Source: Humibacillus xanthopallidus (GTDB lineage Bacteria > Actinomycetota > Actinomycetes > Actinomycetales > Dermatophilaceae). From it: a stretch of DNA of 64,000 bases. The notes under the pieces are model-generated. The model saw nothing but the letters and a program-made list of their open reading frames with translations, ran no database searches and had not been told where the DNA came from. The translations under genes and the position numbers were made by a program. The stretch lies in contig NZ_VFPM01000002.1 in the NCBI RefSeq assembly GCF_006716675.1, positions 186,001-250,000 on the forward strand. Reading direction: 5' to 3'. Of the stretch, positions 1 to 64,000 are shown piece by piece (position 1 is the stretch's first letter; each line of letters opens with the position of its first letter).

Positions 1-1360
<1,360 letters not shown>

Positions 1361-1425
1361 GCAGGGGGCTCGCGCCGGACTGCCCGCAGTCGGTCGGTGG
1401 CAGTCGGTCGGTGAGGCGGCCGCGC

Positions 1426-2034
1426 CTAGGCGGTCGGGTCGTCGCCCCCGCAGGCGAGCCACACCAGCCGGGCAGCGCGTAGGGCCCAGTCGTCCGGCAC
1501 CTCGGCACCGACGAGCGCGAGGGAGTACCACGAGCCGGTGAGGAAGGACGCAGCGATCGGGAGGTCGGCGTCCGCCGGCAGCTGTCCCCGCTCGATGGCG
1601 GCCTCGAGGCAGGCGCGGATGCGTGCGCGACGCGGTGCGACGATCTCGTCGACGTACTGCTGGCGCACCTGCGCCGACACGCCGTCGCCCAGCATGAGGC
1701 CGACGAGCGGGAGCGCTGCCGCCTCGCCGATGCAGTGGCGGAAGTGCGTGAGCTCGGCGACGAGATCGGTGAACGGTTCACCGCTGAGCACCGGCGGGTC
1801 GACCTTGGCGAGGTGGGCGACCGCGTCGACCGCGAGGGCGGTCTTGTCCTTCCACCGGCGATAGAGGGCGGGGCGGGTGGTGCCGGCATCGGCGGCGATC
1901 GCCGAGAGGGAGAGTCGGGCGAAACCGTCCCGGGCCAGGTGCCGCAGCGTGGCGTCGAGGACGGCGGTGTCGATCGACGCATCGCGCGGCCTCCCGGGGG
2001 CGAAAGGCCGGTCATCGGCCACAGCAGAGCTCAC
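1426..2034 (-). CDS. TetR/AcrR family transcriptional regulator
   Basis: This is a 202-residue protein with an N-terminal helix-turn-helix at about residues 25-70 (LSAIAADAGTTRPALYRRW), followed by an all-helical ligand domain, the normal TetR layout and length. The GTG start at 2034 lies six bases after a TANNNT -10 box (TAAACT on the minus strand, 2041-2046), so the transcript is probably leaderless. It is divergent from a PfpI/LtrA pair. A near-palindrome (2094-2116) sits just behind the promoter of that pair, which makes local repression the natural job. The ligand is unknown. Confidence 0.88.
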   Translation of the reverse strand: MSSAVADDRPFAPGRPRDASIDTAVLDATLRHLARDGFARLSLSAIAADAGTTRPALYRRWKDKTALAVDAVAHLAKVDPPVLSGEPFTDLVAELTHFRHCIGEAAALPLVGLMLGDGVSAQVRQQYVDEIVAPRRARIRACLEAAIERGQLPADADLPIAASFLTGSWYSLALVGAEVPDDWALRAARLVWLACGGDDPTA

Positions 2035-2061
2035 CCCCCGAGTTTACGTGCCACCCGTGTA

Positions 2062-2090
2062 TTGAAAGCAAGACATCGCTCGGCTATTGT
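2062..2090 (+). promoter_or_regulatory. Sigma-70-type promoter of the PfpI-LtrA operon
   Basis: TTGAAA at 2062-2067 and TATTGT at 2085-2090 are separated by 17 bases. This is a near-consensus housekeeping promoter about 40 bases before the ATG at 2131. Confidence 0.6.
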
Positions 2091-2093
2091 CAC

Positions 2094-2116
2094 CGTTACG
2101 TTCCGGTCATGTAATG
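2094..2116. promoter_or_regulatory. Candidate TetR operator
   Basis: CGTTACGT (2094-2101) and ATGTAATG (2109-2116) form an inverted repeat matching at 6 of 8 positions around a 7-base centre. It begins just after the -10 box of the PfpI promoter, over the expected transcription start, where a TetR repressor would act. The assignment is inferred from position. Confidence 0.4.
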
Positions 2117-2130
2117 AAAGGACAAGGCCC

Positions 2131-2871
2131 ATGAGTGGCACCATCGACGTTCACGGTCGCCCCAAGCGCGTGCTCCTCCTCGCCTCCAACCCTGCCGTCT
2201 CGAGCACGACCGGCTGGCCCGTCGGCTTCTGGTGGGCGGAGCTGACGCATCCGTACTGGGAGTTCGTCGAGGCGGGCTATGAGGTCACCGTCGCGAGCCC
2301 GGACGGCGGAGCGCTGCAGGCGGACTCCTGGTCCGACCCGTCCGACGAGTCCGGCTACTCTGCCCACGACCTGCTGAGCCGCGGCTTCATCGCCAGCCCG
2401 GAGCACGCTGCGCTCGTGCAGGACACCCCCTCGCTCGCTTCCCTCGACGTCGACGCCTTCGACGCGGTGTTCCTCGTCGGCGGACAGGCCCCGATGTTCA
2501 CCTTCCGCCACGACAGTCGGGTCAAGGAGCTGGTCGGAGGCTTCCTCGCCGACGGCAAGGTCGCGGCCGTGGTCTGCCACGCCACCTGCGTGCTCCTCGA
2601 CGCGACCCTCCCGGACGGCGAGCTCGTCGTGGCGGGTCGCACCTGGACCGGCTTCGCCAACAGCGAGGAGCGGTATGCCGACGACTACGTCGGCACCCGT
2701 ATCCAGCCCTTCTGGATCGACGACGAGGCGCGCGTCATGACCGGCACGAACTTCATCGTCCACGAGCGGTTCCGCCCCCACGCCGTCCGGCACGGCAACC
2801 TCGTCACCGGCCAGCAGCAGTACTCCGGCGCCGCAGCCGCCCGCCTCGTCATCGACGCACTGGGGCGGTGA
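2131..2871 (+). CDS. DJ-1/PfpI family (class I glutamine amidotransferase-like) protein
   Basis: This 246-residue protein has the DJ-1/PfpI fold. The nucleophile-elbow cysteine is Cys149 in VVCHAT, after the strand VFLVGGQAP. The N-terminal segment SNPAVSSTTGWPVGFWWAEL resembles Hsp31/glyoxalase III-like members, which act on glyoxals or as chaperones. The start ATG is preceded by GAAAGGA at good spacing. The stop codon overlaps the GTG of the next gene (GTGA), so the two genes are translationally coupled. A role in carbonyl or electrophile stress under the divergent TetR regulator is inference. Confidence 0.85.
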   Translation: MSGTIDVHGRPKRVLLLASNPAVSSTTGWPVGFWWAELTHPYWEFVEAGYEVTVASPDGGALQADSWSDPSDESGYSAHDLLSRGFIASPEHAALVQDTPSLASLDVDAFDAVFLVGGQAPMFTFRHDSRVKELVGGFLADGKVAAVVCHATCVLLDATLPDGELVVAGRTWTGFANSEERYADDYVGTRIQPFWIDDEARVMTGTNFIVHERFRPHAVRHGNLVTGQQQYSGAAAARLVIDALGR

Positions 2872-4124
2872 CCCCCATGCCGTCGACGACGTCGCCGACC
2901 CGCCGTCCCGGCGGAATCCTCCGTCCGGCGACCATGCGCGACCACGACGTCCACGAGCGTCCCTCCACGCCCTTGGAGCTGCTGTTCGACCTGTGCTTCG
3001 TCGTCGCCGTGGCGGTGCTGGCCGCCGGGCTCGACCACGGCATCGTGGACGGCCACGCGCTCGAGGCGTCCGTCACCTACGTCCTGCTCTTCGTGCCGAT
3101 CTGGTGGGCCTGGATGAGCTACACGTGGTACGCCACCGCGTTCTCGCACGATGACGCGCTGACGAGGCTGCTGACACTGCTCCAGATGGCGGGCGTGCTC
3201 GCCGTCGCTGCAGCGATCCCGACGGCGATCGACGGAGACCTGCTGGCCTTCAGCCTTGCCTACGCCGCCATGCGTCTTCCGCTCATCGTGCAGTGGCTCA
3301 GGTCTGCCCATGACGACCCCGCCCACCGCGCGTTCGCTCTGACGTATGCCGGCGGGTCCGCTCTCGCGCAGGTGGGCTGGGTCGTGGGGGCGGTCCTTCC
3401 GGCCCCCGCGCGAGCCGCCGTGTTCTCGGCCGCCCTCGCCGTCGAGCTGGCCACTCCCGTGCTCGCAGTGAAGCGCTCGCCGGACCGGGTGTTCCACCCC
3501 TGGCACATCGCAGAGCGCTACGGCCTCTTCACGATCATCGTCCTCGGCGAGACCATCTTGGCGGTGTCGGTCGGTCTGCGGGATGTGCTCGATGGCGACG
3601 GCGGCCTCGGTTCGGCTCCGGCCATCGTGGGGGCCGCCCTCGTCATCGCCTTCGGCCTGTGGTGGATCTACTTCGATGCCCTCGGACGCGACGCGCTCAC
3701 CCGCCATCGCAGAGCAGCTTTCCTCTGGGGATACGGGCACTACGTTCTGTTCGCAGCAGTTGCCGCCGTCGGCGCGGGCGTCCAGGCTCAGCTGCAGCTA
3801 GACGCCCACGGCGAGGTGACCGATCACGTCGTCTCGGCTGCAGCAGTCGCCATGCCGGTCGCGGTCTCCCTTGCCGCGATCGCGTGGCTGCAGCAGGCAG
3901 CGAACGGCAAGGTCGGTGACGCGGTCTGGCTCTATCTCGGCGCCGTGGTCGCCTGCTGCGCCCTCCCGCTCGCCGGGGCGTGGCCCGTGGCAGCCATCGA
4001 CGCGCTCCTCGCGGTGGTCGTCGTGGCCCTGGTCGTGCGTGAGCTGTTGTCGCAGCGACGGATCACGCGAGGGAGTTCAGCGGATCGCGCTGCTGCACGG
4101 AGGCGACCCGGGGCGCCGCGTTGA
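2868..4124 (+). CDS. Low-temperature-requirement A (LtrA) family membrane protein
   Basis: This protein of about 415 residues has roughly ten to twelve hydrophobic segments. The N-terminal family signature ERPSTPLELLFDLCFVVAV and the later IAERYGLFTIIVLGET both mark LtrA-family membrane proteins. The biochemical role of the family is not established. Translation starts at the GTG overlapping the PfpI stop, or at ATG 2877. The last 62 bases overlap the convergent desaturase gene, coding on both strands. The tail encoded there is basic and polar (RAAARRRPGAPR) and may be dispensable. Confidence 0.85.
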   Translation: MTPMPSTTSPTRRPGGILRPATMRDHDVHERPSTPLELLFDLCFVVAVAVLAAGLDHGIVDGHALEASVTYVLLFVPIWWAWMSYTWYATAFSHDDALTRLLTLLQMAGVLAVAAAIPTAIDGDLLAFSLAYAAMRLPLIVQWLRSAHDDPAHRAFALTYAGGSALAQVGWVVGAVLPAPARAAVFSAALAVELATPVLAVKRSPDRVFHPWHIAERYGLFTIIVLGETILAVSVGLRDVLDGDGGLGSAPAIVGAALVIAFGLWWIYFDALGRDALTRHRRAAFLWGYGHYVLFAAVAAVGAGVQAQLQLDAHGEVTDHVVSAAAVAMPVAVSLAAIAWLQQAANGKVGDAVWLYLGAVVACCALPLAGAWPVAAIDALLAVVVVALVVRELLSQRRITRGSSADRAAARRRPGAPR

Positions 4125-5364
4125 CGGTCGTCCGCGGACGGCCGCGCCCGACCAGCCGGCCGCGCTCGCCCTTCGGCGGCAGCGCGAGGCGGAAGACCTT
4201 GGCCCACGCCTGGCCGACCTGACGGTGCATCGGGCCGGTCGTGTAGGGCAGGCCGTAGCGCTGGCAGATCTCGCGCACCTCGACCGCGACCTCGTGGTAG
4301 CGGTTGCTCGGCAGGTCGGGGAAGCAGTGGTGCTCGATCTGGTGGCTGAGGTTGCCCGTCATGAGGTGCATGAGCTTGCTGCCGGAGATGTTGGCCGAGC
4401 CGAGCATCTGGCGGATGTACCAGTCGCCCCGGGTCTCGCCCTCGATCTCCTCCTCGGTGAAGGTGTCGACGCCGTCGGGGAAGTGCCCGCAGAAGATGAC
4501 CGAGTGGGCCCAGACGTTGCGGATCGCGTTGGCGGTGAAGGTCCCGACGAGCGCCTGCTTGCCCGAGCCGAAGACGGCAGCGGCCGCGGGCGTCGCGACG
4601 TAGTCCTTGGTGAACTGCCGAGCCACTTTTCGTCCGACGGCCTTGAGGTCGTTCTTGACGGCGTCTGTCGACTTCTCGCCGAGCTGCCACGCCTCGAGCT
4701 CGAGATCGTAGATGGCGATGCCCCACTCGAAGAACGGCGCGAGCACGGCGTTGATGACCGGGTTCAGCAGGTTGTACGGCTGCCACGGCTGGTCGTCGGC
4801 CATGCGCAGCGTCGAGTAGCCCACGTCCTTGTCCTTGCCGAGCACGTTGGTCCACGTGTGGTGCAGGTCGTTGTGCGTGTGCTTCCACGCGGCGGCCGGC
4901 GTGACGAAGTCCCACTCCCACGTCGTCGAGTGGATGTCGGGGTCGCGCATCCAGTCCCACTGGCCGTGGAGCACGTTGTGCCCGATCTCCATGTTCTCGA
5001 GGATCTTCGCGACGGAGAGCATCGCGGTGCCGGCGACGAACGCCGTCTTCTTCCGTGACAGCAGGAGCGTGGCGCGGCCGGCGATCTCGAGGGTGCGCTG
5101 CACCTTGATGACGCGGCGGATGTAGGCGGCGTCCGCGGCCCCGCGCGAGGCGATGATGCGGTCACGGATCGCGTCGAGCTCACGGCCGAGCTGCTCGACC
5201 TGGGCGTCGGTGAGGTGGGCCGCCGCGCGCGGACGGGCGGCCGGGTGCCCGGTCGCGGCGAGGATCGGCTTGCGCGGCCGGATGGCGGTCGTCTCGTCGG
5301 CCGCGTCTGCTGCCGCTGGGCGCGAATCGGCTTGCGGGATGGGTCTGTTCACTGTGGTGGTCAT
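4063..5364 (-). CDS. Membrane fatty-acid desaturase (acyl-CoA / acyl-lipid type)
   Basis: This 433-residue protein is a di-iron integral-membrane desaturase. All three histidine boxes are present: HNVLH, HNDLHH (in WKHTHNDLHHTW) and HQIEHH near the C-terminus. It introduces a double bond into an acyl chain at the membrane using electrons from a ferredoxin-type chain. ATG 5364 is chosen because GAGAGGA lies eight bases upstream. It follows the ferredoxin reductase gene by 16 bases in one operon, the same pairing as the mycobacterial DesA3/Rv3230c system. Substrate position (delta-9 is usual) cannot be read from sequence. Confidence 0.92.
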   Translation of the reverse strand: MTTTVNRPIPQADSRPAAADAADETTAIRPRKPILAATGHPAARPRAAAHLTDAQVEQLGRELDAIRDRIIASRGAADAAYIRRVIKVQRTLEIAGRATLLLSRKKTAFVAGTAMLSVAKILENMEIGHNVLHGQWDWMRDPDIHSTTWEWDFVTPAAAWKHTHNDLHHTWTNVLGKDKDVGYSTLRMADDQPWQPYNLLNPVINAVLAPFFEWGIAIYDLELEAWQLGEKSTDAVKNDLKAVGRKVARQFTKDYVATPAAAAVFGSGKQALVGTFTANAIRNVWAHSVIFCGHFPDGVDTFTEEEIEGETRGDWYIRQMLGSANISGSKLMHLMTGNLSHQIEHHCFPDLPSNRYHEVAVEVREICQRYGLPYTTGPMHRQVGQAWAKVFRLALPPKGERGRLVGRGRPRTTVNAAPRVASVQQRDPLNSLA

Positions 5365-5380
5365 GTCTGGGGGTCCTCTC

Positions 5381-6463
5381 TCAGATGTCCAAATGGACAG
5401 GTCCGGCGGCAGCATTGACGCAGGTCTGGATGAGCTCGCCTTCGTCGCCGTGCACCTCGCCGGTGCGCAGGTCGCGCACCTTGCCGGCGACGAGCGGGGT
5501 GAGGCAGCTGCGGCAGATGCCCATGCGGCATCCGCTCGGCATCACCACCCCGCACCCCTCGCCGGCGTCAAGGAGGGAGACGTCGCCGCCCACCTCCACT
5601 TCCTTGTCGGACTTCTCGAACGTCACGAGGCCGCCTTCTCCGCCCGTGCCCGGGAGCAGGGCGGGAGCGAAACGCTCGATCGTGAGGTTCTCGTGTGTGT
5701 CGTCGTGGCCGTCGCGCAGCCACAGCTCCGTTGCCGCGTCGAGGAACTCGGCCGGCCCGCAGGCGTATGCCGCCCGGTCGCGCCAGTCGGGGCAGAGCGT
5801 CTCGAGGTCGGTGGCGTCGCTGAGGTCGAGACGCCGGGCGGGTGCGTCGGTGCCGGAGTCGCGGGTGAACCAGTGCTTGACGGTGAGGCCGGGGAACTGG
5901 TCTGCGAGCTCGAGCAGCTCGTCGTGGAAGAGGGCATCGGCAGGAGTGCGGGCCGAGTGGATGAGCACGACGTCGGCGTCAGGCCGGCGCGGCACGAGCG
6001 TGCGGATCATCGACATGACGGGGGTGAGGCCGCTGCCGGCGGTCAGCATGAGCAGGGGTCGCGGGTGCTCGGGCAGCGTGAAGTCGCCCTGCGGCGTGTC
6101 GAGGAAGAGGATGTCGCCGGTCTTGGTGTCACGGGCGAGGGCCGTCGAGACGACGCCGATGGCGGTGACGGTGATCGCGGGATCGTGACCGGCGGCGGCC
6201 GACAGGGAGTAGCTGCGCCAGTGGCGCACGCCGTCGATCTCGACGCCGACGCGGGCCCACTGTCCAGCGGCGTGCGGATTCCAGCCGCGACCCGGGCGGA
6301 AGTGGATGGTCGTCGAGTCGGGGGTCTCCCGCACGACCTTCGTCACGACGCCACGCAGCTGCCGCGACGACGACAGCGGGTTGATCAGGCCCAGCACGTC
6401 CTCAGGGGCCAGCGGGGTCGTCAGGATCGACGCCATACGCCGGAGCACTCTGATCTGGGCCAT
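5381..6463 (-). CDS. Ferredoxin reductase with C-terminal 2Fe-2S domain (desaturase electron donor)
   Basis: The 360 residues comprise an FAD-binding domain (RxYS motif as RSYSLS, about residues 90-95), an NAD(P)-binding domain (TAGSGLTPVMSM) and a C-terminal plant-type 2Fe-2S domain with cysteines in GCRMGICRSC and a distal cysteine. This is the oxidoreductase that feeds membrane desaturases. ATG 6463 (MAQIRVL) is preferred; an upstream ATG at 6496 would add eleven residues. The gene is divergent from the PucR-type regulator, with a dyad-rich AT-rich region between them. Confidence 0.9.
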   Translation of the reverse strand: MAQIRVLRRMASILTTPLAPEDVLGLINPLSSSRQLRGVVTKVVRETPDSTTIHFRPGRGWNPHAAGQWARVGVEIDGVRHWRSYSLSAAAGHDPAITVTAIGVVSTALARDTKTGDILFLDTPQGDFTLPEHPRPLLMLTAGSGLTPVMSMIRTLVPRRPDADVVLIHSARTPADALFHDELLELADQFPGLTVKHWFTRDSGTDAPARRLDLSDATDLETLCPDWRDRAAYACGPAEFLDAATELWLRDGHDDTHENLTIERFAPALLPGTGGEGGLVTFEKSDKEVEVGGDVSLLDAGEGCGVVMPSGCRMGICRSCLTPLVAGKVRDLRTGEVHGDEGELIQTCVNAAAGPVHLDI

Positions 6464-6515
6464 GACACCATGATCGCCCGCGAGCGACCCCGACATCTTG
6501 GGGCGAGGCGTACTC

Positions 6516-6547
6516 TTTAGAGCAAGAAACTGTTGTTTCGAGCTAAA
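6516..6547. promoter_or_regulatory. Candidate operator between ferredoxin reductase and PucR-type regulator
   Basis: A nested inverted repeat reads TTTAG (6516-6520), GAAAC (6526-6530), centre TGTT, GTTTC (6535-6539), CTAAA (6543-6547). It is one of the few AT-rich stretches here and lies in the 100-base divergent spacer, directly upstream of the regulator's ribosome-binding site. It probably binds the adjacent regulator (inference). Confidence 0.45.
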
Positions 6548-6563
6548 AAACGGGAGCGCACCG

Positions 6564-7778
6564 TTGGTCCAGACCCCATCAGACCCGCCATGGTTGTATC
6601 TCCCTGCCGAAATCAGCGCCGCGCTCCGCCCGGTCGTGCGTGACATCGTCGAGGCGATCATCGAGGGCATCCCGCGCGACGTGCCCGTCTATGCGATGCC
6701 GATGGAGGGCCGCTTCGGCCAAGGCGTTCGGCAGGGCGTCACCGTGGCCCTGCACCGCTTCCTCGACCTGCCGGGCACCCGCCTCGAGGCCCTCTCGCCC
6801 GACGGCAAGTGGATCTACGAGAGCCTCGGCCGCGGAGAGGTGCGCTCGGGGCGCAGTCTCGAGTCGCTGCTCGCCGCCTACCGCTACGGCGCGCGCGTCA
6901 CCTTCCGGGCGATCTCACGCCTCGTCGACGTCTCCCAGATGCCGCCCGACGTGCTGCTCGCCCTGGGGGAGTCGCTCTTCGCCTACATCGACGAGATCTC
7001 GGCGGCGAGCGCCCAGGGCTACGCGCAGGAGCAGTCGGAGCGAGCGGGGGAGCAGCAGCGGCTGCGGGCCGAGCTGCTCGAGATGCTGCTTCGCGGGGAC
7101 TCGAGCGACGGGGGACCCGCGCGCCTGGCCGCCGCGGTCGGCTGGACGCTGCCGGAGTCGGTCCTCGTGGCGCTCGTGCCCTTCCCGCACGTCGAGGGGC
7201 TTCGCGCAGCTCTCGGACCCGATGCGCTGGTGGCCGAGCGCGGCACCGACGTCGTCGTCGTCCTCCCCGCCACCTCGACCACCCGTCGCCGTCGCCAGCT
7301 CGACCGGGCGCTCGCCGGCCGCCGCGCCGTCGTCGGGCCGTCGCGGCCCTGGCAGCAGGCGGGGGAGTCGCTCCAGCTCGCCACCTCGGCTGGTGCCCAC
7401 GGCATCGGCCGGCTCGGCCACGACGCCGACGGGGCAGGGGGTGTCAGGCCCGGGGATGCCGGGTCGACGGTCTGGGTGGAGGACCACCTCGCCGAGCTCG
7501 TCGTGCGCGCCGAGCCGCTGGCGACCGACGACCTGGCCCGGCGGCGCCTGGCCCCGCTCGAGGGGCTGCGGCCGCCCGTGCGTGCCCGGCTCACCGAGAC
7601 CCTGCTGTCGTGGCTACGTCACCAGGGGCAGCGGGCGCCGATCGCCGACGAGCTCTTCGTGCACCAGCAGACGGTCGGCTACCGGGTGGCCCAGCTCAAG
7701 CAGATCTTCGGCGACGACCTCGACGACCCTGAGGTGCGCTTCGAGCTCGAGCTCGTCCTGCGCGCCGGCCACCGCTGA
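6564..7778 (+). CDS. PucR-family transcriptional regulator
   Basis: This is a protein of about 404 residues whose last 60 residues (ETLLSWLRHQGQRAPIADEL onward) form the PucR C-terminal helix-turn-helix (HTH_30), with the recognition segment HQQTVGYRVAQLKQIFG. The N-terminal half is a sensory region of the type found in actinobacterial lipid and CdaR/PucR regulators. The start is taken as TTG 6564 because CGGGAG lies eight bases upstream and no ATG in this frame is close. It is divergent from the desaturase/reductase operon, so control of membrane unsaturation is the natural inference. Confidence 0.82.
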   Translation: MVQTPSDPPWLYLPAEISAALRPVVRDIVEAIIEGIPRDVPVYAMPMEGRFGQGVRQGVTVALHRFLDLPGTRLEALSPDGKWIYESLGRGEVRSGRSLESLLAAYRYGARVTFRAISRLVDVSQMPPDVLLALGESLFAYIDEISAASAQGYAQEQSERAGEQQRLRAELLEMLLRGDSSDGGPARLAAAVGWTLPESVLVALVPFPHVEGLRAALGPDALVAERGTDVVVVLPATSTTRRRRQLDRALAGRRAVVGPSRPWQQAGESLQLATSAGAHGIGRLGHDADGAGGVRPGDAGSTVWVEDHLAELVVRAEPLATDDLARRRLAPLEGLRPPVRARLTETLLSWLRHQGQRAPIADELFVHQQTVGYRVAQLKQIFGDDLDDPEVRFELELVLRAGHR

Positions 7779-7815
7779 GCCGCACCACGAGCGCGCGACA
7801 CCACCACATCCACCA

Positions 7816-8187
7816 GTCGAGTGCTCATTTCTCGACAGGTGCGTGTGTGGGGAACTGGGCACTCGACGGGTTCCTCTGGTCGAGTGCTCATTTTCCGGCG
7901 GGTGCCGGTGTGGGGAACTGGGCACTCGTCGGGTTCCTCTGGTCGAGTGCTCATTTTCCGGCGGGTGCCGGTGTGGGGAACTGGGCACTCGTCGGGTTCC
8001 TGTGGTCGAGTGCTCATTTCTCGGCGGGTGGGTGTGTGGGGAACTGGGCACTCGAGGTGTCCCTCTGGTCGAGTGCTCACTTTTCCGGCGGGTGCGTGTG
8101 TGGGGAACTGGGCACTCGACGGGTTCCTCTGGTCGAGTGCTCATTCTTCCGACGGGTGAGTGTGTGGGGAACTGGGCACTCGACGGT
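7816..8187. repeat. Six tandem copies of a 63-bp repeat
   Basis: Units begin at 7816, 7879, 7942, 8005, 8068 and 8132. The period is 63 bases, except that unit 5 has one extra base. Each unit starts GTCGAGTGCTCA, carries a GGCGGGTG core and the constant block GTGTGGGGAACTGG, and ends GCACTCGAC or a one-base variant, so most units can fold with a 9-bp stem. The array fills almost the whole 421-base gap between two convergent genes. Because 63 is a multiple of three, false open frames run through it on both strands. I see no gene in the gap. Confidence 0.95.
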
Positions 8188-8199
8188 GACGAGCCTCAG

Positions 8200-9159
8200 T
8201 CAGAGGAGGCGGATCGGGGAGCCGTCGAGGTAGGCGACGATGTCCTCGACGACCCCGGCGAAGAACGTCGCGTATACCTCCTCGGTGACGTAGCCGAGGT
8301 GCGGTGTGAGCAGCGTTCGCGGCGCGCTCCGGAGCGGGTGGTCGACCGGCAGCGGCTCCTCGTCGAACACGTCGAGCCCGACCCCGCCGAGCTGGCCTGC
8401 ATCGAGGGCGGCGAGCAGAGCGGCCTCGTCGATGATCGGCCCGCGCGAGGTGTTGACGAGCAGGGCGTCGCGCCGCATGAGGCCCAGCTCTCGGTGCGAG
8501 ATGAGTCCGCGGGTGCTCTCCCCGAGCACGAGGTGGATCGACACGACGTGCGAGGTGGCGAGCAGGTCATCGAGCCCGACGGCCCGGGCCCCAGCGGCTG
8601 CAGCCCGCTCGTCGGTGAGGTGGGGGCTCCAGGCGACGACGTCCATGCCGAAGGCCCGGCCGACGGTGGCCACCTGCGTGCCGAGGCGTCCGATTCCGAG
8701 CAGCCCGAGGGTGCGGCCGGCGAGGTCGGTGCCGACCGTCGTCTGCCAGCCACCCTCACGCACGGCGGTCGCCTCGGTCACGAGGTGCCGCGAAAGCCCG
8801 AGGATGAGCGCCCACGTGAGCTCGGCGGGGGCGGACGCGCGGCTCTCGGTGCCACAGACGGTGATACCCGCAGCTTCGGCCGCCGCGAGGTCGATGCTCG
8901 CGTTGCGACGGCCCGTCGTCACGAGGAGACGGAGGCCGGGCAGCCGGCCGAGGACGTCGGCGGTCAACGGGGTGCGCTCGCGCATGACCACGACGGCGTC
9001 GAAGCCCTCCAGACGCTCCACGAGCGCGTCGGGCTCACCGACGTGGTCGCGGAAGACCTCGACCGTGCACGGCTGCCCGGACGGCGGCGACGTCACGGGT
9101 GACCAGTCGGCGCTGGAGAGGGCCACGCCCTGGTAGTCGTCGAGCACCGCGATGCGCAT
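8200..9159 (-). CDS. D-2-hydroxyacid dehydrogenase (NAD-binding)
   Basis: These 319 residues fit the D-isomer-specific 2-hydroxyacid dehydrogenase family. The Rossmann motif is LGLLGIGRLGTQVA, the catalytic Arg lies in VNTSRGPIIDE, and the Glu/His pair lies in DVFDEEPLP and TPHLGY. It interconverts a 2-keto acid and a D-2-hydroxy acid; the substrate is not readable. ATG 9159 lies seven bases after TAGGGT (9167-9172, minus strand), so the mRNA is probably leaderless. The gene stands alone, separated from the tRNAs by a strong hairpin, and ends against the 63-bp array. Confidence 0.9.
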   Translation of the reverse strand: MRIAVLDDYQGVALSSADWSPVTSPPSGQPCTVEVFRDHVGEPDALVERLEGFDAVVVMRERTPLTADVLGRLPGLRLLVTTGRRNASIDLAAAEAAGITVCGTESRASAPAELTWALILGLSRHLVTEATAVREGGWQTTVGTDLAGRTLGLLGIGRLGTQVATVGRAFGMDVVAWSPHLTDERAAAAGARAVGLDDLLATSHVVSIHLVLGESTRGLISHRELGLMRRDALLVNTSRGPIIDEAALLAALDAGQLGGVGLDVFDEEPLPVDHPLRSAPRTLLTPHLGYVTEEVYATFFAGVVEDIVAYLDGSPIRLL

Positions 9160-9180
9160 GCGCTCAACCCTAGAACGCAG

Positions 9181-9211
9181 GAAGCGCCGCTCTCGCTGAG
9201 AGCGGCGCTTC
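9181..9211 (-). terminator. Intrinsic-type hairpin after the tRNA genes
   Basis: A perfect 14-bp stem (9181-9194 with 9198-9211) around a 3-base loop lies ten bases after tRNA-Asp. There is no T-run, as is common in high-GC actinobacteria. Confidence 0.75.
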
Positions 9212-9220
9212 CATGTGAAG

Positions 9221-9294
9221 CGACCCCGACCGGGCTCGAACCGGCGACCTCCGCCGTGACAGGGCGGCGCGCTAACCAACTGCGCTACGGGGCC
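9221..9294 (-). tRNA. tRNA-Asp (GTC)
   Basis: The 74-base cloverleaf on the minus strand has a 7-bp acceptor stem, anticodon loop CTGTCAC (anticodon GTC) and T-loop GGTTCGAACC. CCA is not encoded. It is the second tRNA of a Glu-Asp pair. Confidence 0.95.
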
Positions 9295-9336
9295 TTACTG
9301 GTGGTGCGTTGTCGTGCTGGGTGGAACTGTACTGCG

Positions 9337-9409
9337 TATCCCCAACGGGATTCGAACCCGTGCTGCCGCCGTGAAAGGGCGGAGTCCTAGGCCGCTAGAC
9401 GATGGGGAC
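9337..9409 (-). tRNA. tRNA-Glu (TTC)
   Basis: The 73-base cloverleaf on the minus strand has anticodon loop CTTTCAC (anticodon TTC), D-arm TCTAGCGGCCTAGGA and T-loop GGTTCGAATCC. The acceptor stem has a G1-U72 wobble and A73. It is the first tRNA of the transcript, 42 bases before tRNA-Asp. Confidence 0.95.
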
Positions 9410-9439
9410 CGGCCCGACCATTCCGTTTGGGACGTCGAA

Positions 9440-9469
9440 ACTATATGGTCTGCGAGGTCGCCCGACCAA
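9440..9469 (-). promoter_or_regulatory. Promoter of the tRNA-Glu/Asp transcript
   Basis: On the minus strand TTGGTC (9464-9469) and TATAGT (9440-9445) are 18 bases apart and end about 30 bases before the tRNA-Glu 5' end. Confidence 0.65.
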
Positions 9470-9513
9470 ATCGGCCCCGATCCGGCTCTCCCCAGGCTCG
9501 TCCAGCGCCTGCA

Positions 9514-10560
9514 TCAGCCCTTCGCCCACGCTCGCACGTCGTCGACGGGCCACGTCGTGACGATGCGTTCGGCGGGAATCCCGAGGCGCTCGGCGCGCTC
9601 GCAGCCGAGCGCCTTCATGTCGAGCTGCCCGGGCGCGTGCGCGTCGGAGTCGATGGTGAAGAGGCACCCGAGGTCGCGGGCGAGCTCGATGAGCTCGTCG
9701 GGCGGGTCGCACCGCTCCGGACGCGAGTTGATCTCGACGGCGACGTCGTGCTCGAGGCACGCGCGGAAGACCTTCTCCGCGTCGAACTGCGACGGCGGCC
9801 GCTTGCCCCGACCGCCCGTGACGAGCTGCCCCGTGCAGTGGGCGAGGACGTTGGTGTGCGGGTTGCGCACGGCCGCGACCATGCGCGGCGTCATCTCGAA
9901 CGACGGCTGGCGCAGCTTGGAGTGGATCGACGCGGTGACGACGTCGAGCTGGTCGAGCATGTCGTCGTCCTGGTCGAGCGTGCCGTCGAGGTGGATGTCG
10001 ACCTCGATCCCCTTGAGCAGCGTGAAGGCGTCGCCGAGACTCGCGTTGATCGCCTCGACGCGCTTCAGCTGGTCGGCGAGGCGCTCGCGGCTCAGACCGT
10101 TGGCGACGGTGAGCCGTGGTGAGTGGTCGGTGAGGGCCATCCACTCCTGGCCGAGCTCCACGGCCGCGAGCACCATCTCCTCGATCGGGCTGCCGCCGTC
10201 GCTCCAGTTGGAGTGGGCGTGCAGGTCACCGCGGAGCGCGGCATACAGCTCGGCTCCGCCGGTCGTGAGCGGCGCCCCGTGCTTCTCCTCGGCCGAGGCG
10301 AGGTAGGCCGGCATGACGCCGCGGACCGCCTGCCCGATGATGGCGGCGCTCGAGTCGCCGATCCCCTTGATCTGCTTGAGAGTTCCGGCCTCGACGCGCT
10401 CGTGGAGCTCCTCCTCGGAGATGAGCGTGATCGCCTCGCTCGCCCTGCGGAAGGCATCGACGCGATAGCTGCTCTCGCGCCCCCGCTCGAGCAGGAAGCA
10501 GACGCGTCGCAACGCCTCCCGAGGGCTCATCGGCGCCTGGGGCGGGGTCGGCTGCTCCAT
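9514..10560 (-). CDS. PHP-domain metal-dependent hydrolase with helix-hairpin-helix N-terminus
   Basis: In this 348-residue protein, residues 10-90 resemble the PolX-type N-terminal helical region with a helix-hairpin-helix (LKQIKGIGDSSAAIIG). The PHP domain follows with its metal ligands: DLHAHSNWSD, LTDHS, GIEVDI, ASIHS, AHCTG, EINSRP and DSDAH. No polymerase nucleotidyl-transfer motif is present. The family includes histidinol phosphatases, nucleases and phosphoesterases, so a DNA-repair-type phosphoesterase is possible but unproven. ATG 10560 lies six bases after TAGGCT (10567-10572), so the transcript is probably leaderless. Confidence 0.88.
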   Translation of the reverse strand: MEQPTPPQAPMSPREALRRVCFLLERGRESSYRVDAFRRASEAITLISEEELHERVEAGTLKQIKGIGDSSAAIIGQAVRGVMPAYLASAEEKHGAPLTTGGAELYAALRGDLHAHSNWSDGGSPIEEMVLAAVELGQEWMALTDHSPRLTVANGLSRERLADQLKRVEAINASLGDAFTLLKGIEVDIHLDGTLDQDDDMLDQLDVVTASIHSKLRQPSFEMTPRMVAAVRNPHTNVLAHCTGQLVTGGRGKRPPSQFDAEKVFRACLEHDVAVEINSRPERCDPPDELIELARDLGCLFTIDSDAHAPGQLDMKALGCERAERLGIPAERIVTTWPVDDVRAWAKG

Positions 10561-10629
10561 GTCGGCAGCCTAGCCAGGTGGTCCGACGCCGCCGCCCCGA
10601 GCGCTGCCCCAGCCTTCCCCGGCGCCGCC

Positions 10630-11541
10630 CTAGCGCTGCGGCGTCGAGGGGGTGCCGTCCGGACGCGTGCCCGTGTCGGCGGCCACCTCGACGGAGACGA
10701 GGTCGGGTCCGTAGTGCCGCGCGAGCACCCCGGGCGTGAGCCCCTCGACCGCTGCCACCACGACCCGGTCGCTGCGCGCGTCGATGCGCACGCCGGTGAT
10801 GTCGACGCCCTGCGCCCGCCACTGGGGCGCGTCGGCGACGATCTGGTCGAGAACGGCACGCTTGACGGCATACGAGTTGGTGACGGTCCGGAACTCCACG
10901 TCGCCGGGGGCGGGCATCGCCGACGTGACGAGCGCCTCGAGGGCGGGGTCGGTGCGCGTCACCGTGACGACGATGTGGTCCGTGCCGTCGTCCGCGGCAT
11001 ACGCGCCGGCGAAGACGTCGGCGAACTCCGTCACGAGGCGCGGCTCGACGGTTGCGAACGCCGCGCGCTGCGGTGTCGTCGGCCCGGTGAACCACGCCGA
11101 CCCGTCCTGGGCTCCCGGGACGCCCCCGGGCGCACTCGGCAGGACAGGCGCCGTCGGTATGCCGGTCGGCAGGGTCGTCGAGGCCGGCCCCGCTCCGTTG
11201 TCGCTGCCGGTCGCAGCGCCCTTGTCGGCGCCCGCGGGCCCGCTGACGGCGCGCTCCTCCATGGCCGAGCCGGCGCTCGTGCTCGACCCCGTGCCCTGCT
11301 GCCCGACCACCCAGGCGCCGCCCACCGCGCCGACGACGACGACGGCAGCGGCAGCACCGAGCAGCGCGTTGCGGCGGCGGGAGGTGCGAGCGCGTCCGCG
11401 CAGGAGGGCGCGCTGCGCGAAGAGGTCGTCACGAGGTGGCTCGAGGTCGTCCACGGCACCCAGCGCCTTTCGCAGTCGGTCGCCGCCGTCCTCGGGCTGG
11501 TCGGGCCCCGAGGCCGGAAGGCGGGTCGGGTCGTCGGTCAT
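10630..11541 (-). CDS. Single-pass membrane protein co-encoded with a SigE-family sigma factor
   Basis: This 303-residue protein has a cytosolic N-terminus of about 58 residues rich in charge (RARTSRRR just before the membrane), one transmembrane helix (about residues 60-80, LLGAAAAVVVVGAVGGAWVV), a Ser/Thr/Ala-rich linker and an extracytoplasmic domain of about 150 residues. Its ATG overlaps the stop of the sigma gene (ATGA). Such topology beside an ECF-like sigma factor suggests a regulator or anti-sigma partner, but no zinc anti-sigma motif (HxxxCxxC) is visible. Function is unknown. Confidence 0.75.
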   Translation of the reverse strand: MTDDPTRLPASGPDQPEDGGDRLRKALGAVDDLEPPRDDLFAQRALLRGRARTSRRRNALLGAAAAVVVVGAVGGAWVVGQQGTGSSTSAGSAMEERAVSGPAGADKGAATGSDNGAGPASTTLPTGIPTAPVLPSAPGGVPGAQDGSAWFTGPTTPQRAAFATVEPRLVTEFADVFAGAYAADDGTDHIVVTVTRTDPALEALVTSAMPAPGDVEFRTVTNSYAVKRAVLDQIVADAPQWRAQGVDITGVRIDARSDRVVVAAVEGLTPGVLARHYGPDLVSVEVAADTGTRPDGTPSTPQR

Positions 11542-12041
11542 GTCGCTGCTCCTGCCCCGGTGAGCGGTGGTTCGGCGAGCCGGTCACGCAGGGCCGCGAG
11601 GCCGCGGTGGATGTGGCTCTTGATCGTGCCCTCGGCCACGCCGGTGCACTCGGCGATCTGGGGAACGGTGAGGTCCTCCCAGAAGCGGAGGACGAGGACG
11701 GCGCGCTGCTTCTCGGGCAGGTCGGCGAGCAGGGCGGTGAGGGTCATCGCCAGCTCACGGTCGTGGTCGGTGGTGGCCGGCTCCGGCGGGGTGTCGGTGA
11801 GGACCTCGCGCTTCCGCTTGCGCTGGTCGTTGAGATAGAGATTGAGCATCGTGCGCCTCGTGTAGGCCGTCTCGGCGCCCGCCCCGATGCGGGGCCAGGC
11901 GACGTAGACCCGGGCGAGGGCTTCCTGGACGAGCTCGTCGCCGTCGGCCCAGTTGCCGCAGAGGAGGAACGCGCGTCGGCGCAGCAGGCCCTGCCGCTCG
12001 TCGACGAACGCGCGGAAGGCCGCTTCGTCCCTTCGCCTCAT
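11538..12041 (-). CDS. SigE-family (ECF-type) RNA polymerase sigma factor
   Basis: The 167 residues hold region 2 (residues about 8-75, with DELVQEALARVYVAWPRI) and region 4 (about 105-155, with LPEKQRAVLVLRFWEDLTV and a helix-turn-helix GVAEGTIKSHIHRGL). ATG 12041 is chosen because GGGGAG stands five bases upstream; the frame continues further upstream but without support. The downstream membrane-protein gene overlaps it by four bases. The 110-base leader may carry an autoregulated promoter (TGCAAC on the minus strand near 12113-12118), which is only a suggestion. Confidence 0.9.
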   Translation of the reverse strand: MRRRDEAAFRAFVDERQGLLRRRAFLLCGNWADGDELVQEALARVYVAWPRIGAGAETAYTRRTMLNLYLNDQRKRKREVLTDTPPEPATTDHDRELAMTLTALLADLPEKQRAVLVLRFWEDLTVPQIAECTGVAEGTIKSHIHRGLAALRDRLAEPPLTGAGAAT

Positions 12042-12151
12042 CTGCTCCCCGCCGGGTGTCGTGATCGTGTGGTGTTGTCGTACACCAGAATGGACACGCG
12101 AGGTCACCGAACCGTTGCACCCCGGCCGCGATCCGAGTGAGATGCCTCGAA

Positions 12152-12718
12152 TCAGGCGATGCGGCCGAGCTCGAGCAGCGCGAGCATGAGGGCGGCGACG
12201 GTCTCGCCGTCGGTGATCTCGCCGCGGCGGATCATCGCCAGCACCTCGCGGACGGGCACGCGCGAGACGGCCGAGATGCCCTCGGCGACCTGCTCACCGG
12301 AGCGGCCGTCGACACCGTCGTCATCCGCGGCAGTGTCCTCGCCCAGGTCGGTCGCGAGATAGACCACCTCGGGCGCGCGGCAGATGCCGTTGAGGGCTGA
12401 CATCTCGCCGACCCGCCGCCACGTCTGGGCCGTGAGCCCCGTCTCCTCGGCCAGCTCGCGACGCGCTGCGACGAGGGGGTCCTCGCCGTCGGTGCCACCT
12501 GCGGGCACCTCGATCGACGTGCCGACCGTGTGCCGGTCGATCGTGACGAGCACGACCTCGTCGGCGTCGGTGAGCGCGACGACGAAGACCGCGGGTCGGC
12601 GCACCTCGACCACCCCGTAGGTCCCGGGCGACCCGTCGGGCCTGACCACCTCGTCCTCGCGCACGACGATCCACGGGTTCTCGTAGGCCACGCGGGTCCG
12701 TGTCACCGGCCAGCTCAT
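12152..12718 (-). CDS. NUDIX hydrolase
   Basis: The roughly 188-residue protein carries a complete Nudix box, with the catalytic core RELAEETG preceded by the required glycine of GGTDGED. The N-terminal YENPWIVVREDEV and the VEVRRPAVFVVAL strand resemble ADP-ribose pyrophosphatase-type members. It hydrolyses a nucleoside diphosphate linked to another moiety; the substrate is unknown. The start is uncertain: ATG 12718 gives MSWPVTRTRV, ATG 12754 would add twelve residues, and neither has a clear ribosome-binding site. Confidence 0.85.
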   Translation of the reverse strand: MSWPVTRTRVAYENPWIVVREDEVVRPDGSPGTYGVVEVRRPAVFVVALTDADEVVLVTIDRHTVGTSIEVPAGGTDGEDPLVAARRELAEETGLTAQTWRRVGEMSALNGICRAPEVVYLATDLGEDTAADDDGVDGRSGEQVAEGISAVSRVPVREVLAMIRRGEITDGETVAALMLALLELGRIA

Positions 12719-12839
12719 CGGGGGCGTCGCTCTCGCATGTCCCGATGGTCGCATCACGCTGGGGCGGCGGTCCGGCAGGTGGCCGCTCGCGGCCTCCGGG
12801 TGGTCACCGGGTGGTCACCCGGGTCCGTGGTCGGCCCCG

Positions 12840-13319
12840 TCAGTCCGTGAGGGTGAGCAGCACGATGGCGCGGCCCGCGGTGCCCGCCCGGATCTCGTCG
12901 AGGGTCGGCCGCCGGTCGACGTTGACCTTGAGCCCGACCCGGTTCGCGCGCTTGGGGCCGAGCCCGCGGAGCAGGCGGTCGAAGATCTCTGCCACGCGGT
13001 CCGGGTCCTCCTCGAGCACCGCGTGGGCGCGCCGGCGGCGTCCGTCGATGGTCACCTCGAGATCTGCACCCCCGCGGAGGTTGACCCGCCAGGCGCCTCC
13101 GCCGAAGGTCAGCAGCTGGCCGTCGAGCTCGTGTCGCCCGACCGGCACGTCGTAGACCCGGCCGGTGCGACGGCCCGTCACGTGCAGCACCATGAGGCCC
13201 TTGCTCGCGATGCCGTGCAGCGGCGACCCGAGGAGCGCCCGCAGCACCGGGTTGACGACCTTGACCATCAGGGTGGGGGCGAGGGCCTGCTCCACTGCGG
13301 GCTTCGACGTGTCGGCCAT
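12840..13319 (-). CDS. DUF385 nitroreductase / deazaflavin(F420)-dependent oxidoreductase family protein
   Basis: The 159 residues show the split beta-barrel family pattern: VTGRRTGRVYDVPVGR followed by the GGAWRVNLRGGADLEVTIDG strand pair typical of actinobacterial DUF385 proteins, many of which use F420H2 or flavin. The catalytic substrate is not predictable. ATG 13319 (MADTSKP) fits the family length. It stands alone, with a strong hairpin directly upstream that ends the preceding operon. Confidence 0.75.
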   Translation of the reverse strand: MADTSKPAVEQALAPTLMVKVVNPVLRALLGSPLHGIASKGLMVLHVTGRRTGRVYDVPVGRHELDGQLLTFGGGAWRVNLRGGADLEVTIDGRRRRAHAVLEEDPDRVAEIFDRLLRGLGPKRANRVGLKVNVDRRPTLDEIRAGTAGRAIVLLTLTD

Positions 13320-13333
13320 CCCTACAGGGTGCC

Positions 13334-13375
13334 ACCGCGAAACGACTCGCCGCACGCGGCGAGTCGTTTCGCGGT
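13334..13375. terminator. Perfect 20-bp inverted repeat
   Basis: Arms at 13334-13353 and 13356-13375 are perfectly complementary around two bases. It lies 104 bases beyond the Ada-like gene on the minus strand and 15 bases before the next gene's start, so it should terminate the sigma/ogt/Ada-like operon. Confidence 0.7.
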
Positions 13376-13478
13376 GTCGGTCCGCGCGCCGTGAGGTGGC
13401 GGGCCCAGCCGGTATGCCGTGCGGGCCGGGTGCGCCTCGAGGCCGGTATGCCGTGGGGCTGGGTGCGCGAGGTGCGCC

Positions 13479-13760
13479 TCAGGCGCCGGCGTCCCGGGAG
13501 GCGCGCCACACGGCATACGCCGGCTTGAGGCAGGTGCCGCAGGGGCGGAAGCCCGCGGCGACGGCGGTGGCCTCGTCGGCGAAGAAGACGCGGTGCTCGG
13601 CGTAGCCGCCCCGGGCGAGGGCGGCCCGGGCCGAGCCGCAGTCGAGCCTGCCGTAGAGGCGGTCGCGGGGGTTGCGGGCGTTGCCGCCGAGGGTGCCCGG
13701 CGTCTCGCTCTCGTAGGGCAGGCCGTCGACGCCCATCAGCGTCCAGGTGCGTCCGGTCAC
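13479..13760 (-). CDS. Ada-type metal-binding domain protein (stand-alone, 93 residues)
   Basis: This protein has the fold signature of the N-terminal zinc domain of Ada: YGRLDCGSA, HRVFFADEATAVAAGFRPCGTC. Cysteines 41, 74 and 77 are present; the fourth ligand of E. coli Ada (Cys42, four residues after Cys38) is Arg45 here, as I align it. In Ada this domain accepts methyl groups from DNA phosphotriesters and triggers the alkylation response. Whether this variant does so is unknown. The GTG start overlaps the stop of ogt by four bases (GTGA), and the gene closes the sigma-ogt operon. Confidence 0.75.
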   Translation of the reverse strand: MTGRTWTLMGVDGLPYESETPGTLGGNARNPRDRLYGRLDCGSARAALARGGYAEHRVFFADEATAVAAGFRPCGTCLKPAYAVWRASRDAGA

Positions 13761-14371
13761 GCAGCACTCTCCAGGTCGAGCAGCCGGCGCTTGACGGCGA
13801 GGCCGCCGAGGTAGCCGCCGAGGCTGCCGTCGGATCGGACCACCCGGTGGCAGGGCACGACGATCGGGACGGGGTTGGTCGCGCAAGCACTGCCGACGGC
13901 CCGCACGGCCGTGGCGCGGCCCGTCGATGCGGCGACCTGGCCGTAGCTCTCCGTGTGGCCGTAGGGGATGTCGCGCAGGTGACGCAGGACCTCGAGGCGG
14001 AACCCGTGCGCGAGGCGCAGGTCGACAGGGACGTCGAAGGTGCGACGACGACCGGTGAAGTAGTCGTCGAGCTCATGAGCGAGCTCGTCGAATCGCTTGT
14101 CGTCACGGAGGATTCGTGATCCGATGCGCGTGGCGAGGGAGTCGAGGACGGCATCGTGGTCTTCGCTCTCGAAAGCGAGACGGGCGAGGCCGTCATCCGT
14201 GGCCGCGAGCAGGAGGCGGCCGACGGGGGAGTCGACGACGCGGTAGCCGAGGTCGAGCGAGCCTGTGGCAGAGGCACGCTCGACGAGTCGGTCGTGCAGC
14301 CGTGCGACATCGGCGCTCATGGTCTCGGAGTCGCCGAGTGAGGAAAGGGTGTGGATCAGGTTGTCAGACAT
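13757..14371 (-). CDS. ogt: Methylated-DNA--protein-cysteine S-methyltransferase
   Basis: The 204-residue repair protein takes alkyl groups from O6-alkylguanine onto its active-site cysteine in the motif IVVPCHRVV. It has the helix-turn-helix region YGHTESYGQVAASTGRATAVRAVG before it and an N-terminal ribonuclease-like domain. The first 25 residues (MSDNLIHTLSSLGDSETMSA onward) are longer than usual. The gene overlaps the upstream sigma factor by eight bases and the downstream Ada-like gene by four, so all three are one translational unit. Confidence 0.92.
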   Translation of the reverse strand: MSDNLIHTLSSLGDSETMSADVARLHDRLVERASATGSLDLGYRVVDSPVGRLLLAATDDGLARLAFESEDHDAVLDSLATRIGSRILRDDKRFDELAHELDDYFTGRRRTFDVPVDLRLAHGFRLEVLRHLRDIPYGHTESYGQVAASTGRATAVRAVGSACATNPVPIVVPCHRVVRSDGSLGGYLGGLAVKRRLLDLESAA

Positions 14372-14861
14372 GGGAGCTCACTTCCTTCGAGGCATAGGTG
14401 AGGCGCAGCCGGGCGATGCCGTCGGCGCAGGCCCGGCGCGCTGCGGCTGGCGTGCCGCCGACGATCGCGGCGACCTCGGTGTGCGGCAGGCCCGCGACGT
14501 GGTGGTACGCGACGCACTGGCGCTGCTTGTCGGGCAGGGCGGCAAGGGCTGACCACAGGGCGTCGTCGGGCAGCGCGAGGTCGGGGCGGTCGGAGGGGGG
14601 TGCCAGCTGCTCGGGCAGCCGGTCGACGGGAGCGGCGCGCCGGCTCCGGGCCCTCGCGACGTCGATGGCCTTGCGGTGCGCGATGGTGATGAGCCAGCCG
14701 CGCACATCGGCGTCGTCGGGCAGGTCGGCCCAGGCGCGGAGGGCGGAGAGGAACGTCTCCGACCAGGCGTCGTCGGCCTCCTCCACCCCGAGCACCGCGC
14801 GGCAGACGCGCAGGACCACGGTGCCGTGCTCGGTGACGGCCTGCTCGAACGGTCGCTTCAT
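14364..14861 (-). CDS. ECF-type RNA polymerase sigma factor in an ogt operon
   Basis: The 165-residue protein has region 2 at about residues 5-75 (VCRAVLGVEEADDAWSETFL, WLITIAHRKAIDVARARSR) and region 4 at about 105-155 (LPDKQRQCVAYHHVAGLPHT, then a helix-turn-helix). The frame extends upstream, but MKRPFEQAV at 14861 matches the family start. Being first in an operon with Ogt and an Ada-like domain, it probably directs an alkylation-damage response (inference). A 14-base palindrome CACCGTGCACGGTG (14936-14949) lies 75 bases upstream. Confidence 0.85.
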   Translation of the reverse strand: MKRPFEQAVTEHGTVVLRVCRAVLGVEEADDAWSETFLSALRAWADLPDDADVRGWLITIAHRKAIDVARARSRRAAPVDRLPEQLAPPSDRPDLALPDDALWSALAALPDKQRQCVAYHHVAGLPHTEVAAIVGGTPAAARRACADGIARLRLTYASKEVSSHV

Positions 14862-14935
14862 GTCCTGTGGACGCTCCGGCCTCGGAGGATGTGAGGTCCC
14901 AGTCTGACCGACCGCGCACCCCGAGGTCAGTCGCA

Positions 14936-14949
14936 CACCGTGCACGGTG
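14936..14949. promoter_or_regulatory. Perfect 14-base palindrome upstream of the ECF sigma gene
   Basis: CACCGTGCACGGTG is a complete dyad in the 180-base gap before the sigma-ogt operon. Two direct copies of GTGTGCGGCTGGC (14967-14979, 14986-14998) follow at 19-base spacing. It could be an operator. Confidence 0.3.
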
Positions 14950-15041
14950 GGTGGGTCGCCCCGGAGGTGTGCGGCTGGCAGCGACGTGTGCGGCTGGCTG
15001 CCGCGCTCAGCCCGCGGCCCGGACGCTGGGGGACCCCGGGC

Positions 15042-15554
15042 TCAGAAGAGGCGGCCGGCGTCGGCGGCTTCGGGCTCCTCGAGTGCGAGGAGATGGCGCT
15101 TGCGACCCAGCCCACCGGCATACCCCACGAGGGAGCCGTCGGCGCCGATGACCCGGTGGCACGGCACGACGACGGCGATCGGGTTGCGGCCGTTGGCCGT
15201 GCCGACGGCCTGGGCGAGGTTGCGGTCGCCGAGGGCGCGGGCGAGGTCGCCGTAGCTGCGGGTCTCGCCGTAGGGGATCTCGCGCAGCAGCGACCAGACC
15301 CGCTGGTGGAAGTCGTCACCCCGCGGCGCGAGCGGAAGGTCGAACTCGCGCAGCGTGCCGGCGAAGTATGCCGCGAGCTGCGCTGCGGCCGAGGCGAACG
15401 GCTCCGCTGCCGGGTCACCGGGCTCGCCGAAGACGTCGGGGTCGTCGGGACGGTACTTCGCGGCATCCATGAGCAGGTGCGTGATCGCGCGGTCGTCGGC
15501 GACGACGGTGAGCTCGCCGATGGGCGACGCGACGACGACGTGCGAGGGGCTCAT
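15042..15554 (-). CDS. ogt: Second methylated-DNA--protein-cysteine S-methyltransferase
   Basis: The 170-residue paralogue has the active-site motif VVVPCHRVIG and the helix-turn-helix segment YGETRSYGDLARALGDRNLAQAVG. The start is ATG 15554 (MSPSHVVVAS), whose first base overlaps the stop of the cation-efflux gene (ATGA). It is the second Ogt within 1.8 kb but belongs to a different operon and is only moderately similar to the first, so it is not a recent duplication. It repairs O6-alkylguanine. Confidence 0.92.
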   Translation of the reverse strand: MSPSHVVVASPIGELTVVADDRAITHLLMDAAKYRPDDPDVFGEPGDPAAEPFASAAAQLAAYFAGTLREFDLPLAPRGDDFHQRVWSLLREIPYGETRSYGDLARALGDRNLAQAVGTANGRNPIAVVVPCHRVIGADGSLVGYAGGLGRKRHLLALEEPEAADAGRLF

Positions 15555-16576
15555 GACCGCTCGGGCCCCGCTCCGGATGACTTCTCGTGGGAAGCCAGGA
15601 TGTCGTCGTGGGTCGGCACGGGGTACTCGGCCGTGTAGTCGCCGTAGGCGCGGGGGTCCTCCGAGGGCTCGAGGTGGCAGGTCAGGGCGATCTCGCCGAA
15701 GCCCTCGTGGACGGCGTCCTCGATCTCCTCGACGAGGTCGTGCCCCTGCTGCACGGTCCAGGCGCCGGGCACGAGCACGTGCACCTCGGCGAAGCGGTGG
15801 TGCCCCGACTCGCGGGTGCGCAGCGCGTGGAAGTGGACCTCGCTCGTGACGAAGCCGGCGAGGATGTCGGCGATGGCGCGGTTGTCCTCCTTGGACATCG
15901 AGATGTCCATGAGCCCCTCGGTGGACTCGCGGATGAGCTTCCACCCGGTCCACACGATGTTGAGACCGACGAGGAAGGCGACGACGGGGTCGAGCCGCTC
16001 GATGCCCGTCAGCGCGACGATGAGGACACCGACGACGACGCCCGCAGAGGTCCACACGTCGGTCATGAGGTGCTTGCCGTCGGCGGTGAGCGTCAGCGAG
16101 CGGTAGCGGCGCCCGGCCCGCAGCAGCACGACCGCGACGGCGCCGTTGATGAGCGAGGCCCCGACGGAGATGGCGAGACCGATCCCGACGTTCTCGATCG
16201 GCCGGGGGTTGAGGAAGCGCTCGACCGCGGTGTACATGATGACGAGGGCGGCGACGAAGATCATCATCCCCTCGATCGCCGCCGAGAAGTACTCGGCCTT
16301 GGTGTGGCCGTAGTGGTGGTTCTTGTCGGCCGGCATGGCCGCCACCTTGAGCGCCACGAGCACCGCGACCGCGGCGACGAGGTTGACGACCGACTCGGCC
16401 GCGTCGGAGAGCAGGCCGACCGACCCGGTGATGCGCCAGGCGACGACCTTGAGCGTGATCGTGACGAGCGCGGCGACGATCGAGAGGTAGGCGAAGCGGC
16501 TCAGGTCACGCGTCTGCTGGGCCCGAGCGCCCCCGAGGGGGGCTTCGGCGGTCGGTGGGCTCGCGTTGGTCGACAC
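15551..16576 (-). CDS. Cation diffusion facilitator (CDF) family efflux transporter
   Basis: The 341-residue protein has six transmembrane helices and a cytosolic C-terminal domain. Metal-site motifs are LLSDAAESVVN in helix 2 and HLMTDVWTS (HxxxD) in helix 5; helix 2 carries Asn where many zinc-type members have the second Asp. It exports divalent metals (Zn, Fe, Mn or Co) in exchange for protons. GTG 16576 is preferred because GGAG lies just upstream and the open frame before it encodes no family sequence. It is translationally coupled to the downstream ogt paralogue. Confidence 0.9.
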   Translation of the reverse strand: MSTNASPPTAEAPLGGARAQQTRDLSRFAYLSIVAALVTITLKVVAWRITGSVGLLSDAAESVVNLVAAVAVLVALKVAAMPADKNHHYGHTKAEYFSAAIEGMMIFVAALVIMYTAVERFLNPRPIENVGIGLAISVGASLINGAVAVVLLRAGRRYRSLTLTADGKHLMTDVWTSAGVVVGVLIVALTGIERLDPVVAFLVGLNIVWTGWKLIRESTEGLMDISMSKEDNRAIADILAGFVTSEVHFHALRTRESGHHRFAEVHVLVPGAWTVQQGHDLVEEIEDAVHEGFGEIALTCHLEPSEDPRAYGDYTAEYPVPTHDDILASHEKSSGAGPERS

Positions 16577-16645
16577 GACTCCAGTGTGACAAGAGCGACC
16601 GACAGCAGGCACGTCGGGACTGGTCCGCGGACGCCGGGGGTCGTG

Positions 16646-16669
16646 GTGGGGATACGCAGTGACCGGGTA
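16646..16669 (+). promoter_or_regulatory. Possible stress-sigma promoter of csbD
   Basis: GTGGGG (about 16646) and GGGTA (16665-16669) resemble the GNNT...GGGTA pattern of SigB/SigF promoters. CsbD genes are typical members of that regulon. The match is partial. Confidence 0.3.
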
Positions 16670-16703
16670 GGGGGGGAGTATCCGATCGAGAGGAGTCCAA
16701 ACG

Positions 16704-16898
16704 ATGGGACTCATGGACAAGGCCAAGAACGCCGGGGAAGACCTCAAGGGCAAGGCCAAGGAAGCAGCCGGGAAGTCGACCGACAACGAGCGACTCGAGG
16801 CCGAGGGCCAGCGAGACCAGGCTCAGGCCGACCTCAAGCAGCGGGGAGAGCAGCTCAAGGATGCGGGCGACGACGTCAAGGACGCCTTCAAGCGCTGA
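16704..16898 (+). CDS. CsbD family stress-response protein
   Basis: The 64-residue, highly charged, helix-forming protein begins MGLMDKAKNAGEDLKGKAKE and contains the CsbD-type repeats (AKEAAGKSTDN, LKDAGDDVKDAFKR). In Bacillus, CsbD is a sigma-B-dependent general stress protein whose molecular role is unknown. A very strong ribosome-binding site (GAGAGGAG) lies eight bases upstream of the ATG, and a strong hairpin follows 22 bases after the stop, so it is a monocistronic, probably highly expressed gene. Confidence 0.88.
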   Translation: MGLMDKAKNAGEDLKGKAKEAAGKSTDNERLEAEGQRDQAQADLKQRGEQLKDAGDDVKDAFKR

Positions 16899-16920
16899 AT
16901 CGACGGCACTTCCCGGCGAG

Positions 16921-16949
16921 GTGGGCCGGTCCCTTCGGGGCCGGCCCAC
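16921..16949 (+). terminator. Hairpin terminator of csbD
   Basis: A 13-bp stem (16921-16933 with 16937-16949, one G-T pair) closes a TTC loop 22 bases after the stop. Confidence 0.8.
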
Positions 16950-17040
16950 TGGCCTGTCCGCCGACACCTCGCAGGCTCAGCGGCACACCCAAAGGCCGCA
17001 CGCACCCCGTCTTCGATGTGCCGCTGCCCCGCAGGGGTGC

Positions 17041-17071
17041 GTATGCCGCGTGGCTCAGCCAGGCGGCATAC
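17041..17071 (-). terminator. Hairpin built from inverted GTATGCCG motifs
   Basis: GTATGCCGC (17041-17049) pairs with GCGGCATAC (17063-17071), with an inner TGGCT/AGCCA stem. It lies 31 bases beyond the end of the DeoR gene on the minus strand and should terminate that operon. Confidence 0.65.
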
Positions 17072-17101
17072 CCCGCTGGTCGGGTGGCCGGGTCGCGGGC
17101 G

Positions 17102-17890
17102 TCACTCCCGACGGGGTGCGACGACGACCTCGACGTCGTTGTCGCGGAAGGCCTGCAGTGCGCCGGGGTCCGCGGAGTCGTCGGTGACGAGCGTCCAGCG
17201 ACGCGGCATGACCGCCCACGCGTGGAAGGGCGACTGGCCGAGCTTCTCGGCGTGCGCGAGCACGTAGATGTGGTCGGCGCGGCTCATCATGAGCTCCTTG
17301 AGCCGGGTCTGCTCGAGGTCCGCCTCGCAGATGCCGCGCTCAGCGTGCACGCTGTCGGCGCCCATGAACGCCCGGTCGAAGGAGAGGCGTTGGACCGCCG
17401 ACTCCGCGAGTGGCCCGACGAACGCCTGGCTGAGGGGCCGGAGCCGACCGCCCAGCGCGATGACGTCGATGCCGGCGCTGTCGGAGAGGGCACCCATGGC
17501 GCTGATGCCCGCCGTGACGACGGTGAGCCCGGTCAGTGCGGGTGACGCGGTGATCGCGTCGGCCAACGCGCCCGTCGTCGACCCGGCATCGAGCAGGATC
17601 GTCTCGCCGGACCCGATCTGCGCTGCGGCCCACTGGGCGATGTCGCGCTTGGCGACGTGCGCCTCGCCGAGCCGTTGCCGCAGCGAGGCCTCCGGGTGGT
17701 GCGCCAGGCTCATGACGCCGCCGTACGTGCGGGCCAGCTTGCCCTGCGCGGTCAGCTTGGCGAGGTCGCGCCGGATCGTCGATGCGGTGACCCCGAGCTC
17801 GTCGCTCAGCTGCTCGACACTGGCGAGGCCGGTCGTCGTCGCAAGCCGGACGATCTCGGTCCGGCGTGCCTGCGCGGAGTGCTTGGCCAC
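17102..17890 (-). CDS. DeoR/GlpR family transcriptional regulator (paralogue 1)
   Basis: The 262-residue protein has a DeoR winged helix-turn-helix at residues 10-60 (VEQLSDELGVTASTIRRDLA) and a C-terminal sugar-phosphate sensor domain with LLDAGSTTGALA and FVGPLAESAVQRLSFDRAFMG. GTG 17890 is chosen because TAGGGT ends seven bases upstream (leaderless) and the resulting N-terminus MAKHSAQARR aligns with paralogue 2. It is roughly three quarters identical, by eye, to the adjacent paralogue. The likely effector is a phosphorylated intermediate of the neighbouring acid-sugar pathway. Confidence 0.88.
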   Translation of the reverse strand: MAKHSAQARRTEIVRLATTTGLASVEQLSDELGVTASTIRRDLAKLTAQGKLARTYGGVMSLAHHPEASLRQRLGEAHVAKRDIAQWAAAQIGSGETILLDAGSTTGALADAITASPALTGLTVVTAGISAMGALSDSAGIDVIALGGRLRPLSQAFVGPLAESAVQRLSFDRAFMGADSVHAERGICEADLEQTRLKELMMSRADHIYVLAHAEKLGQSPFHAWAVMPRRWTLVTDDSADPGALQAFRDNDVEVVVAPRRE

Positions 17891-17972
17891 GCTCGGCACC
17901 CTAGGGCCACACCGAGGCCCGCGCCACCACGGCAGGCCGACGGTGGTGGGGGTGGTTTCGGCCGGGGTGTGC

Positions 17973-18809
17973 TCAGCGGGGCAGTGCGGGTGCGATGACG
18001 ACCTCGACCCCGCGATCGCAGAACTCTTGCACCGCAGGGAGATCCGCGCTCTCGTCGGTGACGAGCGTCCAGCGGGCAGGCATGACGGCCCAGGCGTGGA
18101 AGGGCGACTGACCGAGCTTGGCCCCGTGGGCCAGCACGTAGGTGTGCGTCGCGCGACTCATCATGAGCTCCTTGAGCAGGGTCTGCTCGAGGTCCGCCTC
18201 GCAGATGCCGCGCTCCGCGTGCACGCTGTCGGCGCCCATGAACGCCCGGTCGAAGGACAGCCGCGAGATCGCCGACTCGGCCAGCGGCCCGACGAAGGCC
18301 TGGCTCATCGTGCGCAGCCTTCCGCCGAGGGCGATGACCTCGACACCGTCCGCCTCGGCGAGGGCGGCCACGGTGCTGACGCCCGCCGTCACGACGGTGA
18401 GGTCGGTGAGGTCGGTGAGGTCGGCGCGGCCGAGGTGGCCGGAGCCTCTGCTCAGGGCTGTGGCGGCCTTGAGCTGCTGAGCGAGGGCGGCGGTCGTCGA
18501 CCCGGCATCGAGCAGGACTGTCTCACCCGACTCGATGACCGAGCAGGCCCACCGCGCGATGGCCTGCTTCGCATCGAACGCCTCGCCGAGGCGCTGCCGG
18601 AGGGAGGCCTCCGTGGGGTGCGACAAGGGCATGGCCCCGCCGTAGGTGCGCGCCAGCATGCCCTGGGCCGTGAGCTTGGCGAGGTCGCGTCGGATCGTCG
18701 ATGCGGTGACGCCTAGCTGGTCGGAGAGCTCCTCGACGCTCGCCAGGCCCGTTGTCGTGGCGAGTCGGAGGATCTCTCCTCGGCGGGTCTGCGCCGCGTG
18801 CCTCGCCAC
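17973..18809 (-). CDS. DeoR/GlpR family transcriptional regulator (paralogue 2)
   Basis: The 278-residue tandem copy of the preceding regulator is longer by an insertion of about 16 residues (SRGSGHLGRADLTDLTD) in the sensor domain. The insertion is encoded by a small 9-base tandem repeat near 18400-18425. The helix-turn-helix is nearly identical between copies, so the two probably bind the same or overlapping operators. The gene follows pdxA by ten bases with no promoter visible, so it is the third gene of the kinase-pdxA-deoR operon. Confidence 0.88.
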   Translation of the reverse strand: MARHAAQTRRGEILRLATTTGLASVEELSDQLGVTASTIRRDLAKLTAQGMLARTYGGAMPLSHPTEASLRQRLGEAFDAKQAIARWACSVIESGETVLLDAGSTTAALAQQLKAATALSRGSGHLGRADLTDLTDLTVVTAGVSTVAALAEADGVEVIALGGRLRTMSQAFVGPLAESAISRLSFDRAFMGADSVHAERGICEADLEQTLLKELMMSRATHTYVLAHGAKLGQSPFHAWAVMPARWTLVTDESADLPAVQEFCDRGVEVVIAPALPR

Positions 18810-18819
18810 GCCCCGCGCC

Positions 18820-19827
18820 TCAGGCGCTGACCGGGCGGGGAGCCATCTCGGCGCCGAGCCGCAGGGCCTCGATCATCGAGCGGTGGTCGGCTACGCCGGT
18901 GCCTGCGATGTCGAAGGCGGTGCCGTGGTCGACCGAGGTGCGGATGACGGGCAGGCCGATCGTGACGTTGACGCCGGCCTCGAGGCCCAGCACCTTGACG
19001 GGGCCGTGCCCCTGGTCGTGGTACATCGCGACGACGAGATCGTAGTCGCCGCGGCCGGCGAGGAAGAAGAGAGTGTCGGCCGGAAGCGCGCCGTGCACGT
19101 CGATGCCGTCAGCTCGAGCCGCCTCCACGCCCGGGTTGATCTTCGACTCCTCCTCGCCGTATCCGAAGAGGCCGTTCTCCCCTGCGTGCGGGTTGATCCC
19201 GCAGACGCCGATCTTGGGGTGGGGGTTGCCCGCGTCGACGAGCGCCTTGTGCCCGCGGCGGATGACGCGCTCGACGAGACCCGGCTCGATGCGCGCGACG
19301 GCGTCGAGCAGGCCGATGTGGGTCGTCACGTGGATGACCTTGACCTTCTCGGTCGAGAGCATCATCGACACCTCGGGTGTGCCGGTCAGGTGGGCGAGCA
19401 GCTCCGTGTGGCCGGGGAAGAGGTGCCCGCCGGCGTGCAGCGCCTCCTTGTTGAGCGGCGCGGTGCAGATGGCCTGGACCTTGCCCGCCATCGCCAGCTC
19501 GGATGCCACCCGGACGTAGTGGTATGCCGCGTCGCCGGCGACCGGGGAGAGCTGTCCGAAGGGGAGGTCCTCCGGAAGCAGCCCGAGGTCGATGACGTTG
19601 ATCCGGCCCGGCAGCTCCTGCGCCTCCTCGACCTCGGTCACGGTGACGATGTCGACGGGGCTGCCGATGACGGCGGCGGCCTGCTTGAGCCGCAGCGCGT
19701 CCCCGATGACGACGGTGCGGGCCATCGTCGCGACGTGCGGGTCTGCGAGCGCCTTGACGATGATCTCGGGCCCGATGCCGGCACCGTCTCCCATGGTCAC
19801 GGCGATGCGGGGAAGGACGGCGCTCAT
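18820..19827 (-). CDS. PdxA family dehydrogenase (probable 4-phospho-acid-sugar dehydrogenase, PdxA2-type)
   Basis: The 335-residue protein has the PdxA signature: MGDGAGIGPEI near the N-terminus, CTAPLNKEAL, FPGHTELLA and the metal/phosphate motifs MYHDQGH and SVDHGTAFDIAGTG. PdxA2 enzymes oxidise and decarboxylate 4-phosphorylated four-carbon acid sugars (for D-threonate, giving dihydroxyacetone phosphate). Actinobacteria generally make vitamin B6 by PdxST, so a catabolic role is favoured. The preceding DUF1537 kinase, overlapped by four bases, is the known partner. A good AAGGAG site lies before ATG 19827. Confidence 0.9.
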   Translation of the reverse strand: MSAVLPRIAVTMGDGAGIGPEIIVKALADPHVATMARTVVIGDALRLKQAAAVIGSPVDIVTVTEVEEAQELPGRINVIDLGLLPEDLPFGQLSPVAGDAAYHYVRVASELAMAGKVQAICTAPLNKEALHAGGHLFPGHTELLAHLTGTPEVSMMLSTEKVKVIHVTTHIGLLDAVARIEPGLVERVIRRGHKALVDAGNPHPKIGVCGINPHAGENGLFGYGEEESKINPGVEAARADGIDVHGALPADTLFFLAGRGDYDLVVAMYHDQGHGPVKVLGLEAGVNVTIGLPVIRTSVDHGTAFDIAGTGVADHRSMIEALRLGAEMAPRPVSA

Positions 19828-21161
19828 GGGTTCTCCTTGGATGGGGCGACGAGACGGTGCGGGCTGGTGCCGCGCCGGCTGAGTGGGGCGGTTCGGTCGG
19901 GGTGGGTGTCGGTGTCGGGGTGGGCCGCGCAGCCCAGGAGCCGGTGGGCCGTGCGGACGAGGGAGTCGGGGGCGCCGAAGCTTCCCGGGCGGGTCACGAC
20001 GACGTGGCCGCCGTCCGTCCGGCTGACGACGGTGCCCCGCTCGAGCTCGGCGAGGACGGAGAGCGAGCCGACCCCGAGCCGGTCGAGCACTGCGCGGGCG
20101 GTCTCTCCACCGGTGAGGAAGACACCGTCGTAGCGCACGACGAGTGGGGCGAGGGCATCAGCGAGCGCGTGCACGAGCCGGCTGACGTCGCCGGTCTCGG
20201 TCGCAGCCGACGGGTCGAGCGCGACGGCGACGAGTCCTCTCGCCGGCAGCTGGGAGAGTCGCGCCGCGAGGGCCCCAGGGTCCGCGAGCAACCTCGTCGG
20301 GCCGACGAGCTCGATGTGCGCGGCCTCGGCGCCGAGGTGTTCGAGCTGGGGAGCGACCGCGCTGGCGCGCGTGCCGAGGACCATGAGGAGCGAGCGCAAG
20401 CGCGGGAGGGGTGTGGGGGCGGCGTCCGGCTCGGGCGCGAGCGCGCGGACGGCCGTGTCTGCCATGGCTCCGGAGCCGACGAGCAGCGCTGCTCGTCGGC
20501 CGCCCGTGGCCGCCGCGTGGATCGTCACGAGATCGGCGTCCGTGGCGGCGTCGCACACGGCAACGGCGCCGGACGACGCGATGTCGCGCAGTACGTCAGC
20601 GACAGCGGCGACGCCTGCGTCGACGGTGCGCTGGGGCACGAGCACGGTGCGCAGCGGGATCATCGCCTCGGGCACGGACCGCGGTGCGGGGGTGGGCTCC
20701 ACGTGCCACAGCTCGGTCTCGTGCAGGGGGATCCCGCCCACGTGCAGCACGCCGTCGCGCACGACCCGGCCCAACGCGGGATTGCTCACGGCGACGACAG
20801 GAGCACGACCGAGCTGCGCAGCCACGGCGGCGATCTCGACAGCCACGTTGCCACGCAGCAGCGAGTCGACCTTCTTGACCACGACGGGAGCGTCGGCGAC
20901 GACGTCGGCCGCCGCGGAGGCGCGGGCTGCAGCAGCCGATGGCGCGACGCCGCGTGAATGCGTGTCCACGGTGAGCACGCGCAGCATGCCTGCGCGGTCC
21001 GACGCGGCCGTGTTGTCGGCGGGGTGGCCGGGGTCCTGCGTGGGCACCTCCGGGGCAGTCAGGAGGATCGAGCTGCGCGAAACGCGCAACAACGCGTGCG
21101 CTGCGCACTCTGCGCTACCGGTGAGATCATCGGCGATGACGCCGATCTCCAGTGCGACCAT
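19824..21161 (-). CDS. DUF1537 four-carbon acid sugar kinase (DtnK/OtnK-type)
   Basis: The 445-residue protein has an N-terminal substrate domain opening with IGVIADDLTGSAE (DDLTG is the family signature), KKVDSLLRGN, and a C-terminal nucleotide-binding domain with FLTGGETARAVLDRLG. The family phosphorylates the 4-hydroxyl of acid sugars such as D-threonate, L-threonate and D-erythronate. Pairing with PdxA instead of OtnC suggests the D-threonate-type route, by the published family logic; the substrate here is unproven. It is first gene of a minus-strand operon facing the importer operon. Confidence 0.88.
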   Translation of the reverse strand: MVALEIGVIADDLTGSAECAAHALLRVSRSSILLTAPEVPTQDPGHPADNTAASDRAGMLRVLTVDTHSRGVAPSAAAARASAAADVVADAPVVVKKVDSLLRGNVAVEIAAVAAQLGRAPVVAVSNPALGRVVRDGVLHVGGIPLHETELWHVEPTPAPRSVPEAMIPLRTVLVPQRTVDAGVAAVADVLRDIASSGAVAVCDAATDADLVTIHAAATGGRRAALLVGSGAMADTAVRALAPEPDAAPTPLPRLRSLLMVLGTRASAVAPQLEHLGAEAAHIELVGPTRLLADPGALAARLSQLPARGLVAVALDPSAATETGDVSRLVHALADALAPLVVRYDGVFLTGGETARAVLDRLGVGSLSVLAELERGTVVSRTDGGHVVVTRPGSFGAPDSLVRTAHRLLGCAAHPDTDTHPDRTAPLSRRGTSPHRLVAPSKENP

Positions 21162-21291
21162 GACCCCTCTCCTGCCGGTAATCGTCCTTACAGCAAGGAG
21201 TTTGGCACCCTTGCCGTCTCACTGAGCGAGCCTGCTTCGCACTGTCCGTGAAGGTGTCACGAGGCGTCCCGTCACAAAAAACGCTACAGGT

Positions 21292-21319
21292 ATTGCGCGA
21301 TTCGTGCAATGGTGCGAAT
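21292..21319. promoter_or_regulatory. Overlapping inverted repeats in the divergent catabolic promoter region
   Basis: ATTGC/GCAAT (21292-21296, 21306-21310) and ATTCG/CGAAT (21300-21304, 21315-21319) interlock in the 224-base spacer between the kinase and importer operons. A possible promoter for the plus strand (TTGCGC 21293-21298, GAATGT 21316-21321) lies inside them, the position expected of DeoR-type repressor sites. The region also has an A-run at 21275-21281. Confidence 0.45.
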
Positions 21320-21385
21320 GTAGTGGGACCCGAACGGCGCGCGGTGCGCAGTCGCGGTCGAGGCCACGCTCAACGAGGAGTTCCG

Positions 21386-23017
21386 ATGCCCCAGCAAACG
21401 CCATCTCGCGTTTCCCCGTCTGACCAGCCGGCGCGGCAGCACTCGCGCCGCTCCATCCTCAAGTTCGGCTCGCTGGCCGGCGCGGGCCTGATCTTCGCCC
21501 CCGTGCTCGCCAACTGCGCCGGGCCCAAGTCCGCCACGAGCACGTCCACCGGAGGCGCTGCCGCTGCCGGTGGCGCCCTGAGCATCGTGCTCAACCGCAA
21601 CCTGGTCAGCCTCGACAACAAGCTGAACCAGTACGACGCCGCCGTCACGGTGCAGCGCGCGGTGCGCGAGGCACTGACGAGGATCGGCGACAAGCTCACC
21701 CCCGAGCTCGTGCTCGCCGAGTCGTTCGAGCAGACCAAGCCGACGGTCTGGACCGTCAAGCTCCGCGACGACATCCACTACTCCGACAAGTCGAAGGTCA
21801 CCGTCGAGGACGTCGAGACCGCGCTCAAGCTCTACTTCGAGGTCAAGGCCGGCTACGTCGCCTCGCAGTTCCCCGAGCAGCCGACCTTCACGAAGGTGGA
21901 CGACCGGACCTTCACCCTGACGACGAAGAACCCCGTCGTCTCGCTCAACTCCCTGATGTCGAACATCCTCATCACGCCGGCCAAGGACAACAAGCCCGAG
22001 GAGCTGGGCACCGGCCTCGGCACCGGCCCCTTCACGATCGCGAGCGCGGACTCCGGCACGGGCACCTACCGCCTCGTGCGCAACGCCAACTACTGGGGCA
22101 CCCCGGCCAAGCTCGAAGAGGTCAACGTCAGCTACCAGGAGGAGGAGGGGGCGCGCGTCATCGCGATCACCTCGGGTCAGACCGACGTCATCGACACGAT
22201 CACGCCCGAGTCCGCCGCCTCGCTCAAGACGAACTCCGACATCGACGTCATCGAGACTCCGGGCACGCGCCTCATCCACCTCTTCTACAACTTCCGCAAG
22301 CCGGCGAGCAGCCCGCTCGCCAATCCCAAGGTCCGCGAGGCGCTGAGCTACGCGATCGATCACCAGTCGCTCATCAAGGCCCTCATGAACGGCCAGGTGA
22401 CCTCGGCCGAAGGGGTGGTGCCGACCACGCTGGCCGGCTTCGCCAAGACGGGCGACTACGTCTACGACGCGGCCAAGGCCAAGCAGATGCTCGCCGACAA
22501 CGGCGCCGCAGGTCTCAAGGTGCGCATCATCTGGGAGGACTCGGAGTTCGCGGGGGCCTCGCGGGTCCTCGAGGCCGTGTCCCAGATGTTCGCCGCGGTC
22601 GGCGTGACCGCCGAGCTGAAGATGATCCCCAAGGGCGGCGAGATCAACGCCTGGCGTCGCGGCGAGGCCGGCGACTGGGACATCCTGGCCAACGGCTACG
22701 GCAACCAGACGGGGCTCGCCCTCACCAATCTCCAGGGCCAGTACGGCGGCACGGCCGAGAAGGAGAAGACGCGCGACACCTACCACGGCTTCGTCTTCCC
22801 CGACATCACCGCGCTCCTCGACCAGGCCGCCGCCGAGTCCGACGAGGCCAAGCGCACCGACCTGCTGAAGCAGGCCCAGGAGAAGATCTGGGCGCAGTGG
22901 CCGGCCGTGTGGGCCTGGACCCCGAACAACGTCCTGGCCAAGCGCAAGCGGGTCCAGAGCCTCAACCTCCGGGCGACGAACTCCTACGACCTCGCCGCCG
23001 TGACCGTCTCCGGCTGA
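21386..23017 (+). CDS. ABC transporter substrate-binding lipoprotein, family 5 (peptide/opine/oligosaccharide type)
   Basis: The 543-residue protein begins with a twin-arginine signal (HSRRSILKFGSLAG) ending in a lipobox LANC with lipidated Cys44, then a Ser/Thr/Gly linker. The mature protein is a cluster-C solute-binding fold (LVLAESFEQTKPTVWTVKLR, YAIDHQSLIKALMNGQ, GVVP). It captures the substrate outside the membrane for the DppBCDF-type importer that follows. A GAGGAG site precedes ATG 21386. Family members bind peptides but also oligosaccharides, and the neighbours here argue for a sugar-derived ligand. A folded, Tat-exported lipoprotein is somewhat unusual for the family. Confidence 0.9.
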   Translation: MPQQTPSRVSPSDQPARQHSRRSILKFGSLAGAGLIFAPVLANCAGPKSATSTSTGGAAAAGGALSIVLNRNLVSLDNKLNQYDAAVTVQRAVREALTRIGDKLTPELVLAESFEQTKPTVWTVKLRDDIHYSDKSKVTVEDVETALKLYFEVKAGYVASQFPEQPTFTKVDDRTFTLTTKNPVVSLNSLMSNILITPAKDNKPEELGTGLGTGPFTIASADSGTGTYRLVRNANYWGTPAKLEEVNVSYQEEEGARVIAITSGQTDVIDTITPESAASLKTNSDIDVIETPGTRLIHLFYNFRKPASSPLANPKVREALSYAIDHQSLIKALMNGQVTSAEGVVPTTLAGFAKTGDYVYDAAKAKQMLADNGAAGLKVRIIWEDSEFAGASRVLEAVSQMFAAVGVTAELKMIPKGGEINAWRRGEAGDWDILANGYGNQTGLALTNLQGQYGGTAEKEKTRDTYHGFVFPDITALLDQAAAESDEAKRTDLLKQAQEKIWAQWPAVWAWTPNNVLAKRKRVQSLNLRATNSYDLAAVTVSG

Positions 23018-23046
23018 CGTCCAGCCGACCAGACCAAGGTGATTCC

Positions 23047-23979
23047 ATGCTCACGTACGTCCTGAAACGGATCGGTCAAACGATCCTGACGGCCTTCCTG
23101 GCCGTGGCGACGGTGTTCGTCCTGCTCCGCATGGCGCCGGGCGACCCCGCGGCCAACTATGCGCCGCCGAACCCGAGCTCCGAGCAGCTCGAGGCCATCC
23201 GCCAGCAGTTCGGGCTCGACCAGACGATCCCCGTGCAGTTCTGGACGTTCCTGCAGCACCTGTTCCAGGGCGATGTCGGCACGTCGTTCTTCTTCAAGCG
23301 CCCCGCGCTCGAGGTCGTCCTGGAACGCCTGCCCTACACGATCACCCTCGCGGTCGCGGCGATCATCCTGACGTCGATCGTCGCGATCCCGCTGGGGGTG
23401 TGGATGGCGCGGCGCAACAACACCGGCCCCGAGCTCGGCGCCAACATCGGCACGATCGCCGGCCAGTCGATGCCCGACTTCTGGATCGGCTTCGTGCTGC
23501 TCATCCTCTTCGCGGTGAACCTCAGGTGGTTCGAGCCGTCGGGCTACGACTCGCCTGCCTCGATCATCCTGCCGACGGTGACGATCGCCATCCTGCAGAT
23601 CGCCCTCATCTCTCGGCTCGTGCGCCGCGAGATGGTCGTCAACCTCGCCTCGCCCTACCTCACCGTGGCGCGGTCGCGGGGGGTCTCCGAGCGAGCCCTG
23701 ACCTGGCGCTACGCCTTCGCGAATGCCGCACTCCCTGTCGTGACGGCGCTCGGAACCCGCTTCGCCGCCATGCTCAACGGCGTCGTCATCGTCGAGGTGG
23801 TCTTCAACTGGCCGGGGGTCGGCGAGCTCGTCGTCAACGCGCTCAAGCAGCGCGACTTCCCGCTCATCCAGGCCACCGTCCTCGTGACCGTCATGCTGGC
23901 GCTCTTCGTCCAGCTCCTCGTCGACCTGCTCTACCCGCTCATGGACCCGCGGGTCCGTCTCGGAGAGGCGAGCTCATGA
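23047..23979 (+). CDS. ABC transporter permease, DppB type
   Basis: The 310-residue inner-membrane protein has six transmembrane helices. It has the classical N-terminus MLTYVLKRIGQTILTAFLAV, the PGDPA motif, and the EAA-type coupling loop near ARSRGVSERALTWRYAFANA. It forms half of the translocation pore of the importer. It lies 29 bases after the binding-protein gene with AAGGTG as a weak ribosome-binding site, and overlaps the next permease by four bases. Confidence 0.93.
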   Translation: MLTYVLKRIGQTILTAFLAVATVFVLLRMAPGDPAANYAPPNPSSEQLEAIRQQFGLDQTIPVQFWTFLQHLFQGDVGTSFFFKRPALEVVLERLPYTITLAVAAIILTSIVAIPLGVWMARRNNTGPELGANIGTIAGQSMPDFWIGFVLLILFAVNLRWFEPSGYDSPASIILPTVTIAILQIALISRLVRREMVVNLASPYLTVARSRGVSERALTWRYAFANAALPVVTALGTRFAAMLNGVVIVEVVFNWPGVGELVVNALKQRDFPLIQATVLVTVMLALFVQLLVDLLYPLMDPRVRLGEASS

Positions 23980-24920
23980 CCACCTCCACCTCCGCACCCC
24001 GGTCGCCCAACCTCAGCGAGGTTCCCGGCTCGATCCTCGGGCGTGACTCGGCGGTCAACAAGGTGCTGCTGCGCCGATCCGCGGCAGCCCGACGCGCCCG
24101 CTACAGCACGATCAAGATCTGGGTGGGTGCCATCTGCGCCGGCGTCGTCATCATTCCCGTCGTGCTGGCGAACGTCCTCCCGCTGCCCGACCCGATCGTC
24201 GGGCAGCTGAGCGACTCGGCCCTGCCGCCCTTCAGCCCCGGGCACCTGCTCGGCACCGACCCGAACGGCCGTGACCTGCTCTCGCGCATCCTGCACGGCG
24301 GCCAGACCTCGCTCGTCATCGGGATGCTCGCGATCTTCGTCTCGGGACTCTTCGGCATCGTCGCGGGCGCCGCTGCAGGCTACTTCGGCGGGTGGGTCGA
24401 CACGTTCATCTCGCGACTGCTCGAGGCGCAGATGGCCCTCCCGCTGCTGCTCATGCTGCTGCTCGTCGTCGCCCTCTTCGGGCCGTCGATCCCCGTGATC
24501 ACGCTCGTCATCGCGTTCGCCCAGTGGCCGGAGCCCGCACGCATCACCCGGGCGCTCGTGCTCGTCGAGCGGGAGAAGCCGTACGTCGCGGCGGCGCGGG
24601 TGCTCGGCCTGCGCAAGTTCTCGATCCTGCGCCGGCACGTCGTGCCCAACATCCTCCAGCAGGTGCTCGTCGTCGTGCTCCTGCTGCTGGCCCAGGCCGT
24701 CCTGCTCGAGAGCGCCCTGTCCTTCCTCGGCGCCGGCGTCCAGCGGCCGTACCCGACCTGGGGCGGCATCATCTCCGACGGGCGTGAGCTCTTCGTCACG
24801 GGCAAGCCGTGGCTCGTGACCGTGCCGGGCGTCGCCATCGCGATGCTCGTCGTCGGAGTCAACCTCGTCGGCGACGGCCTGCGCGACCGCGTGCGCCGTG
24901 CGAAGGGAGACCAGGCATGA
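23976..24920 (+). CDS. ABC transporter permease, DppC type
   Basis: The 314-residue permease has an extended cytosolic N-terminus of about 45 residues, six transmembrane helices, the periplasmic HLLGTDPNGRDLLSRILHGG motif and the coupling loop AARVLGLRKFSILRRHVVPN. It pairs with the DppB-type subunit. Start and stop overlap both neighbours by four bases, so expression is translationally coupled. Confidence 0.93.
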   Translation: MTTSTSAPRSPNLSEVPGSILGRDSAVNKVLLRRSAAARRARYSTIKIWVGAICAGVVIIPVVLANVLPLPDPIVGQLSDSALPPFSPGHLLGTDPNGRDLLSRILHGGQTSLVIGMLAIFVSGLFGIVAGAAAGYFGGWVDTFISRLLEAQMALPLLLMLLLVVALFGPSIPVITLVIAFAQWPEPARITRALVLVEREKPYVAAARVLGLRKFSILRRHVVPNILQQVLVVVLLLLAQAVLLESALSFLGAGVQRPYPTWGGIISDGRELFVTGKPWLVTVPGVAIAMLVVGVNLVGDGLRDRVRRAKGDQA

Positions 24921-25861
24921 GCGTGCTCGAGGTCAAGGACCTCCAGGTCGAGCTGATGACGACCGATGCGGTCGTCCGCGCCGTCGACGGAGTGAGCTTC
25001 CACATCGACGAGGGCGAGACGGTGACCATCATCGGCGAGTCCGGCTCGGGCAAGTCGACGACGGCGATGGCCCTGCTGCGGCTGCTGCCCGACGACCTCG
25101 CCGTCATCTCGGGGGAGGCCCGCATCGCCGGACAGGACGTCACCGGCGACCGCAAGGTCATCAACCAGCTGCGTGGCCGGGTGGTCGCCCTCATCCCGCA
25201 GGATCCGATGACCGCGCTCAACCCGATCCGCACCATCGGGCGCCAGATGACCGAGGCCGTGCGCATCAAGTACCCCAAGCTGGGCAGGTCGGAGGCCAAG
25301 CAGCGGGCGCTGTCGCTCATGGAGCAGGTGCACATCCGCAACCCTGCGAAGCAGTTCGACGCCTACCCCCACCAGCTCTCGGGCGGCATGCTCCAGCGGG
25401 TGCTCATCGCCATGGCCGTCTCGACGGACGCCGACCTCATCGTGGCCGACGAGCCGACGAGTGCGCTCGACGTGACCGTCCAGGCCGGCATCCTCGACCT
25501 GCTCCTCGAGCTCCAGGAGCAGACCGGCATCGCCCTGCTGCTCATCACGCACGACCTCGGTGTCGCCCGGCTCATGAGCGACCGCATCCACGTCATGAAG
25601 TCCGGCGTCTTCGTCGAGAGCGGTCCTGTCACCGACGTCGTCGACCACCCGCAGCACCCCTACACGCAGAAGTTGCTCGGGGCGATCCCCGAGCTCGGCC
25701 CTTGGCACGATCCCGCACTCACGGAGCCGTCACAACCGGGGCCGTATGCCGTGGGCGACGTTCCCGACTCGGGTTCCGTTGCGCCGCAGACTGGTTCAAC
25801 GGAAGCCAGCGGCTCCGCAGCATCCGGCGCCAAGCTCGTCAAGGAGGCCAGCCATGGCTGA
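24917..25861 (+). CDS. ABC transporter ATP-binding protein, DppD type
   Basis: The 314-residue ATPase has Walker A GESGSGKST at residues 40-48, signature LSGGM, Walker B LIVADEP and the H-loop ITHDLGVAR. The Dpp/Opp C-terminal oligopeptide extension includes HPQHPYTQKLLGAIPELG. After it comes an unusual tail of about 50 residues (GPWHDPALTEPSQPGPYAV onward) of low complexity; such enzymes sometimes bind an iron-sulfur cluster there, but the cysteine set is missing here. It powers the importer with the next gene product. Confidence 0.92.
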   Translation: MSVLEVKDLQVELMTTDAVVRAVDGVSFHIDEGETVTIIGESGSGKSTTAMALLRLLPDDLAVISGEARIAGQDVTGDRKVINQLRGRVVALIPQDPMTALNPIRTIGRQMTEAVRIKYPKLGRSEAKQRALSLMEQVHIRNPAKQFDAYPHQLSGGMLQRVLIAMAVSTDADLIVADEPTSALDVTVQAGILDLLLELQEQTGIALLLITHDLGVARLMSDRIHVMKSGVFVESGPVTDVVDHPQHPYTQKLLGAIPELGPWHDPALTEPSQPGPYAVGDVPDSGSVAPQTGSTEASGSAASGAKLVKEASHG

Positions 25862-26702
25862 CAACCTGCTCACCGTGAGCAACCTCGTCGTCGAGTACAA
25901 GACGGGCAGCGAGACCTTCCGCGCCGTCGACGACGTCTCGTTCAGCGTGCCGCGCGGCGGGACCCTCGCCATCGTCGGAGAGTCCGGCTGCGGCAAGTCG
26001 ACCATCGCCAAGGCCCTGGTCCGCCTGTTGAAGCCGACGTCCGGCACCGTCGACCTCGACGGCACCGACCTCGCCGCTCTGACCGAGCGACAGCTGCGCC
26101 CGATCCGGCACCGCGTCCAGATGGTCTTCCAGGACCCCTACGGTTCCCTCGACCCGCACCTCACCGCGCAGCAGATCGTCGCCGAGCCGATTGCCGTGCG
26201 CGGAGAGAAGTCACGCAAGGCCCAGCGGGACAAGGCAGCACAGCTCATCGACCGCGTCGGACTGCCGAAGACGGCGCTCGGGCGCAAGCCTCCGGAGTTC
26301 TCCGGAGGGCAGCGCCAGCGCATCGGGATCGCCCGCGCGCTGGCGTCCGAGCCCGAGCTCCTTGTCTGCGACGAGGCGACGAGCGCACTCGACGTGTCGG
26401 TGCAGGCGCAGGTGCTCGAGCTGCTCGCCGACATCCAGGCCGACACCGGCCTGACCTACCTCTTCATCTCGCACAACCTCGGTGTCGTGCGGGCGATCTC
26501 GCAGAACACGGTCGTCATGCGCGCCGGCAGGATCGTCGAGAGCGGCCGCACCGACGACCTGCTCTCCCGCCCGCAGGAGGACTACACGCAACGCCTGCGC
26601 CGCTCGGCGCTCGAGCCTGGCCTCATGACGGGCATCAAACCGCGACACCTCATCCGCCACATCGCCGCCTCCCGGACGGCCGAGACCGAGAAGGCATCAT
26701 GA
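25854..26702 (+). CDS. ABC transporter ATP-binding protein, DppF type
   Basis: The 282-residue second ATPase has Walker A GESGCGKST at residues 42-50, signature FSGGQRQRIGIARAL, Walker B LLVCDEATSALD and FISHNLGVVRAIS. It starts at ATG 25854 after AAGGAGG, overlapping the DppD-type gene by eight bases, and overlaps the aldo/keto reductase by four. Together the five genes make a complete binding-protein-dependent importer. Confidence 0.92.
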   Translation: MADNLLTVSNLVVEYKTGSETFRAVDDVSFSVPRGGTLAIVGESGCGKSTIAKALVRLLKPTSGTVDLDGTDLAALTERQLRPIRHRVQMVFQDPYGSLDPHLTAQQIVAEPIAVRGEKSRKAQRDKAAQLIDRVGLPKTALGRKPPEFSGGQRQRIGIARALASEPELLVCDEATSALDVSVQAQVLELLADIQADTGLTYLFISHNLGVVRAISQNTVVMRAGRIVESGRTDDLLSRPQEDYTQRLRRSALEPGLMTGIKPRHLIRHIAASRTAETEKAS

Positions 26703-27691
26703 CCACCGCAACCCTGCCGGCCATCGAGCTGCCGGGCCTCGACCGGCCGCTCTCACGGCTGGTCCTCGGCACGATGACGTTCGGCGACACCGTCGACCTC
26801 GACACCGCCCGCACCATGGTCGACACGGCGCTCGCCGCCGGCATCACCTCGATCGACACCGCCAACGGGTATGCCGCCGGGCGCAGTGAGGAGATGCTCG
26901 CCGAGATCCTCGCTGGCCGCCGCGACGCCGCGACGATCGCGACCAAGGCCGGCATCTATCCCGGCGACGCGGGTGGCGCGCCGCTGCTCTCCGCGGCCGG
27001 GCTCCGGTCGTCCCTCGAGGCAAGCCTGCGTCGCCTGCACACCGACTACGTCGACGTCTACTACCTCCACCAGCCCGACCGCTCGGTGCCGATCGACGTA
27101 ACCATCGGCGCTCTGGCCGATCTCGTCCAGGAGGGCAAGGTGCGCTCCATCGGCGTCTCCAACTTCTCGGCCTGGCAGATCGGCGACGTCTTCGCTGCCT
27201 GCGATGCCCTCGGCACGCCCCGCCCGATCCTCGCGCAGCAGCTCTACAACCTCGTCGCACGTCGCATCGAGGCCGAGTACGTCGAGTTCGCAACGACGAA
27301 GAGTCTGGCGACGATCGTCTACAACCCGCTCGGTGGCGGTCTGCTCACCGGCCGGCACTCCTTCACGGAGTCGCCCGCGCAGGGGCGCTTCGGCGACTCG
27401 GCGCTGGCGACGATGTACAAGGACCGCTACTGGAATGCCGAGACGTTCGCGGTCATCGACGCCCTCGGCGCGATCGCGGCCGATTCCGGCATCACCCTGC
27501 CCGAGCTGTCGCTGCGGTGGCTGCTCTCCAAGCCCGTCGTGTCGGCGGTCCTCCTGGGCGGGTCCAAACCACGTCAGCTGGAGGCCAACATCACTGCTGC
27601 ACAAGCCGGTCCGCTCCCCGAGGATGTCGTGGCAGCGTGCGACGACGCCGGCCAGGCGCTTGCCGGGTCGATGCCGGGGTACAACCGATGA
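26699..27691 (+). CDS. Aldo/keto reductase
   Basis: The 330-residue TIM-barrel NADPH-dependent oxidoreductase has the AKR tetrad Asp (SIDTANGY), Tyr in the same motif, Lys (IATKAGIY) and His (VYYLHQPD). The cofactor region is IVYNPLGGGLL and the C-terminal barrel strand LLGGSKPRQLEANI. It is likely to reduce or oxidise a sugar or aldehyde in the pathway encoded by this operon. Start and stop overlap both neighbours. The specific substrate is not readable. Confidence 0.9.
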   Translation: MTTATLPAIELPGLDRPLSRLVLGTMTFGDTVDLDTARTMVDTALAAGITSIDTANGYAAGRSEEMLAEILAGRRDAATIATKAGIYPGDAGGAPLLSAAGLRSSLEASLRRLHTDYVDVYYLHQPDRSVPIDVTIGALADLVQEGKVRSIGVSNFSAWQIGDVFAACDALGTPRPILAQQLYNLVARRIEAEYVEFATTKSLATIVYNPLGGGLLTGRHSFTESPAQGRFGDSALATMYKDRYWNAETFAVIDALGAIAADSGITLPELSLRWLLSKPVVSAVLLGGSKPRQLEANITAAQAGPLPEDVVAACDDAGQALAGSMPGYNR

Positions 27692-27711
27692 GCGCCGGGG
27701 GAGGCACCGCC

Positions 27712-28494
27712 ATGGAGCGGAGCCGTGAGCGGGTGCTCGACTACGCCCGCCGGCTCCGGGCACGCGAGACGATCCTCGGCTACTGGGTCATCATCGACTC
27801 GCCGGTCTCCACCGAGCGGCTCGCGCGCGTCGGCTACGACTACGTCTGCTTCGACGGCCAGCACGGGCTGCTCGACTACAAGGGCATCCTCGCCGGCATG
27901 CAGGCCATCGACGCCGGCGGTGAGTCGGTGGGCATGGTCCGGGTCGGCGCCAACGACCCCTTCCTCATCGGGCAGGCCCTCGACGCCGGCGCCGCCGGGG
28001 TCATCGTGCCGCTCGTCAACACGGCCGAGGACGCCGCGCGGGCGGTCTCGTACGCGAAGTACGGCCCCGAGGGCATCCGCTCCTACGGCCCGATGCGGGC
28101 CCAGCTGCGCGTCGGCCCCAACCCGGCCGACTCCAACGCCGCCACCGTCGTGCTCGCGATGATCGAGACGCCGCAGGGGCTCGAGAACGTCGAGGCGATC
28201 GCCGCGACCCCCGGCATCGACGGGCTCTACATCGGCCCCTCCGACCTGCGCCTCGCGGTCGGGGGAAAGACCTCGGTCGACCCTGACGTCGACGACGTCT
28301 TCGAGGAGGCGGTCGCCCGCATCCTCCGAGCAGCCGAGTCCGCCGGCATCGCAGCCGGGTTCCACACTCCCAGTGGGGAGGTCGCGTCGAAGCGGCTCGG
28401 CCAGGGCTTCACGCTCGCCACCGTGTCGTCCGACCTCATCCACCTCGAGCAGGCGGCGACGGCCCACCTCCGCGCCGCTCGCGGGGAGCTGTGA
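27712..28494 (+). CDS. HpcH/HpaI family aldolase (2-keto-3-deoxy acid type)
   Basis: The roughly 260-residue class II aldolase/citrate-lyase-beta-like barrel has the family motifs YDYVCFDGQHGLLDY, VIVPLVNTAEDA and MIETPQGLENVEAIA (metal-binding Glu), plus YIGPSDLRLAVGG (metal-binding Asp). It cleaves 2-keto-3-deoxy sugar acids or 4-hydroxy-2-oxo acids to pyruvate and an aldehyde. ATG 27712 has a GGGGGAGG site eight bases upstream; an ATG at 27688 overlapping the previous stop would add eight residues. Confidence 0.9.
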   Translation: MERSRERVLDYARRLRARETILGYWVIIDSPVSTERLARVGYDYVCFDGQHGLLDYKGILAGMQAIDAGGESVGMVRVGANDPFLIGQALDAGAAGVIVPLVNTAEDAARAVSYAKYGPEGIRSYGPMRAQLRVGPNPADSNAATVVLAMIETPQGLENVEAIAATPGIDGLYIGPSDLRLAVGGKTSVDPDVDDVFEEAVARILRAAESAGIAAGFHTPSGEVASKRLGQGFTLATVSSDLIHLEQAATAHLRAARGEL

Positions 28495-29729
28495 GCACCG
28501 CAGAGGCCGCTCCGGCCCTCCCGACCGACGGTGTCCTGCGCGTCCGTGAGGGAGGTGGCCGGACGGCATACCTGCCCACCCCGACGGTGCAGTGCCACGC
28601 GGCCAACCTCGCGTGGCTGCCGAACGGCGATCTCGCCTGCGTGTGGTTCGGCGGCACCCAGGAGGGTGTCAGCGACATCACCGCCTACCTCAGCCGTATG
28701 CCGTCCGGTACCGACACGTGGCTGGACCCCGTGCCGCTCAGCGACGACCCGACGCGGTCCGAGCAGAATCCCGTGCTCTTGACGGCGCCGGGAGGCGACG
28801 TCTGGCTGCTCTACACGGCGCAGCTCGCGGGTAACCAGGACACGTCCGAGGTGCGCCGACGCGTCTCCCGCGATGGTGGGGCGACGTGGGAGCCCCCGAG
28901 CGTGCTCCTCCCGGCGACCGATGCCGGCGGCGTCTTCGTCCGCCAGCCTCCGGTCGTGCTCGGCAGCGGACGCATCCTGATCCCTGTCTTCAACTGCGTC
29001 ACCGTGCCCGGCGAGAAGTGGGTCGGCAACGAGGACACGTCGAGCGTCTGGTGGAGCGATGACGACGGGGCGACCTGGACCGAGTCGCCAGTGCCCGGAT
29101 CACTCGGCTGTGTGCACATGAATGTCGTTGCGCGGCAGGACGGTTCGCTCTGGGCGTGCTTCCGGAGCCGCTGGGCAGACCACATCTGGCAGTCGACGTC
29201 GACCGACGACGGGCTCACGTGGGCCGAGCCGACCCCGACCGAGCTGCCCAACAACAACTCCTCGATCCAGGCTGTCGCCACCGGTGGGGGAGAGGTCGCG
29301 CTCGTCTTCAACCGCAGCTCCGCGCGCGACGCCACCGAGAGGCGGGTCTCGCTCTACGACGAGATCGACGACGAGGGTGTGCGCGACGGGCTCGAGGGCC
29401 CGGTCGTCGCCGAGCCCTCCGTGGACGAGGCGGAGGCTGTCGGCCGGCGAACCGCCTTCTGGGGGGCGCCGAGGGCACCGATGACGCTCGGCCTCAGCCC
29501 CGACGAGGGGCGGTCGTGGCCCGTGCAGGTCGACCTCGAGACGGGCGACGGCTACTGCATGTCCAACAACTCGCGCGACGGTCTCAACCGCGAGCTCTCC
29601 TATCCCTCGGTGCTGCCCGCTCGCGACGGCGGGCTCCACGTGGCCTACACCTACCGCCGTCGGGCCATCAAGCACGTGCACCTTCCCCCTGACGTCGTCG
29701 ACCGTCTGCGACCCAGCCCGTCCCCATGA
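28491..29729 (+). CDS. Sialidase-like BNR-repeat beta-propeller protein without signal peptide
   Basis: The 412-residue protein has at least four Asp-box motifs (SRDGGATWEPP, SDDDGATWTES, STDDGLTWAEP, SPDEGRSWP) spaced as blades of a sialidase-type propeller. It starts at GTG within MSTAEAAPALPTDG, with no export signal, so it acts in the cytosol. Related folds include exo-sialidases and rhamnose-glucuronate lyases (PL27-type). Inside an import operon with sugar-acid enzymes it most likely cleaves the imported glycoside or performs a lyase step. The specificity is unknown. Confidence 0.8.
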   Translation: MSTAEAAPALPTDGVLRVREGGGRTAYLPTPTVQCHAANLAWLPNGDLACVWFGGTQEGVSDITAYLSRMPSGTDTWLDPVPLSDDPTRSEQNPVLLTAPGGDVWLLYTAQLAGNQDTSEVRRRVSRDGGATWEPPSVLLPATDAGGVFVRQPPVVLGSGRILIPVFNCVTVPGEKWVGNEDTSSVWWSDDDGATWTESPVPGSLGCVHMNVVARQDGSLWACFRSRWADHIWQSTSTDDGLTWAEPTPTELPNNNSSIQAVATGGGEVALVFNRSSARDATERRVSLYDEIDDEGVRDGLEGPVVAEPSVDEAEAVGRRTAFWGAPRAPMTLGLSPDEGRSWPVQVDLETGDGYCMSNNSRDGLNRELSYPSVLPARDGGLHVAYTYRRRAIKHVHLPPDVVDRLRPSPSP

Positions 29730-30469
29730 CGGCGGCGACCCTGCCCGAGCCGGCCCCCTCCCCACCGGACGGCCGCGTCACACGCAGCGCGGTCGTCACG
29801 GGGGCCAGCTCGGGCATCGGCCTCGCCATCGCCCACGACCTCGTCGGTGCCGGGTGGCACGTCCTCGGCCTCAGCCGCTCGCGCGGCGCGCTGCCGGACG
29901 CCGCCACGTGGGTGCCGTGCGACCTGGCTGACGTGATCTCGGCCGGCGAGGCAGTGCAGGCGGTGCGTGAGGCCGCGACCGGCGGCGTGGACGCGATCGT
30001 CCACGCCGCCGGCCTCCAGTTCTCCGCCCTGGTGGCGGAGCTGCGGCCAGAGCAGGGTGAGCGCATGTGGGCGGTTCACGTTCGAGGCGCCGAGCTCGTC
30101 GTCGGGGGTCTCGTCGAGACGCTCTGCGACGGCGGCCGGGTCGTGCTCGTCGGAAGCCGCACCATGACCGGCGTGCCTGGCAAGAGCCAGTACGCCGCGA
30201 CCAAGGCGGCGCTCACCGCGATGGCGCGCTCATGGGCGGCCGAGCTCGCGCCGCGGCGGATCACCGTCAACGTCGTCGCGCCGGGCCCGACGCGCACGGC
30301 GATGCTCGACGACCCGAACCGTGCCTCCGTGCCGCCCGTCGTGCCGCCTCTCGGTCGACTGGTCGAGCCGGCAGAGATCGCTGCGCTCACGAGGTTCCTC
30401 CTCGAGCCGGCAGGTGCCATGGTGACGGGGCAGACGATCGTCATCTGCGGGGGCGCGTCCCTGCCCTGA
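29726..30469 (+). CDS. Short-chain dehydrogenase/reductase (SDR)
   Basis: The 247-residue classical SDR has cofactor motif TGASSGIG at residues about 25-32, an NNAG-like HAAG, the catalytic Ser/Tyr/Lys set (VGSRTM, QYAATKAAL) and the C-terminal PGPTRTAML. An Arg after the first strand region (LSRSRG) suggests NADP preference. It is the last gene of the nine-gene operon, overlapping the propeller gene by four bases. It probably oxidises or reduces a hydroxyl of the sugar-acid substrate; no more can be said. Confidence 0.88.
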   Translation: MTAATLPEPAPSPPDGRVTRSAVVTGASSGIGLAIAHDLVGAGWHVLGLSRSRGALPDAATWVPCDLADVISAGEAVQAVREAATGGVDAIVHAAGLQFSALVAELRPEQGERMWAVHVRGAELVVGGLVETLCDGGRVVLVGSRTMTGVPGKSQYAATKAALTAMARSWAAELAPRRITVNVVAPGPTRTAMLDDPNRASVPPVVPPLGRLVEPAEIAALTRFLLEPAGAMVTGQTIVICGGASLP

Positions 30470-30490
30470 GCGCCGGGGGGCCGGGTCGCG

Positions 30491-31690
30491 TCAGGCGGTG
30501 ACGTTCTCGAGGACGACGGCCAGCCCCTGGCCGACGCCGATGCAGATGCACGCGACGCCCCACCGGTCGCCGCTGCGCTGCAGGCTCCTCGCGAGCGTGC
30601 CGAGGATGCGTCCACCCGAGGCGCCGAGCGGGTGTCCGATGGCGATGGCGCCGCCGTGGCGGTTGACTATCTCCGGGTCGATGTCCCACGCGTCGATGCA
30701 CGCGAGCGACTGCGCCGCGAAAGCCTCGTTGAGCTCGACGGTGGCGACGTCGCCCCACGTGATCCCCGCCCGGGACAGGGCCTGGTTGGCGGCCTCGACG
30801 GGCGCGTAGCCGAAGAACTGGGGGTCCAGCGCGCTCGCACCCCGGCCGGCGATCCGGGCGACGGGCGCCAGGCCGAGCTCGTCCGCGGCCGCGGCGCTGC
30901 CGAGCAGCACCGCTGAGGCGCCGTCGTTGAGCGGCGAGGCGTTGCCGGCCGTGACCGTGCCCCCCTCGGCCCGGAACGAGGTGCGCAGACCGGCGAGCCT
31001 CTCGGGCGTGGTGTCGGGCCGGATCGACTCGTCGCGGGCGAGGTCGACGCCCGGCACCGACACGACGAGCTCGTCGTAGAACCCCGAGCTCCAGGCCTCG
31101 TCCGCCAGGCGGTGGGAGCGGGCCGCGAAGTCGTCCTGCCGCTCGCGCGAGATGTCGAAGCGCTCGCGCAGCTGCTCGGTCGCCTCGCCGAGGGAGACGG
31201 TCCACTCGGGCGGCATCGCCGGGTTGACGAGCCGCCACCCGAGGGTCGTCGAAGCGAGAGCGAGATCGCCTGCGGGATAAGGCTTCTCGGTCTTGGGGAG
31301 CACCCACGGGGCGCGCGTCATCGACTCCACGCCGCCGACGACCACCACGTCGGCCTCACCGGTCGCGATCTGGCGCGAGGCGATCATCGCTGCATCGAGA
31401 CTCGAGCCGCAGAGCCGGTTGACCGTCGTTCCGGGGATCGTCGTCGGCAGACCGGCGAGCAAGGTCGCCATGCGCGCGACGTTGCGGTTGTCCTCACCTG
31501 CCCCGTTCGCGTTGCCGAAGACGACCTCGTCGACGTGCTCGCCCGCGCCGTCACCGGCCAGACCGGGTGCACGCTCGACGACGGCGCGCACGACGAGGGC
31601 CGCGAGGTCATCGGGCCGGGTGGCTGCGAGCGCCCCGCCGAAGCGTCCGAACGGGGTGCGGATGGCGTCGTAGACGAAGGCGTCGTTCAC
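30491..31690 (-). CDS. Thiolase (acetyl-CoA acetyltransferase / 3-oxoadipyl-CoA thiolase-like)
   Basis: The 399-residue protein has the acyl-accepting cysteine in NRLCGSSLDA, His in AIGHPLGASGGR and the second active cysteine in ACICIGVGQG. The segment GEDNRNVARMATLLAGLP is typical of the PcaF (3-oxoadipyl-CoA thiolase) branch, so degradation of dicarboxylic or aromatic-derived acyl-CoA is possible, but no other pca gene is near. It is convergent with the catabolic operon and separated from it by only 21 bases. Confidence 0.88.
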   Translation of the reverse strand: MNDAFVYDAIRTPFGRFGGALAATRPDDLAALVVRAVVERAPGLAGDGAGEHVDEVVFGNANGAGEDNRNVARMATLLAGLPTTIPGTTVNRLCGSSLDAAMIASRQIATGEADVVVVGGVESMTRAPWVLPKTEKPYPAGDLALASTTLGWRLVNPAMPPEWTVSLGEATEQLRERFDISRERQDDFAARSHRLADEAWSSGFYDELVVSVPGVDLARDESIRPDTTPERLAGLRTSFRAEGGTVTAGNASPLNDGASAVLLGSAAAADELGLAPVARIAGRGASALDPQFFGYAPVEAANQALSRAGITWGDVATVELNEAFAAQSLACIDAWDIDPEIVNRHGGAIAIGHPLGASGGRILGTLARSLQRSGDRWGVACICIGVGQGLAVVLENVTA

Positions 31691-31767
31691 GCGCGCACCT
31701 CGTCACAGCAGTCGGTCATGGCGGTCTCCTTCGTCCGGTGCCGCGAGCATGCCACGTCCGACGGTGG

Positions 31768-31797
31768 TTGCACCTGCGACTCTGTCGCATCTAGCGT
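31768..31797 (+). promoter_or_regulatory. Promoter of the Ni/Co transporter gene, leaderless
   Basis: TTGCAC (31768-31773) and TAGCGT (31792-31797) are 18 bases apart. The GTG start at 31804 is six bases further, at the expected +1. Confidence 0.55.
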
Positions 31798-31803
31798 GGC
31801 CCC

Positions 31804-32910
31804 GTGGCGATCGAGGTGGGGCAACCGAGCACCAGGCGAACGCTGCGCTCCCGGCTGTCGCCCGACCAGCATCGCAGCGTCCTCGGCATGAGTGTCGTCG
31901 TCCTGGCGCTCCACGTCATCGGCTGGGGCCTGCTCCTCGGGGTCGTGGCGCCGCAGGAGTACCGCGTCGCGGGCCAGCTCTTCGGTGTGGGACTCGGCGT
32001 CACGGCATACACCCTCGGGATGCGCCACGCCTTCGACGCCGACCACATCGCCGCCATCGACAACGCCACCCGCAAGCTCATGAGTGACGGCCAGCGGCCG
32101 ATGAGCGTCGGCTTCTGGTTCAGCCTCGGGCACTCGTCCGTCGTCTTCGCCATGGTCATGCTCCTCGCGTTCGGCATCCGGGCGCTCGCCGGCGCCCTCG
32201 CCGACGACGGCTCCGAGCTGCAGCAGATCACGTCGGTGTGGGGCACCTCGGTCTCCGGCGTCTTCCTCGTGCTCATCGGGCTCGTCAACCTCGCCGCGCT
32301 CATCGGCATCCTGCGCGTCTCGCGCCAGATGCGCTCGGGCCACTACGACGAGGCCGAGCTCGAGCGCCAGCTCGACAAGCGTGGCTTCCTCAACCGCATC
32401 CTCGGGCGGGTCAACCGGGCGGTCACGAAGCCGTGGCACCTCTACCCCGTGGGGGTGCTCTTCGGCTTCGGCTTCGACACCGTGACCGAGGTCGGCCTGC
32501 TCGTCATCGCCGGCGGCGCCGCTGCCGCCAACCTGCCGTGGTATGCCGTCCTCACCCTTCCCGTGCTCTTCGCCGCGGGCATGTCGCTGCTCGACTCGAT
32601 CGACGGCTCGTTCATGAACTTCGCCTACGGGTGGGCGTTCAGCAAGCCGGTGCGCAAGCTCTACTACAACATCACCGTGACGTCGCTCTCGGTCGCGGTG
32701 GCCCTCGTCATCGGCATCATCGAGCTCGTCTCGATCATCACGGACAAGCTCGAGATCACCTCTGGCCCCCTTGCGTGGATCGGCGGCATCGACCTCGCGA
32801 GCATCGGCTTCTGGATCGTCGGGCTCTTCGTCGTCACCTGGCTCGTGTCCCTCGCCATCTGGCGCTGGGGCCGCATCGAGGAGAGGTGGACGAGCGGCCT
32901 CGCCGACTGA
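31804..32910 (+). CDS. HoxN/NixA-type nickel/cobalt permease (NiCoT family)
   Basis: The 368-residue membrane protein has about eight helices and the NiCoT signature RHAFDADHIAAIDNATRK in helix II, plus GFWFSLGHSSVVF, LFGFGFDTVTE and the last motif DSIDGSFMNFAYGWAF. It imports Ni2+ and/or Co2+ as a single polypeptide. The metal cannot be assigned, because no urease, hydrogenase or cobalamin gene lies nearby. The start GTG matches the predicted +1 of a good promoter. No cobalamin riboswitch is visible in the 113-base upstream region. Confidence 0.92.
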   Translation: MAIEVGQPSTRRTLRSRLSPDQHRSVLGMSVVVLALHVIGWGLLLGVVAPQEYRVAGQLFGVGLGVTAYTLGMRHAFDADHIAAIDNATRKLMSDGQRPMSVGFWFSLGHSSVVFAMVMLLAFGIRALAGALADDGSELQQITSVWGTSVSGVFLVLIGLVNLAALIGILRVSRQMRSGHYDEAELERQLDKRGFLNRILGRVNRAVTKPWHLYPVGVLFGFGFDTVTEVGLLVIAGGAAAANLPWYAVLTLPVLFAAGMSLLDSIDGSFMNFAYGWAFSKPVRKLYYNITVTSLSVAVALVIGIIELVSIITDKLEITSGPLAWIGGIDLASIGFWIVGLFVVTWLVSLAIWRWGRIEERWTSGLAD

Positions 32911-32921
32911 GCCGGAGAGCC

Positions 32922-33437
32922 TCAGGGCTCCTCACCCGTCTGGCCGTCGATGAGCTCTCGCGCCATGTCCAGGTGACCGGCGTGGCGCGCGTACTCCTGG
33001 ACGAGGTGGAGCAGGATCCAGTGCAGCTGTGGTGCGGCGGCGGCATCGGTGAACCGTCCGCCGATGGTGGCGCTCTCGGTCAGCTCGTGGTCCTCGACGA
33101 CGGCCCGGGTGCTGCGCCCCGCACCCTCGAGCAGGGCCGTCAGCTCCCCAGCCGTCAGGTCGGGTGACACCCAGCCGGCGCCCTCCTGGTCCGCCCACGG
33201 ATCGGCGATGGCCTCTGCCATGAATCCCCAACGGATCCAACGGCGCTCGACGTTGGCGAGGTGGTTGACGAGGCCTGCAGGTGTCCAGCCGGAGGGCACG
33301 GTGGCCCGCTGCAGCTCGTCGCGGTCCAGCCCGTCGACCTTGCTGCTGATCACCGACCGGTAGTAGTCGAGGTACTGCAGCAACAGGTCTCGAAGGTCGG
33401 GGGTGGAGGACGGCTCGGGAAAGGCTGTGGGCGCCAT
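32922..33437 (-). CDS. DinB family protein (DUF664)
   Basis: The 171-residue protein forms a four-helix bundle of the DinB/MST (mycothiol-S-transferase-like) family, with metal-binding histidines in VNHLANVERRW and the C-terminal EYARHAGHLDMARE. Members of this superfamily are bacillithiol or mycothiol transferases or thiol-dependent hydrolases, and this organism has mycothiol genes (mshA, mshD in the same window). Specific function is unknown. Confidence 0.85.
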   Translation of the reverse strand: MAPTAFPEPSSTPDLRDLLLQYLDYYRSVISSKVDGLDRDELQRATVPSGWTPAGLVNHLANVERRWIRWGFMAEAIADPWADQEGAGWVSPDLTAGELTALLEGAGRSTRAVVEDHELTESATIGGRFTDAAAAPQLHWILLHLVQEYARHAGHLDMARELIDGQTGEEP

Positions 33438-33511
33438 GGCGCCATCTTCCCCGTCGCCTCCGGCTGGCGCACACCTCAGGCGCCGATGAGATGTGACCTG
33501 CGTTTGACTGG

Positions 33512-33584
33512 TGGGCCCCGTCGGGCTCGAACCGACGACCGGCGGATTAAAAGTCCGATGCTCTACCGACTGAGCTAGAGGCCC
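33512..33584 (-). tRNA. tRNA-Lys (TTT)
   Basis: The 73-base cloverleaf on the minus strand has acceptor GGGCCTC/GGGGCCC with a T6-G67 wobble, anticodon loop CTTTTAA (anticodon TTT), D-arm CTCAGTCGGTAGAG and T-loop GGTTCGAGCC, with A73. CCA is not encoded. Confidence 0.95.
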
Positions 33585-33840
33585 GGGAGTGGGGAGTCTA
33601 GGGCAACGTCCCTCGCAGCCATGGCGGACCAGACGGGGGCCAGCGCCGCCCGGGCTGACTCACGGCCAGTATGCCGCAGCCCTCCGGCTCAGCGGCCCGT
33701 ACCCTCGGCGCTCGTGCCCGTATGCCGTCTGGCCGGGGTCGGTGCGGTCCCTCTGTCGGCCTCCGGCTGGGCTGACACGGGCGCGTGAACGATGAGATTC
33801 TGGTCCTGCACGTGCAGGGCAGGGATGGAGGAGGAACGCC

Positions 33841-34428
33841 ATGAGCACGCGTCCAGCCTTTGGGGAGTGCGTCTACGACTACGCCACGCAGACGTGGTGG
33901 TGGTCCGATGACATGTATGCCGTCGCCGGGTTGACCCGGAGCGACGCCGACCCCTCCGAGCTGCTCTTCAAGCGCATGCACGAGGACGACCGTGACACCA
34001 TCGCCGAGACGCTGTCCGCCGCGCTGGAGGCGGGGGCGCCGATCTCGGGGCAGTACCGGCTCTACGACGGGGACGACCGGGTGCGCTCGATCGCCTTCGT
34101 CGGCGACGCGGACCGCGACGCGGACGGCCAGCTCCTGCGGATGCGCGGCCTCGCTTTCGACGTCACCGGAGTGGTCGAGGAGCTGGCCAACGCGGCGGTC
34201 GCCGCCGCGACGACGAACCGCGCCGCGATCGAGCAGGTCAAGGGGGCGCTGAGGTTCGCCTACGGGCTGGACGACGCGGCGGCGTTCGGCATCCTGTCCC
34301 GCTACTCGCAGGCGAGCAACGTCAAGCTCGGGGTCATCGCGCAACGGGCGGTCGAGCGCCTGGGCACGGCCAAGGCCGGAGACGTCTCGGTCATCCAGGT
34401 CATCGAGGAGGCGGCCTCCCCGACCTAG
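33841..34428 (+). CDS. PAS-ANTAR domain regulator (RNA-binding antiterminator type)
   Basis: The 195-residue protein has a PAS fold at about residues 10-110 ([32 protein letters not shown]) and an ANTAR domain at about 115-190 ([35 protein letters not shown]). ANTAR proteins bind paired RNA hairpins to prevent termination in response to a sensory input. The PAS domain would sense a small ligand, redox state or light. A strong GGAGGAGG site precedes ATG 33841. A 14-base palindrome CCTGCACGTGCAGG lies in the leader (33805-33818). Confidence 0.85.
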
Positions 34429-34591
34429 GAGCGCCGCGCCACGTCATGGCCCTGGGTGCCAGGGTGCGCGCTGTCATGGTGCGCGCGCGCTATCAGGGTG
34501 CGCGTCCTCTCGCGCGACCTGCGATCGCGCCTCAGGCGAATGGGGTATCACTGGAGTCCACCCTTCGTCAGCGGACCTCCAGGAGCACCGA

Positions 34592-35113
34592 ATGAGCCTC
34601 GCCCGCAAGGTCGCCCCCAACCCCTACGACTACCTGCCCCCGGTGCCGTCCTTCGACGTCACGAGCGACGACGTGCACGACGGGTCTGCGCTCAAGAGCG
34701 ACCAGGTCGCCGACGGCGGCAACACCTCGCCGCAGCTCTCCTGGAGCGGCGCGCCCGAGGGCACGCAGAGCTACGTCGTCACCTGCTTCGACCCGGACGC
34801 CCCCACGCCGTCAGGCTTCTGGCACTGGGTGCTCGTCGACCTGCCCGCCGATGTCACCTCGCTCGAGACCGGCGCTGCCTCGAAGTCATTGCCGGGCAAG
34901 GCCTTCCACGTGCGCAACGACGGAGGTGACCATGGCTTCATGGGTGCGGCCCCGCCGAAGGGCGACATGCCGCACCGCTACTTCTTCGTCGTGCACGCCG
35001 TGTCCGAGCCGACCCTCGGCGTCGACGAGAACGCCTCGCCGGCCGTCGTGTCGTTCAACCTCGCCTTCAAGACGCTGGGGCGCGCCCTGATCCACGGCAC
35101 CTACCAGCACTGA
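34592..35113 (+). CDS. YbhB/YbcL-family phosphatidylethanolamine-binding (Raf-kinase-inhibitor-like) protein
   Basis: The 173-residue protein has the PEBP ligand-pocket motifs [20 protein letters not shown] and [16 protein letters not shown], matching bacterial YbhB length. It is cytosolic. The family binds anionic lipids or small molecules, and the physiological role in bacteria is unknown. AGGAG lies seven bases before the ATG. The upstream region holds three CAGGGTGCGCG-like repeats (34460-34504), and the stop codon sits inside the first copy of a 13-bp tandem repeat. Confidence 0.88.
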
Positions 35114-35143
35114 CAGCCAGCACTGACGGCCGGCACTGACGGC
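35105..35143. repeat. Three tandem copies of a 13-bp repeat across a stop codon
   Basis: CAGCACTGACAGC, CAGCACTGACGGC and CGGCACTGACGGC run head to tail. The first copy contains the last codons and the stop of the PEBP gene, so each copy repeats a potential TGA. Confidence 0.8.
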
Positions 35144-35151
35144 CGGCATGG

Positions 35152-35191
35152 CATCGGCGTCGGTCCCGGTCTCCCGGGCCCGACGCCGATG
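35152..35191. terminator. Bidirectional hairpin terminator
   Basis: CATCGGCGTCGG (35152-35163) pairs with CCGACGCCGATG (35180-35191), with an inner CCCGG/CCGGG stem. It lies between the convergent PEBP and sigma genes. Confidence 0.75.
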
Positions 35192-35206
35192 TCGCAGGGG
35201 TGGTGG

Positions 35207-36052
35207 TCAGGCGGAGATGAGCGCTGCCCGACGAGGCTCGGCCCGGCGCGGCTCGAGCGGACGGACCTCGGTCGGGCGCAGCTCGGACGGCTCGAGGTGC
35301 TCGCGGAGCTCGTCGAGGATGCGGCGCAGCAGGCGGCTCACCTGCATCGCCGACAGGCCCATCGACTCCGCGATCTCGGCCTGGGTCATGTCACGGGTGA
35401 AGCGCAGCTCGACGAGCTCGCGGTCGCGGGGCGCGAGACGCTGCAGGGCCGTGCGCACGACGATGCCCTCGTCGAGGCCGGGGTCGGTGAGCGCATCGGC
35501 TCGACCGTCGATGAGGTCGAGCACGGGTCGGCCGCCCTCGGTCGTCGTCGCGTCGAGGGAGGCCGGTCGCAGGTTGCTTGCCGCGACCTGGGCCTCCTTG
35601 ACCGCCTCGAGGGTCAGGTCGAGCTCGGCGGCGAGCTCCTCGAGGGTCGGCTCGTGGCCCAGGCTCTGCTCGAGCCGCGAGCGCGAGTCGGTGACGAGCT
35701 GCCGGCGCTCCTGCAGGCTGCGCGGTGGGCGCACGAGCCAGCCGTGGTCGCGGAAGTGCCGCCGCAGCTCTCCGGTGATGGTCGGCGTCGCGTAGGCCCC
35801 GAACTCCGTGGTCTGCGCGAGGTCGAAACGCTGGACCGCCTTGAGCAGGGCGAGGAACGCCACCTGCTCGAGGTCGTCTCGCTCGATGCCCTTGCCGGCG
35901 TAGCGGTGGGCGAGTGAACGAGCGAGCGGCAGGTGCAGCCTCGTGACGGCCTCGAGGGCCTTGGAGCGCTCGGACTCGCTGTCAGCGGTGCGGACTGTGG
36001 TGATGAGTGCTCGGGTCTGGGCGTCGCGCGGAGCCCTCGACAGGTCGGTCAT
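35207..36052 (-). CDS. SigB/SigF/SigG-type alternative sigma factor
   Basis: The 281-residue sigma-70 family member lacks region 1.1. Region 2 contains GIERDDLEQVAFLALLKAVQRFD and the TTEFGAYATPTITGELRRHFRD segment typical of the SigB/SigF stress group. Region 3 (TLEELAAELDLTLEAVKEA) and region 4 (LAPRDRELVELRF, TQAEIAESMGLSAMQVSRLL) follow. A repetitive acidic/basic tail (LEPSELRPTEVRPLEPRRAE) closes the protein. Good GGAGG precedes ATG 36052. No cognate anti-sigma gene is adjacent; the MEDS/HATPase protein at 59982-61013 is a conceivable partner. Confidence 0.9.
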   Translation of the reverse strand: MTDLSRAPRDAQTRALITTVRTADSESERSKALEAVTRLHLPLARSLAHRYAGKGIERDDLEQVAFLALLKAVQRFDLAQTTEFGAYATPTITGELRRHFRDHGWLVRPPRSLQERRQLVTDSRSRLEQSLGHEPTLEELAAELDLTLEAVKEAQVAASNLRPASLDATTTEGGRPVLDLIDGRADALTDPGLDEGIVVRTALQRLAPRDRELVELRFTRDMTQAEIAESMGLSAMQVSRLLRRILDELREHLEPSELRPTEVRPLEPRRAEPRRAALISA

Positions 36053-36250
36053 GCGTCCTCCATCAAAGATGTGGCGGCGCTTTCTTGACCGACTGGACAG
36101 ACGTTAGACAAAGACTGAACAGTGCGCAACTCACCTGTTCAACGTTGCGCGACGGGACGGTCCGGGCGGGCGCAGCCCGAGAGGACGTTGCCGAACGAGC
36201 GCCGTGGATCGCGGACTCGGCCCGTCGGCGTCGGGGTCTAGCCTGCTGGG

Positions 36251-36862
36251 ATGAGTGAGAGCGAGCATCGCAACCACAGGCGGCCCGCCTTCTTCAGCCC
36301 GTCGGCCCTCGAGGCTCACGGGCCTGCCTACGACCCCACGGAGCAGATCCACGTCGCGCACGAGACGGCGCAGGCGCTCGTCCACGCCGGCCGCGCGGCT
36401 GCCGACCCGGCGGTCACGCAGAAGCTCGTGGCGCTCGTCGACGACATCGGTCTGTCGACCCTCGCCGAGCTGTGGTCGCAGCGGCCGGCCCGCTCGCTCC
36501 CGGGTGCGCTCTGGCGCCTCTACGTGCTGCGCGAGTGGGTGCAGCGCGCCCCCGACGAGGCAAGCCGGGAGTATGCCGCCGGCATCCGCTTCACTGGACC
36601 CAACCATGCCGTGGCCGGCGCCGCCGAGCCGCCCGGGCCCGAGGAGATGAGCCGGGTCATCGACGCGGTGCTCCGCGGCGTCTTCGAGGGAGACCTCGCG
36701 GTCGCTCTCGAGCGCGCATCGGCCTTCTGCCGCGTCGTGTCGGCCGGGCGCGCCGACATCTCCTCGGGCGGAGACACGGCACAGCAGGCCGCCAACATGC
36801 TGACGATGGCCGACGACCTCACGGCCTGTGCCCGGCTGTGGCGGGCCGGCGCGCTCGACTGA
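36251..36862 (+). CDS. Hypothetical helical protein of actinobacterial type
   Basis: I do not recognise this 203-residue protein. It is mainly alpha-helical, with no signal peptide or membrane segment. One cysteine occurs in ASAFCRVVSAGR, and the C-terminal part (DTAQQAANMLTMADDLTACA) is the most regular. ATG 36251 lies six bases after TAGCCT (36239-36244), so it is probably leaderless, like many genes here. It is a single gene divergent from the SigF-type sigma gene, with a 198-base spacer between them. Confidence 0.75.
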   Translation: MSESEHRNHRRPAFFSPSALEAHGPAYDPTEQIHVAHETAQALVHAGRAAADPAVTQKLVALVDDIGLSTLAELWSQRPARSLPGALWRLYVLREWVQRAPDEASREYAAGIRFTGPNHAVAGAAEPPGPEEMSRVIDAVLRGVFEGDLAVALERASAFCRVVSAGRADISSGGDTAQQAANMLTMADDLTACARLWRAGALD

Positions 36863-36951
36863 CGGGCGTGACCCGCAGACCCGGCCACACGGCATACGGC
36901 CTCGACGTGGGACGGCGTGGGGCTGCGTGCACGGCGCGAGCCGATGCCTGA

Positions 36952-37006
36952 CAGGGGTTGCGCAGGGGTTGCGCAGGGGTTGCGCAGGGGTTGCGCAGGG
37001 GTTGCG
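36952..37006. repeat. Five perfect tandem copies of an 11-bp repeat
   Basis: CAGGGGTTGCG repeats at 36952, 36963, 36974, 36985 and 36996 with no variation. The period equals about one helical turn, so the same face of DNA is presented five times. It lies in the 231-base gap between a hypothetical gene and a minus-strand small gene. Confidence 0.95.
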
Positions 37007-37093
37007 CATCAGCACCTTTGGTGATCCTCCCGCGACGCGATTATTCTGTTCCTCGCGTCGGGTCGCGGTAGCCCCGGGTCCCAAATTCAGCCG

Positions 37094-37360
37094 CTACGAG
37101 CGGCCCTGTGCCGAGAGGCGCTCCCGGCCCGACGCCACAACCTCCCCAACCTCCGCGGTCACCCGCGCCCCGGCCGGGATCGGCACGTCCTGTGTCGCCG
37201 CCGAGCGGCACAGCACCTCGTGGGCCGTCATGTCGGCCGCGACGGAGAAACGGGCGCGGCGGGCCGGGCCCGTCCACGCACACGTGCCGCAGCGGCCCAC
37301 GAAGAAGCTCCCGCGCACGGTGACGCTCCACGGATCGGCGGCCTCGGCGTCCGGGGGCAT
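37094..37360 (-). CDS. Small hypothetical protein with a CxxC motif
   Basis: This is a possible 88-residue protein (MPPDAEAADPWSVTVRGSFF at the N-terminus) with GRCGTCAW and a later Cys in AHEVLC, suggesting a small metal-binding fold. It begins with strand-like segments and is followed by a polar tail. Its codon usage is consistent with neighbouring genes. The start is uncertain, and the alternative is that the frame is not translated. A hairpin-like repeat (about 37031-37060) lies just beyond its end. Confidence 0.45.
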   Translation of the reverse strand: MPPDAEAADPWSVTVRGSFFVGRCGTCAWTGPARRARFSVAADMTAHEVLCRSAATQDVPIPAGARVTAEVGEVVASGRERLSAQGRS

Positions 37361-37455
37361 GTCGTCATGATGCTCTCGCGCGCCGGGTGTGGAAAGCCCT
37401 GTCTTGTTTGTGACTAAGAGCCACGGGGCCCGGCCCGGCAATCTAGATTGAGGGC

Positions 37456-37635
37456 ATGACGCCCGAGGATGAGCGGTCCGGAGACCTGCTCGACGTTGCC
37501 CTGGCCGACGAGATCGAGCTCGTCAGCGACCTCGTGGTGGCCGCGTCCACGACGACGCGTCATTTCACTCCTGCAGAGGTCGACGCGTTGCTCGGGATCA
37601 CTGCGGCGCGTGGGGCTGGCGCGGCGACGTCCTGA
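37456..37635 (+). CDS. Small acidic conserved-looking protein (59 residues)
   Basis: The short frame begins MTPEDERSGDLLDVALADEI and continues with ELVSDLVVAAS and a C-terminal HFTPAEVDALLGITAARG. The sequence is strongly acidic and amphipathic in its first half. TAGATT (37444-37449) lies six bases before the ATG, an excellent leaderless start. It precedes the DUF47-pit pair by 174 bases on the same strand. I cannot assign a function; small proteins of this type occur in other actinobacteria. Confidence 0.6.
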   Translation: MTPEDERSGDLLDVALADEIELVSDLVVAASTTTRHFTPAEVDALLGITAARGAGAATS

Positions 37636-37809
37636 GGGCGGATGGGGACCTCTCGTCCGGTTCGTCCTGGGGCTTCTCGCTCGGCTCGGCCGCTCTCGAG
37701 CAGGTACGGCACCTCAGTGAACGGCAGATGTCGGCTCGGTTGCGTGCAGAGGTCCAAGTACCCGTAGCATCTTCCCGGACCCAGACCCCCCATCGACCGG
37801 AGCACCCCC

Positions 37810-38430
37810 GTGGGTTTTCGCCTCACACCCCAGGACACGAGTTTCTTCACGCTTTTCACCGCACAGGCCCAGCTGCTCGTCGACGCGACGAGTGAGCTGA
37901 CCCGGTTCCTGGAGGTCGACCCCTCGAAGCGCCAGGCGGTGGCCGACCGGCTCAAGGAGCTCGAGCACGCCGCGGACGACGCGACCCATGAGCTCATCAA
38001 CCGGGTCAACAGCTCGTTCATCACGCCGTTCGACCGCGAGGACATCCACGCCCTCGCCGCCTCGCTCGACGACTGCATGGACCTCATCGAGGAGACCGGC
38101 GACCTCATCGTGCTCTACCGCGTGGGAGACATCCCCGAGGGTCTCGCCGAGCAGTTCGAGATCCTCGCGCGGATGGCCGAGGTGACCGCGGAGGCGATGC
38201 CGCGTCTGCGTTCGCTCAAGGACCTCAAGAGCTACTGGATCGAGATCAACCGCCTCGAGAACCAGGCCGACACGCTGCACCGCAAGCAGGTCGCAGCGCT
38301 GTTCACCAACTCGCCCGACCCGGTCGAGCTGATCAAGGTCAAGGCCATCGTCGACGGGTTCGAGGACGCCGCCGACGCGTTCGAGAAGGTGGCCCACGTC
38401 GTCGAGGGCATCGCGGTCAAGGAGTCCTGA
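37810..38430 (+). CDS. DUF47 family phosphate-transport accessory protein (PhoU-like)
   Basis: The 206-residue all-helical PhoU-like protein has the family pattern FFTLFTAQAQLLVDA, LEHAADDATHELINRVNSSF and ITPFDREDIHALAASLDDCMD (metal-binding acidic/His positions). DUF47 proteins are encoded with low-affinity phosphate transporters and are thought to regulate them. GTG 37810 gives MGFRLTPQDT. The pit gene follows seven bases after the stop. Confidence 0.92.
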   Translation: MGFRLTPQDTSFFTLFTAQAQLLVDATSELTRFLEVDPSKRQAVADRLKELEHAADDATHELINRVNSSFITPFDREDIHALAASLDDCMDLIEETGDLIVLYRVGDIPEGLAEQFEILARMAEVTAEAMPRLRSLKDLKSYWIEINRLENQADTLHRKQVAALFTNSPDPVELIKVKAIVDGFEDAADAFEKVAHVVEGIAVKES

Positions 38431-38437
38431 CCCTCCG

Positions 38438-39442
38438 ATGGAACCCACCCTTCCCCTGTTGGGGGTCATCGCCTGCATCACCCTGGCGATGGGCTTCAAC
38501 TACACGAACGGCTTCCACGACGCCGCCAACGCCATCGCCACGTCGATCTCGACGCGGGCCCTGACCCCCAGGGTCGCGCTCGCGATGGCCGCGGTCGCCA
38601 ACCTCTTCGGAGCGTTCTTCGGCGGCAAGGTCGCCAAGACCATCGGCTCCGGCATCATCGAGACCCCGACCGGGGTCGACGGCCTGTGGCTCGTCGCCGC
38701 GGCCCTCATCGGCGCGACCGGCTGGAACCTCATCACGTGGTGGTTCGGCCTGCCGTCATCCTCGTCGCACGCGCTCATCGGCGGCCTCGCCGGCGCGGCG
38801 CTCGCGGCCGGTGTGGCCGTCCAGTGGGAGGTCATCTGGACCAAGGTCATCATCCCCATGGTCCTCTCGCCGATCTTCGGTCTCACGATCGGCTACCTCT
38901 TCATGGTGTCCATCCTCTGGGGCTTCCGCCACGCCAACCCGTCCAAGGTGACCCGCGGTTTCCGCCTCGCCCAGACCGGCTCCGCGGCGGCCATGGCGTT
39001 CGGTCACGGCCTCCAGGACGCCGCGAAGACGGCCGGCGTCGTCGTCCTCGTCCTCAACATCGCGGGCTACCACGAGGGTGACTCGATCCCGCCGTGGGTG
39101 CTGCTGCTGTCGGCGATCGTCATCTCCGCCGGCACGTATGCCGGTGGGTGGCGGATCATGCGCACGCTCGGGCGCCGCATCATCGACCTCACACCCCCGC
39201 AGGGCTTCGCCGCCGAGACCACCGCGGCGTCGATCCTCTACGTCGCCGGTCTCGCCTTCGGCGCGCCGATCTCGACGACCCACACGATCACCTCGGCGAT
39301 CATGGGCGTCGGCGCGGCCAAGCGCCTGTCGGCCGTGCGCTGGAGCGTCGCCGGCAACATCGTCGGGGCGTGGTTCCTCACCTTCCCGGGTGCCGGCCTC
39401 GTCGCCGTGCTCGCGTGGTACGTCAGCGGCATCTTCCGCTGA
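38438..39442 (+). CDS. pit: PiT family inorganic phosphate transporter
   Basis: The 334-residue membrane protein has about ten helices and the duplicated PiT signature: GFNYTNGFHDAANAIATSIS in the first half and MAFGHGLQDAAKTAGVVVLV in the second. The repeat ISTTHTITSAIMGVGAAKR is also characteristic. It imports metal-phosphate with protons. AAGGAG is 14 bases upstream of the ATG, within the end of the DUF47 gene. It converges on pstB across a long repeat hairpin. Confidence 0.94.
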   Translation: MEPTLPLLGVIACITLAMGFNYTNGFHDAANAIATSISTRALTPRVALAMAAVANLFGAFFGGKVAKTIGSGIIETPTGVDGLWLVAAALIGATGWNLITWWFGLPSSSSHALIGGLAGAALAAGVAVQWEVIWTKVIIPMVLSPIFGLTIGYLFMVSILWGFRHANPSKVTRGFRLAQTGSAAAMAFGHGLQDAAKTAGVVVLVLNIAGYHEGDSIPPWVLLLSAIVISAGTYAGGWRIMRTLGRRIIDLTPPQGFAAETTAASILYVAGLAFGAPISTTHTITSAIMGVGAAKRLSAVRWSVAGNIVGAWFLTFPGAGLVAVLAWYVSGIFR

Positions 39443-39456
39443 CGCCCGCCTCCCCC

Positions 39457-39528
39457 ATCGAAAGAGCAGTCCGTCGGGGTTCGGCGTGAGGGTGACCTCA
39501 CGCTGAGCCGACGGACTGCTCTTTCGAT
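39457..39528. terminator. Long hairpin made of two inverted copies of a dispersed repeat
   Basis: ATCGAAAGAGCAGTCCGTCG (39457-39476, extended by one base) is perfectly inverted at 39508-39528, with an inner GGCGTGAG/CTCACGCT stem. It lies between convergent pit and pstB and should terminate both. The arms belong to the repeat family also found at 48216, 55506 and 57365. Confidence 0.75.
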
Positions 39529-39563
39529 TGCGGTTCGTGCCGACGACCTGCGCTGTCGATCGG

Positions 39564-40340
39564 TCAGCCGAAGCGGCCGGAGATGTAGTCCTCGGTGGCC
39601 TGCTCCGACGGGTTGTTGAAGATCCGCGTCGTGTCGTCGATCTCTATGAGGCGGCCGGGCTCGCCGGTGGCCTTGAGGTTGAAGAAGGCCGTGCGGTCGG
39701 AGACCCGAGCGGCCTGCTGCATGTTGTGCGTGACGATGACGATCGTGAACTCGCTCTTCAGCTCGTTGATGAGGTCCTCGATGGCGAGCGTCGAGATCGG
39801 GTCGAGGGCCGAGCACGGCTCGTCCATGAGGAGCACCTGCGGCTGCACGGCGATGGCGCGTGCGATGCACAGGCGCTGCTGCTGGCCGCCGGAGAGGCCG
39901 GCGCCGGGCTTGTTCAGACGGTCCTTGACCTCGGTCCAGAGGTTCGCGCCCTTGAGCGAGGACTCGACGATGCCGTCGAGGGTCTTCTTGTTCTTGACGC
40001 CGTTGAGGCGCAGGCCCGCGGCGACGTTGTCGTAGATCGACATCGTCGGGAACGGGTTGGGCCGCTGGAAGACCATGCCGATGGTGCGGCGCACCGTGAC
40101 CGGGTCCATCGAGGGGGCGTAGAGGTCCTGGTCGTCGAGCATGACCTTGCCCTCGACCCGGCCGCCGGGGATCACCTCGTGCATCCGGTTGAGGGTGCGC
40201 AGGAAGGTCGACTTGCCGCAGCCCGAGGGGCCGATGAAGGCCGTGACGGACCGGGGCTCGACCGTCATCGAGACGCCCTCGACGGCCTTGAAGGAGCCGT
40301 AGTAGACGTTCAGGTCGTTGACGTCGATTCGCTTTGCCAT
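39564..40340 (-). CDS. pstB: Phosphate ABC transporter ATP-binding protein PstB
   Basis: The 258-residue ATPase has Walker [10 protein letters not shown] at residues 37-45, signature [16 protein letters not shown], Walker [13 protein letters not shown] and the Pst-specific [18 protein letters not shown]. It powers high-affinity phosphate uptake. It is last gene of the pstSCAB operon, 21 bases after pstA. Confidence 0.97.
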
Positions 40341-40361
40341 GTCTGGACGCTTCGCTTTCTC

Positions 40362-41327
40362 TTACTTCTTGACCGAGCCGAAGTACGCGATGACCCGGCC
40401 GATGATGTTGAGCAGCAGGACGAGGATGATCAGGGTGAGCGCTGCCGCCCACATCCGCTCGGCCGCCGTCGCGAGGGCGAAGTCGCCGCGGTCCTGGTTG
40501 ATCATCATGGGCAGCGTGGGGAAGTTGCCGTTGAACAGGTCGCGCTGGAAGTTCTTCGTATAGGGAGCGAGGATCAGCAGCGGGGCGGTCTCGCCCATGA
40601 CGCGCGCGATGCCGAGCAGCACGCCGGTGATGATCCCCGAGAAGGCGGTGCGCAGCACGACCTTGACGACCGTGACCCACTTGGGCACGCCCAACGCATA
40701 CGCCGCCTCGCGCAGCTCGTTGGGCACGAGCTTCAGCATCTCCTCGGTGGAGCGCACGACGACGGGGATCATGAGCAGCACGAGGGCGAGGGCCGCGGCG
40801 AAGCCCGAGCGGCTGAGGCCGAAGGTCGTCACCCACACGGCGTAGATGAAGAGGGCGGCGACGATCGAGGGGACACCCGAGAGGATGTCGACCGTGAAGC
40901 TGATCGCCTTGGCGAGGCGGCCCCGGCCGTACTCGACGAGGTAGACGGCGGTGAAGATGCCGATCGGCACGGCGATGAGGGCGGTCATGCCGACCATCTG
41001 CAGGGTGCCCTCGATGGCGTGACGGGCACCGCCCCCCGCGTCGTCGGAGTTGATGTTGCGCTGGTTGCCGGTCCACCACTGCATCGACCCGAGCAGGTGG
41101 GCGCCCTTGGAGATGACGGTCCAGAGGATCCAGACGAGCGGGACCATCGCGAGGAAGAAGCAGAACCACATGACGACCCGGGCGATGACGTCCTTGACGT
41201 TGCGGGCCCGGTGCGGGCTGCCCATCTGGCGCAGTGCGTCACGCCCCGGGCGACCGCCGGGCGGGGTGCTGGCGTCGTCGGGGACGGAGGGGTCGTCGGG
41301 CCGGCGCTCGTCGGTGATGGCGCTCAT
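40362..41327 (-). CDS. pstA: Phosphate ABC transporter permease PstA
   Basis: The 321-residue permease has a proline-rich cytosolic N-terminus of about 55 residues, longer than usual, followed by six transmembrane helices and the coupling segment AAYALGVPKWVTVVKVVLRT. It works with PstC. ATG 41327 overlaps the pstC stop by four bases. Confidence 0.96.
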   Translation of the reverse strand: MSAITDERRPDDPSVPDDASTPPGGRPGRDALRQMGSPHRARNVKDVIARVVMWFCFFLAMVPLVWILWTVISKGAHLLGSMQWWTGNQRNINSDDAGGGARHAIEGTLQMVGMTALIAVPIGIFTAVYLVEYGRGRLAKAISFTVDILSGVPSIVAALFIYAVWVTTFGLSRSGFAAALALVLLMIPVVVRSTEEMLKLVPNELREAAYALGVPKWVTVVKVVLRTAFSGIITGVLLGIARVMGETAPLLILAPYTKNFQRDLFNGNFPTLPMMINQDRGDFALATAAERMWAAALTLIILVLLLNIIGRVIAYFGSVKK

Positions 41328-42331
41328 TCGGTGAAGGCCTTCCTGCGCTCGATGACGACCCGGGCGATGCTGTTGACGATGAAGGTCAGCACGAAGAGCA
41401 CGAGGCCGGCCGCGATGTAGGCGCCGGTCTTGCTCGGGTTGCTGAACTCCGCGGCGTTGTTGGCGATCTTGGACGCGAAGGTCTCGCCGCCGTTGAAGAG
41501 CGACCACGTCCACGGCGAGCCGTCCGCGAGGGCCGAGACGAGGAAGGTCACGGCGATCGTCTCGCCGAGGGCGCGGCCGAGGGCCAGCATCGAGGCGGAG
41601 ATGACGCCGGGGCGGCCGAAGGGCAGCACCGCGGTCCGGATCATCTCCCACTTCGTCGCGCCGAGCGCCAGGGCGCCCTCCTTGTGCGCGAGCGGGGTCT
41701 GGTCGAAGACCTCGCGCGAGAGTGCGGTGACGATCGGCAGCACCATGATCGCGAGGACGATGCCGATGAAGAAGATGGTGCCCCCGGAGATGCCGGTGGG
41801 GGAGAAGAGCGGGAACCAGCCGAGCCTGTCCTCCATGAAGCCCTGCACGGGCTTGAAGAAGGGGCTGAAGGTGATCAGGCCCCAGAGGCCGTAGACGATC
41901 GAGGGCACCGCGGCGAGCAGGTCGACGAGGGCGGCGGCCGGGCGGCGCATCCACGCGGGGGCGTACTGCGTGATGAAGAGCGCGACGCCGACGCCCACGG
42001 GCACCGAGATGAGCATGGCCAGGGTCGAGGCCGTCACGGTGGTCCAGAGGAACTCGAGGATGCCGAAGCGGGGTTCCTCGCCTCCCGGGGCCCATTCGCG
42101 CGACGTGAAGAAGTTGGCGCTGTTGTCGGCCAGCGCGGGGATCGCCTGGACGATGAGGAAGACGGCGATGAGGCTGACGAGGACGATGACGACCACACCC
42201 GAGAGGGTGGCGGCGCCGCCGAAGATGCGGTCGCCCACACGGCCCGTCGAGGCGGCGTCGGCGCTCAGGGGAGGCCTGCCGTCAGGGCCGGGCAGCTCGT
42301 CGGTGGCAGAGACACCGGTCACGCTCGACAC
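41324..42331 (-). CDS. pstC: Phosphate ABC transporter permease PstC
   Basis: The 335-residue permease has six transmembrane helices after a 45-residue cytosolic lead, with the Pst motifs LLAAVPSIVYGLWGL and LGATKWEMIRTAVLPFG. It forms the membrane channel for phosphate with PstA. It follows pstS by about 80 bases and overlaps pstA by four. Confidence 0.96.
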   Translation of the reverse strand: MSSVTGVSATDELPGPDGRPPLSADAASTGRVGDRIFGGAATLSGVVVIVLVSLIAVFLIVQAIPALADNSANFFTSREWAPGGEEPRFGILEFLWTTVTASTLAMLISVPVGVGVALFITQYAPAWMRRPAAALVDLLAAVPSIVYGLWGLITFSPFFKPVQGFMEDRLGWFPLFSPTGISGGTIFFIGIVLAIMVLPIVTALSREVFDQTPLAHKEGALALGATKWEMIRTAVLPFGRPGVISASMLALGRALGETIAVTFLVSALADGSPWTWSLFNGGETFASKIANNAAEFSNPSKTGAYIAAGLVLFVLTFIVNSIARVVIERRKAFTE

Positions 42332-42412
42332 GTGGTTCCTTCTTCCTGGAGGGGGCTGGTGGTGCCGCGAGGGGCGGACGCCGGATCACGGCGCCCGCCC
42401 CCGCACATCGGG

Positions 42413-43537
42413 TCAGGAGATGGCGTCGACGGCCGTCTTCACCTTGGTGGCGACCTCGGCCGGCAGGGGAGCGTAGCCCTGCTCGCCGAGCTTGCTCTGG
42501 ACCTCGTCGGAGGAGAAGGTCTGCAGGAACGCCTTGACCTTCTTGCCCGTCTCGGCGTCAGCGTACTTCGAGCAGACGATCTCGTAGGTCACGAGGACGA
42601 TCGGGTAGGCCCCCGGCTCCTTGGTGGCGTAGTCGATCTTGAGCGCGAGGTCGTTGCCCGTGCCGGTCTGCTCCGCGGTGGCGATGGTCTTGCCCGCCGA
42701 CTCGGCCGTCAGCTCGACGGGCCCGGAGCCGGTGTCGATCTGGGCCATCTTGAGGGAGTTCTGCTGGGCGTAGGAGAGCTCGACGTAGGTGATGCCGCCG
42801 TCCTGGCCCTTCGTGGCGGTGGCGACACCGGCCGACTTCTCCTTGCCCTCGCCCTTGCCGGTCCACTTCTTGCCGGTCTCGTAGGTCCAGGCCTCGGGAG
42901 CCGCGGCCTTGAGGTACTTCGTGAAGTTCTCGGTCGTGCCCGACTCGTCGGAGCGGAAGAAGACCTTGATGGGCGTGGCCGGCAGGGTGACGCCCTTGTT
43001 GAGGGCGGCGATGGCCGGGTCGTTCCACACGGTGATCTTGCCGTCGAAGATCTTGGCGGCGACGTCGGCGTTGAGGACGAGCTTGTCGACACCGGCAACG
43101 TTGTAGGCGATGGCGATGGGGCCGGTGACCATCGGCAGGTTCCACGCCGGCGAGCCGCACGACTTGGCGGCGTCCTCGGACTCGATGGCGCCGTCCTTCT
43201 CGACGGTCTTGAGCGCCGAGTCGGAGCCGGCGAAGTCGACCTGCTTGGCGATGAACTGCTTGATGCCGGCACCGGAGCCCGTGGGCTGGTAGTCGATGTT
43301 GGCGTCGGTGCAGGCGTTCTGGAAGACGGAGATCGCCTCGTCGATGGCGTTCTTCTGGGCCGAGCTGCCCTCTGCCTTGAGGTCGCCGGAGAAGCAGTTG
43401 GCGCTGCCGGTGGCACCGGCGGAGGTGCCGTTGCCAGCGGGGGTGGTGGTGCTGGTGTTCTCGGATGCGCAGGCCGAGAGCGCAAGAGCGCCGGACAGGG
43501 CGATGGCGCCGAGAGCGCTGATACGCGATACAGACAC
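42413..43537 (-). CDS. pstS: Phosphate-binding lipoprotein PstS
   Basis: The 374-residue solute-binding protein has lipobox LSAC and lipidated Cys23. Phosphate ligands are recognisable in KAEGSSAQKNAIDEAI, DFAGSDSALK and RSDESGTTENF. It captures phosphate at the cell surface for PstCAB. A PHO box lies about 100 bases upstream on the minus strand, predicting PhoP-dependent induction at low phosphate. Confidence 0.96.
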   Translation of the reverse strand: MSVSRISALGAIALSGALALSACASENTSTTTPAGNGTSAGATGSANCFSGDLKAEGSSAQKNAIDEAISVFQNACTDANIDYQPTGSGAGIKQFIAKQVDFAGSDSALKTVEKDGAIESEDAAKSCGSPAWNLPMVTGPIAIAYNVAGVDKLVLNADVAAKIFDGKITVWNDPAIAALNKGVTLPATPIKVFFRSDESGTTENFTKYLKAAAPEAWTYETGKKWTGKGEGKEKSAGVATATKGQDGGITYVELSYAQQNSLKMAQIDTGSGPVELTAESAGKTIATAEQTGTGNDLALKIDYATKEPGAYPIVLVTYEIVCSKYADAETGKKVKAFLQTFSSDEVQSKLGEQGYAPLPAEVATKVKTAVDAIS

Positions 43538-43633
43538 GAGCGGTTCCCTCTCGATGGGGGGTGGTCTTGGTGCCGGGCGGTCAGTCCGACCGGCGGGGTG
43601 GACTCTTCGTCCACCGGCGACGCTAAGCCGGTC

Positions 43634-43673
43634 GGGTGACCGTTTCTCCCCGTCCGGTTAACGGCAGGTGAAC
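43634..43673 (-). promoter_or_regulatory. PHO box upstream of pstS
   Basis: On the minus strand GTTCACC (43667-43673), GTTAACC (43656-43662) and GTCACCC (43634-43640) occur at exact 11-base phasing, with one degenerate unit between the last two. This matches the 11-bp direct-repeat PHO box known from Streptomyces PhoP. Confidence 0.7.
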
Positions 43674-43786
43674 GGGGCCTGACGAGTTGGGGAGAGGAGC
43701 GATCTCGTCGTGCGGGCCCGCGTGCGCCGCCGCACGATGAGGGGTTGGGCAACCCCGCCGGTATGCCGTCCGGCCGGGTCGCCGGC

Positions 43787-44728
43787 TCAGGTGTCGATGC
43801 GCTCGACGCCGACGATGCGGGCGTGCTCGCCGGTGCCGTGGACGTGGCAGACGAGCACCTCGCCCTTGCGCATGGCCGAGCGGGCCGCCTCGTGGAGACG
43901 AGTGCCCACCTCCGTGTGGTCGGGGCCGGCGCGGTGCCCGAGCGTCTCGAGCAGCCCGGGCAGCACCGGGCCGTGGCTGCAGAGGGCAGCCGGCTCGCCC
44001 CGCGCGAGCAGGCGCGCGAGCTCGCTCGCGGCGTCGTCGGGGCTCACGGCGAAGCCCTCCTCGGAGAGTCCGTCGCGGGTGCGCAGCTTGAGGCCCTTGG
44101 ACACGGCATACGGCTCCACGGTCGCGCTGCACCGCACCGACGACGAGCTGACGACGCGCGTCACACCGTAGGCACCGAGCACGGCGGCGACGCCCGTCGA
44201 CTGGGCCCGTCCGACGGCGTCGAGCGGGCGCAGCCGGTCATCGCGCTTCCACTTGCTCCGAGGCGTTGCCTTGGCGTGGCGCACGAGGGCGAGCGGCCAG
44301 GTGTCGAGCTCGCCCGCACGCTCGGCCCGCACGAGCGCGAGCAGCTGCTCGCGGTCGCGCGCGTAGTCGAGGCGGACGTTGGCGGTGCGCACGTCGACCC
44401 AGGCCACCTCGTCGATCTCGTGGAGCAGCTTGCCCGACCCGCCGATCACGACCGAGGCCCAGTAGTGCACGACCTTGGTGGCCGGCGCGCCGGTGGCGTC
44501 GAGGATGGGGTACTCCGACAGGGGCAGCGGCGTGCCGAGGCGCACGACGAGCCCGGTCTCCTCGAAGGTCTCGCGCGCGGCGGCGACGCAGGGGTGCTCA
44601 CCCGGGTCGAGCTTGCCCTTGGCCCACGACCAGTCGTCGTACTTCGGCCGGTGCACGAGGGCGACCTCGAGCCGCCCGTCGCGGTGGCGCCACGGGAGGG
44701 TGCCGGCGGCTGGGACGATGGAGGCCAC
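43787..44728 (-). CDS. Bifunctional Nudix hydrolase / histidine phosphatase (MutT1-like)
   Basis: The 313-residue fusion has an N-terminal Nudix domain (about residues 8-135; ARETFEETGLVV with GKLDPGEHP) and a C-terminal phosphoglycerate-mutase-like phosphatase (about 145-313; LALVRHAKATPRSKW with the catalytic RHA, and CSHGPVL). Mycobacterial MutT1 has the same two domains and removes 8-oxo-dGTP and diadenosine polyphosphates. GTG 44728 is used. It follows ppk on the same strand. Confidence 0.9.
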   Translation of the reverse strand: MASIVPAAGTLPWRHRDGRLEVALVHRPKYDDWSWAKGKLDPGEHPCVAAARETFEETGLVVRLGTPLPLSEYPILDATGAPATKVVHYWASVVIGGSGKLLHEIDEVAWVDVRTANVRLDYARDREQLLALVRAERAGELDTWPLALVRHAKATPRSKWKRDDRLRPLDAVGRAQSTGVAAVLGAYGVTRVVSSSSVRCSATVEPYAVSKGLKLRTRDGLSEEGFAVSPDDAASELARLLARGEPAALCSHGPVLPGLLETLGHRAGPDHTEVGTRLHEAARSAMRKGEVLVCHVHGTGEHARIVGVERIDT

Positions 44729-44811
44729 GCGCGACAGTGTGCCGCATGTGGACGCCCCGGGCGCGGTGGTCACGCCGCAGACGCGAGAATCCGGCTGATC
44801 GAGTCGGCCGG

Positions 44812-47145
44812 TCAGCGGCGGCGGGCCTTGCGCCGGCGCTTGTCGTGACGCTCGATGAGCTTCTCCTGCACGTCGTCGAGCGGCTCGCCGCTCTCGCTGA
44901 GGTGGTGGCGGACCCAGCGTCCGTCGGAGCCGAGATCCCACCGCGACGTCGTGTCGGCGAAGGCGAGGTCGAGCAGGTCGGCGAACTCGAGGATGTGGCT
45001 CGGCTCGGTGATGCGCACGAGGGCCTCGACCCGGCGGTCGAGGTTGCGGTGCATCATGTCGGCGCTGCCGATGTAGACCTGCGGGTCGCCGCCGTGGTCG
45101 AACCAGAAGACGCGCGAGTGCTCGAGGAAGCGGCCGAGCACCGACCGCACGCGGATGTTCTCGGAGAGGCCCTCGACGCCGGGCCGGAGCGCGCAGATGC
45201 CGCGCACCCAGACGTCGACCTTCACGCCGGCGATGCTCGCGCGGTAGAGGGAGTCGATGACCGCCTCGTCGACCATCGAGTTGACCTTGATGACGATGTG
45301 ACCGGGAGGCGCCGACTCGTCACGGTCCTCGTGGATCTCGATCTCCTGCTCGACGAGGTCGATGAGACCGGAGCGCACCGAGCGCGGCGCGACGAGGAGG
45401 CGCTTGAACCGGCTGCGCGGCGCGAAGCCCGAGAGAAGGTTGAAGAGGCGCGAGAGGTCCTCGCCCACCTGCGGGTCGGTCGTGAAGAGGCCGAAGTCCT
45501 CGTAGACCCTGGCCGTCTTGGGGTTGTAGTTGCCCGTGCCGATGTGGCAGTAGCGCACGAGGCCCTCGGCCTCCTGGCGCACGACGAGGCAGAGCTTGGC
45601 GTGCGTCTTCAGCCCGACGACGCCGTAGACGACGTGGACGCCAGCCTCCTCGAGCTTGCGCGCCCACGAGATGTTGTTGACCTCGTCGAAGCGGGCCTTG
45701 ATCTCGACGACCGCGAGCACCTGCTTGCCGGCCTCGGCGGCGTCGATGAGGGCGTCGATGATCGGGGAGTCGCCGGAGGTGCGATAGAGCGTCTGCTTGA
45801 TCGCGAGCACCTTGGGGTCGCCCGCCGCCTGCTCGATGAAGGCCTGCACCGACGTCGAGAACGAGTGGTAGGGGTGCTGGACGAGCACGTCCTTGTTGCG
45901 GACGGCCGTCAGCAGGTCGATGGCCTTGGCGCTCTCGGTCGGCGCGAAGTCCGGGTGGGTGCGCGGGAAGAACTTCGCGAACTCGAGGTCGGAGCGGTCG
46001 ATGTCGGCGACGGTGAAGAGGCCGCGCAGGTCGAGGGGCGTGGGCAGCCGGTAGATCTCGCGGTCGCTGATCTGCAGCTCGCGGGCGAGCATGTCGAGCA
46101 CCTTGGGGTCGATCTCGTCCTCGACCTCGAGGCGGATCGGTGGCCCGAAGCGCCGCCGCGTCAGCTCCTTCTCGAGGGCCGTGAGGAGGTTCTCCGCGTC
46201 GTCCTCCTCGACCTCGAGGTCCTCGTTGCGGGTGACGCGGAAGGAGAAGTGCTCCTGCACGAGCATGCCGGGGAAGAGCTGGTCGAGGTGGCTCGCGATG
46301 ACGTCCTCGAGCGGCACGAAGCGCTTGCGCTCGATCTCGGAGTCGATGTCCTCCTCGACGAGGATGAAGCGCGGCAGGCTCGGCGGCACCTTGACCCGGG
46401 CGAAGTGCTCCGAGCCGGTCTTGGGGTTCTGGAGCAGTACCGCGAGGTTGAGCGAGAGCCCGGAGATGTAGGGGAAGGGGTGGGCCGGGTCGACGGCGAG
46501 CGGGGTGAGGACGGGGAAGACGCGGTCGGCGAAGAAGAAGTGGAGGGGCTCGCGGTCGTCGTCGTCGAGGTCGTCCCAGCGCACGATGGTGATGCCCTCC
46601 TCCTCGAGGGAGGGGCGCACGTCGTGCTGGAAGACCGACGCGTGCTGGTGCATGAGCTCGTGGGCGAGCCGGGCGATGCGCTCGATGAGCTCGCGCGGCT
46701 CGAGACCCGCAGCCGTGCGGACGGCGAGGCCGGTGGCGATGCGGCGCTTGAGGCCCGCCACCCGCACCATGAAGTACTCGTCGAGGTTGTTGGCGAAGAT
46801 CGCGAGGAAGCGGGTGCGCTCGAGGAGCGGCACCGCGGGGTCCATCGCGAGCTGAAGCACCCGCTCGTTGAACTGGAGCCACGACAGCTCGCGCTCGAGG
46901 TAGCGGTCGGCGGGCAGGTCGTCGGTGGGCTCCGGCTGCGTCGCGGTGCCGACGAACCGGCCGTTCGGGCCTCGGGCCGGCACCCGTCGCCCCTGCACCG
47001 TGCTCGTGAAGGAGCTGACCTCGGGCTCGAGGCCCTCGCTCATGGCGCCGTCCTCGGCTCGGGGCGCGTCGCGATCCTCCAGCTCCGCACCCGCGCTCGT
47101 GCTCGTGTCGTCGAGGTCGGTGGTCGTGAGGCTCCCGGTGCTCAT
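44812..47145 (-). CDS. ppk1: Polyphosphate kinase Ppk1
   Basis: The 777-residue enzyme is longer than E. coli Ppk because of an N-terminal extension of about 75 residues. Core motifs include [47 protein letters not shown] (phosphorylated His) and [11 protein letters not shown]. It reversibly makes polyphosphate from ATP. A basic tail ([13 protein letters not shown]) ends the protein. It sits beside pst and the MutT1-like gene in a phosphate-metabolism block. ATG 47145 ([10 protein letters not shown]) is chosen; the frame upstream codes for nothing familiar. Confidence 0.95.
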
Positions 47146-47275
47146 GTGCCCATGGTGGCACCGATCCGGCCGGCTGGGGTCAACATGTCTCGCCCCCTGA
47201 GGTGCCCGCTCCACGAGTCCGTATGCCGTCCGGCCCGTCCTGCTCGCCAGCGCGCCCGCGTCGCGCGGGGGTCCT

Positions 47276-48193
47276 TCAGGGACGGGCGAACTGCTGGTGC
47301 ACCTCGACGTCGGTGAAGCCCAGCGCCGAGTAGGTGCGCACGGCCGCGACGTTCTCCTCGTCGACGTAGAGCACGACCCGAGCCAGGCCGAGCGAGCGCA
47401 GGTGGTCGAGGCCGAGCACGGTGACGAGCCGGCCCAGGCCCTGGCCCTGGCGCTCGGGCGACACCGCGACGACGTAGACCTCGCCGACCTCGCCGTCCGG
47501 AGGGTCGACCTTGGTCCAGTGCGAGGCCGCGAGCCGGTCGGGGTCGTCGGCGTCGACGACGAGGATGAGGCCGGCGGGGTCCCACCACGGCTGGGCGATC
47601 CGTTGCTCGAGGTCGGGGCGACGAAGCGAGCCCTGCTCGGGGTGGTGGGCGAAGGCGGCCGCGTTGAGGGCCAGCCACGCGTCCTCGTCGCGTCCGCGCT
47701 CGAAGGTCCGGACGGCATACCCCGCCGGCACGTCAGCGGCGGGCCACGGCGGCCCGGACCGCAGCGAGCGGCCCATGACGTGCAGGCGGCGCACCGGCTC
47801 GAGCCCGAGGGCGGCGGCGAAGGAGGAGGCCGCGGCGGCGCTCGCGCCCGAGCCGTGGCTCCAGATGCGGGCGTCGCGCGGGAGGGCTGCTGCCAGGGCC
47901 CGGCCGACGCCCTGGCGTCGTGCGGCCGGGGCGACGACGAGCTCGGCCGACGGGGGCTCGCCCTCCACGCCGAGCCGGGACTGGGCGTAGCCCACGACCG
48001 CGCCAGCGGCGTCGAGGGCGAGCACGTGGTCGACGCCGTCGACCTCGCGCGCCCCCGCCGACAGGCGGAACTGCTCCGAGAGCGGCGCGAAGCCGTCGTG
48101 CCGGGTCGCCTCTTGCGCGAGCGCGACGACCGCGTCGCTCTCCGCAGCGGTCAGCGGGTGCTCGCGATCACGGACGACGAGGGTCGGCGGCAT
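47276..48193 (-). CDS. mshD: Mycothiol synthase MshD
   Basis: The 305-residue protein has two GNAT domains, N-terminal about residues 5-140 ([19 protein letters not shown]) and C-terminal about 160-305 ([37 protein letters not shown]). It acetylates Cys-GlcN-Ins in the last step of mycothiol synthesis. ATG 48193 lies inside a GTATGCCG motif. In streptomycetes mshD neighbours glnR, which here is 2.2 kb away with a nucleotidase gene between. Confidence 0.94.
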
Positions 48194-48215
48194 ACCGCGA
48201 TACCACCAAACCCCG

Positions 48216-48293
48216 ATCGAAAGAGCAATCCGTCGCCTCCCCCACCCATCGACAGAGCAGTTCGTCGCCGAGCGATCGACAGAGCAATCCGTC
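48216..48293. repeat. Three direct copies of the ATCGAAAGAGCA repeat family
   Basis: Copies at 48216-48235, 48248-48267 and 48275-48293 all run in the same direction, so no hairpin forms. They occupy the divergent spacer between mshD and the nucleotidase gene. Confidence 0.85.
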
Positions 48294-48446
48294 CGCCCGA
48301 GCAGCCGCGTCGCCGCGGGTCTTCCCGCCCGCATCCGCAGCGTCATCAGTCTTTTACCTGAGAACCCACATTTGGCACTCAGCCGCGGCTAGCCTCCCTA
48401 GGGATGCCCACGGGCACCGATCACCACCGATGAGCAAGGGGAAGAC

Positions 48447-50321
48447 ATGTCCCGTTCCACCCGCCGCGTCGCCGGGGTCGCCGGCATCGCAGTCGCCGGC
48501 GTCTGCGCTGCGGCCGCGCTCGCAGCGCCGGCTCTTGCCGACAACGGCAACCAGAAGAGCGACCCGCAAGGCCCGCTGGTCAACGTCCAGCTCCTGTCGT
48601 TCAACGACTTCCACGGCAACCTCGAGGCACCCTCCGGATCGAGCGGACGCATCGTCGTCGACCACGCTCCCGACGCGAAGGACGCGGACAAGGACGGCAA
48701 CACGGAGGAGCCGGCCGACGTCACGGTTGACGCCGGGGGCGTCGAGTACCTCTCGTCCCACCTCGCCGAGGCCCGCAAGGGTCACCGCAACACGCTCACC
48801 GTCGCCGCCGGTGACATCGTGGGCGCCTCGCCGCTGCTGTCGGCCGCTTTCCACGACGAGCCGACGATCCTCGCGATGAACAAGCTCGGTCTCGACGTCA
48901 CGTCGGTCGGCAACCACGAGTTCGACGAGGGCTACAAGGAGATCCAGCGCCTCGCCAACGGTGGCTGCATCGACGACGGCGACGGCCAGAACAACCAGAA
49001 CTCCTGCCCGACGGGCTCCTTCCCGGGCGCGAGCTTCGACATCCTCGCGGCGAACGTCATCGAGAAGGCGAGCGGCAAGACGATCCTGCCCGCCTACTCG
49101 ATCAAGAACGTCAACGGCGCGAAGATCGGCTTCATCGGCATGACCCTCAAGGACACGCCCAACATCGTCACGGCCGCAGGCGTCGCCGGGCTGGAGTTCA
49201 CCGACGAGGTCAAGACCGCGAACGCGCTCGTCCCGGAGCTGCGCAAGCAGGGCGTCAAGGCCATCGTCGTGCTCATCCACCAGGGCGGCACGCCGACGAA
49301 GCAGCCGTGGACCAACCCCACGACGAACAAGGGCTACCTCGCCAACCCGGTCTACGACTGGGCGTGCCAGGGCGGCGGCGACCTCACCCAGGACTCCGCG
49401 ATCCTGCCGATCGCGGCGAACCTCGACCCCGAGATCGACATGATCGTCTCGGGTCACACGCACCAGCCCTACGTGTGTGACGTCAAGGACCCGGCCCACC
49501 AGTCGCGCCTCGTGACCTCGGCGTCCTCGTTCGGCCGGCTCTTCACGGAGACGAACCTCCAGTACGACCGCCGCACGCAGGACATCGTGCGCAGCTCGGT
49601 CGCGGGGACGAACATGATCGTCACGCGCGGCACGAAGGACCCGGCCCAGACCGAGCTCATCAACGAGTACAAGGAGCTCGTCCGGCCGATCGCGTCCAAG
49701 GTCATCGGCCACATCACCCAGGACGTCCTCAAGGGCGGAGCGGGCGTCAACGCCGGCGGCGAGTCGCAGCTCGGAGACCTCATCGCCGACGCTCAGCTCG
49801 CCGACCCGTCGGTCGTCACGGGCGGTGAGAAGCCGGTCATCGCCTTCATGAACCCCGGTGGCATCCGCGCCGACCTCAGCTACGCCACGTCTCCCTACGG
49901 TGAGGCGCCCGGTGACGTCACCTACGACGAGGCGTTCACGGTCCAGCCGTTCAACAACTACCTCGTGTCGATGACGCTGACCGGCGCCCAGATCAAGGAG
50001 ATCCTCGGCCAGCAGTGGTCCGGCAGCAACGCCGGCACCGGCAAGAAGATCCTCCAGGTCTCGAAGGGCTTCACCTACAGCTACACGGGCACGACGCTCG
50101 GCGCGGTGACGCTCAACGGCAGCCCGCTCGTCGACGGCCAGTCCTACCGGATCGTGACGAACAACTTCCTGCAGGGCGGCGGTGACGGCTTCCCGACCTT
50201 CACGAAGGGCACGAACGTCTACTACGGCGGGCTCGACATCGACGCGTTCGCCAATTACCTCGCCTCGTTCAACCCGACCGGCTACACGCCCGGTCCGCTG
50301 GACCGGATCACCGGCAGCTGA
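48447..50321 (+). CDS. Secreted 5'-nucleotidase / metallophosphatase (UshA family)
   Basis: The 624-residue protein has a Sec signal peptide cleaved after ALA (about residue 31). An N-terminal metallophosphatase domain carries FNDFHGN, GDIVGASP, SVGNHEFD and VSGHTHQP; a C-terminal 5'-nucleotidase domain carries FMNPGGIRADL and NNFLQGGGDGF. It dephosphorylates extracellular nucleotides, supplying phosphate and nucleosides. AGGGGAAG precedes the ATG, and an 18-bp hairpin follows. Placement between phosphate genes and glnR suggests nutrient scavenging. Confidence 0.94.
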   Translation: MSRSTRRVAGVAGIAVAGVCAAAALAAPALADNGNQKSDPQGPLVNVQLLSFNDFHGNLEAPSGSSGRIVVDHAPDAKDADKDGNTEEPADVTVDAGGVEYLSSHLAEARKGHRNTLTVAAGDIVGASPLLSAAFHDEPTILAMNKLGLDVTSVGNHEFDEGYKEIQRLANGGCIDDGDGQNNQNSCPTGSFPGASFDILAANVIEKASGKTILPAYSIKNVNGAKIGFIGMTLKDTPNIVTAAGVAGLEFTDEVKTANALVPELRKQGVKAIVVLIHQGGTPTKQPWTNPTTNKGYLANPVYDWACQGGGDLTQDSAILPIAANLDPEIDMIVSGHTHQPYVCDVKDPAHQSRLVTSASSFGRLFTETNLQYDRRTQDIVRSSVAGTNMIVTRGTKDPAQTELINEYKELVRPIASKVIGHITQDVLKGGAGVNAGGESQLGDLIADAQLADPSVVTGGEKPVIAFMNPGGIRADLSYATSPYGEAPGDVTYDEAFTVQPFNNYLVSMTLTGAQIKEILGQQWSGSNAGTGKKILQVSKGFTYSYTGTTLGAVTLNGSPLVDGQSYRIVTNNFLQGGGDGFPTFTKGTNVYYGGLDIDAFANYLASFNPTGYTPGPLDRITGS

Positions 50322-50349
50322 CCGAGGGCCGAACCCGGCACCACCACGA

Positions 50350-50386
50350 GGTATGCCGCCCCGCTCGCCGAGCGGGGCGGCATACC
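50350..50386. terminator. 18-bp hairpin containing inverted GTATGCCG motifs
   Basis: GGTATGCCGCCCCGCTCG (50350-50367) is perfectly complementary to 50369-50386. It lies between the convergent nucleotidase and glnR genes and should terminate both. Confidence 0.85.
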
Positions 50387-50426
50387 GCTGTCTGGGGCGG
50401 GGGCCGCTCGGGCGGGGCCGAGGAGC

Positions 50427-51122
50427 TCAGGCGCCGACCGGGGCGTCGCTCGGGCGGTCGGGCACGAGGCGGTAGCCGACGTTGCGCACGGTGCCGATGA
50501 GGGCCTCGTGGTCGGGGCCGAGCTTGGCGCGCAGCCGCCGCACGTGCACGTCGACGGTGCGGGTGCCGCCGTAGTAGTCGTAGCCCCAGACCTCCTGGAG
50601 CAGCTGGGCGCGGGTGAAGACCCGGCCCGGGTGCTGCGCGAGGTACTTGAGCAGCTCGAACTCCTTGTAGGTCAGGTCGAGGGCGGCACCGCGGAAGCGC
50701 GCCGAGTAGCTGGCCTCGTCGATGACGAGCTCGCCCGAGGTGATCGGCATGTCGAGGTCGGCATCGTCGTCCTGGCCCTTCGTCATGGCGAGGCGCAGCC
50801 GGGCGTCGACCTCGGCCGGGCCCGCGGTGTCGAGCAGGACGTCGTCGAGGCCCCACTCCGCCGTCAGCCCGGCGAGGCCGCCCTCGGTGAGGACGGCCAG
50901 CAGCGGGGTGCCGATGCCGGTCGTGCGCAGCACGCGGCAGAGCGACCGGGCGCTCGCGAGCTCGCGACGGGCGTCGACGAGGACGATGTCGCAGTCGGGG
51001 GAGTCGACGAGGGCGGTGGCCTCGGCCGGCAGGATGCGTACCGTGTGGCTGAGCAGGCCGAGGGCAGGCAGGACCTCGGCGCTCGGAGCGAGCGCGTTGG
51101 TCAGCAGCAGCAGTCGGGCCAT
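50427..51122 (-). CDS. glnR: Nitrogen response regulator GlnR (orphan OmpR-type)
   Basis: The 231-residue protein begins [20 protein letters not shown], an unmistakable GlnR N-terminus, with the atypical receiver ([11 protein letters not shown]) and no partner kinase. The C-terminal winged helix contains [20 protein letters not shown] and [20 protein letters not shown]. GlnR controls nitrogen assimilation genes in actinobacteria. ATG 51122 is seven bases after TATCCT (51130-51135), so the mRNA is probably leaderless. Confidence 0.95.
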
Positions 51123-51237
51123 CTCATGCAGGATAGGCGAGACTGGTCACCTGCGGCCGGATCACGCTGCACGGTGAGACGCCGCGCGGACGCTCCCGGC
51201 GCAGCGTGAGACGGCGACGACGAGCGCAGGGAGAGAC

Positions 51238-51504
51238 ATGACGGTCGAGGAGACCCGGGCCGTGGTGACGGTGCGGTACTGGGCTGCGGCCAGGGCCGCG
51301 ACCGGCGTCGACTCCCAGACCCTCGAGGTCGCGGTGCCCACGACGGTCGGCGTCGTCGTCGAGGCCGCCGTCGCGGCCCATCCGGCGCTCGAGCGTGTCT
51401 CGCGCGTCGCCACCTTCCTGCTCGACGGACGCTCCGTCGGCCGTGACGCGGTGGTCGCGGACGGTGCGAGCCTCGAGGTCTTGCCCCCCTTCGCCGGCGG
51501 GTGA
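51238..51504 (+). CDS. MoaD/ThiS family ubiquitin-like sulfur carrier
   Basis: The 88-residue beta-grasp protein ends in the required Gly-Gly (LPPFAGG), which is adenylated and thiocarboxylated by an E1-like enzyme. The N-terminus VRYWAAARAATGV matches the MoaD branch (molybdopterin synthase small subunit). No other molybdenum-cofactor gene is in the window, so another sulfur-transfer role is possible. A GGGAGAG site precedes the ATG. Confidence 0.85.
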   Translation: MTVEETRAVVTVRYWAAARAATGVDSQTLEVAVPTTVGVVVEAAVAAHPALERVSRVATFLLDGRSVGRDAVVADGASLEVLPPFAGG

Positions 51505-51510
51505 TGCACA

Positions 51511-52368
51511 ATGGCGCCCGTGCCTGACGACGACGCCGCCACCGCCCCCGTGGGCGCGACCGGCCTGCCGCGCGCCCGGGCCGCCTCGGACCGATCGGCG
51601 CCGCCGGCCGCGGCCGGCATCCGCTGGGTGGGGGTCGGGGTCACGCTCGTCGCCGCCGTCGCGCTCCTGCTCGCCGCGACGTGGGGGTATGCCGCCCTGC
51701 TCGCAGTCACCCTCGTGCTCGCCCTCGCCGTGGCCTGGGGGTGGCCGCCGGTGGCGGAGTCGCACACGCCCGATGCCACCTCGATCGTGCTCGCGCTCTC
51801 GGCCGTCGCCATCGTGCTGAGCGCCCTGCGCGACGACCTCGAGTGGCTCGCGGCCGCGGTTGCCTTCGGCATCCTCGTGTCGTTCTGCGCGCAGCTCATC
51901 CGGCCGCCGCAGCGGGAGGGTCTCGTGCTGACCCTCCTCGCGTCGTTCGGCGGCCTCGTCGTCATCGCCTCGGGCACCTCCGCCGTCGTGGCGGCCTCCT
52001 CGTCGACGGGCGCGGCCGTGGCGGCCGTCGGCGGCGCTGCGGTCGTTGCGGCGGTGGCCGCGGACCTGCTCTCCGGGGTGGTGGCCGGGGCTGTTCGCGA
52101 CGAGCGGGCCGCGGGCGGAGTGCTCGCCGCGGTCGCCCTCGGCGCGGCCGTCGCCGGGGCCGTGCTCGTCGGCACCCGGTTCGACGAGGTCGGTGCCGGA
52201 GCGGCGGCCGTCGTCGGAGCCGTCGCGGGGCTCGTCTCGTGGGCGCTGCGGCGTGTGCTCGTCCTCCAGCCGGCCGTGGCGACGGTGCGCGGCCAGGTCG
52301 GCGCATCGGTCGCGTCGGTGCTCGTCGTCGGAGCCGTCCTGCACACCGTCGCCACCGTCCTCGCCTGA
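51511..52368 (+). CDS. Polytopic membrane protein of unknown function
   Basis: The 285-residue, Ala/Val-rich protein has a cytosolic N-terminus of about 38 residues and roughly seven to eight membrane helices in pairs, plus a conserved-looking loop ALRDDLEWLAA and FCAQLIRPPQREG. I do not recognise the family. ATG 51511 is listed, but GTG 51520 lies seven bases after CACAAT and may be a leaderless start. It follows the MoaD-like gene by six bases. Confidence 0.7.
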   Translation: MAPVPDDDAATAPVGATGLPRARAASDRSAPPAAAGIRWVGVGVTLVAAVALLLAATWGYAALLAVTLVLALAVAWGWPPVAESHTPDATSIVLALSAVAIVLSALRDDLEWLAAAVAFGILVSFCAQLIRPPQREGLVLTLLASFGGLVVIASGTSAVVAASSSTGAAVAAVGGAAVVAAVAADLLSGVVAGAVRDERAAGGVLAAVALGAAVAGAVLVGTRFDEVGAGAAAVVGAVAGLVSWALRRVLVLQPAVATVRGQVGASVASVLVVGAVLHTVATVLA

Positions 52369-52414
52369 CGACACCACGCCTCACGCGGGGCCGGTCCCGC
52401 AGACGTGGGGTGGG

Positions 52415-52786
52415 TCAGTAGACGAGCGCCTGGGCTCCTGGCTCCATGACCTCCTCGACGAAGGCTGCGGCGCCGCGGATCTGCGCGCCCTCGAGGAGGT
52501 CGCCATCGGTCAGCTGACGCCGCGCGGCACACTGGGAGCAGACCGTGACCCGGCCCTCGGCGAGCAGGGCGTCGCGCAGGTCGGCCAGGCGGGCGGCATA
52601 CGGCAGCTCGAACTCCTCGGCGCGGCCGGGCACCGCCAGCCACGACGCCTCCCCCGTGAGCCACAGCGACACCTCGACGCCGCTCGCGACGGCGGTCGCA
52701 GCGACGGTGAAGGCCTGCGACAGCCGCTCCGGCGCCTCGACACCGGAGGTCAGCTTGACGACGAGCGTGCGCGCGGGGGAGTCCAT
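52415..52786 (-). CDS. DsrE/DsrF-like family protein
   Basis: The 123-residue protein has the DsrE-like alpha/beta fold: TLVVKLTSGVEAPERLSQA, the strand VEVSLWLTGEASWL, and a cysteine pair in VCSQCAARR typical of members involved in sulfur relay or sulfane chemistry. The C-terminal AAAFVEEVMEPGAQALVY closes the fold. It is divergent from the nitrobindin-like gene with only 22 bases between starts. Its role is unknown. Confidence 0.85.
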   Translation of the reverse strand: MDSPARTLVVKLTSGVEAPERLSQAFTVAATAVASGVEVSLWLTGEASWLAVPGRAEEFELPYAARLADLRDALLAEGRVTVCSQCAARRQLTDGDLLEGAQIRGAAAFVEEVMEPGAQALVY

Positions 52787-52808
52787 GCGCTCAGGCTACG
52801 ATCGCCGC

Positions 52809-53306
52809 ATGTTCAACCTCGACCAGGACATCCCCGAGCCGCTGCGTCCGCTGGCGTGGCTCATCGGTCGCTGGGAGGGCGCCGGCGTCGTCGGCTACCC
52901 GACCATCGAGGAGGCCAACTTCGGTCAGGAGATCGAGGTGACGCACGACGGGCGCGGCTTCCTCAAGTGGGAGAGCCGGGCCTGGATCCTCGACAAGGAG
53001 ACCGGCGAGCGGGTGCGTCCCGCAGCGGTCGAGTCCGGCTTCTGGCGCCCGCTCGAGGGCGGGGAGGTCGAGCTGCTCCTCGCCCACCCCACCGGCATCC
53101 TCGAGCTCTACTACGGCACGATGGAGCCGGCCAAGATCCAGCTGAAGACCGACGGCGTGCTCCGGGCCCCCGGCGCCAAGGAGTACAACGCGGCGACCCG
53201 GATGTACGGCCTCGTCGAGTCGCAGCTCTTCTGGGTCATGGACATGGCCGCCGTCGGCCAGGAGCTGCAGAGCCACGTCTCGGCGCGGCTCAAGCGCGTG
53301 GAGTGA
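52809..53306 (+). CDS. Nitrobindin-like heme-binding FABP family protein (DUF1794)
   Basis: The 165-residue beta-barrel protein has the family motif GRWEGAG (GxWxGxG) near residue 22 and the C-terminal HVSARLKRV. Nitrobindins hold ferric heme in a ten-stranded barrel and act on nitric oxide or peroxynitrite. ATG 52809 follows TACGAT (52797-52802) by six bases, so it is probably leaderless. Confidence 0.9.
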   Translation: MFNLDQDIPEPLRPLAWLIGRWEGAGVVGYPTIEEANFGQEIEVTHDGRGFLKWESRAWILDKETGERVRPAAVESGFWRPLEGGEVELLLAHPTGILELYYGTMEPAKIQLKTDGVLRAPGAKEYNAATRMYGLVESQLFWVMDMAAVGQELQSHVSARLKRVE

Positions 53307-53366
53307 CGGGCGGGCCGCAGCGGCGAGGGCCGTTGACGGAATGTCGCTCGGCCGTGCGATGGTTGC

Positions 53367-54455
53367 ATGGTGGTGAGTGACGTGACGCAGGTGCCGACCG
53401 ATAGTGAGCCCGACGTGCCGGAAGGGGGGCCCGCGGGCGACGCGCCGCGCAGCCCGCTGCTGGACCGGCCGGGAGCCGTGGCCGGTGAGGGGCTCGACAG
53501 GACGGTGGCGCTCCACTACGGCGACCCGATGCGCGAGCAGCGCATGCTCGACGAGGGGCTCGGCGTCGTCGACCTCGGCAACCGCGAGGTCATCACCGTC
53601 ACCGGGCCCGACCGGCTCAGCTGGCTCAACTCCCTGACGACCCAGCTGCTGCTCGACCTGCCGCCCCGCGAGTCGCGCGAGGCCCTCATCCTCTCGCCCA
53701 AGGGCCACGTCGAGCACGCCCTGCACCTCGTCGACGACGGCGAGACGACGTGGATCACCACCGAGCCCGGGGCCGGCGCAGCCCTCGTGGCGTGGCTCGA
53801 GCGGATGAAGTTCATGCTCCGCGTCGAGGTCGCCGACGTCACCGCCGACTGGGCCGTGCTCGGGGAGCCCCACGCCCGAGAGTCTGTCGAGGGCGAGCCG
53901 CTCGCCTGGCGCGACCCGTGGCCCGAGCTCGTCGGTGACACGACGGCCTACGGTCCCGTCGACGACCACCCCGGAAGCACCCGCGCGTGGCGCGAGGTCA
54001 TCGTTCCCCGCACGGATCTCGTTGCGGCAGTGGGTGATCGGCCTCTCGCTGGGTTGTGGGCCGCAGAGGCGCTGCGCGTCGCAGCGTGGCGACCGCGGCT
54101 CGGCCTCGAGACCGACCACCGCACGATCGTCCACGAGGTCGACTGGCTCCGCACCGCCGTGCACCTGCACAAGGGCTGCTACCGCGGGCAGGAGACCGTC
54201 GCGCGCGTGCACAACCTCGGCCGCCCGCCGCGTCGCCTCGTCTTCCTCCACGTCGACGGCTCGGGCCACATCCTCCCGCCGCTCGGCGCCGAGGTGTATG
54301 CCGGTGAGCGCGTCGTCGGCCACCTGACCTCCGTGGGTCGCCACCACACCGACGGTCCGATCGCGCTCGCGATCATCAAGCGCAACACCGACCCGAGCAT
54401 CGACCTGCTCGTGGGCGGCCTCAGCGCTGCGCAGACCGTCATCGTCGCCCCGTAG
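53367..54455 (+). CDS. ygfZ: YgfZ/GcvT domain folate-binding protein
   Basis: The 362-residue protein has the YgfZ hallmark KGCYRGQE, with the conserved cysteine, and a GcvT-like N-terminal domain (VITVTGPDRLSWLNSLTTQ). YgfZ binds folate and supports iron-sulfur cluster enzyme maintenance. The first 45 residues are a low-complexity leader not typical of the family; ATG 53367 or a later start are both possible. Confidence 0.92.
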   Translation: MVVSDVTQVPTDSEPDVPEGGPAGDAPRSPLLDRPGAVAGEGLDRTVALHYGDPMREQRMLDEGLGVVDLGNREVITVTGPDRLSWLNSLTTQLLLDLPPRESREALILSPKGHVEHALHLVDDGETTWITTEPGAGAALVAWLERMKFMLRVEVADVTADWAVLGEPHARESVEGEPLAWRDPWPELVGDTTAYGPVDDHPGSTRAWREVIVPRTDLVAAVGDRPLAGLWAAEALRVAAWRPRLGLETDHRTIVHEVDWLRTAVHLHKGCYRGQETVARVHNLGRPPRRLVFLHVDGSGHILPPLGAEVYAGERVVGHLTSVGRHHTDGPIALAIIKRNTDPSIDLLVGGLSAAQTVIVAP

Positions 54456-54591
54456 TCACCCTCACCCCGCCCGACCCGCGCACCCCCTTGGGCCACTGGT
54501 CCCTCGTTCGGCCGCCGACGCGGTGGTATGCCGCCTGGGTGGCTCACGCACCCGTCGCTCGGGCCCGCGGGGTGGCTGGCAGGATGACGGC

Positions 54592-55446
54592 ATGAGCACC
54601 GCACGCAGCGCCGCGAGCACGCTGATCACCGTCGCGCCGACCGGGGCGGAGTCCGCCAAGGCCGACGTGCCGGCCCTCCCGACGACTCCGGAGGAGCTCG
54701 TCGAGACCGCCGTCGCGTGTGAGCGGGCCGGCGCCGCCCTCATCCACATCCACGTGCGCGACCGCGAGCACCAGCCCACCCTCGACCCCGTGCTCCTCAA
54801 GGAAGCCGTCGACGGCGTGCGCGAGGCGACCGACCTCGTCGTCCAGCTGTCGACGGGAGGAGCCATCACCGACCCGCTCGAGCAGCGGCTCACGGTCCTC
54901 GACGCCGACCCCGACTCGTGCTCGCTGACGTGCGGCACGACGAACTTCGGTGACGGGGTCTTCCTCAACCCGTGGGGCTTCATGGTCGACCTCTACCGCC
55001 TCGCCCAGGAGCGTGAGGTCGTGCCGGAGTTCGAGCTCTTCGAGCTCGGCCACGTGCACGCCCTGCGCCGGCTCATCGACGAGTGCGGCCTGCCCTTCGG
55101 CGGCAAGGTCCACGTCGACTTCGTCACCGGCGTGCCCGGCTCGATGCCCGGCACGCCCCAGGCCCTGCTCGCCGGGGTCGCCATGCTGCCTCCCGAGGTG
55201 ACGAGCTGGTCGGCGACCGGGATCGGCCGGGCGCACCTGCCGATCGTCGCTGCCGCGCTCGCCGCGGGCGGCCACCTGCGCGTCGGCATGGAGGACAACC
55301 TCGTCTTCGCCAAGGGGCAGCCGGTCGAGCACAACAGTGAGCTCGTCACTCGGGCCGCGCAGATCGCGACCCTCATGCAGCGACCGCCGATGTCGACGAC
55401 GGAGGCGCGCGCCACCCTGGCGATCAAGGACCGCCGCACCCGCTGA
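54592..55446 (+). CDS. BKACE family enzyme (3-keto-5-aminohexanoate cleavage-type, DUF849)
   Basis: The 284-residue TIM-barrel protein has the zinc-binding IHIHVRDRE (two histidines), a catalytic Glu in EFELFELGHVHA and the terminal GMEDNL. Members cleave beta-keto acids with acetyl-CoA; many specificities exist beyond lysine fermentation. No lysine or carnitine gene is adjacent, so the substrate is open. ATG 54592 follows CAGGAT by six bases, a possible leaderless start. Confidence 0.9.
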   Translation: MSTARSAASTLITVAPTGAESAKADVPALPTTPEELVETAVACERAGAALIHIHVRDREHQPTLDPVLLKEAVDGVREATDLVVQLSTGGAITDPLEQRLTVLDADPDSCSLTCGTTNFGDGVFLNPWGFMVDLYRLAQEREVVPEFELFELGHVHALRRLIDECGLPFGGKVHVDFVTGVPGSMPGTPQALLAGVAMLPPEVTSWSATGIGRAHLPIVAAALAAGGHLRVGMEDNLVFAKGQPVEHNSELVTRAAQIATLMQRPPMSTTEARATLAIKDRRTR

Positions 55447-55505
55447 GCCGGCCGCACGGCATACGGGCGGGTGTGCTGCCGCGAGTGAGCACAGGGACGC
55501 CACGA

Positions 55506-55625
55506 CAATCGAAAGAGCAGTTCGTCGCCACCGGGATGCCCCGCGCGGTCCCGTCGAAAGGGCGACGAACTGCTCTTTCGATTGCCAGGGCCTGCAATCA
55601 GGCTGACGGAGTGCTCCTTCGATTG
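55506..55625. repeat. Inverted and direct copies of the ATCGAAAGAGCA repeat family
   Basis: CAATCGAAAGAGCAGTTCGT (55506-55525, extended to 55529) is perfectly inverted at 55561-55584. A degenerate third copy lies at 55605-55625. This and two GTATGCCG motifs (55457, 55687) fill the 315-base gap after the BKACE gene. Confidence 0.85.
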
Positions 55626-55725
55626 ACGCGGGATGAGTGCCCGGGTGCCGATCGCGCGGCGAGCGTGAAGCCTGCCGCGGACCCGGGTATGCCGCCGATG
55701 TGGGCGGTCTCACGCTGCCCACAGT

Positions 55726-55755
55726 TTGCATTTTGCTTGCTGTAGTTAGCACAAT
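55726..55755 (+). promoter_or_regulatory. Promoter of the XRE-hbhA operon
   Basis: TTGCAT (55726-55731) and CACAAT (55750-55755) are 18 bases apart in an unusually AT-rich stretch. The ATG at 55762 is six bases further, at the expected +1. Confidence 0.5.
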
Positions 55756-55761
55756 GGAGAC

Positions 55762-56223
55762 ATGAGCAAGCTGCCGCTACCGGGCCTGGGGGCCTACTTG
55801 CGCGAACAGCGCGAGAGTGCCCAGCTGTCCCTGCGCCAGCTCGCCGAGATGGCCGGAGTCTCCAACCCCTACCTGTCGCAGATCGAGCGAGGCCTCAAGC
55901 GGCCGAGCGCCGAGATCCTGCAGCAGATCGCCAAGGGGCTGCAGGTGTCGGCCGAGTCGCTCTACGTCCGGGCCGGAATCCTCGACGAGCGGGTCGGCGA
56001 CGACCCGGCCGCCGCCCCCGACGTCCTCTCCGCCATCGCCGCCGACGCCGCCCTCACGGAGCGTCAGCGCGGGGTGCTCGTCGAGATCTACCTGTCCTTC
56101 GTCGGAGACGACGACGACCCCCGAACCCCCGGCCGGACGCCGCCACCTCGCGCCCGACGCCGCACCCCTCCGCCCAGCGCCTCCGCTGCCGCGGCCCAGA
56201 ACGTCACAGAGAAGGAGAACTGA
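55762..56223 (+). CDS. XRE-family transcriptional regulator upstream of hbhA-like gene
   Basis: The 153-residue protein has an N-terminal helix-turn-helix (residues about 10-66; LRQLAEMAGVSNPYLSQIER) and a C-terminal helical segment ending in a Pro/Arg/Ser-rich tail. The arrangement matches mycobacterial Rv0474, located directly before hbhA (Rv0475). The stop (TGA) is one base before the next ATG, so the pair is co-translated. Autoregulation is likely but not shown. Confidence 0.88.
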   Translation: MSKLPLPGLGAYLREQRESAQLSLRQLAEMAGVSNPYLSQIERGLKRPSAEILQQIAKGLQVSAESLYVRAGILDERVGDDPAAAPDVLSAIAADAALTERQRGVLVEIYLSFVGDDDDPRTPGRTPPPRARRRTPPPSASAAAAQNVTEKEN

Positions 56224-56224
56224 G

Positions 56225-57283
56225 ATGGCTCTCAGCGACAAGATCACCAAGGCCGTCAAGGACGCGCAGAAGCAGGCCGAGGCCACTGCTGCCGACGTTC
56301 GCGGCCAGCTCGACGAGATCGAGGGCAAGCTGCCCGAGGTCTCGGTCGACCCTACGCCGTTCTACGCCGTCGTCGGCGCCGCGAACATCGCGCTCGACAC
56401 GGTCCGCGCGGCTGGTGTCCAGCTCGACCTCGCGCGCAAGCAGGCCCTGGAGCTCGACCTGCGCAAGGGTGCCAAGAAGGAGGCGACCGACATCCAGAAG
56501 GACCTCGAGAAGCGCATCGCCGAGCTCCAGAAGAGCACCGCTGCCCTCCAGAAGATCGCGACCTCCTACGCCGACAAGTTCGTCGCCCAAGCGCAGGAGC
56601 TGCCCGCGCAGGTGCTCAACCAGGGTCTCGTCATCGCGAGCAACGCCAAGGACCAGTACGACGCTGCCGCCGCTCGCGGTGAGAAGGTCGTGACCGACCT
56701 GCGCGCCCAGAGCGAGCGCGCCGCGTTCGACGCCTCGGAGCTGCGGCACGCCGCTGCCATCCGCGGACGTCGCGTCGTCAAGACGGCCGCGTCCGAGGGC
56801 AGCAAGCTCGCCTCGAGCGTCGTCGACGTCGTCACCCAGGACGCCTCGAAGATCGGTGCGCAGGTGGAGAAGTCCGCCGAGGCCGTCGAGAAGGCTGCCG
56901 CCCCGGTGCCGGCCAAGCGCACGGCCGCCCACCAGCGCGCCATCCGCAAGTCGGCCGCCCAGAAGGCTGCCGCGACGCGCAAGGCCAACGAGGTCGAGGC
57001 CACGACGACCCGCAAGGTCGCCGCCCGCAGCTCGGCCACGACCGACGACCCGCAGGCCACCGTGGCCCGCAAGGTCGCCCCGGCCAAGACCGCCGCCAAG
57101 AAGACCGCCAAGAAGGCGTCGACCACGACGAAGAAGACGGCCAAGAAGGCTGCGTCGACGACGAAGGCCGCCGCCAGCACGGCGGCTGCCAAGACCGCCG
57201 ACACCGCCAAGACCGCGGCGGCCAAGACGGCCGACACCGCCACGACGGCCGCCGAGAACGTCACGGGCGTCACGACGAGCTGA
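56225..57283 (+). CDS. hbhA: HbhA-like protein with Lys/Ala-rich C-terminal tail
   Basis: This is a 352-residue protein. Residues about 1-180 form a long amphipathic helix/coiled coil (DPTPFYAVVGAANIALDTVR), and residues about 230-352 are Lys/Ala/Thr-rich with PAKKA-like repeats (KKTAKKASTTTKKTAKKAA). Mycobacterial HbhA binds heparan sulfate and mediates adhesion and aggregation. The tail here is much longer and Thr-rich. It is surface-associated without a classical signal peptide, as in mycobacteria (by homology). A hairpin terminator follows 17 bases after the stop. Confidence 0.85.
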   Translation: MALSDKITKAVKDAQKQAEATAADVRGQLDEIEGKLPEVSVDPTPFYAVVGAANIALDTVRAAGVQLDLARKQALELDLRKGAKKEATDIQKDLEKRIAELQKSTAALQKIATSYADKFVAQAQELPAQVLNQGLVIASNAKDQYDAAAARGEKVVTDLRAQSERAAFDASELRHAAAIRGRRVVKTAASEGSKLASSVVDVVTQDASKIGAQVEKSAEAVEKAAAPVPAKRTAAHQRAIRKSAAQKAAATRKANEVEATTTRKVAARSSATTDDPQATVARKVAPAKTAAKKTAKKASTTTKKTAKKAASTTKAAASTAAAKTADTAKTAAAKTADTATTAAENVTGVTTS

Positions 57284-57300
57284 TCTCGCACCGCACGCAG

Positions 57301-57332
57301 CAGGGCCGCCATCCTCCGGGGTGGCGGCCCTG
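57301..57332 (+). terminator. Hairpin terminator of hbhA
   Basis: CAGGGCCGCCA (57301-57311) pairs with TGGCGGCCCTG (57322-57332) around a 10-base loop, 17 bases after the stop. Confidence 0.8.
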
Positions 57333-57364
57333 TCGCGTCTGCGCCGGACGGCACCCCTGACGTG

Positions 57365-57443
57365 CCGACGAAGTGCTCCCTCGATTGCCCGGGCGCTCAC
57401 CGCGCGGGCGCCCTGACCTGCCGACGAAGTGCTCTTTCGATTG
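57365..57443. repeat. Two direct copies of the dispersed repeat family
   Basis: CCGACGAAGTGCTCCCTCGA (57365-57384) and CCGACGAAGTGCTCTTTCGA (57421-57440) run in the same direction (complement of the ATCGAAAGAGCA form), before the asparaginase gene. Confidence 0.85.
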
Positions 57444-57496
57444 GGGCGCGTGGGTGGCCGTCGGGGCGGACTGCACCCTCCGGCATACTGCGGGGC

Positions 57497-58495
57497 GTGC
57501 CCCACCCCCCTGCCTCGACCTCTCCCGCCCTCTCCGCTGCGCCCGTCGTGGCGCACGTCGTGCGCAGCGGTGTCGTCGAGTCGGTGCACCACGGCACCGC
57601 CGTCGTGACCGCACCCGACGGCAGCGTGGAGCTCGCCGTCGGAGACCCCGAGGGCGCCGTCCTCCCGCGGTCCTCGAGCAAGCCCTTCCAGGCCCTGGCC
57701 ATGGTGCGGCACGGTCTCGCGACCGACGGCCGGCTGCTGTCGCTCGCCTGCTCGAGCCACTCCGGCGAGGACTTCCACCTCGAGGCCGTGCGCGAGATCC
57801 TCGCCGGCGCGGGCCTGTCGGAGACCGACCTGCAGAACACGCCCGACTACCCCTACGACGAGGCCGCGCGCACCGCCTGGATCGCCTCCGGCAGCCCGAA
57901 GCAGTCGATCGCCCAGAACTGCTCGGGCAAGCACGCGTCGATGCTCGCCACGTGCGTCGTCAACGGCTGGGACCCCGCGACCTACCGCGACCCCGGCCAC
58001 CCGCTCCAGGTCGCGATCACCGAGACGATCGCCGACATCACGGGGAGCCGGCCCGGCGAGGTCGCGGTCGACGGCTGTGGAGCCCCGATCCACGCGATCC
58101 CGCTGACGGCGCTCGCGCGCGGGTTCGGTCGCCTCGCGGCCGCCACCGACGGCCCCGAGGCGCGCATCACCCGCGCCATCCGCGCGTTCCCCGAGTACCT
58201 CGGCGGCACGACGCGTGACGTCACCGCGCTCGTGCGCGGCGTCGACGGGCTGGTCGCCAAGGACGGCGCCGAGGCGGTGTATGCCGTCGGGCTGGCCGAC
58301 GGTCGGGGCGTGGCCGTCAAGATCGCCGACGGCTCACCCCGGGCCCGCTCGGTCGTGCTCGCGGCGGTCCTGCGCCGGATCGGGCTCGAGGCCCCTGACG
58401 TGCCCGCGACGGTCGACGCGTTCGCCGCGCTCGAGCACGCTCCGGTGCTCGGGCACGGGCAGCCGGTCGGCTCCGTCGTCGCCGTGGGCGTCTGA
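57497..58495 (+). CDS. Asparaginase (Rhizobium-type L-asparaginase II family)
   Basis: The 332-residue protein of the Asparaginase_II family has motifs [24 protein letters not shown] and [11 protein letters not shown] around the active serine/lysine. It hydrolyses L-asparagine to aspartate and ammonia in the cytosol. GTG 57497 lies seven bases after CATACT, a possible leaderless start inside a CGGCATAC motif. Immediately downstream is dtd. Confidence 0.88.
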
Positions 58496-58502
58496 GGCTG
58501 CC

Positions 58503-58928
58503 GTGCGTGCCGTCCTCCAGCGCGTCTCCCGTGCGAGCGTCAGCGTCGAGGGCGAGGTCGTCGGCGCCATCGACCGACCGGGCCTCCTCGCGCTCGTCGG
58601 CGTCACGCACGACGACGGCCCCGACCAGGTCGAGCTCATGGCCCGCAAGATCGCCGAGCTGCGCATCCTGCGCGACGAGCAGAGCGTCACCGACGCCGGC
58701 GCGCCCGTCCTCGTCGTCAGCCAGTTCACGCTGCACGCCGACACCCGCAAGGGCCGGCGCCCGTCGTGGTCGGCCGCCGCGCCCGGCCCGGTCGCCGAGC
58801 CGGTCATCGCGGACCTCGTCGCTGCCCTGCAGGCGCGCGGCATCGAGGTCGAGCAGGGACGCTTCGGGGCGATGATGGAGGTGTCGCTCGTCAATGACGG
58901 CCCCGTCACCCTCGTCATCGACACCTGA
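58503..58928 (+). CDS. dtd: D-aminoacyl-tRNA deacylase Dtd
   Basis: The 141-residue protein has the family motifs [37 protein letters not shown] and a C-terminal [11 protein letters not shown] (the conserved Gly-Pro region). It removes D-amino acids mischarged on tRNA. GTG 58503 is seven bases after the asparaginase stop, so both are co-transcribed. Confidence 0.93.
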
Positions 58929-58968
58929 CGCCTGCTGAAAGCGCCGATACGCGGGTTACGCTGGTGCA

Positions 58969-59277
58969 ATGGAACTGTTCCAGGGCTTCCAGACCGTCGT
59001 GCTCTACGCCCTCGGCGCCGGCGCGCTGGCCTGCGAGGTCTTCGCGTTCGTCGACGCGTTGCGCAACCCCGAGGCCGCCTACCTCGCGGCCGGCAAGCGC
59101 ACCCGCACCTTCTGGCTGGTCTTGCTCGGGGTGGCCATGGCTCTGGGCGTCGTCACCCTCGCCTCCCTCAACCTCTTCGCCCTGCTCGGCTTCGTCGCGG
59201 CTGCCGTCTACCTCGCCGACGTGCGCCCCGCGCTGCGGCAGGTGCGCGGGCGTGGCGGCCGCTCCAGCGGGTGGTGA
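58969..59277 (+). CDS. DUF2516 family membrane protein
   Basis: The 102-residue protein has three hydrophobic helices (LYALGAGALACEVFAFVDAL, FWLVLLGVAMALGVVTLASL, ALLGFVAAAVYLAD), a short loop and a basic tail. It is typical of the actinobacterial DUF2516 family of unknown function. ATG 58969 is six bases after TACGCT, so it is probably leaderless. Confidence 0.85.
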   Translation: MELFQGFQTVVLYALGAGALACEVFAFVDALRNPEAAYLAAGKRTRTFWLVLLGVAMALGVVTLASLNLFALLGFVAAAVYLADVRPALRQVRGRGGRSSGW

Positions 59278-59346
59278 GCACGGCGTCGAGGCGCGCGCAG
59301 CACCTGGCGTAGGGCACACTGGGCTCTCACCAACCATGGGGGAGCC

Positions 59347-59844
59347 ATGACAGACCAGCACCAGGGCGGCGCCGCCGTCCCGGCCATCGACCTGGACGCG
59401 CACGACCTGCGCGACCCCGTGGTCGACGCCCACGACCACGACGACGAGCTCGCGCCGGCGCACAGCCCGTACGACTACGACCTCGGCGACCGCAACCCGA
59501 CCGAGGACATCTTCGTCGCGGACCGTCCGTGGGGGCAGTTCCAGCAGTTCGTGTCCAACGAGCAGGTCACGGTGAAGATCATCACCGTGCACCCCGGCCA
59601 CCGGCTCTCGCTGCAGAAGCACGACCACCGCGGTGAGATGTGGCAGGTCCTCGACGTGCCGATCGACATCATCGTCGACGACCGTGCCTGGCTCGCCCAG
59701 CCCGGTGAGACCATCTGGGTGCCGCGCGGCGCGACCCACCGCATGGGCAACTCGGGCGAGCGCCCGGGCCGGCTCCTCGAGGTCGCCTTCGGCCTCTTCG
59801 ACGAGTCCGACATCGAGCGCCTCCAGGACGACTACGTGCGCTGA
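59347..59844 (+). CDS. Mannose-6-phosphate isomerase type II-like cupin protein
   Basis: The 165-residue single cupin barrel equals the C-terminal isomerase domain of type II PMI/GMP enzymes, with FVADRPWGQFQQFVSN, KIITVHPGHRLSLQKHDHR (metal histidines), GETIWVPRGATHRMGN and DESDIERLQDDYVR. There is no nucleotidyltransferase half. It may isomerise mannose-6-phosphate or another sugar phosphate. The first 30 residues are an acidic, His-rich leader. GGGGGAG precedes ATG 59347. Confidence 0.88.
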   Translation: MTDQHQGGAAVPAIDLDAHDLRDPVVDAHDHDDELAPAHSPYDYDLGDRNPTEDIFVADRPWGQFQQFVSNEQVTVKIITVHPGHRLSLQKHDHRGEMWQVLDVPIDIIVDDRAWLAQPGETIWVPRGATHRMGNSGERPGRLLEVAFGLFDESDIERLQDDYVR

Positions 59845-59883
59845 GCGCACCCCGGCCCCACCTGGGTCACCAGCCACCGACGA

Positions 59884-59921
59884 CGTATGCCGTCCCCGCC
59901 CCCGGGCGCGGACGGCATACG
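59884..59921. terminator. Hairpin of inverted GTATGCCG motifs
   Basis: CGTATGCCGTCC (59884-59895) is perfectly complementary to GGACGGCATACG (59910-59921). It lies between convergent cupin and MEDS/HATPase genes. Confidence 0.75.
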
Positions 59922-59981
59922 CGCGTCGTGGTGACCCTGCGCGACGGCCTCGCGTGGTAACGACGCGAGGTGCGGCCCCGC

Positions 59982-61013
59982 TCAGCCGGCCTCGGACGCC
60001 GCGACCTCGGGTGCCGTCTCGGACCCCGCGGCCGGGGCGGCCCCGACGAGCTCGGCCCAGACGAGCTTGCCCGAGGGCAGCTCGGTCCAGCCCCACCGGC
60101 GCGAGAGGGCCTCGACGATGTCGACCCCTCGGCCGCTGAGGTCGTAGGAGTCGGGGGAGCGGCGGGCCAGCGGGTCATGGGCGGCGTCCTCGACGCCGAG
60201 CCGGACGCCGTCCTGCTGACGGTCGAGCACGGCTCGGAACGGTGTCTCGGCGTGCCGCAGGGCGTTGGTGGCCAGCTCGGAGATGACGATCGCGGCGTCG
60301 CCGTCGAGGTCGTCCATGCCCCAGGCCCGCAGCACGTCGACGACGAAGTGCCGCGCGGAGGGCACCGACTCGGCGACGGGGAGGTAGACCTCCGAGCACG
60401 CGTGGTAGCGGCCGACGGCGACCGGCCGGCCCGACGTGCCCTCGTCGGCTCCGCTGCGGGCGGGGTTGCCGGCGGCGAGGTCGGTGTGCAGGTCGCACAC
60501 CCGTCGCACGTCGACCTGGCCGGAGTCGGCGAAGTCGGCGGCCGGGTACGCGCAGAGCAGCGAGAAGTCGTGTCGCCGCAGCAGGAAGCGCCACTGCAGC
60601 TCGAGGTCGCGGGCGTCCTGCGCGTCCTCGCCCTGCCAGAGGAGCGCGATGAGCTCGCTGTAGACCCGCACGTGCGACCCGTCGCCCGAGGCCCGCGCGA
60701 GCAGGTCGGTCACCACGGCGCGGAACCGGCGCGGGTCGAGCACGCCGTCGACGACGAACCGGCGACGGGTCTCGTCGGCGTCGCACGTCAGGTAGTGCCC
60801 CTGCACCCGCTCGAGCTCCGGGTCGGCGCCCAGCTGGGCGAGGGCCGCCTCGATGCGGTGGCGGTGGCCGGCGCTCGCGATGAGCAGGGCGTGCTCGGAC
60901 TGCGCCCACCCGTGCGCCACGAACCGCGCCACGGCCTCGACCTCGCCACTGTCCAGGGCGTGCCAGTTCACTGCATCGCCGTGGGCCCACCTCGGCATGT
61001 CGGTGTCCGACAT
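59982..61013 (-). CDS. MEDS-domain sensor fused to RsbW-like HATPase
   Basis: The 343-residue protein has an N-terminal MEDS/DcmR-type sensory region (about 20-180; VNWHALDSGEVEAVARFVAHG, VYSELIALLWQGEDAQDA) and a C-terminal HATPase_c_2 domain (about 205-330; IVISELATNALRHAETPF, SYDLSGRGVDIVEALSRRWG). This is the anti-sigma / serine-kinase type that inhibits SigB/SigF factors. ATG 61013 lies six bases after TAGCAT, so it is probably leaderless. Its target may be the sigma factor at 35207-36052 (inference). Confidence 0.85.
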   Translation of the reverse strand: MSDTDMPRWAHGDAVNWHALDSGEVEAVARFVAHGWAQSEHALLIASAGHRHRIEAALAQLGADPELERVQGHYLTCDADETRRRFVVDGVLDPRRFRAVVTDLLARASGDGSHVRVYSELIALLWQGEDAQDARDLELQWRFLLRRHDFSLLCAYPAADFADSGQVDVRRVCDLHTDLAAGNPARSGADEGTSGRPVAVGRYHACSEVYLPVAESVPSARHFVVDVLRAWGMDDLDGDAAIVISELATNALRHAETPFRAVLDRQQDGVRLGVEDAAHDPLARRSPDSYDLSGRGVDIVEALSRRWGWTELPSGKLVWAELVGAAPAAGSETAPEVAASEAG

Positions 61014-61084
61014 GCCGCCATGCTACGCCGCAGGACGCGCCGGAAGTGGCCTGCGCCCGGGCCTGCGTGGAACGTCACGCTGCG

Positions 61085-61891
61085 TCACGGCGAAAGGGCC
61101 AGGGGCGCGACCGCAGCCCAGTCGACCGTCACCTCGCCGAGCCGCCAGCGTGCCGGCCCGCCCCGCAGCGGCCACGTGTCGCGCAGCTGCTCGACCGTGG
61201 CGAGGAAGCGTTGTCGAGCACCCCACGACGAGCTGGCGGCGCTGCGCTCCCACGCCCGGTCGAGGTCGGTGAGGAAGCCGTGCACCGGCTCGCCCGGCAC
61301 GTTGCGGTGGATGAGCGACTTCGGCAGGCGCTCCGCGATGTCGGAGGGCCGCTGCAGGCCGCCGAGCCGCAGCGACAGGGTGAGGCTGACGGGTCCGTCG
61401 CGCTCGACGGTGACCCAGGCGGCTCGGCGCCCGATCTCGTCGCACGTGCCGTCGACGAGGATGCCGTCCGGAGCCAGCCGCTCCTGCACCCGCGCCCACG
61501 CCGCCGGGACGTCGCCCTCGGCATACTGGCGCAGCACGTTGAAGGCGCGCACGACCGTCGGTCGTGCTCCGCCGTCGAGCGGCACCTCGAAGCCGCCGCG
61601 TCGGAAGGTGAGGCCCTCCCGCTCGAGGGGTGCCGCGTCACGCACGCGCGCCGGCTCGATCTCGATGCCGACGACCTGGACGTCCGGGCGGACCCGGCGC
61701 AGCCGGTCGTGCAGCTCGACGGCGGTGACCGGCGACGCCCCGTAGCCGAGGTCGACGACGACGGGGGGAGTCGGGCTGCGCCGCAGGCGCCACCCCTGCG
61801 GTCCGGCGATCCAGCGGTCACAGCGACGCAGCCGGTTGGGCGCCGTCGTGCCGCGCGTGACCGTGCCCACGGGTCGGTCACGGCTGGCCAC
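61085..61891 (-). CDS. Class I SAM-dependent methyltransferase-like protein
   Basis: The 268-residue protein has the SAM motif [20 protein letters not shown] (motif I DLGYGASP), an acidic [11 protein letters not shown] (motif II) and the post-motif [16 protein letters not shown]. The target substrate is unknown. GTG 61891 is six bases after TAGGCT, so it is probably leaderless. It is divergent from mshA with 155 bases between them. Confidence 0.85.
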
Positions 61892-62046
61892 CCTCGAAGC
61901 CTAGAGGCCCCGGGCCGGGTCTCCGTGGTCGCTCCGACCGCTCCGACCGCTCCAGGCCGCCCACGGGCGCCCGTGGGCGTGGAATACATCGAATCGACCG
62001 TGTGGTTGAGTTCGAGAGGACAGTTCGGTCAGGCGGAAGGCGAGGC

Positions 62047-63360
62047 ATGCAGGGCGATCCGAGGCGGGTGGCGATGATCAGCGTGCACACGTCGCCGCTC
62101 GAGCAGCCCGGCACGGGCGATGCGGGCGGGCTCAACGTCTACGTCGCCGAGACGGCGACCCAGCTCGCCGCCCGCGGCATCGAGGTCGACATCTTCACCC
62201 GCCGCACCACCGGCGAGACGCCGGTCGAGGCCGAGCTCGTGCCCGGCGTGCGCGTGCGCCACGTGACGGCCGGCCCCTACGAGGGGCTCTCCAAGGAGGA
62301 CCTCCCGGGCCAGCTCTGCGCCTTCTCCGCCGGCATCATGCAGGCGGGCCTCTCCGTGCCCGAGGACCACTACGACCTCGTCCACTCCCACTACTGGCTC
62401 TCGGGGCAGGTCGGCTGGCTGGCCGCCGACCGCTGGCGGGTCGCGCTCGTCCACACGATGCACACGATGGCCCGCGTCAAGAACCTCCACCTCGCCGATG
62501 GCGACACCCCCGAGCCGCGTGGCCGTGAGATCGGCGAGGTCCAGGTCGTCGAGGCCGCCGACCGGCTCATCGCCAACACCGACGGCGAGGCGCGCGAGCT
62601 CATCGAGCTGTATGCCGCCCTGCCGTCCAAGGTCTCCGTCGTGCCCCCGGGCGTCGACCTCGACACCTTCACCCCGGGCGACCGCGGTGCCGCGCGGGCG
62701 GCGCTCGGGCTGCCCGTCGAGGGCGACGTGCTGCTCTTCGTGGGCCGGATCCAGCCCCTCAAGGCCCCCGACATGCTCCTGCGGGTCGCGGCCGAGCTGC
62801 TGGAGCGCGACCCCGGTCGCCGCGACCGTCTCACGGTGGCGGTCGTCGGAGGTCCGAGCGGCAGCGGCCTGACCCGGCCGCACGAGCTCGAGGAGCTCGC
62901 CGTCTCGCTCGGCATCAGCGACGTCGTCCGCTTCGTGCGTCCAGTCGAGCGGACGGTGCTCGCGCAGTGGTACCGCGCTGCCGACCTCGTGCTCGTGCCG
63001 AGCTACTCCGAGTCGTTCGGCCTCGTCGCCATCGAGGCCCAGGCCTGCGGCACCCCCGTCGTCGCTGCGGACGTGGGCGGCCTGCCGACGGCGGTAGGCG
63101 ACGCCGGCGTGCTCGTCGACGGGCACCGGGTGGGCCCGTGGACCGACGCGGTCGAGGCCCTCCTGCGCGACCGCCCGCACCGGCTGGAGCTGGGCCGCCG
63201 GGCCGTCGAGCACGCTGCCGGCTACGGCTGGGCCGCGACGACCGACCGCCTCGTCGAGGTCTACCGCCAGGCGATCCTCGGGCGGCAGGCGTCGGGCAAC
63301 GACTCGCCCATCGACGAGGGCCGGGCGCTCGTGGGCGTGCCGACGGCGGTCATCCCGTGA
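62047..63360 (+). CDS. mshA: D-inositol-3-phosphate glycosyltransferase MshA
   Basis: The 437-residue GT4 glycosyltransferase begins [20 protein letters not shown] (a typical MshA N-terminus), with [10 protein letters not shown] (UDP-GlcNAc loop), HSHYWLSG, and the C-terminal [20 protein letters not shown] nucleotide-sugar motif (Ex7E). It catalyses the first step of mycothiol synthesis. ATG 62047 is preceded by GGAAGGCGAGG; a GTG at 62002 would add fifteen residues. The YbjN gene overlaps its stop by four bases. Confidence 0.95.
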
Positions 63361-63911
63361 GCGCCGACCTCGCTCCGGAGGAGCCGTCGACCGACGACGC
63401 CGCGGCCGACCGCGCGCCGGCTGCGGAAGCCCGCCTCACGGCATACCTCGACTCTGTGGGGCTGGGCTGGGAGCTCGGTGGCCGCCCCGGGGAGTACGTC
63501 GTGACGCTGCCGGGGGAGAAGAAGCTGAAGACGGTCGTGTCGCTGCTCGTGCGCGACCGCACGACGAGCCTCAGCGCCTTCGTCATCCGCAACCCCGACG
63601 AGAACCACGAGGCGTTCTACCGCACGCTGCTGCGCCGGAACCTGCGGCTGCAGGGGGTCGCCTACGCGATCGACACCGACGGCGACGTCTACCTGCGCGG
63701 CGAGCTGCCGACGACGGCGCTCGACGAGGAGCACCTCGACCAGCTGCTCGGGGTCGTCCTCACGGCGAGCGACGAGGCCTTCAACGAGCTGCTCGCGCTC
63801 GGCTTCCTCGGGTCGATGAAGAAGGAGTGGGCCTGGCGGGTGTCCCGCGGGGAGTCGACCCGCAACCTCGACGCCTTCCGCCACCTGCTGGAGGACACCT
63901 CGCAGGCGTGA
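63357..63911 (+). CDS. YbjN domain protein
   Basis: The 184-residue protein has a Ser/Thr/Ala-rich acidic lead (about 25 residues) followed by a YbjN-like fold ([49 protein letters not shown]). In actinobacteria this gene lies between mshA and gpmA, as here. The family resembles type III secretion chaperones; the role is unknown. GTG 63357 overlaps the mshA stop. Confidence 0.88.
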
Positions 63912-63934
63912 GCCTCATCGCTAGGCTGGCCCGC

Positions 63935-64000
63935 ATGACCTACACGCTCGTCCTCGTCCGTCACGGCGAAAGCGACTGGAACGCCAAGAACCTCTTCACC
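63935..64000 (+). CDS. gpmA: 2,3-bisphosphoglycerate-dependent phosphoglycerate mutase (3' end cut)
   Basis: Only 22 codons are in the window: MTYTLVLVRHGESDWNAKNL, containing the catalytic RHGESDWN of PGAM-type phosphoglycerate mutases (glycolysis). ATG 63935 is seven bases after TAGGCT (63922-63927), so it is probably leaderless. The rest lies beyond the right edge. Confidence 0.92.
   Translation, partial: MTYTLVLVRHGESDWNAKNLFT

Follow-up and report, generated by a model that had tools for sequence, protein, structure and literature searches.

A probable REPIN/RAYT-like repeat system of unrelated parts in Humibacillus xanthopallidus: helically phased arrays of a 21-bp site and a putative AbiEi-like/Vsr-like nuclease

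We have analyzed a tandem repeat array located in a 64,000-nucleotide stretch of the genome of the soil actinobacterium Humibacillus xanthopallidus (called here the window, always at its full length). The array belongs to a dispersed family of repeats that are, in our opinion, probably arrays of sites for an AbiEi-like/Vsr-like nuclease encoded by the same genome, i.e., a system similar to REPIN/RAYT but made of unrelated parts. The evidence comprises the sequence of the site, its helical phasing and dispersal, the bracketing of the nuclease-like gene by inward-pointing sites, the variation of motif with gene, their co-occurrence among genomes and the empty sites found in a sister species.

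An earlier note on this DNA had described a six-copy array of 63-bp units at 7816-8187, filling a 421-base spacer between convergent genes. Both points were borne out. There are six tandem units (TRF, 90% matches) with start-to-start distances of 63, 63, 63, 63 and 64 bp, and the spacer runs from 7779 to 8199 (421 bp), with 37 bp between the stop of the PucR-like gene (7778) and the array. The combination GAGTGCTCA...TGGGCACTC occurs 6 times in the window, always inside the array, and zero times in 100 dinucleotide shuffles, which places the array far beyond chance. The end of the unit given in the note, GCACTCGAC, is found in three of the six units, while the other three deviate (GCACTCGTC in units 2 and 3, GCACTCGAG in unit 4), and the near identity claimed over the full length had to be corrected, conservation being higher at the unit ends than in the middle. 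Every unit consists of one 21-bp site in two inverted copies (Table 1), and consecutive site starts in the array are 31-32 bp apart, equivalent to three helical turns. We agree that this is not a CRISPR, which has identical repeats and unique spacers of constant length; here the 10-12 bp between sites are near identical.

Table 1. Repeat features and flanking genes. Window position = L100 position + 3799; site starts are from the PWM scan; > and < denote site orientation.
Feature	Position	Strand	Remarks
Array of twelve 21-bp sites, alternating orientation	7816..8184	.	PWM scan of L100 and repeat finding
Unit 1	7816..7867	+	> GTCGAGTGCTCATTTCTCGAC 7816-7836; < GTCGAGTGCCCAGTTCCCCAC 7847-7867
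Unit 2	7879..7930	+	sites 7879 >, 7910 <
Unit 3	7942..7993	+	sites 7942 >, 7973 <
Unit 4	8005..8056	+	sites 8005 >, 8036 <
Unit 5	8068..8120	+	sites 8068 >, 8100 <
Unit 6	8132..8184	+	sites 8132 > (weaker match), 8164 <
Left flanking gene, PucR-like regulator	6636..7778	+	name by inspection; context only
Right flanking gene, D-2-hydroxyacid dehydrogenase-like	8200..9159	-	name by inspection; context only
Inverted pair, second motif ATCGAAAGAGCAGTCCG, in convergent spacer	39457..39528	.	same motif brackets L255
Direct tandem sites, second motif, ~32 and 27 bp apart	48216..48300	+	
Inverted pair, second motif	55508..55582	.	
Single site, second motif	57421..57441	-	
GCAACACACCGAG family loci	L198-L204, L194; G001 window-orthologous spacer L137		

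The genome search for further units that the note had proposed was run, and showed that the family reaches beyond this locus, with sites recurring throughout the genome. In the window's own genome (G000, 5.27 Mb, 6 contigs) we found 65 matches to the unit, 74 to its palindromic core pattern (0 for the reversed control) and 140 strand-wise matches to a covariance model. All the clusters were taken with ~4 kb per side (L074-L119). Not the hairpin unit but an asymmetric site of 21 bp, GTCGAGTGCYCANTTYCCGAC, is the working element; the window array has 12 copies of it. Half-sites picked by GAGTGCYCANTT were preceded by an unselected C in 216/216 distinct contexts, and at positions preceding that C there was T in 209 and G in 195 of the 216. 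Since these unselected bases are conserved ahead of GAGTGCYCANTT, the conserved element must be the 21-bp asymmetric site; the invariance within the seed pattern arises by selection of half-sites and was left out of the evidence. A weight matrix (PWM) detected 267 sites in 53 clusters of G000, mostly 3'-intergenic; after one Markov shuffle of the same 415 kb the five best scores were 1.6 to 10.3, compared with a training minimum of 20. That all this is a neutral minisatellite is very improbable. The near-identical tandem units of the window would fit, as would a copy number that differs between loci, but a single 21-bp motif conserved at 53 loci whose spacers are unrelated would not, nor would the phase constraint and the association with a conserved gene described below. 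Slipped-strand variation, another option of the note, may account for how the 63-bp unit multiplied locally, but it does not explain a family spread over the whole genome.

Some particular clusters can be mentioned. Two of them, L079:10029-11189 and L092:3396-5453, lie inside called genes, for which no solved homologue was found, and the L079 array can be read in frame as the repeated peptide DECPLPDTPDRGELGTR. Two clusters near contig ends (G000:C2:2244-2341 and C4:471632-471729) have identical scores and spacings, perhaps reflecting a repeated region or an assembly break. Clusters are much denser at 0.87-1.8 Mb of contig C1 than on C3 or on C5, the contig with dnaA. In another genome, thirteen direct copies of its own site follow an exact 22-bp period (G017:C6:124134-124412). 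Phage and plasmid DNA gave no match to the repeats (0 and 1 site in IMG/VR), and no relative of the nuclease was found in viruses. An origin in phages or plasmids was rejected on these grounds, the only homologues there being remote ones on Arthrobacter plasmids.

The distances between neighbouring sites are 21-22, 31-33, 42-43 or 52-54 bp in all four orientation pairs (><, <>, >> and <<), i.e., multiples of one helical turn independently of relative orientation. With a single count for each locus and orientation, spacings within 1.5 bp of a multiple of 10.5 made up 121 of 132, when ~29% would be expected. The vector strength at 10.5 bp was 0.83 (n=132). When each of 46 loci contributed a single spacing it was 0.84, and the highest value among 100000 uniform draws was 0.49; other genomes gave a vector strength of 0.87 (n=71). 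The sequences of the gaps are unrelated from locus to locus, indicating that what is kept is the length of the spacing and not its sequence. This is what proteins sitting on one DNA face would require. A multi-site protein array, one of the options in the earlier note, is thus strongly supported by the orientation-independent phasing together with the inward sites around the gene of a putative DNA-binding nuclease.

The same note had also considered a repeated small RNA or conserved hairpin, and this was unsupported. The arrays could form hairpins, as RNA or as cruciforms, that terminate transcription bidirectionally or stabilise mRNA ends, and in favour of this single units fold well in isolation (z -3.4 to -6.4) and are located at gene 3' ends; any inverted pair, though, would fold as well. 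The arms of >< pairs match at 16.47 of 21 positions versus 16.99 of 21 in shuffled arms and, being no more complementary than these, pairing is not what is conserved. Covariation in pair counts was nowhere above shuffles, and the N position agrees in only 5 of 45 loci versus 16.9 expected, so that identity there is disfavoured, avoidance of perfect palindromes being one possibility. Besides, clusters that are purely or mainly direct exist (purely direct in L074, L106 and L128), Rfam gave no match at the window array, no T tract follows the arrays, and hairpins would leave the phasing of direct neighbours unexplained. The covariance model was usable as a search tool, but with pairing unconserved we consider the hairpin explanation improbable.

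A candidate gene for the protein was found outside the window. Inward-pointing sites flank a 338-aa gene at G000:C1:459876-460889 (L074), the only locus of G000 where a gene of interest, of kilobase size, has sites on either side. In L095 the gene between sites is ornithine cyclodeaminase-like by appearance and was taken as chance. The neighbours of the L074 gene are ABC-transporter-like and FdrA-like by inspection. Homologues exist in 157 of 188 genomes of the family. The closest are bracketed on both sides by direct arrays pointing inward, and orthologues and paralogues in other genera show the same layout, each with its own variant of the motif. A de novo k-mer search run without the G000 matrix recovered this layout at more distant homologues with different motifs. 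Anchored motif counts at 23 nuclease-gene loci gave sites nearly all inward with few wrong-way, commonly spaced by 22, 32, 42 or ~53 bp, the vector strength being lower here (0.57). When we asked for at least 2 shared inward 10-mers in each flank, a strict rule, 17 of 41 nuclease genes were positive versus 1 of 215 non-nuclease controls; 216 control genes had been taken and two were positive, one of them the L074 nuclease gene itself. The shorter homologues (301-321 aa) in other genera mostly have no arrays.

By sequence, the 338-aa protein has a putative AbiEi-like N-terminus and a Vsr/MTES_1575-like nuclease end. The similarity to AbiEi comes from PADLOC, whose models match in the N-terminal half (6.9e-6 for L221), and from a full-length profile alignment of 273 columns (E 1e-16) to a family with the Pfam domain AbiEi_4. 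The nuclease assignment of the C-terminal end is weak. In alignment A2, E193, D228 and E246 are invariant and H253 and D262 nearly so. Of 30 members, 9 gave weak matches, below cut-off (best 3e-5), to Pfam MTES_1575, which is a restriction-endonuclease domain of the Vsr type (PMC3710099), and 2 matched DUF559; the only PDB hint was 3r3p (E 0.41, not significant). The gene is under purifying selection (dN/dS 0.11-0.17). Its locus is common to G000, G001, G199 and G205, with one neighbouring gene also in G016; genomes of the Humibacillus and Terrabacter types have conserved it, as probably has G016, indicating that the gene itself is resident-like and does not jump. TnpA-REP has likewise been described as resident (PMC8266576).

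The motif varies with the gene across genomes. Wherever both were read, the variant beside the gene was the dispersed one (GTGGCCA in G017, L224 versus L131/L132; GTGCCCA in G000 and G205). The pattern GTCGAGTGNNCANTT is abundant in nine genomes (254 sites in G000, 152 in G090, 145 in G017, 92 in G205, 83 in G199, 52 in G016, 51 in G203, 47 in G001 and 35 in G029), the other 31 having 0-5, and all 9 site-rich genomes have a nuclease homologue of at least 49% identity. Nine of the 12 searched genomes with a homologue at roughly 50% identity or more contain 35-254 sites, compared with 0-5 in the 28 others (Fisher p 8e-7, a value that overstates independence, these genomes being related). The remaining three (G198, G201 and G103) have homologues of ~50-55%, other motifs at the gene and no GTCGAGTGNNCANTT sites. 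G016 gave no match with the G000-based covariance model, and its 52 sites appeared once the variant of its own gene was allowed. Motif distance and protein distance were correlated (Mantel r 0.60, 0 of 10000); since both follow phylogeny, which could partly produce the correlation, this is no proof of coevolution.

G000 has a second homologue, L255, with ATCGAAAGAGCAGTTCG on both of its sides. The model predicts that its motif should be dispersed too, and the prediction was met in the window, where this second motif (ATCGAAAGAGCAG) is found at four places (Table 1).

The position of the clusters and their turnover bear on the main rival explanation, a host function for the arrays at convergent gene ends. 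Between convergent genes we found 33 of the 53 clusters, versus 18 of the 164 other spacers of at least 50 bp in the same DNA (Fisher p 6e-13), and many or most of those between tandem genes lie close against the upstream stop codon (genes were called with a simple codon-usage caller, so that single cases may be wrong). The protein could then be a chromosomal roadblock, an insulator or a nucleoid protein, or else a defence nuclease that is self-marked and retained on the DNA of the host, and the arrays would be kept in convergent spacers for their function and not as selfish copies. This placement, the strict helical phasing and the purifying selection on the gene all fit, but the preference for 3' ends also fits a simple tolerance of insertions, and the motif is missing from most genomes of the family. 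The comparison of relatives also speaks against it. We located the spacer orthologous to that of the window through the D-2-hydroxyacid dehydrogenase-like gene; it holds three sites in G205, none in the sister species G001 and none in G199, G203 and G029, the PucR-like gene adjoining the empty spacer as well. At the five spacers orthologous to those of L102-L106 the array is absent in G001 too, with flanks 87-96% identical. Other families are there instead: the G001 spacers at the window orthologue and at L271 hold an unrelated palindrome family, GCAACACACCGAG, and that of L273 an array of a related motif with a period of 32 bp. At the empty sites no target-site duplication was readable, as the spacers have diverged. 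We regard a host function as a rather unlikely explanation.

The GCAACACACCGAG family consists of ~70-bp imperfect palindromes present in 9 of 11 genomes searched. Its copies stand on both sides of an AbiEi_4-bearing nuclease homologue in several genera, here in G000, G017, G205 and G202; in G001 the copy is broken and in G199 it comes with a variant palindrome. A further motif, GGCGTATGCC / GTATGCCG, was seen in intergenic spacers (in the window at 5763, 17039, 26867, 51685 and 55685), in the loops of some units (L084, L091, L093, L094 and L096) and in the flanks of some nuclease homologues, with L211, L216 and L229 also among its places.

The mechanism that we propose for the nuclease and its site arrays can be described as follows. 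By analogy with AbiEi (PMC7319586), each monomer would recognise one 21-bp site through its winged helix-turn-helix, monomers would load cooperatively along one face of the DNA, and the Vsr/MTES_1575-type PD-(D/E)XK end would act as the nuclease that cuts. The gene with its inward site arrays ([>>> gene <<<]) would represent the parent element, and the arrays scattered in 3' intergenic spacers its non-autonomous, gene-less relatives, most likely multiplied in trans by the nuclease. Local growth by tandem duplication would have come afterwards, the window array included. REP-type repeats for which no enzyme is known have long been puzzling, and if the proposal is true dispersed repeats would be coupled to a non-HUH nuclease via duplex sites and not hairpins. 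It would also suggest what an unannotated gene family, very common in actinobacteria, might be doing, and make many natural site-protein pairs available for specificity testing.

Several known systems can be compared with this one. DDE insertion sequences and MITEs are marked by terminal inverted repeats, a target-site duplication and a DDE transposase; the arrays have inverted ends, and no duplication was readable in the diverged spacers. The EDxHD/Vsr-like homing endonuclease I-Bth0305I, the structure behind the PDB hint, is a possible fold of the C-terminal domain, but an intron or intein context is absent here. AbiEi antitoxins are winged-helix monomers that bind 23-bp repeats, as inverted pairs or tandem series (PMC7319586); those sites lie within one promoter, while ours are at both gene ends and dispersed. 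Moreover, the protein described here has a nuclease end and is not paired with a DUF1814 toxin, and by inspection L074 has no adjacent AbiEii (DUF1814) toxin gene as Type IV AbiE systems do. The CGTC-tagged REPs are also extragenic palindromic repeats without a RAYT that form dimers and clusters at convergent 3' ends; they have been reported from five phyla, Actinobacteria not among them, and no dedicated enzyme or transposase has been reported (PMC3733652), whereas here the repeats bracket a gene.

The closest parallel is REP/REPIN-RAYT, the 'REPtron' (PMC3116915, PMC8266576, PMC2817692). Both have dispersed extragenic repeats of the 20-bp class, mostly in inverted doublets and in tandem clusters at 3' ends, an enzyme gene that is present once, stable in its locus and flanked by these repeats, and enzyme-specific repeat types, several per genome. 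The enzyme differs, being here an AbiEi-like and Vsr-like nuclease and not a Y1/HUH transposase: PF01797 found none in G000, with a positive E. coli control, and a RAYT was therefore rejected as the enzyme. The site differs too; it is asymmetric, read by sequence and not as a hairpin, in any orientation but in helical phase, and the GTAG tag is absent from its consensus. The system works like REPIN/RAYT yet lacks its defining HUH transposase, conserved hairpin and GTAG tag, and in the open-access literature, to which our search was confined, we found no description of such a system. For these reasons we see even chances that it represents a class of its own, unrelated to RAYTs, in which an AbiEi-like winged-helix/Vsr-like nuclease is bracketed by arrays of its own asymmetric site, inward-pointing and in helical phase, and accompanied by dispersed gene-less derivatives, in several motif families across the Dermatophilaceae, the distantly homologous gene with the ~70-bp palindromes being a second branch.
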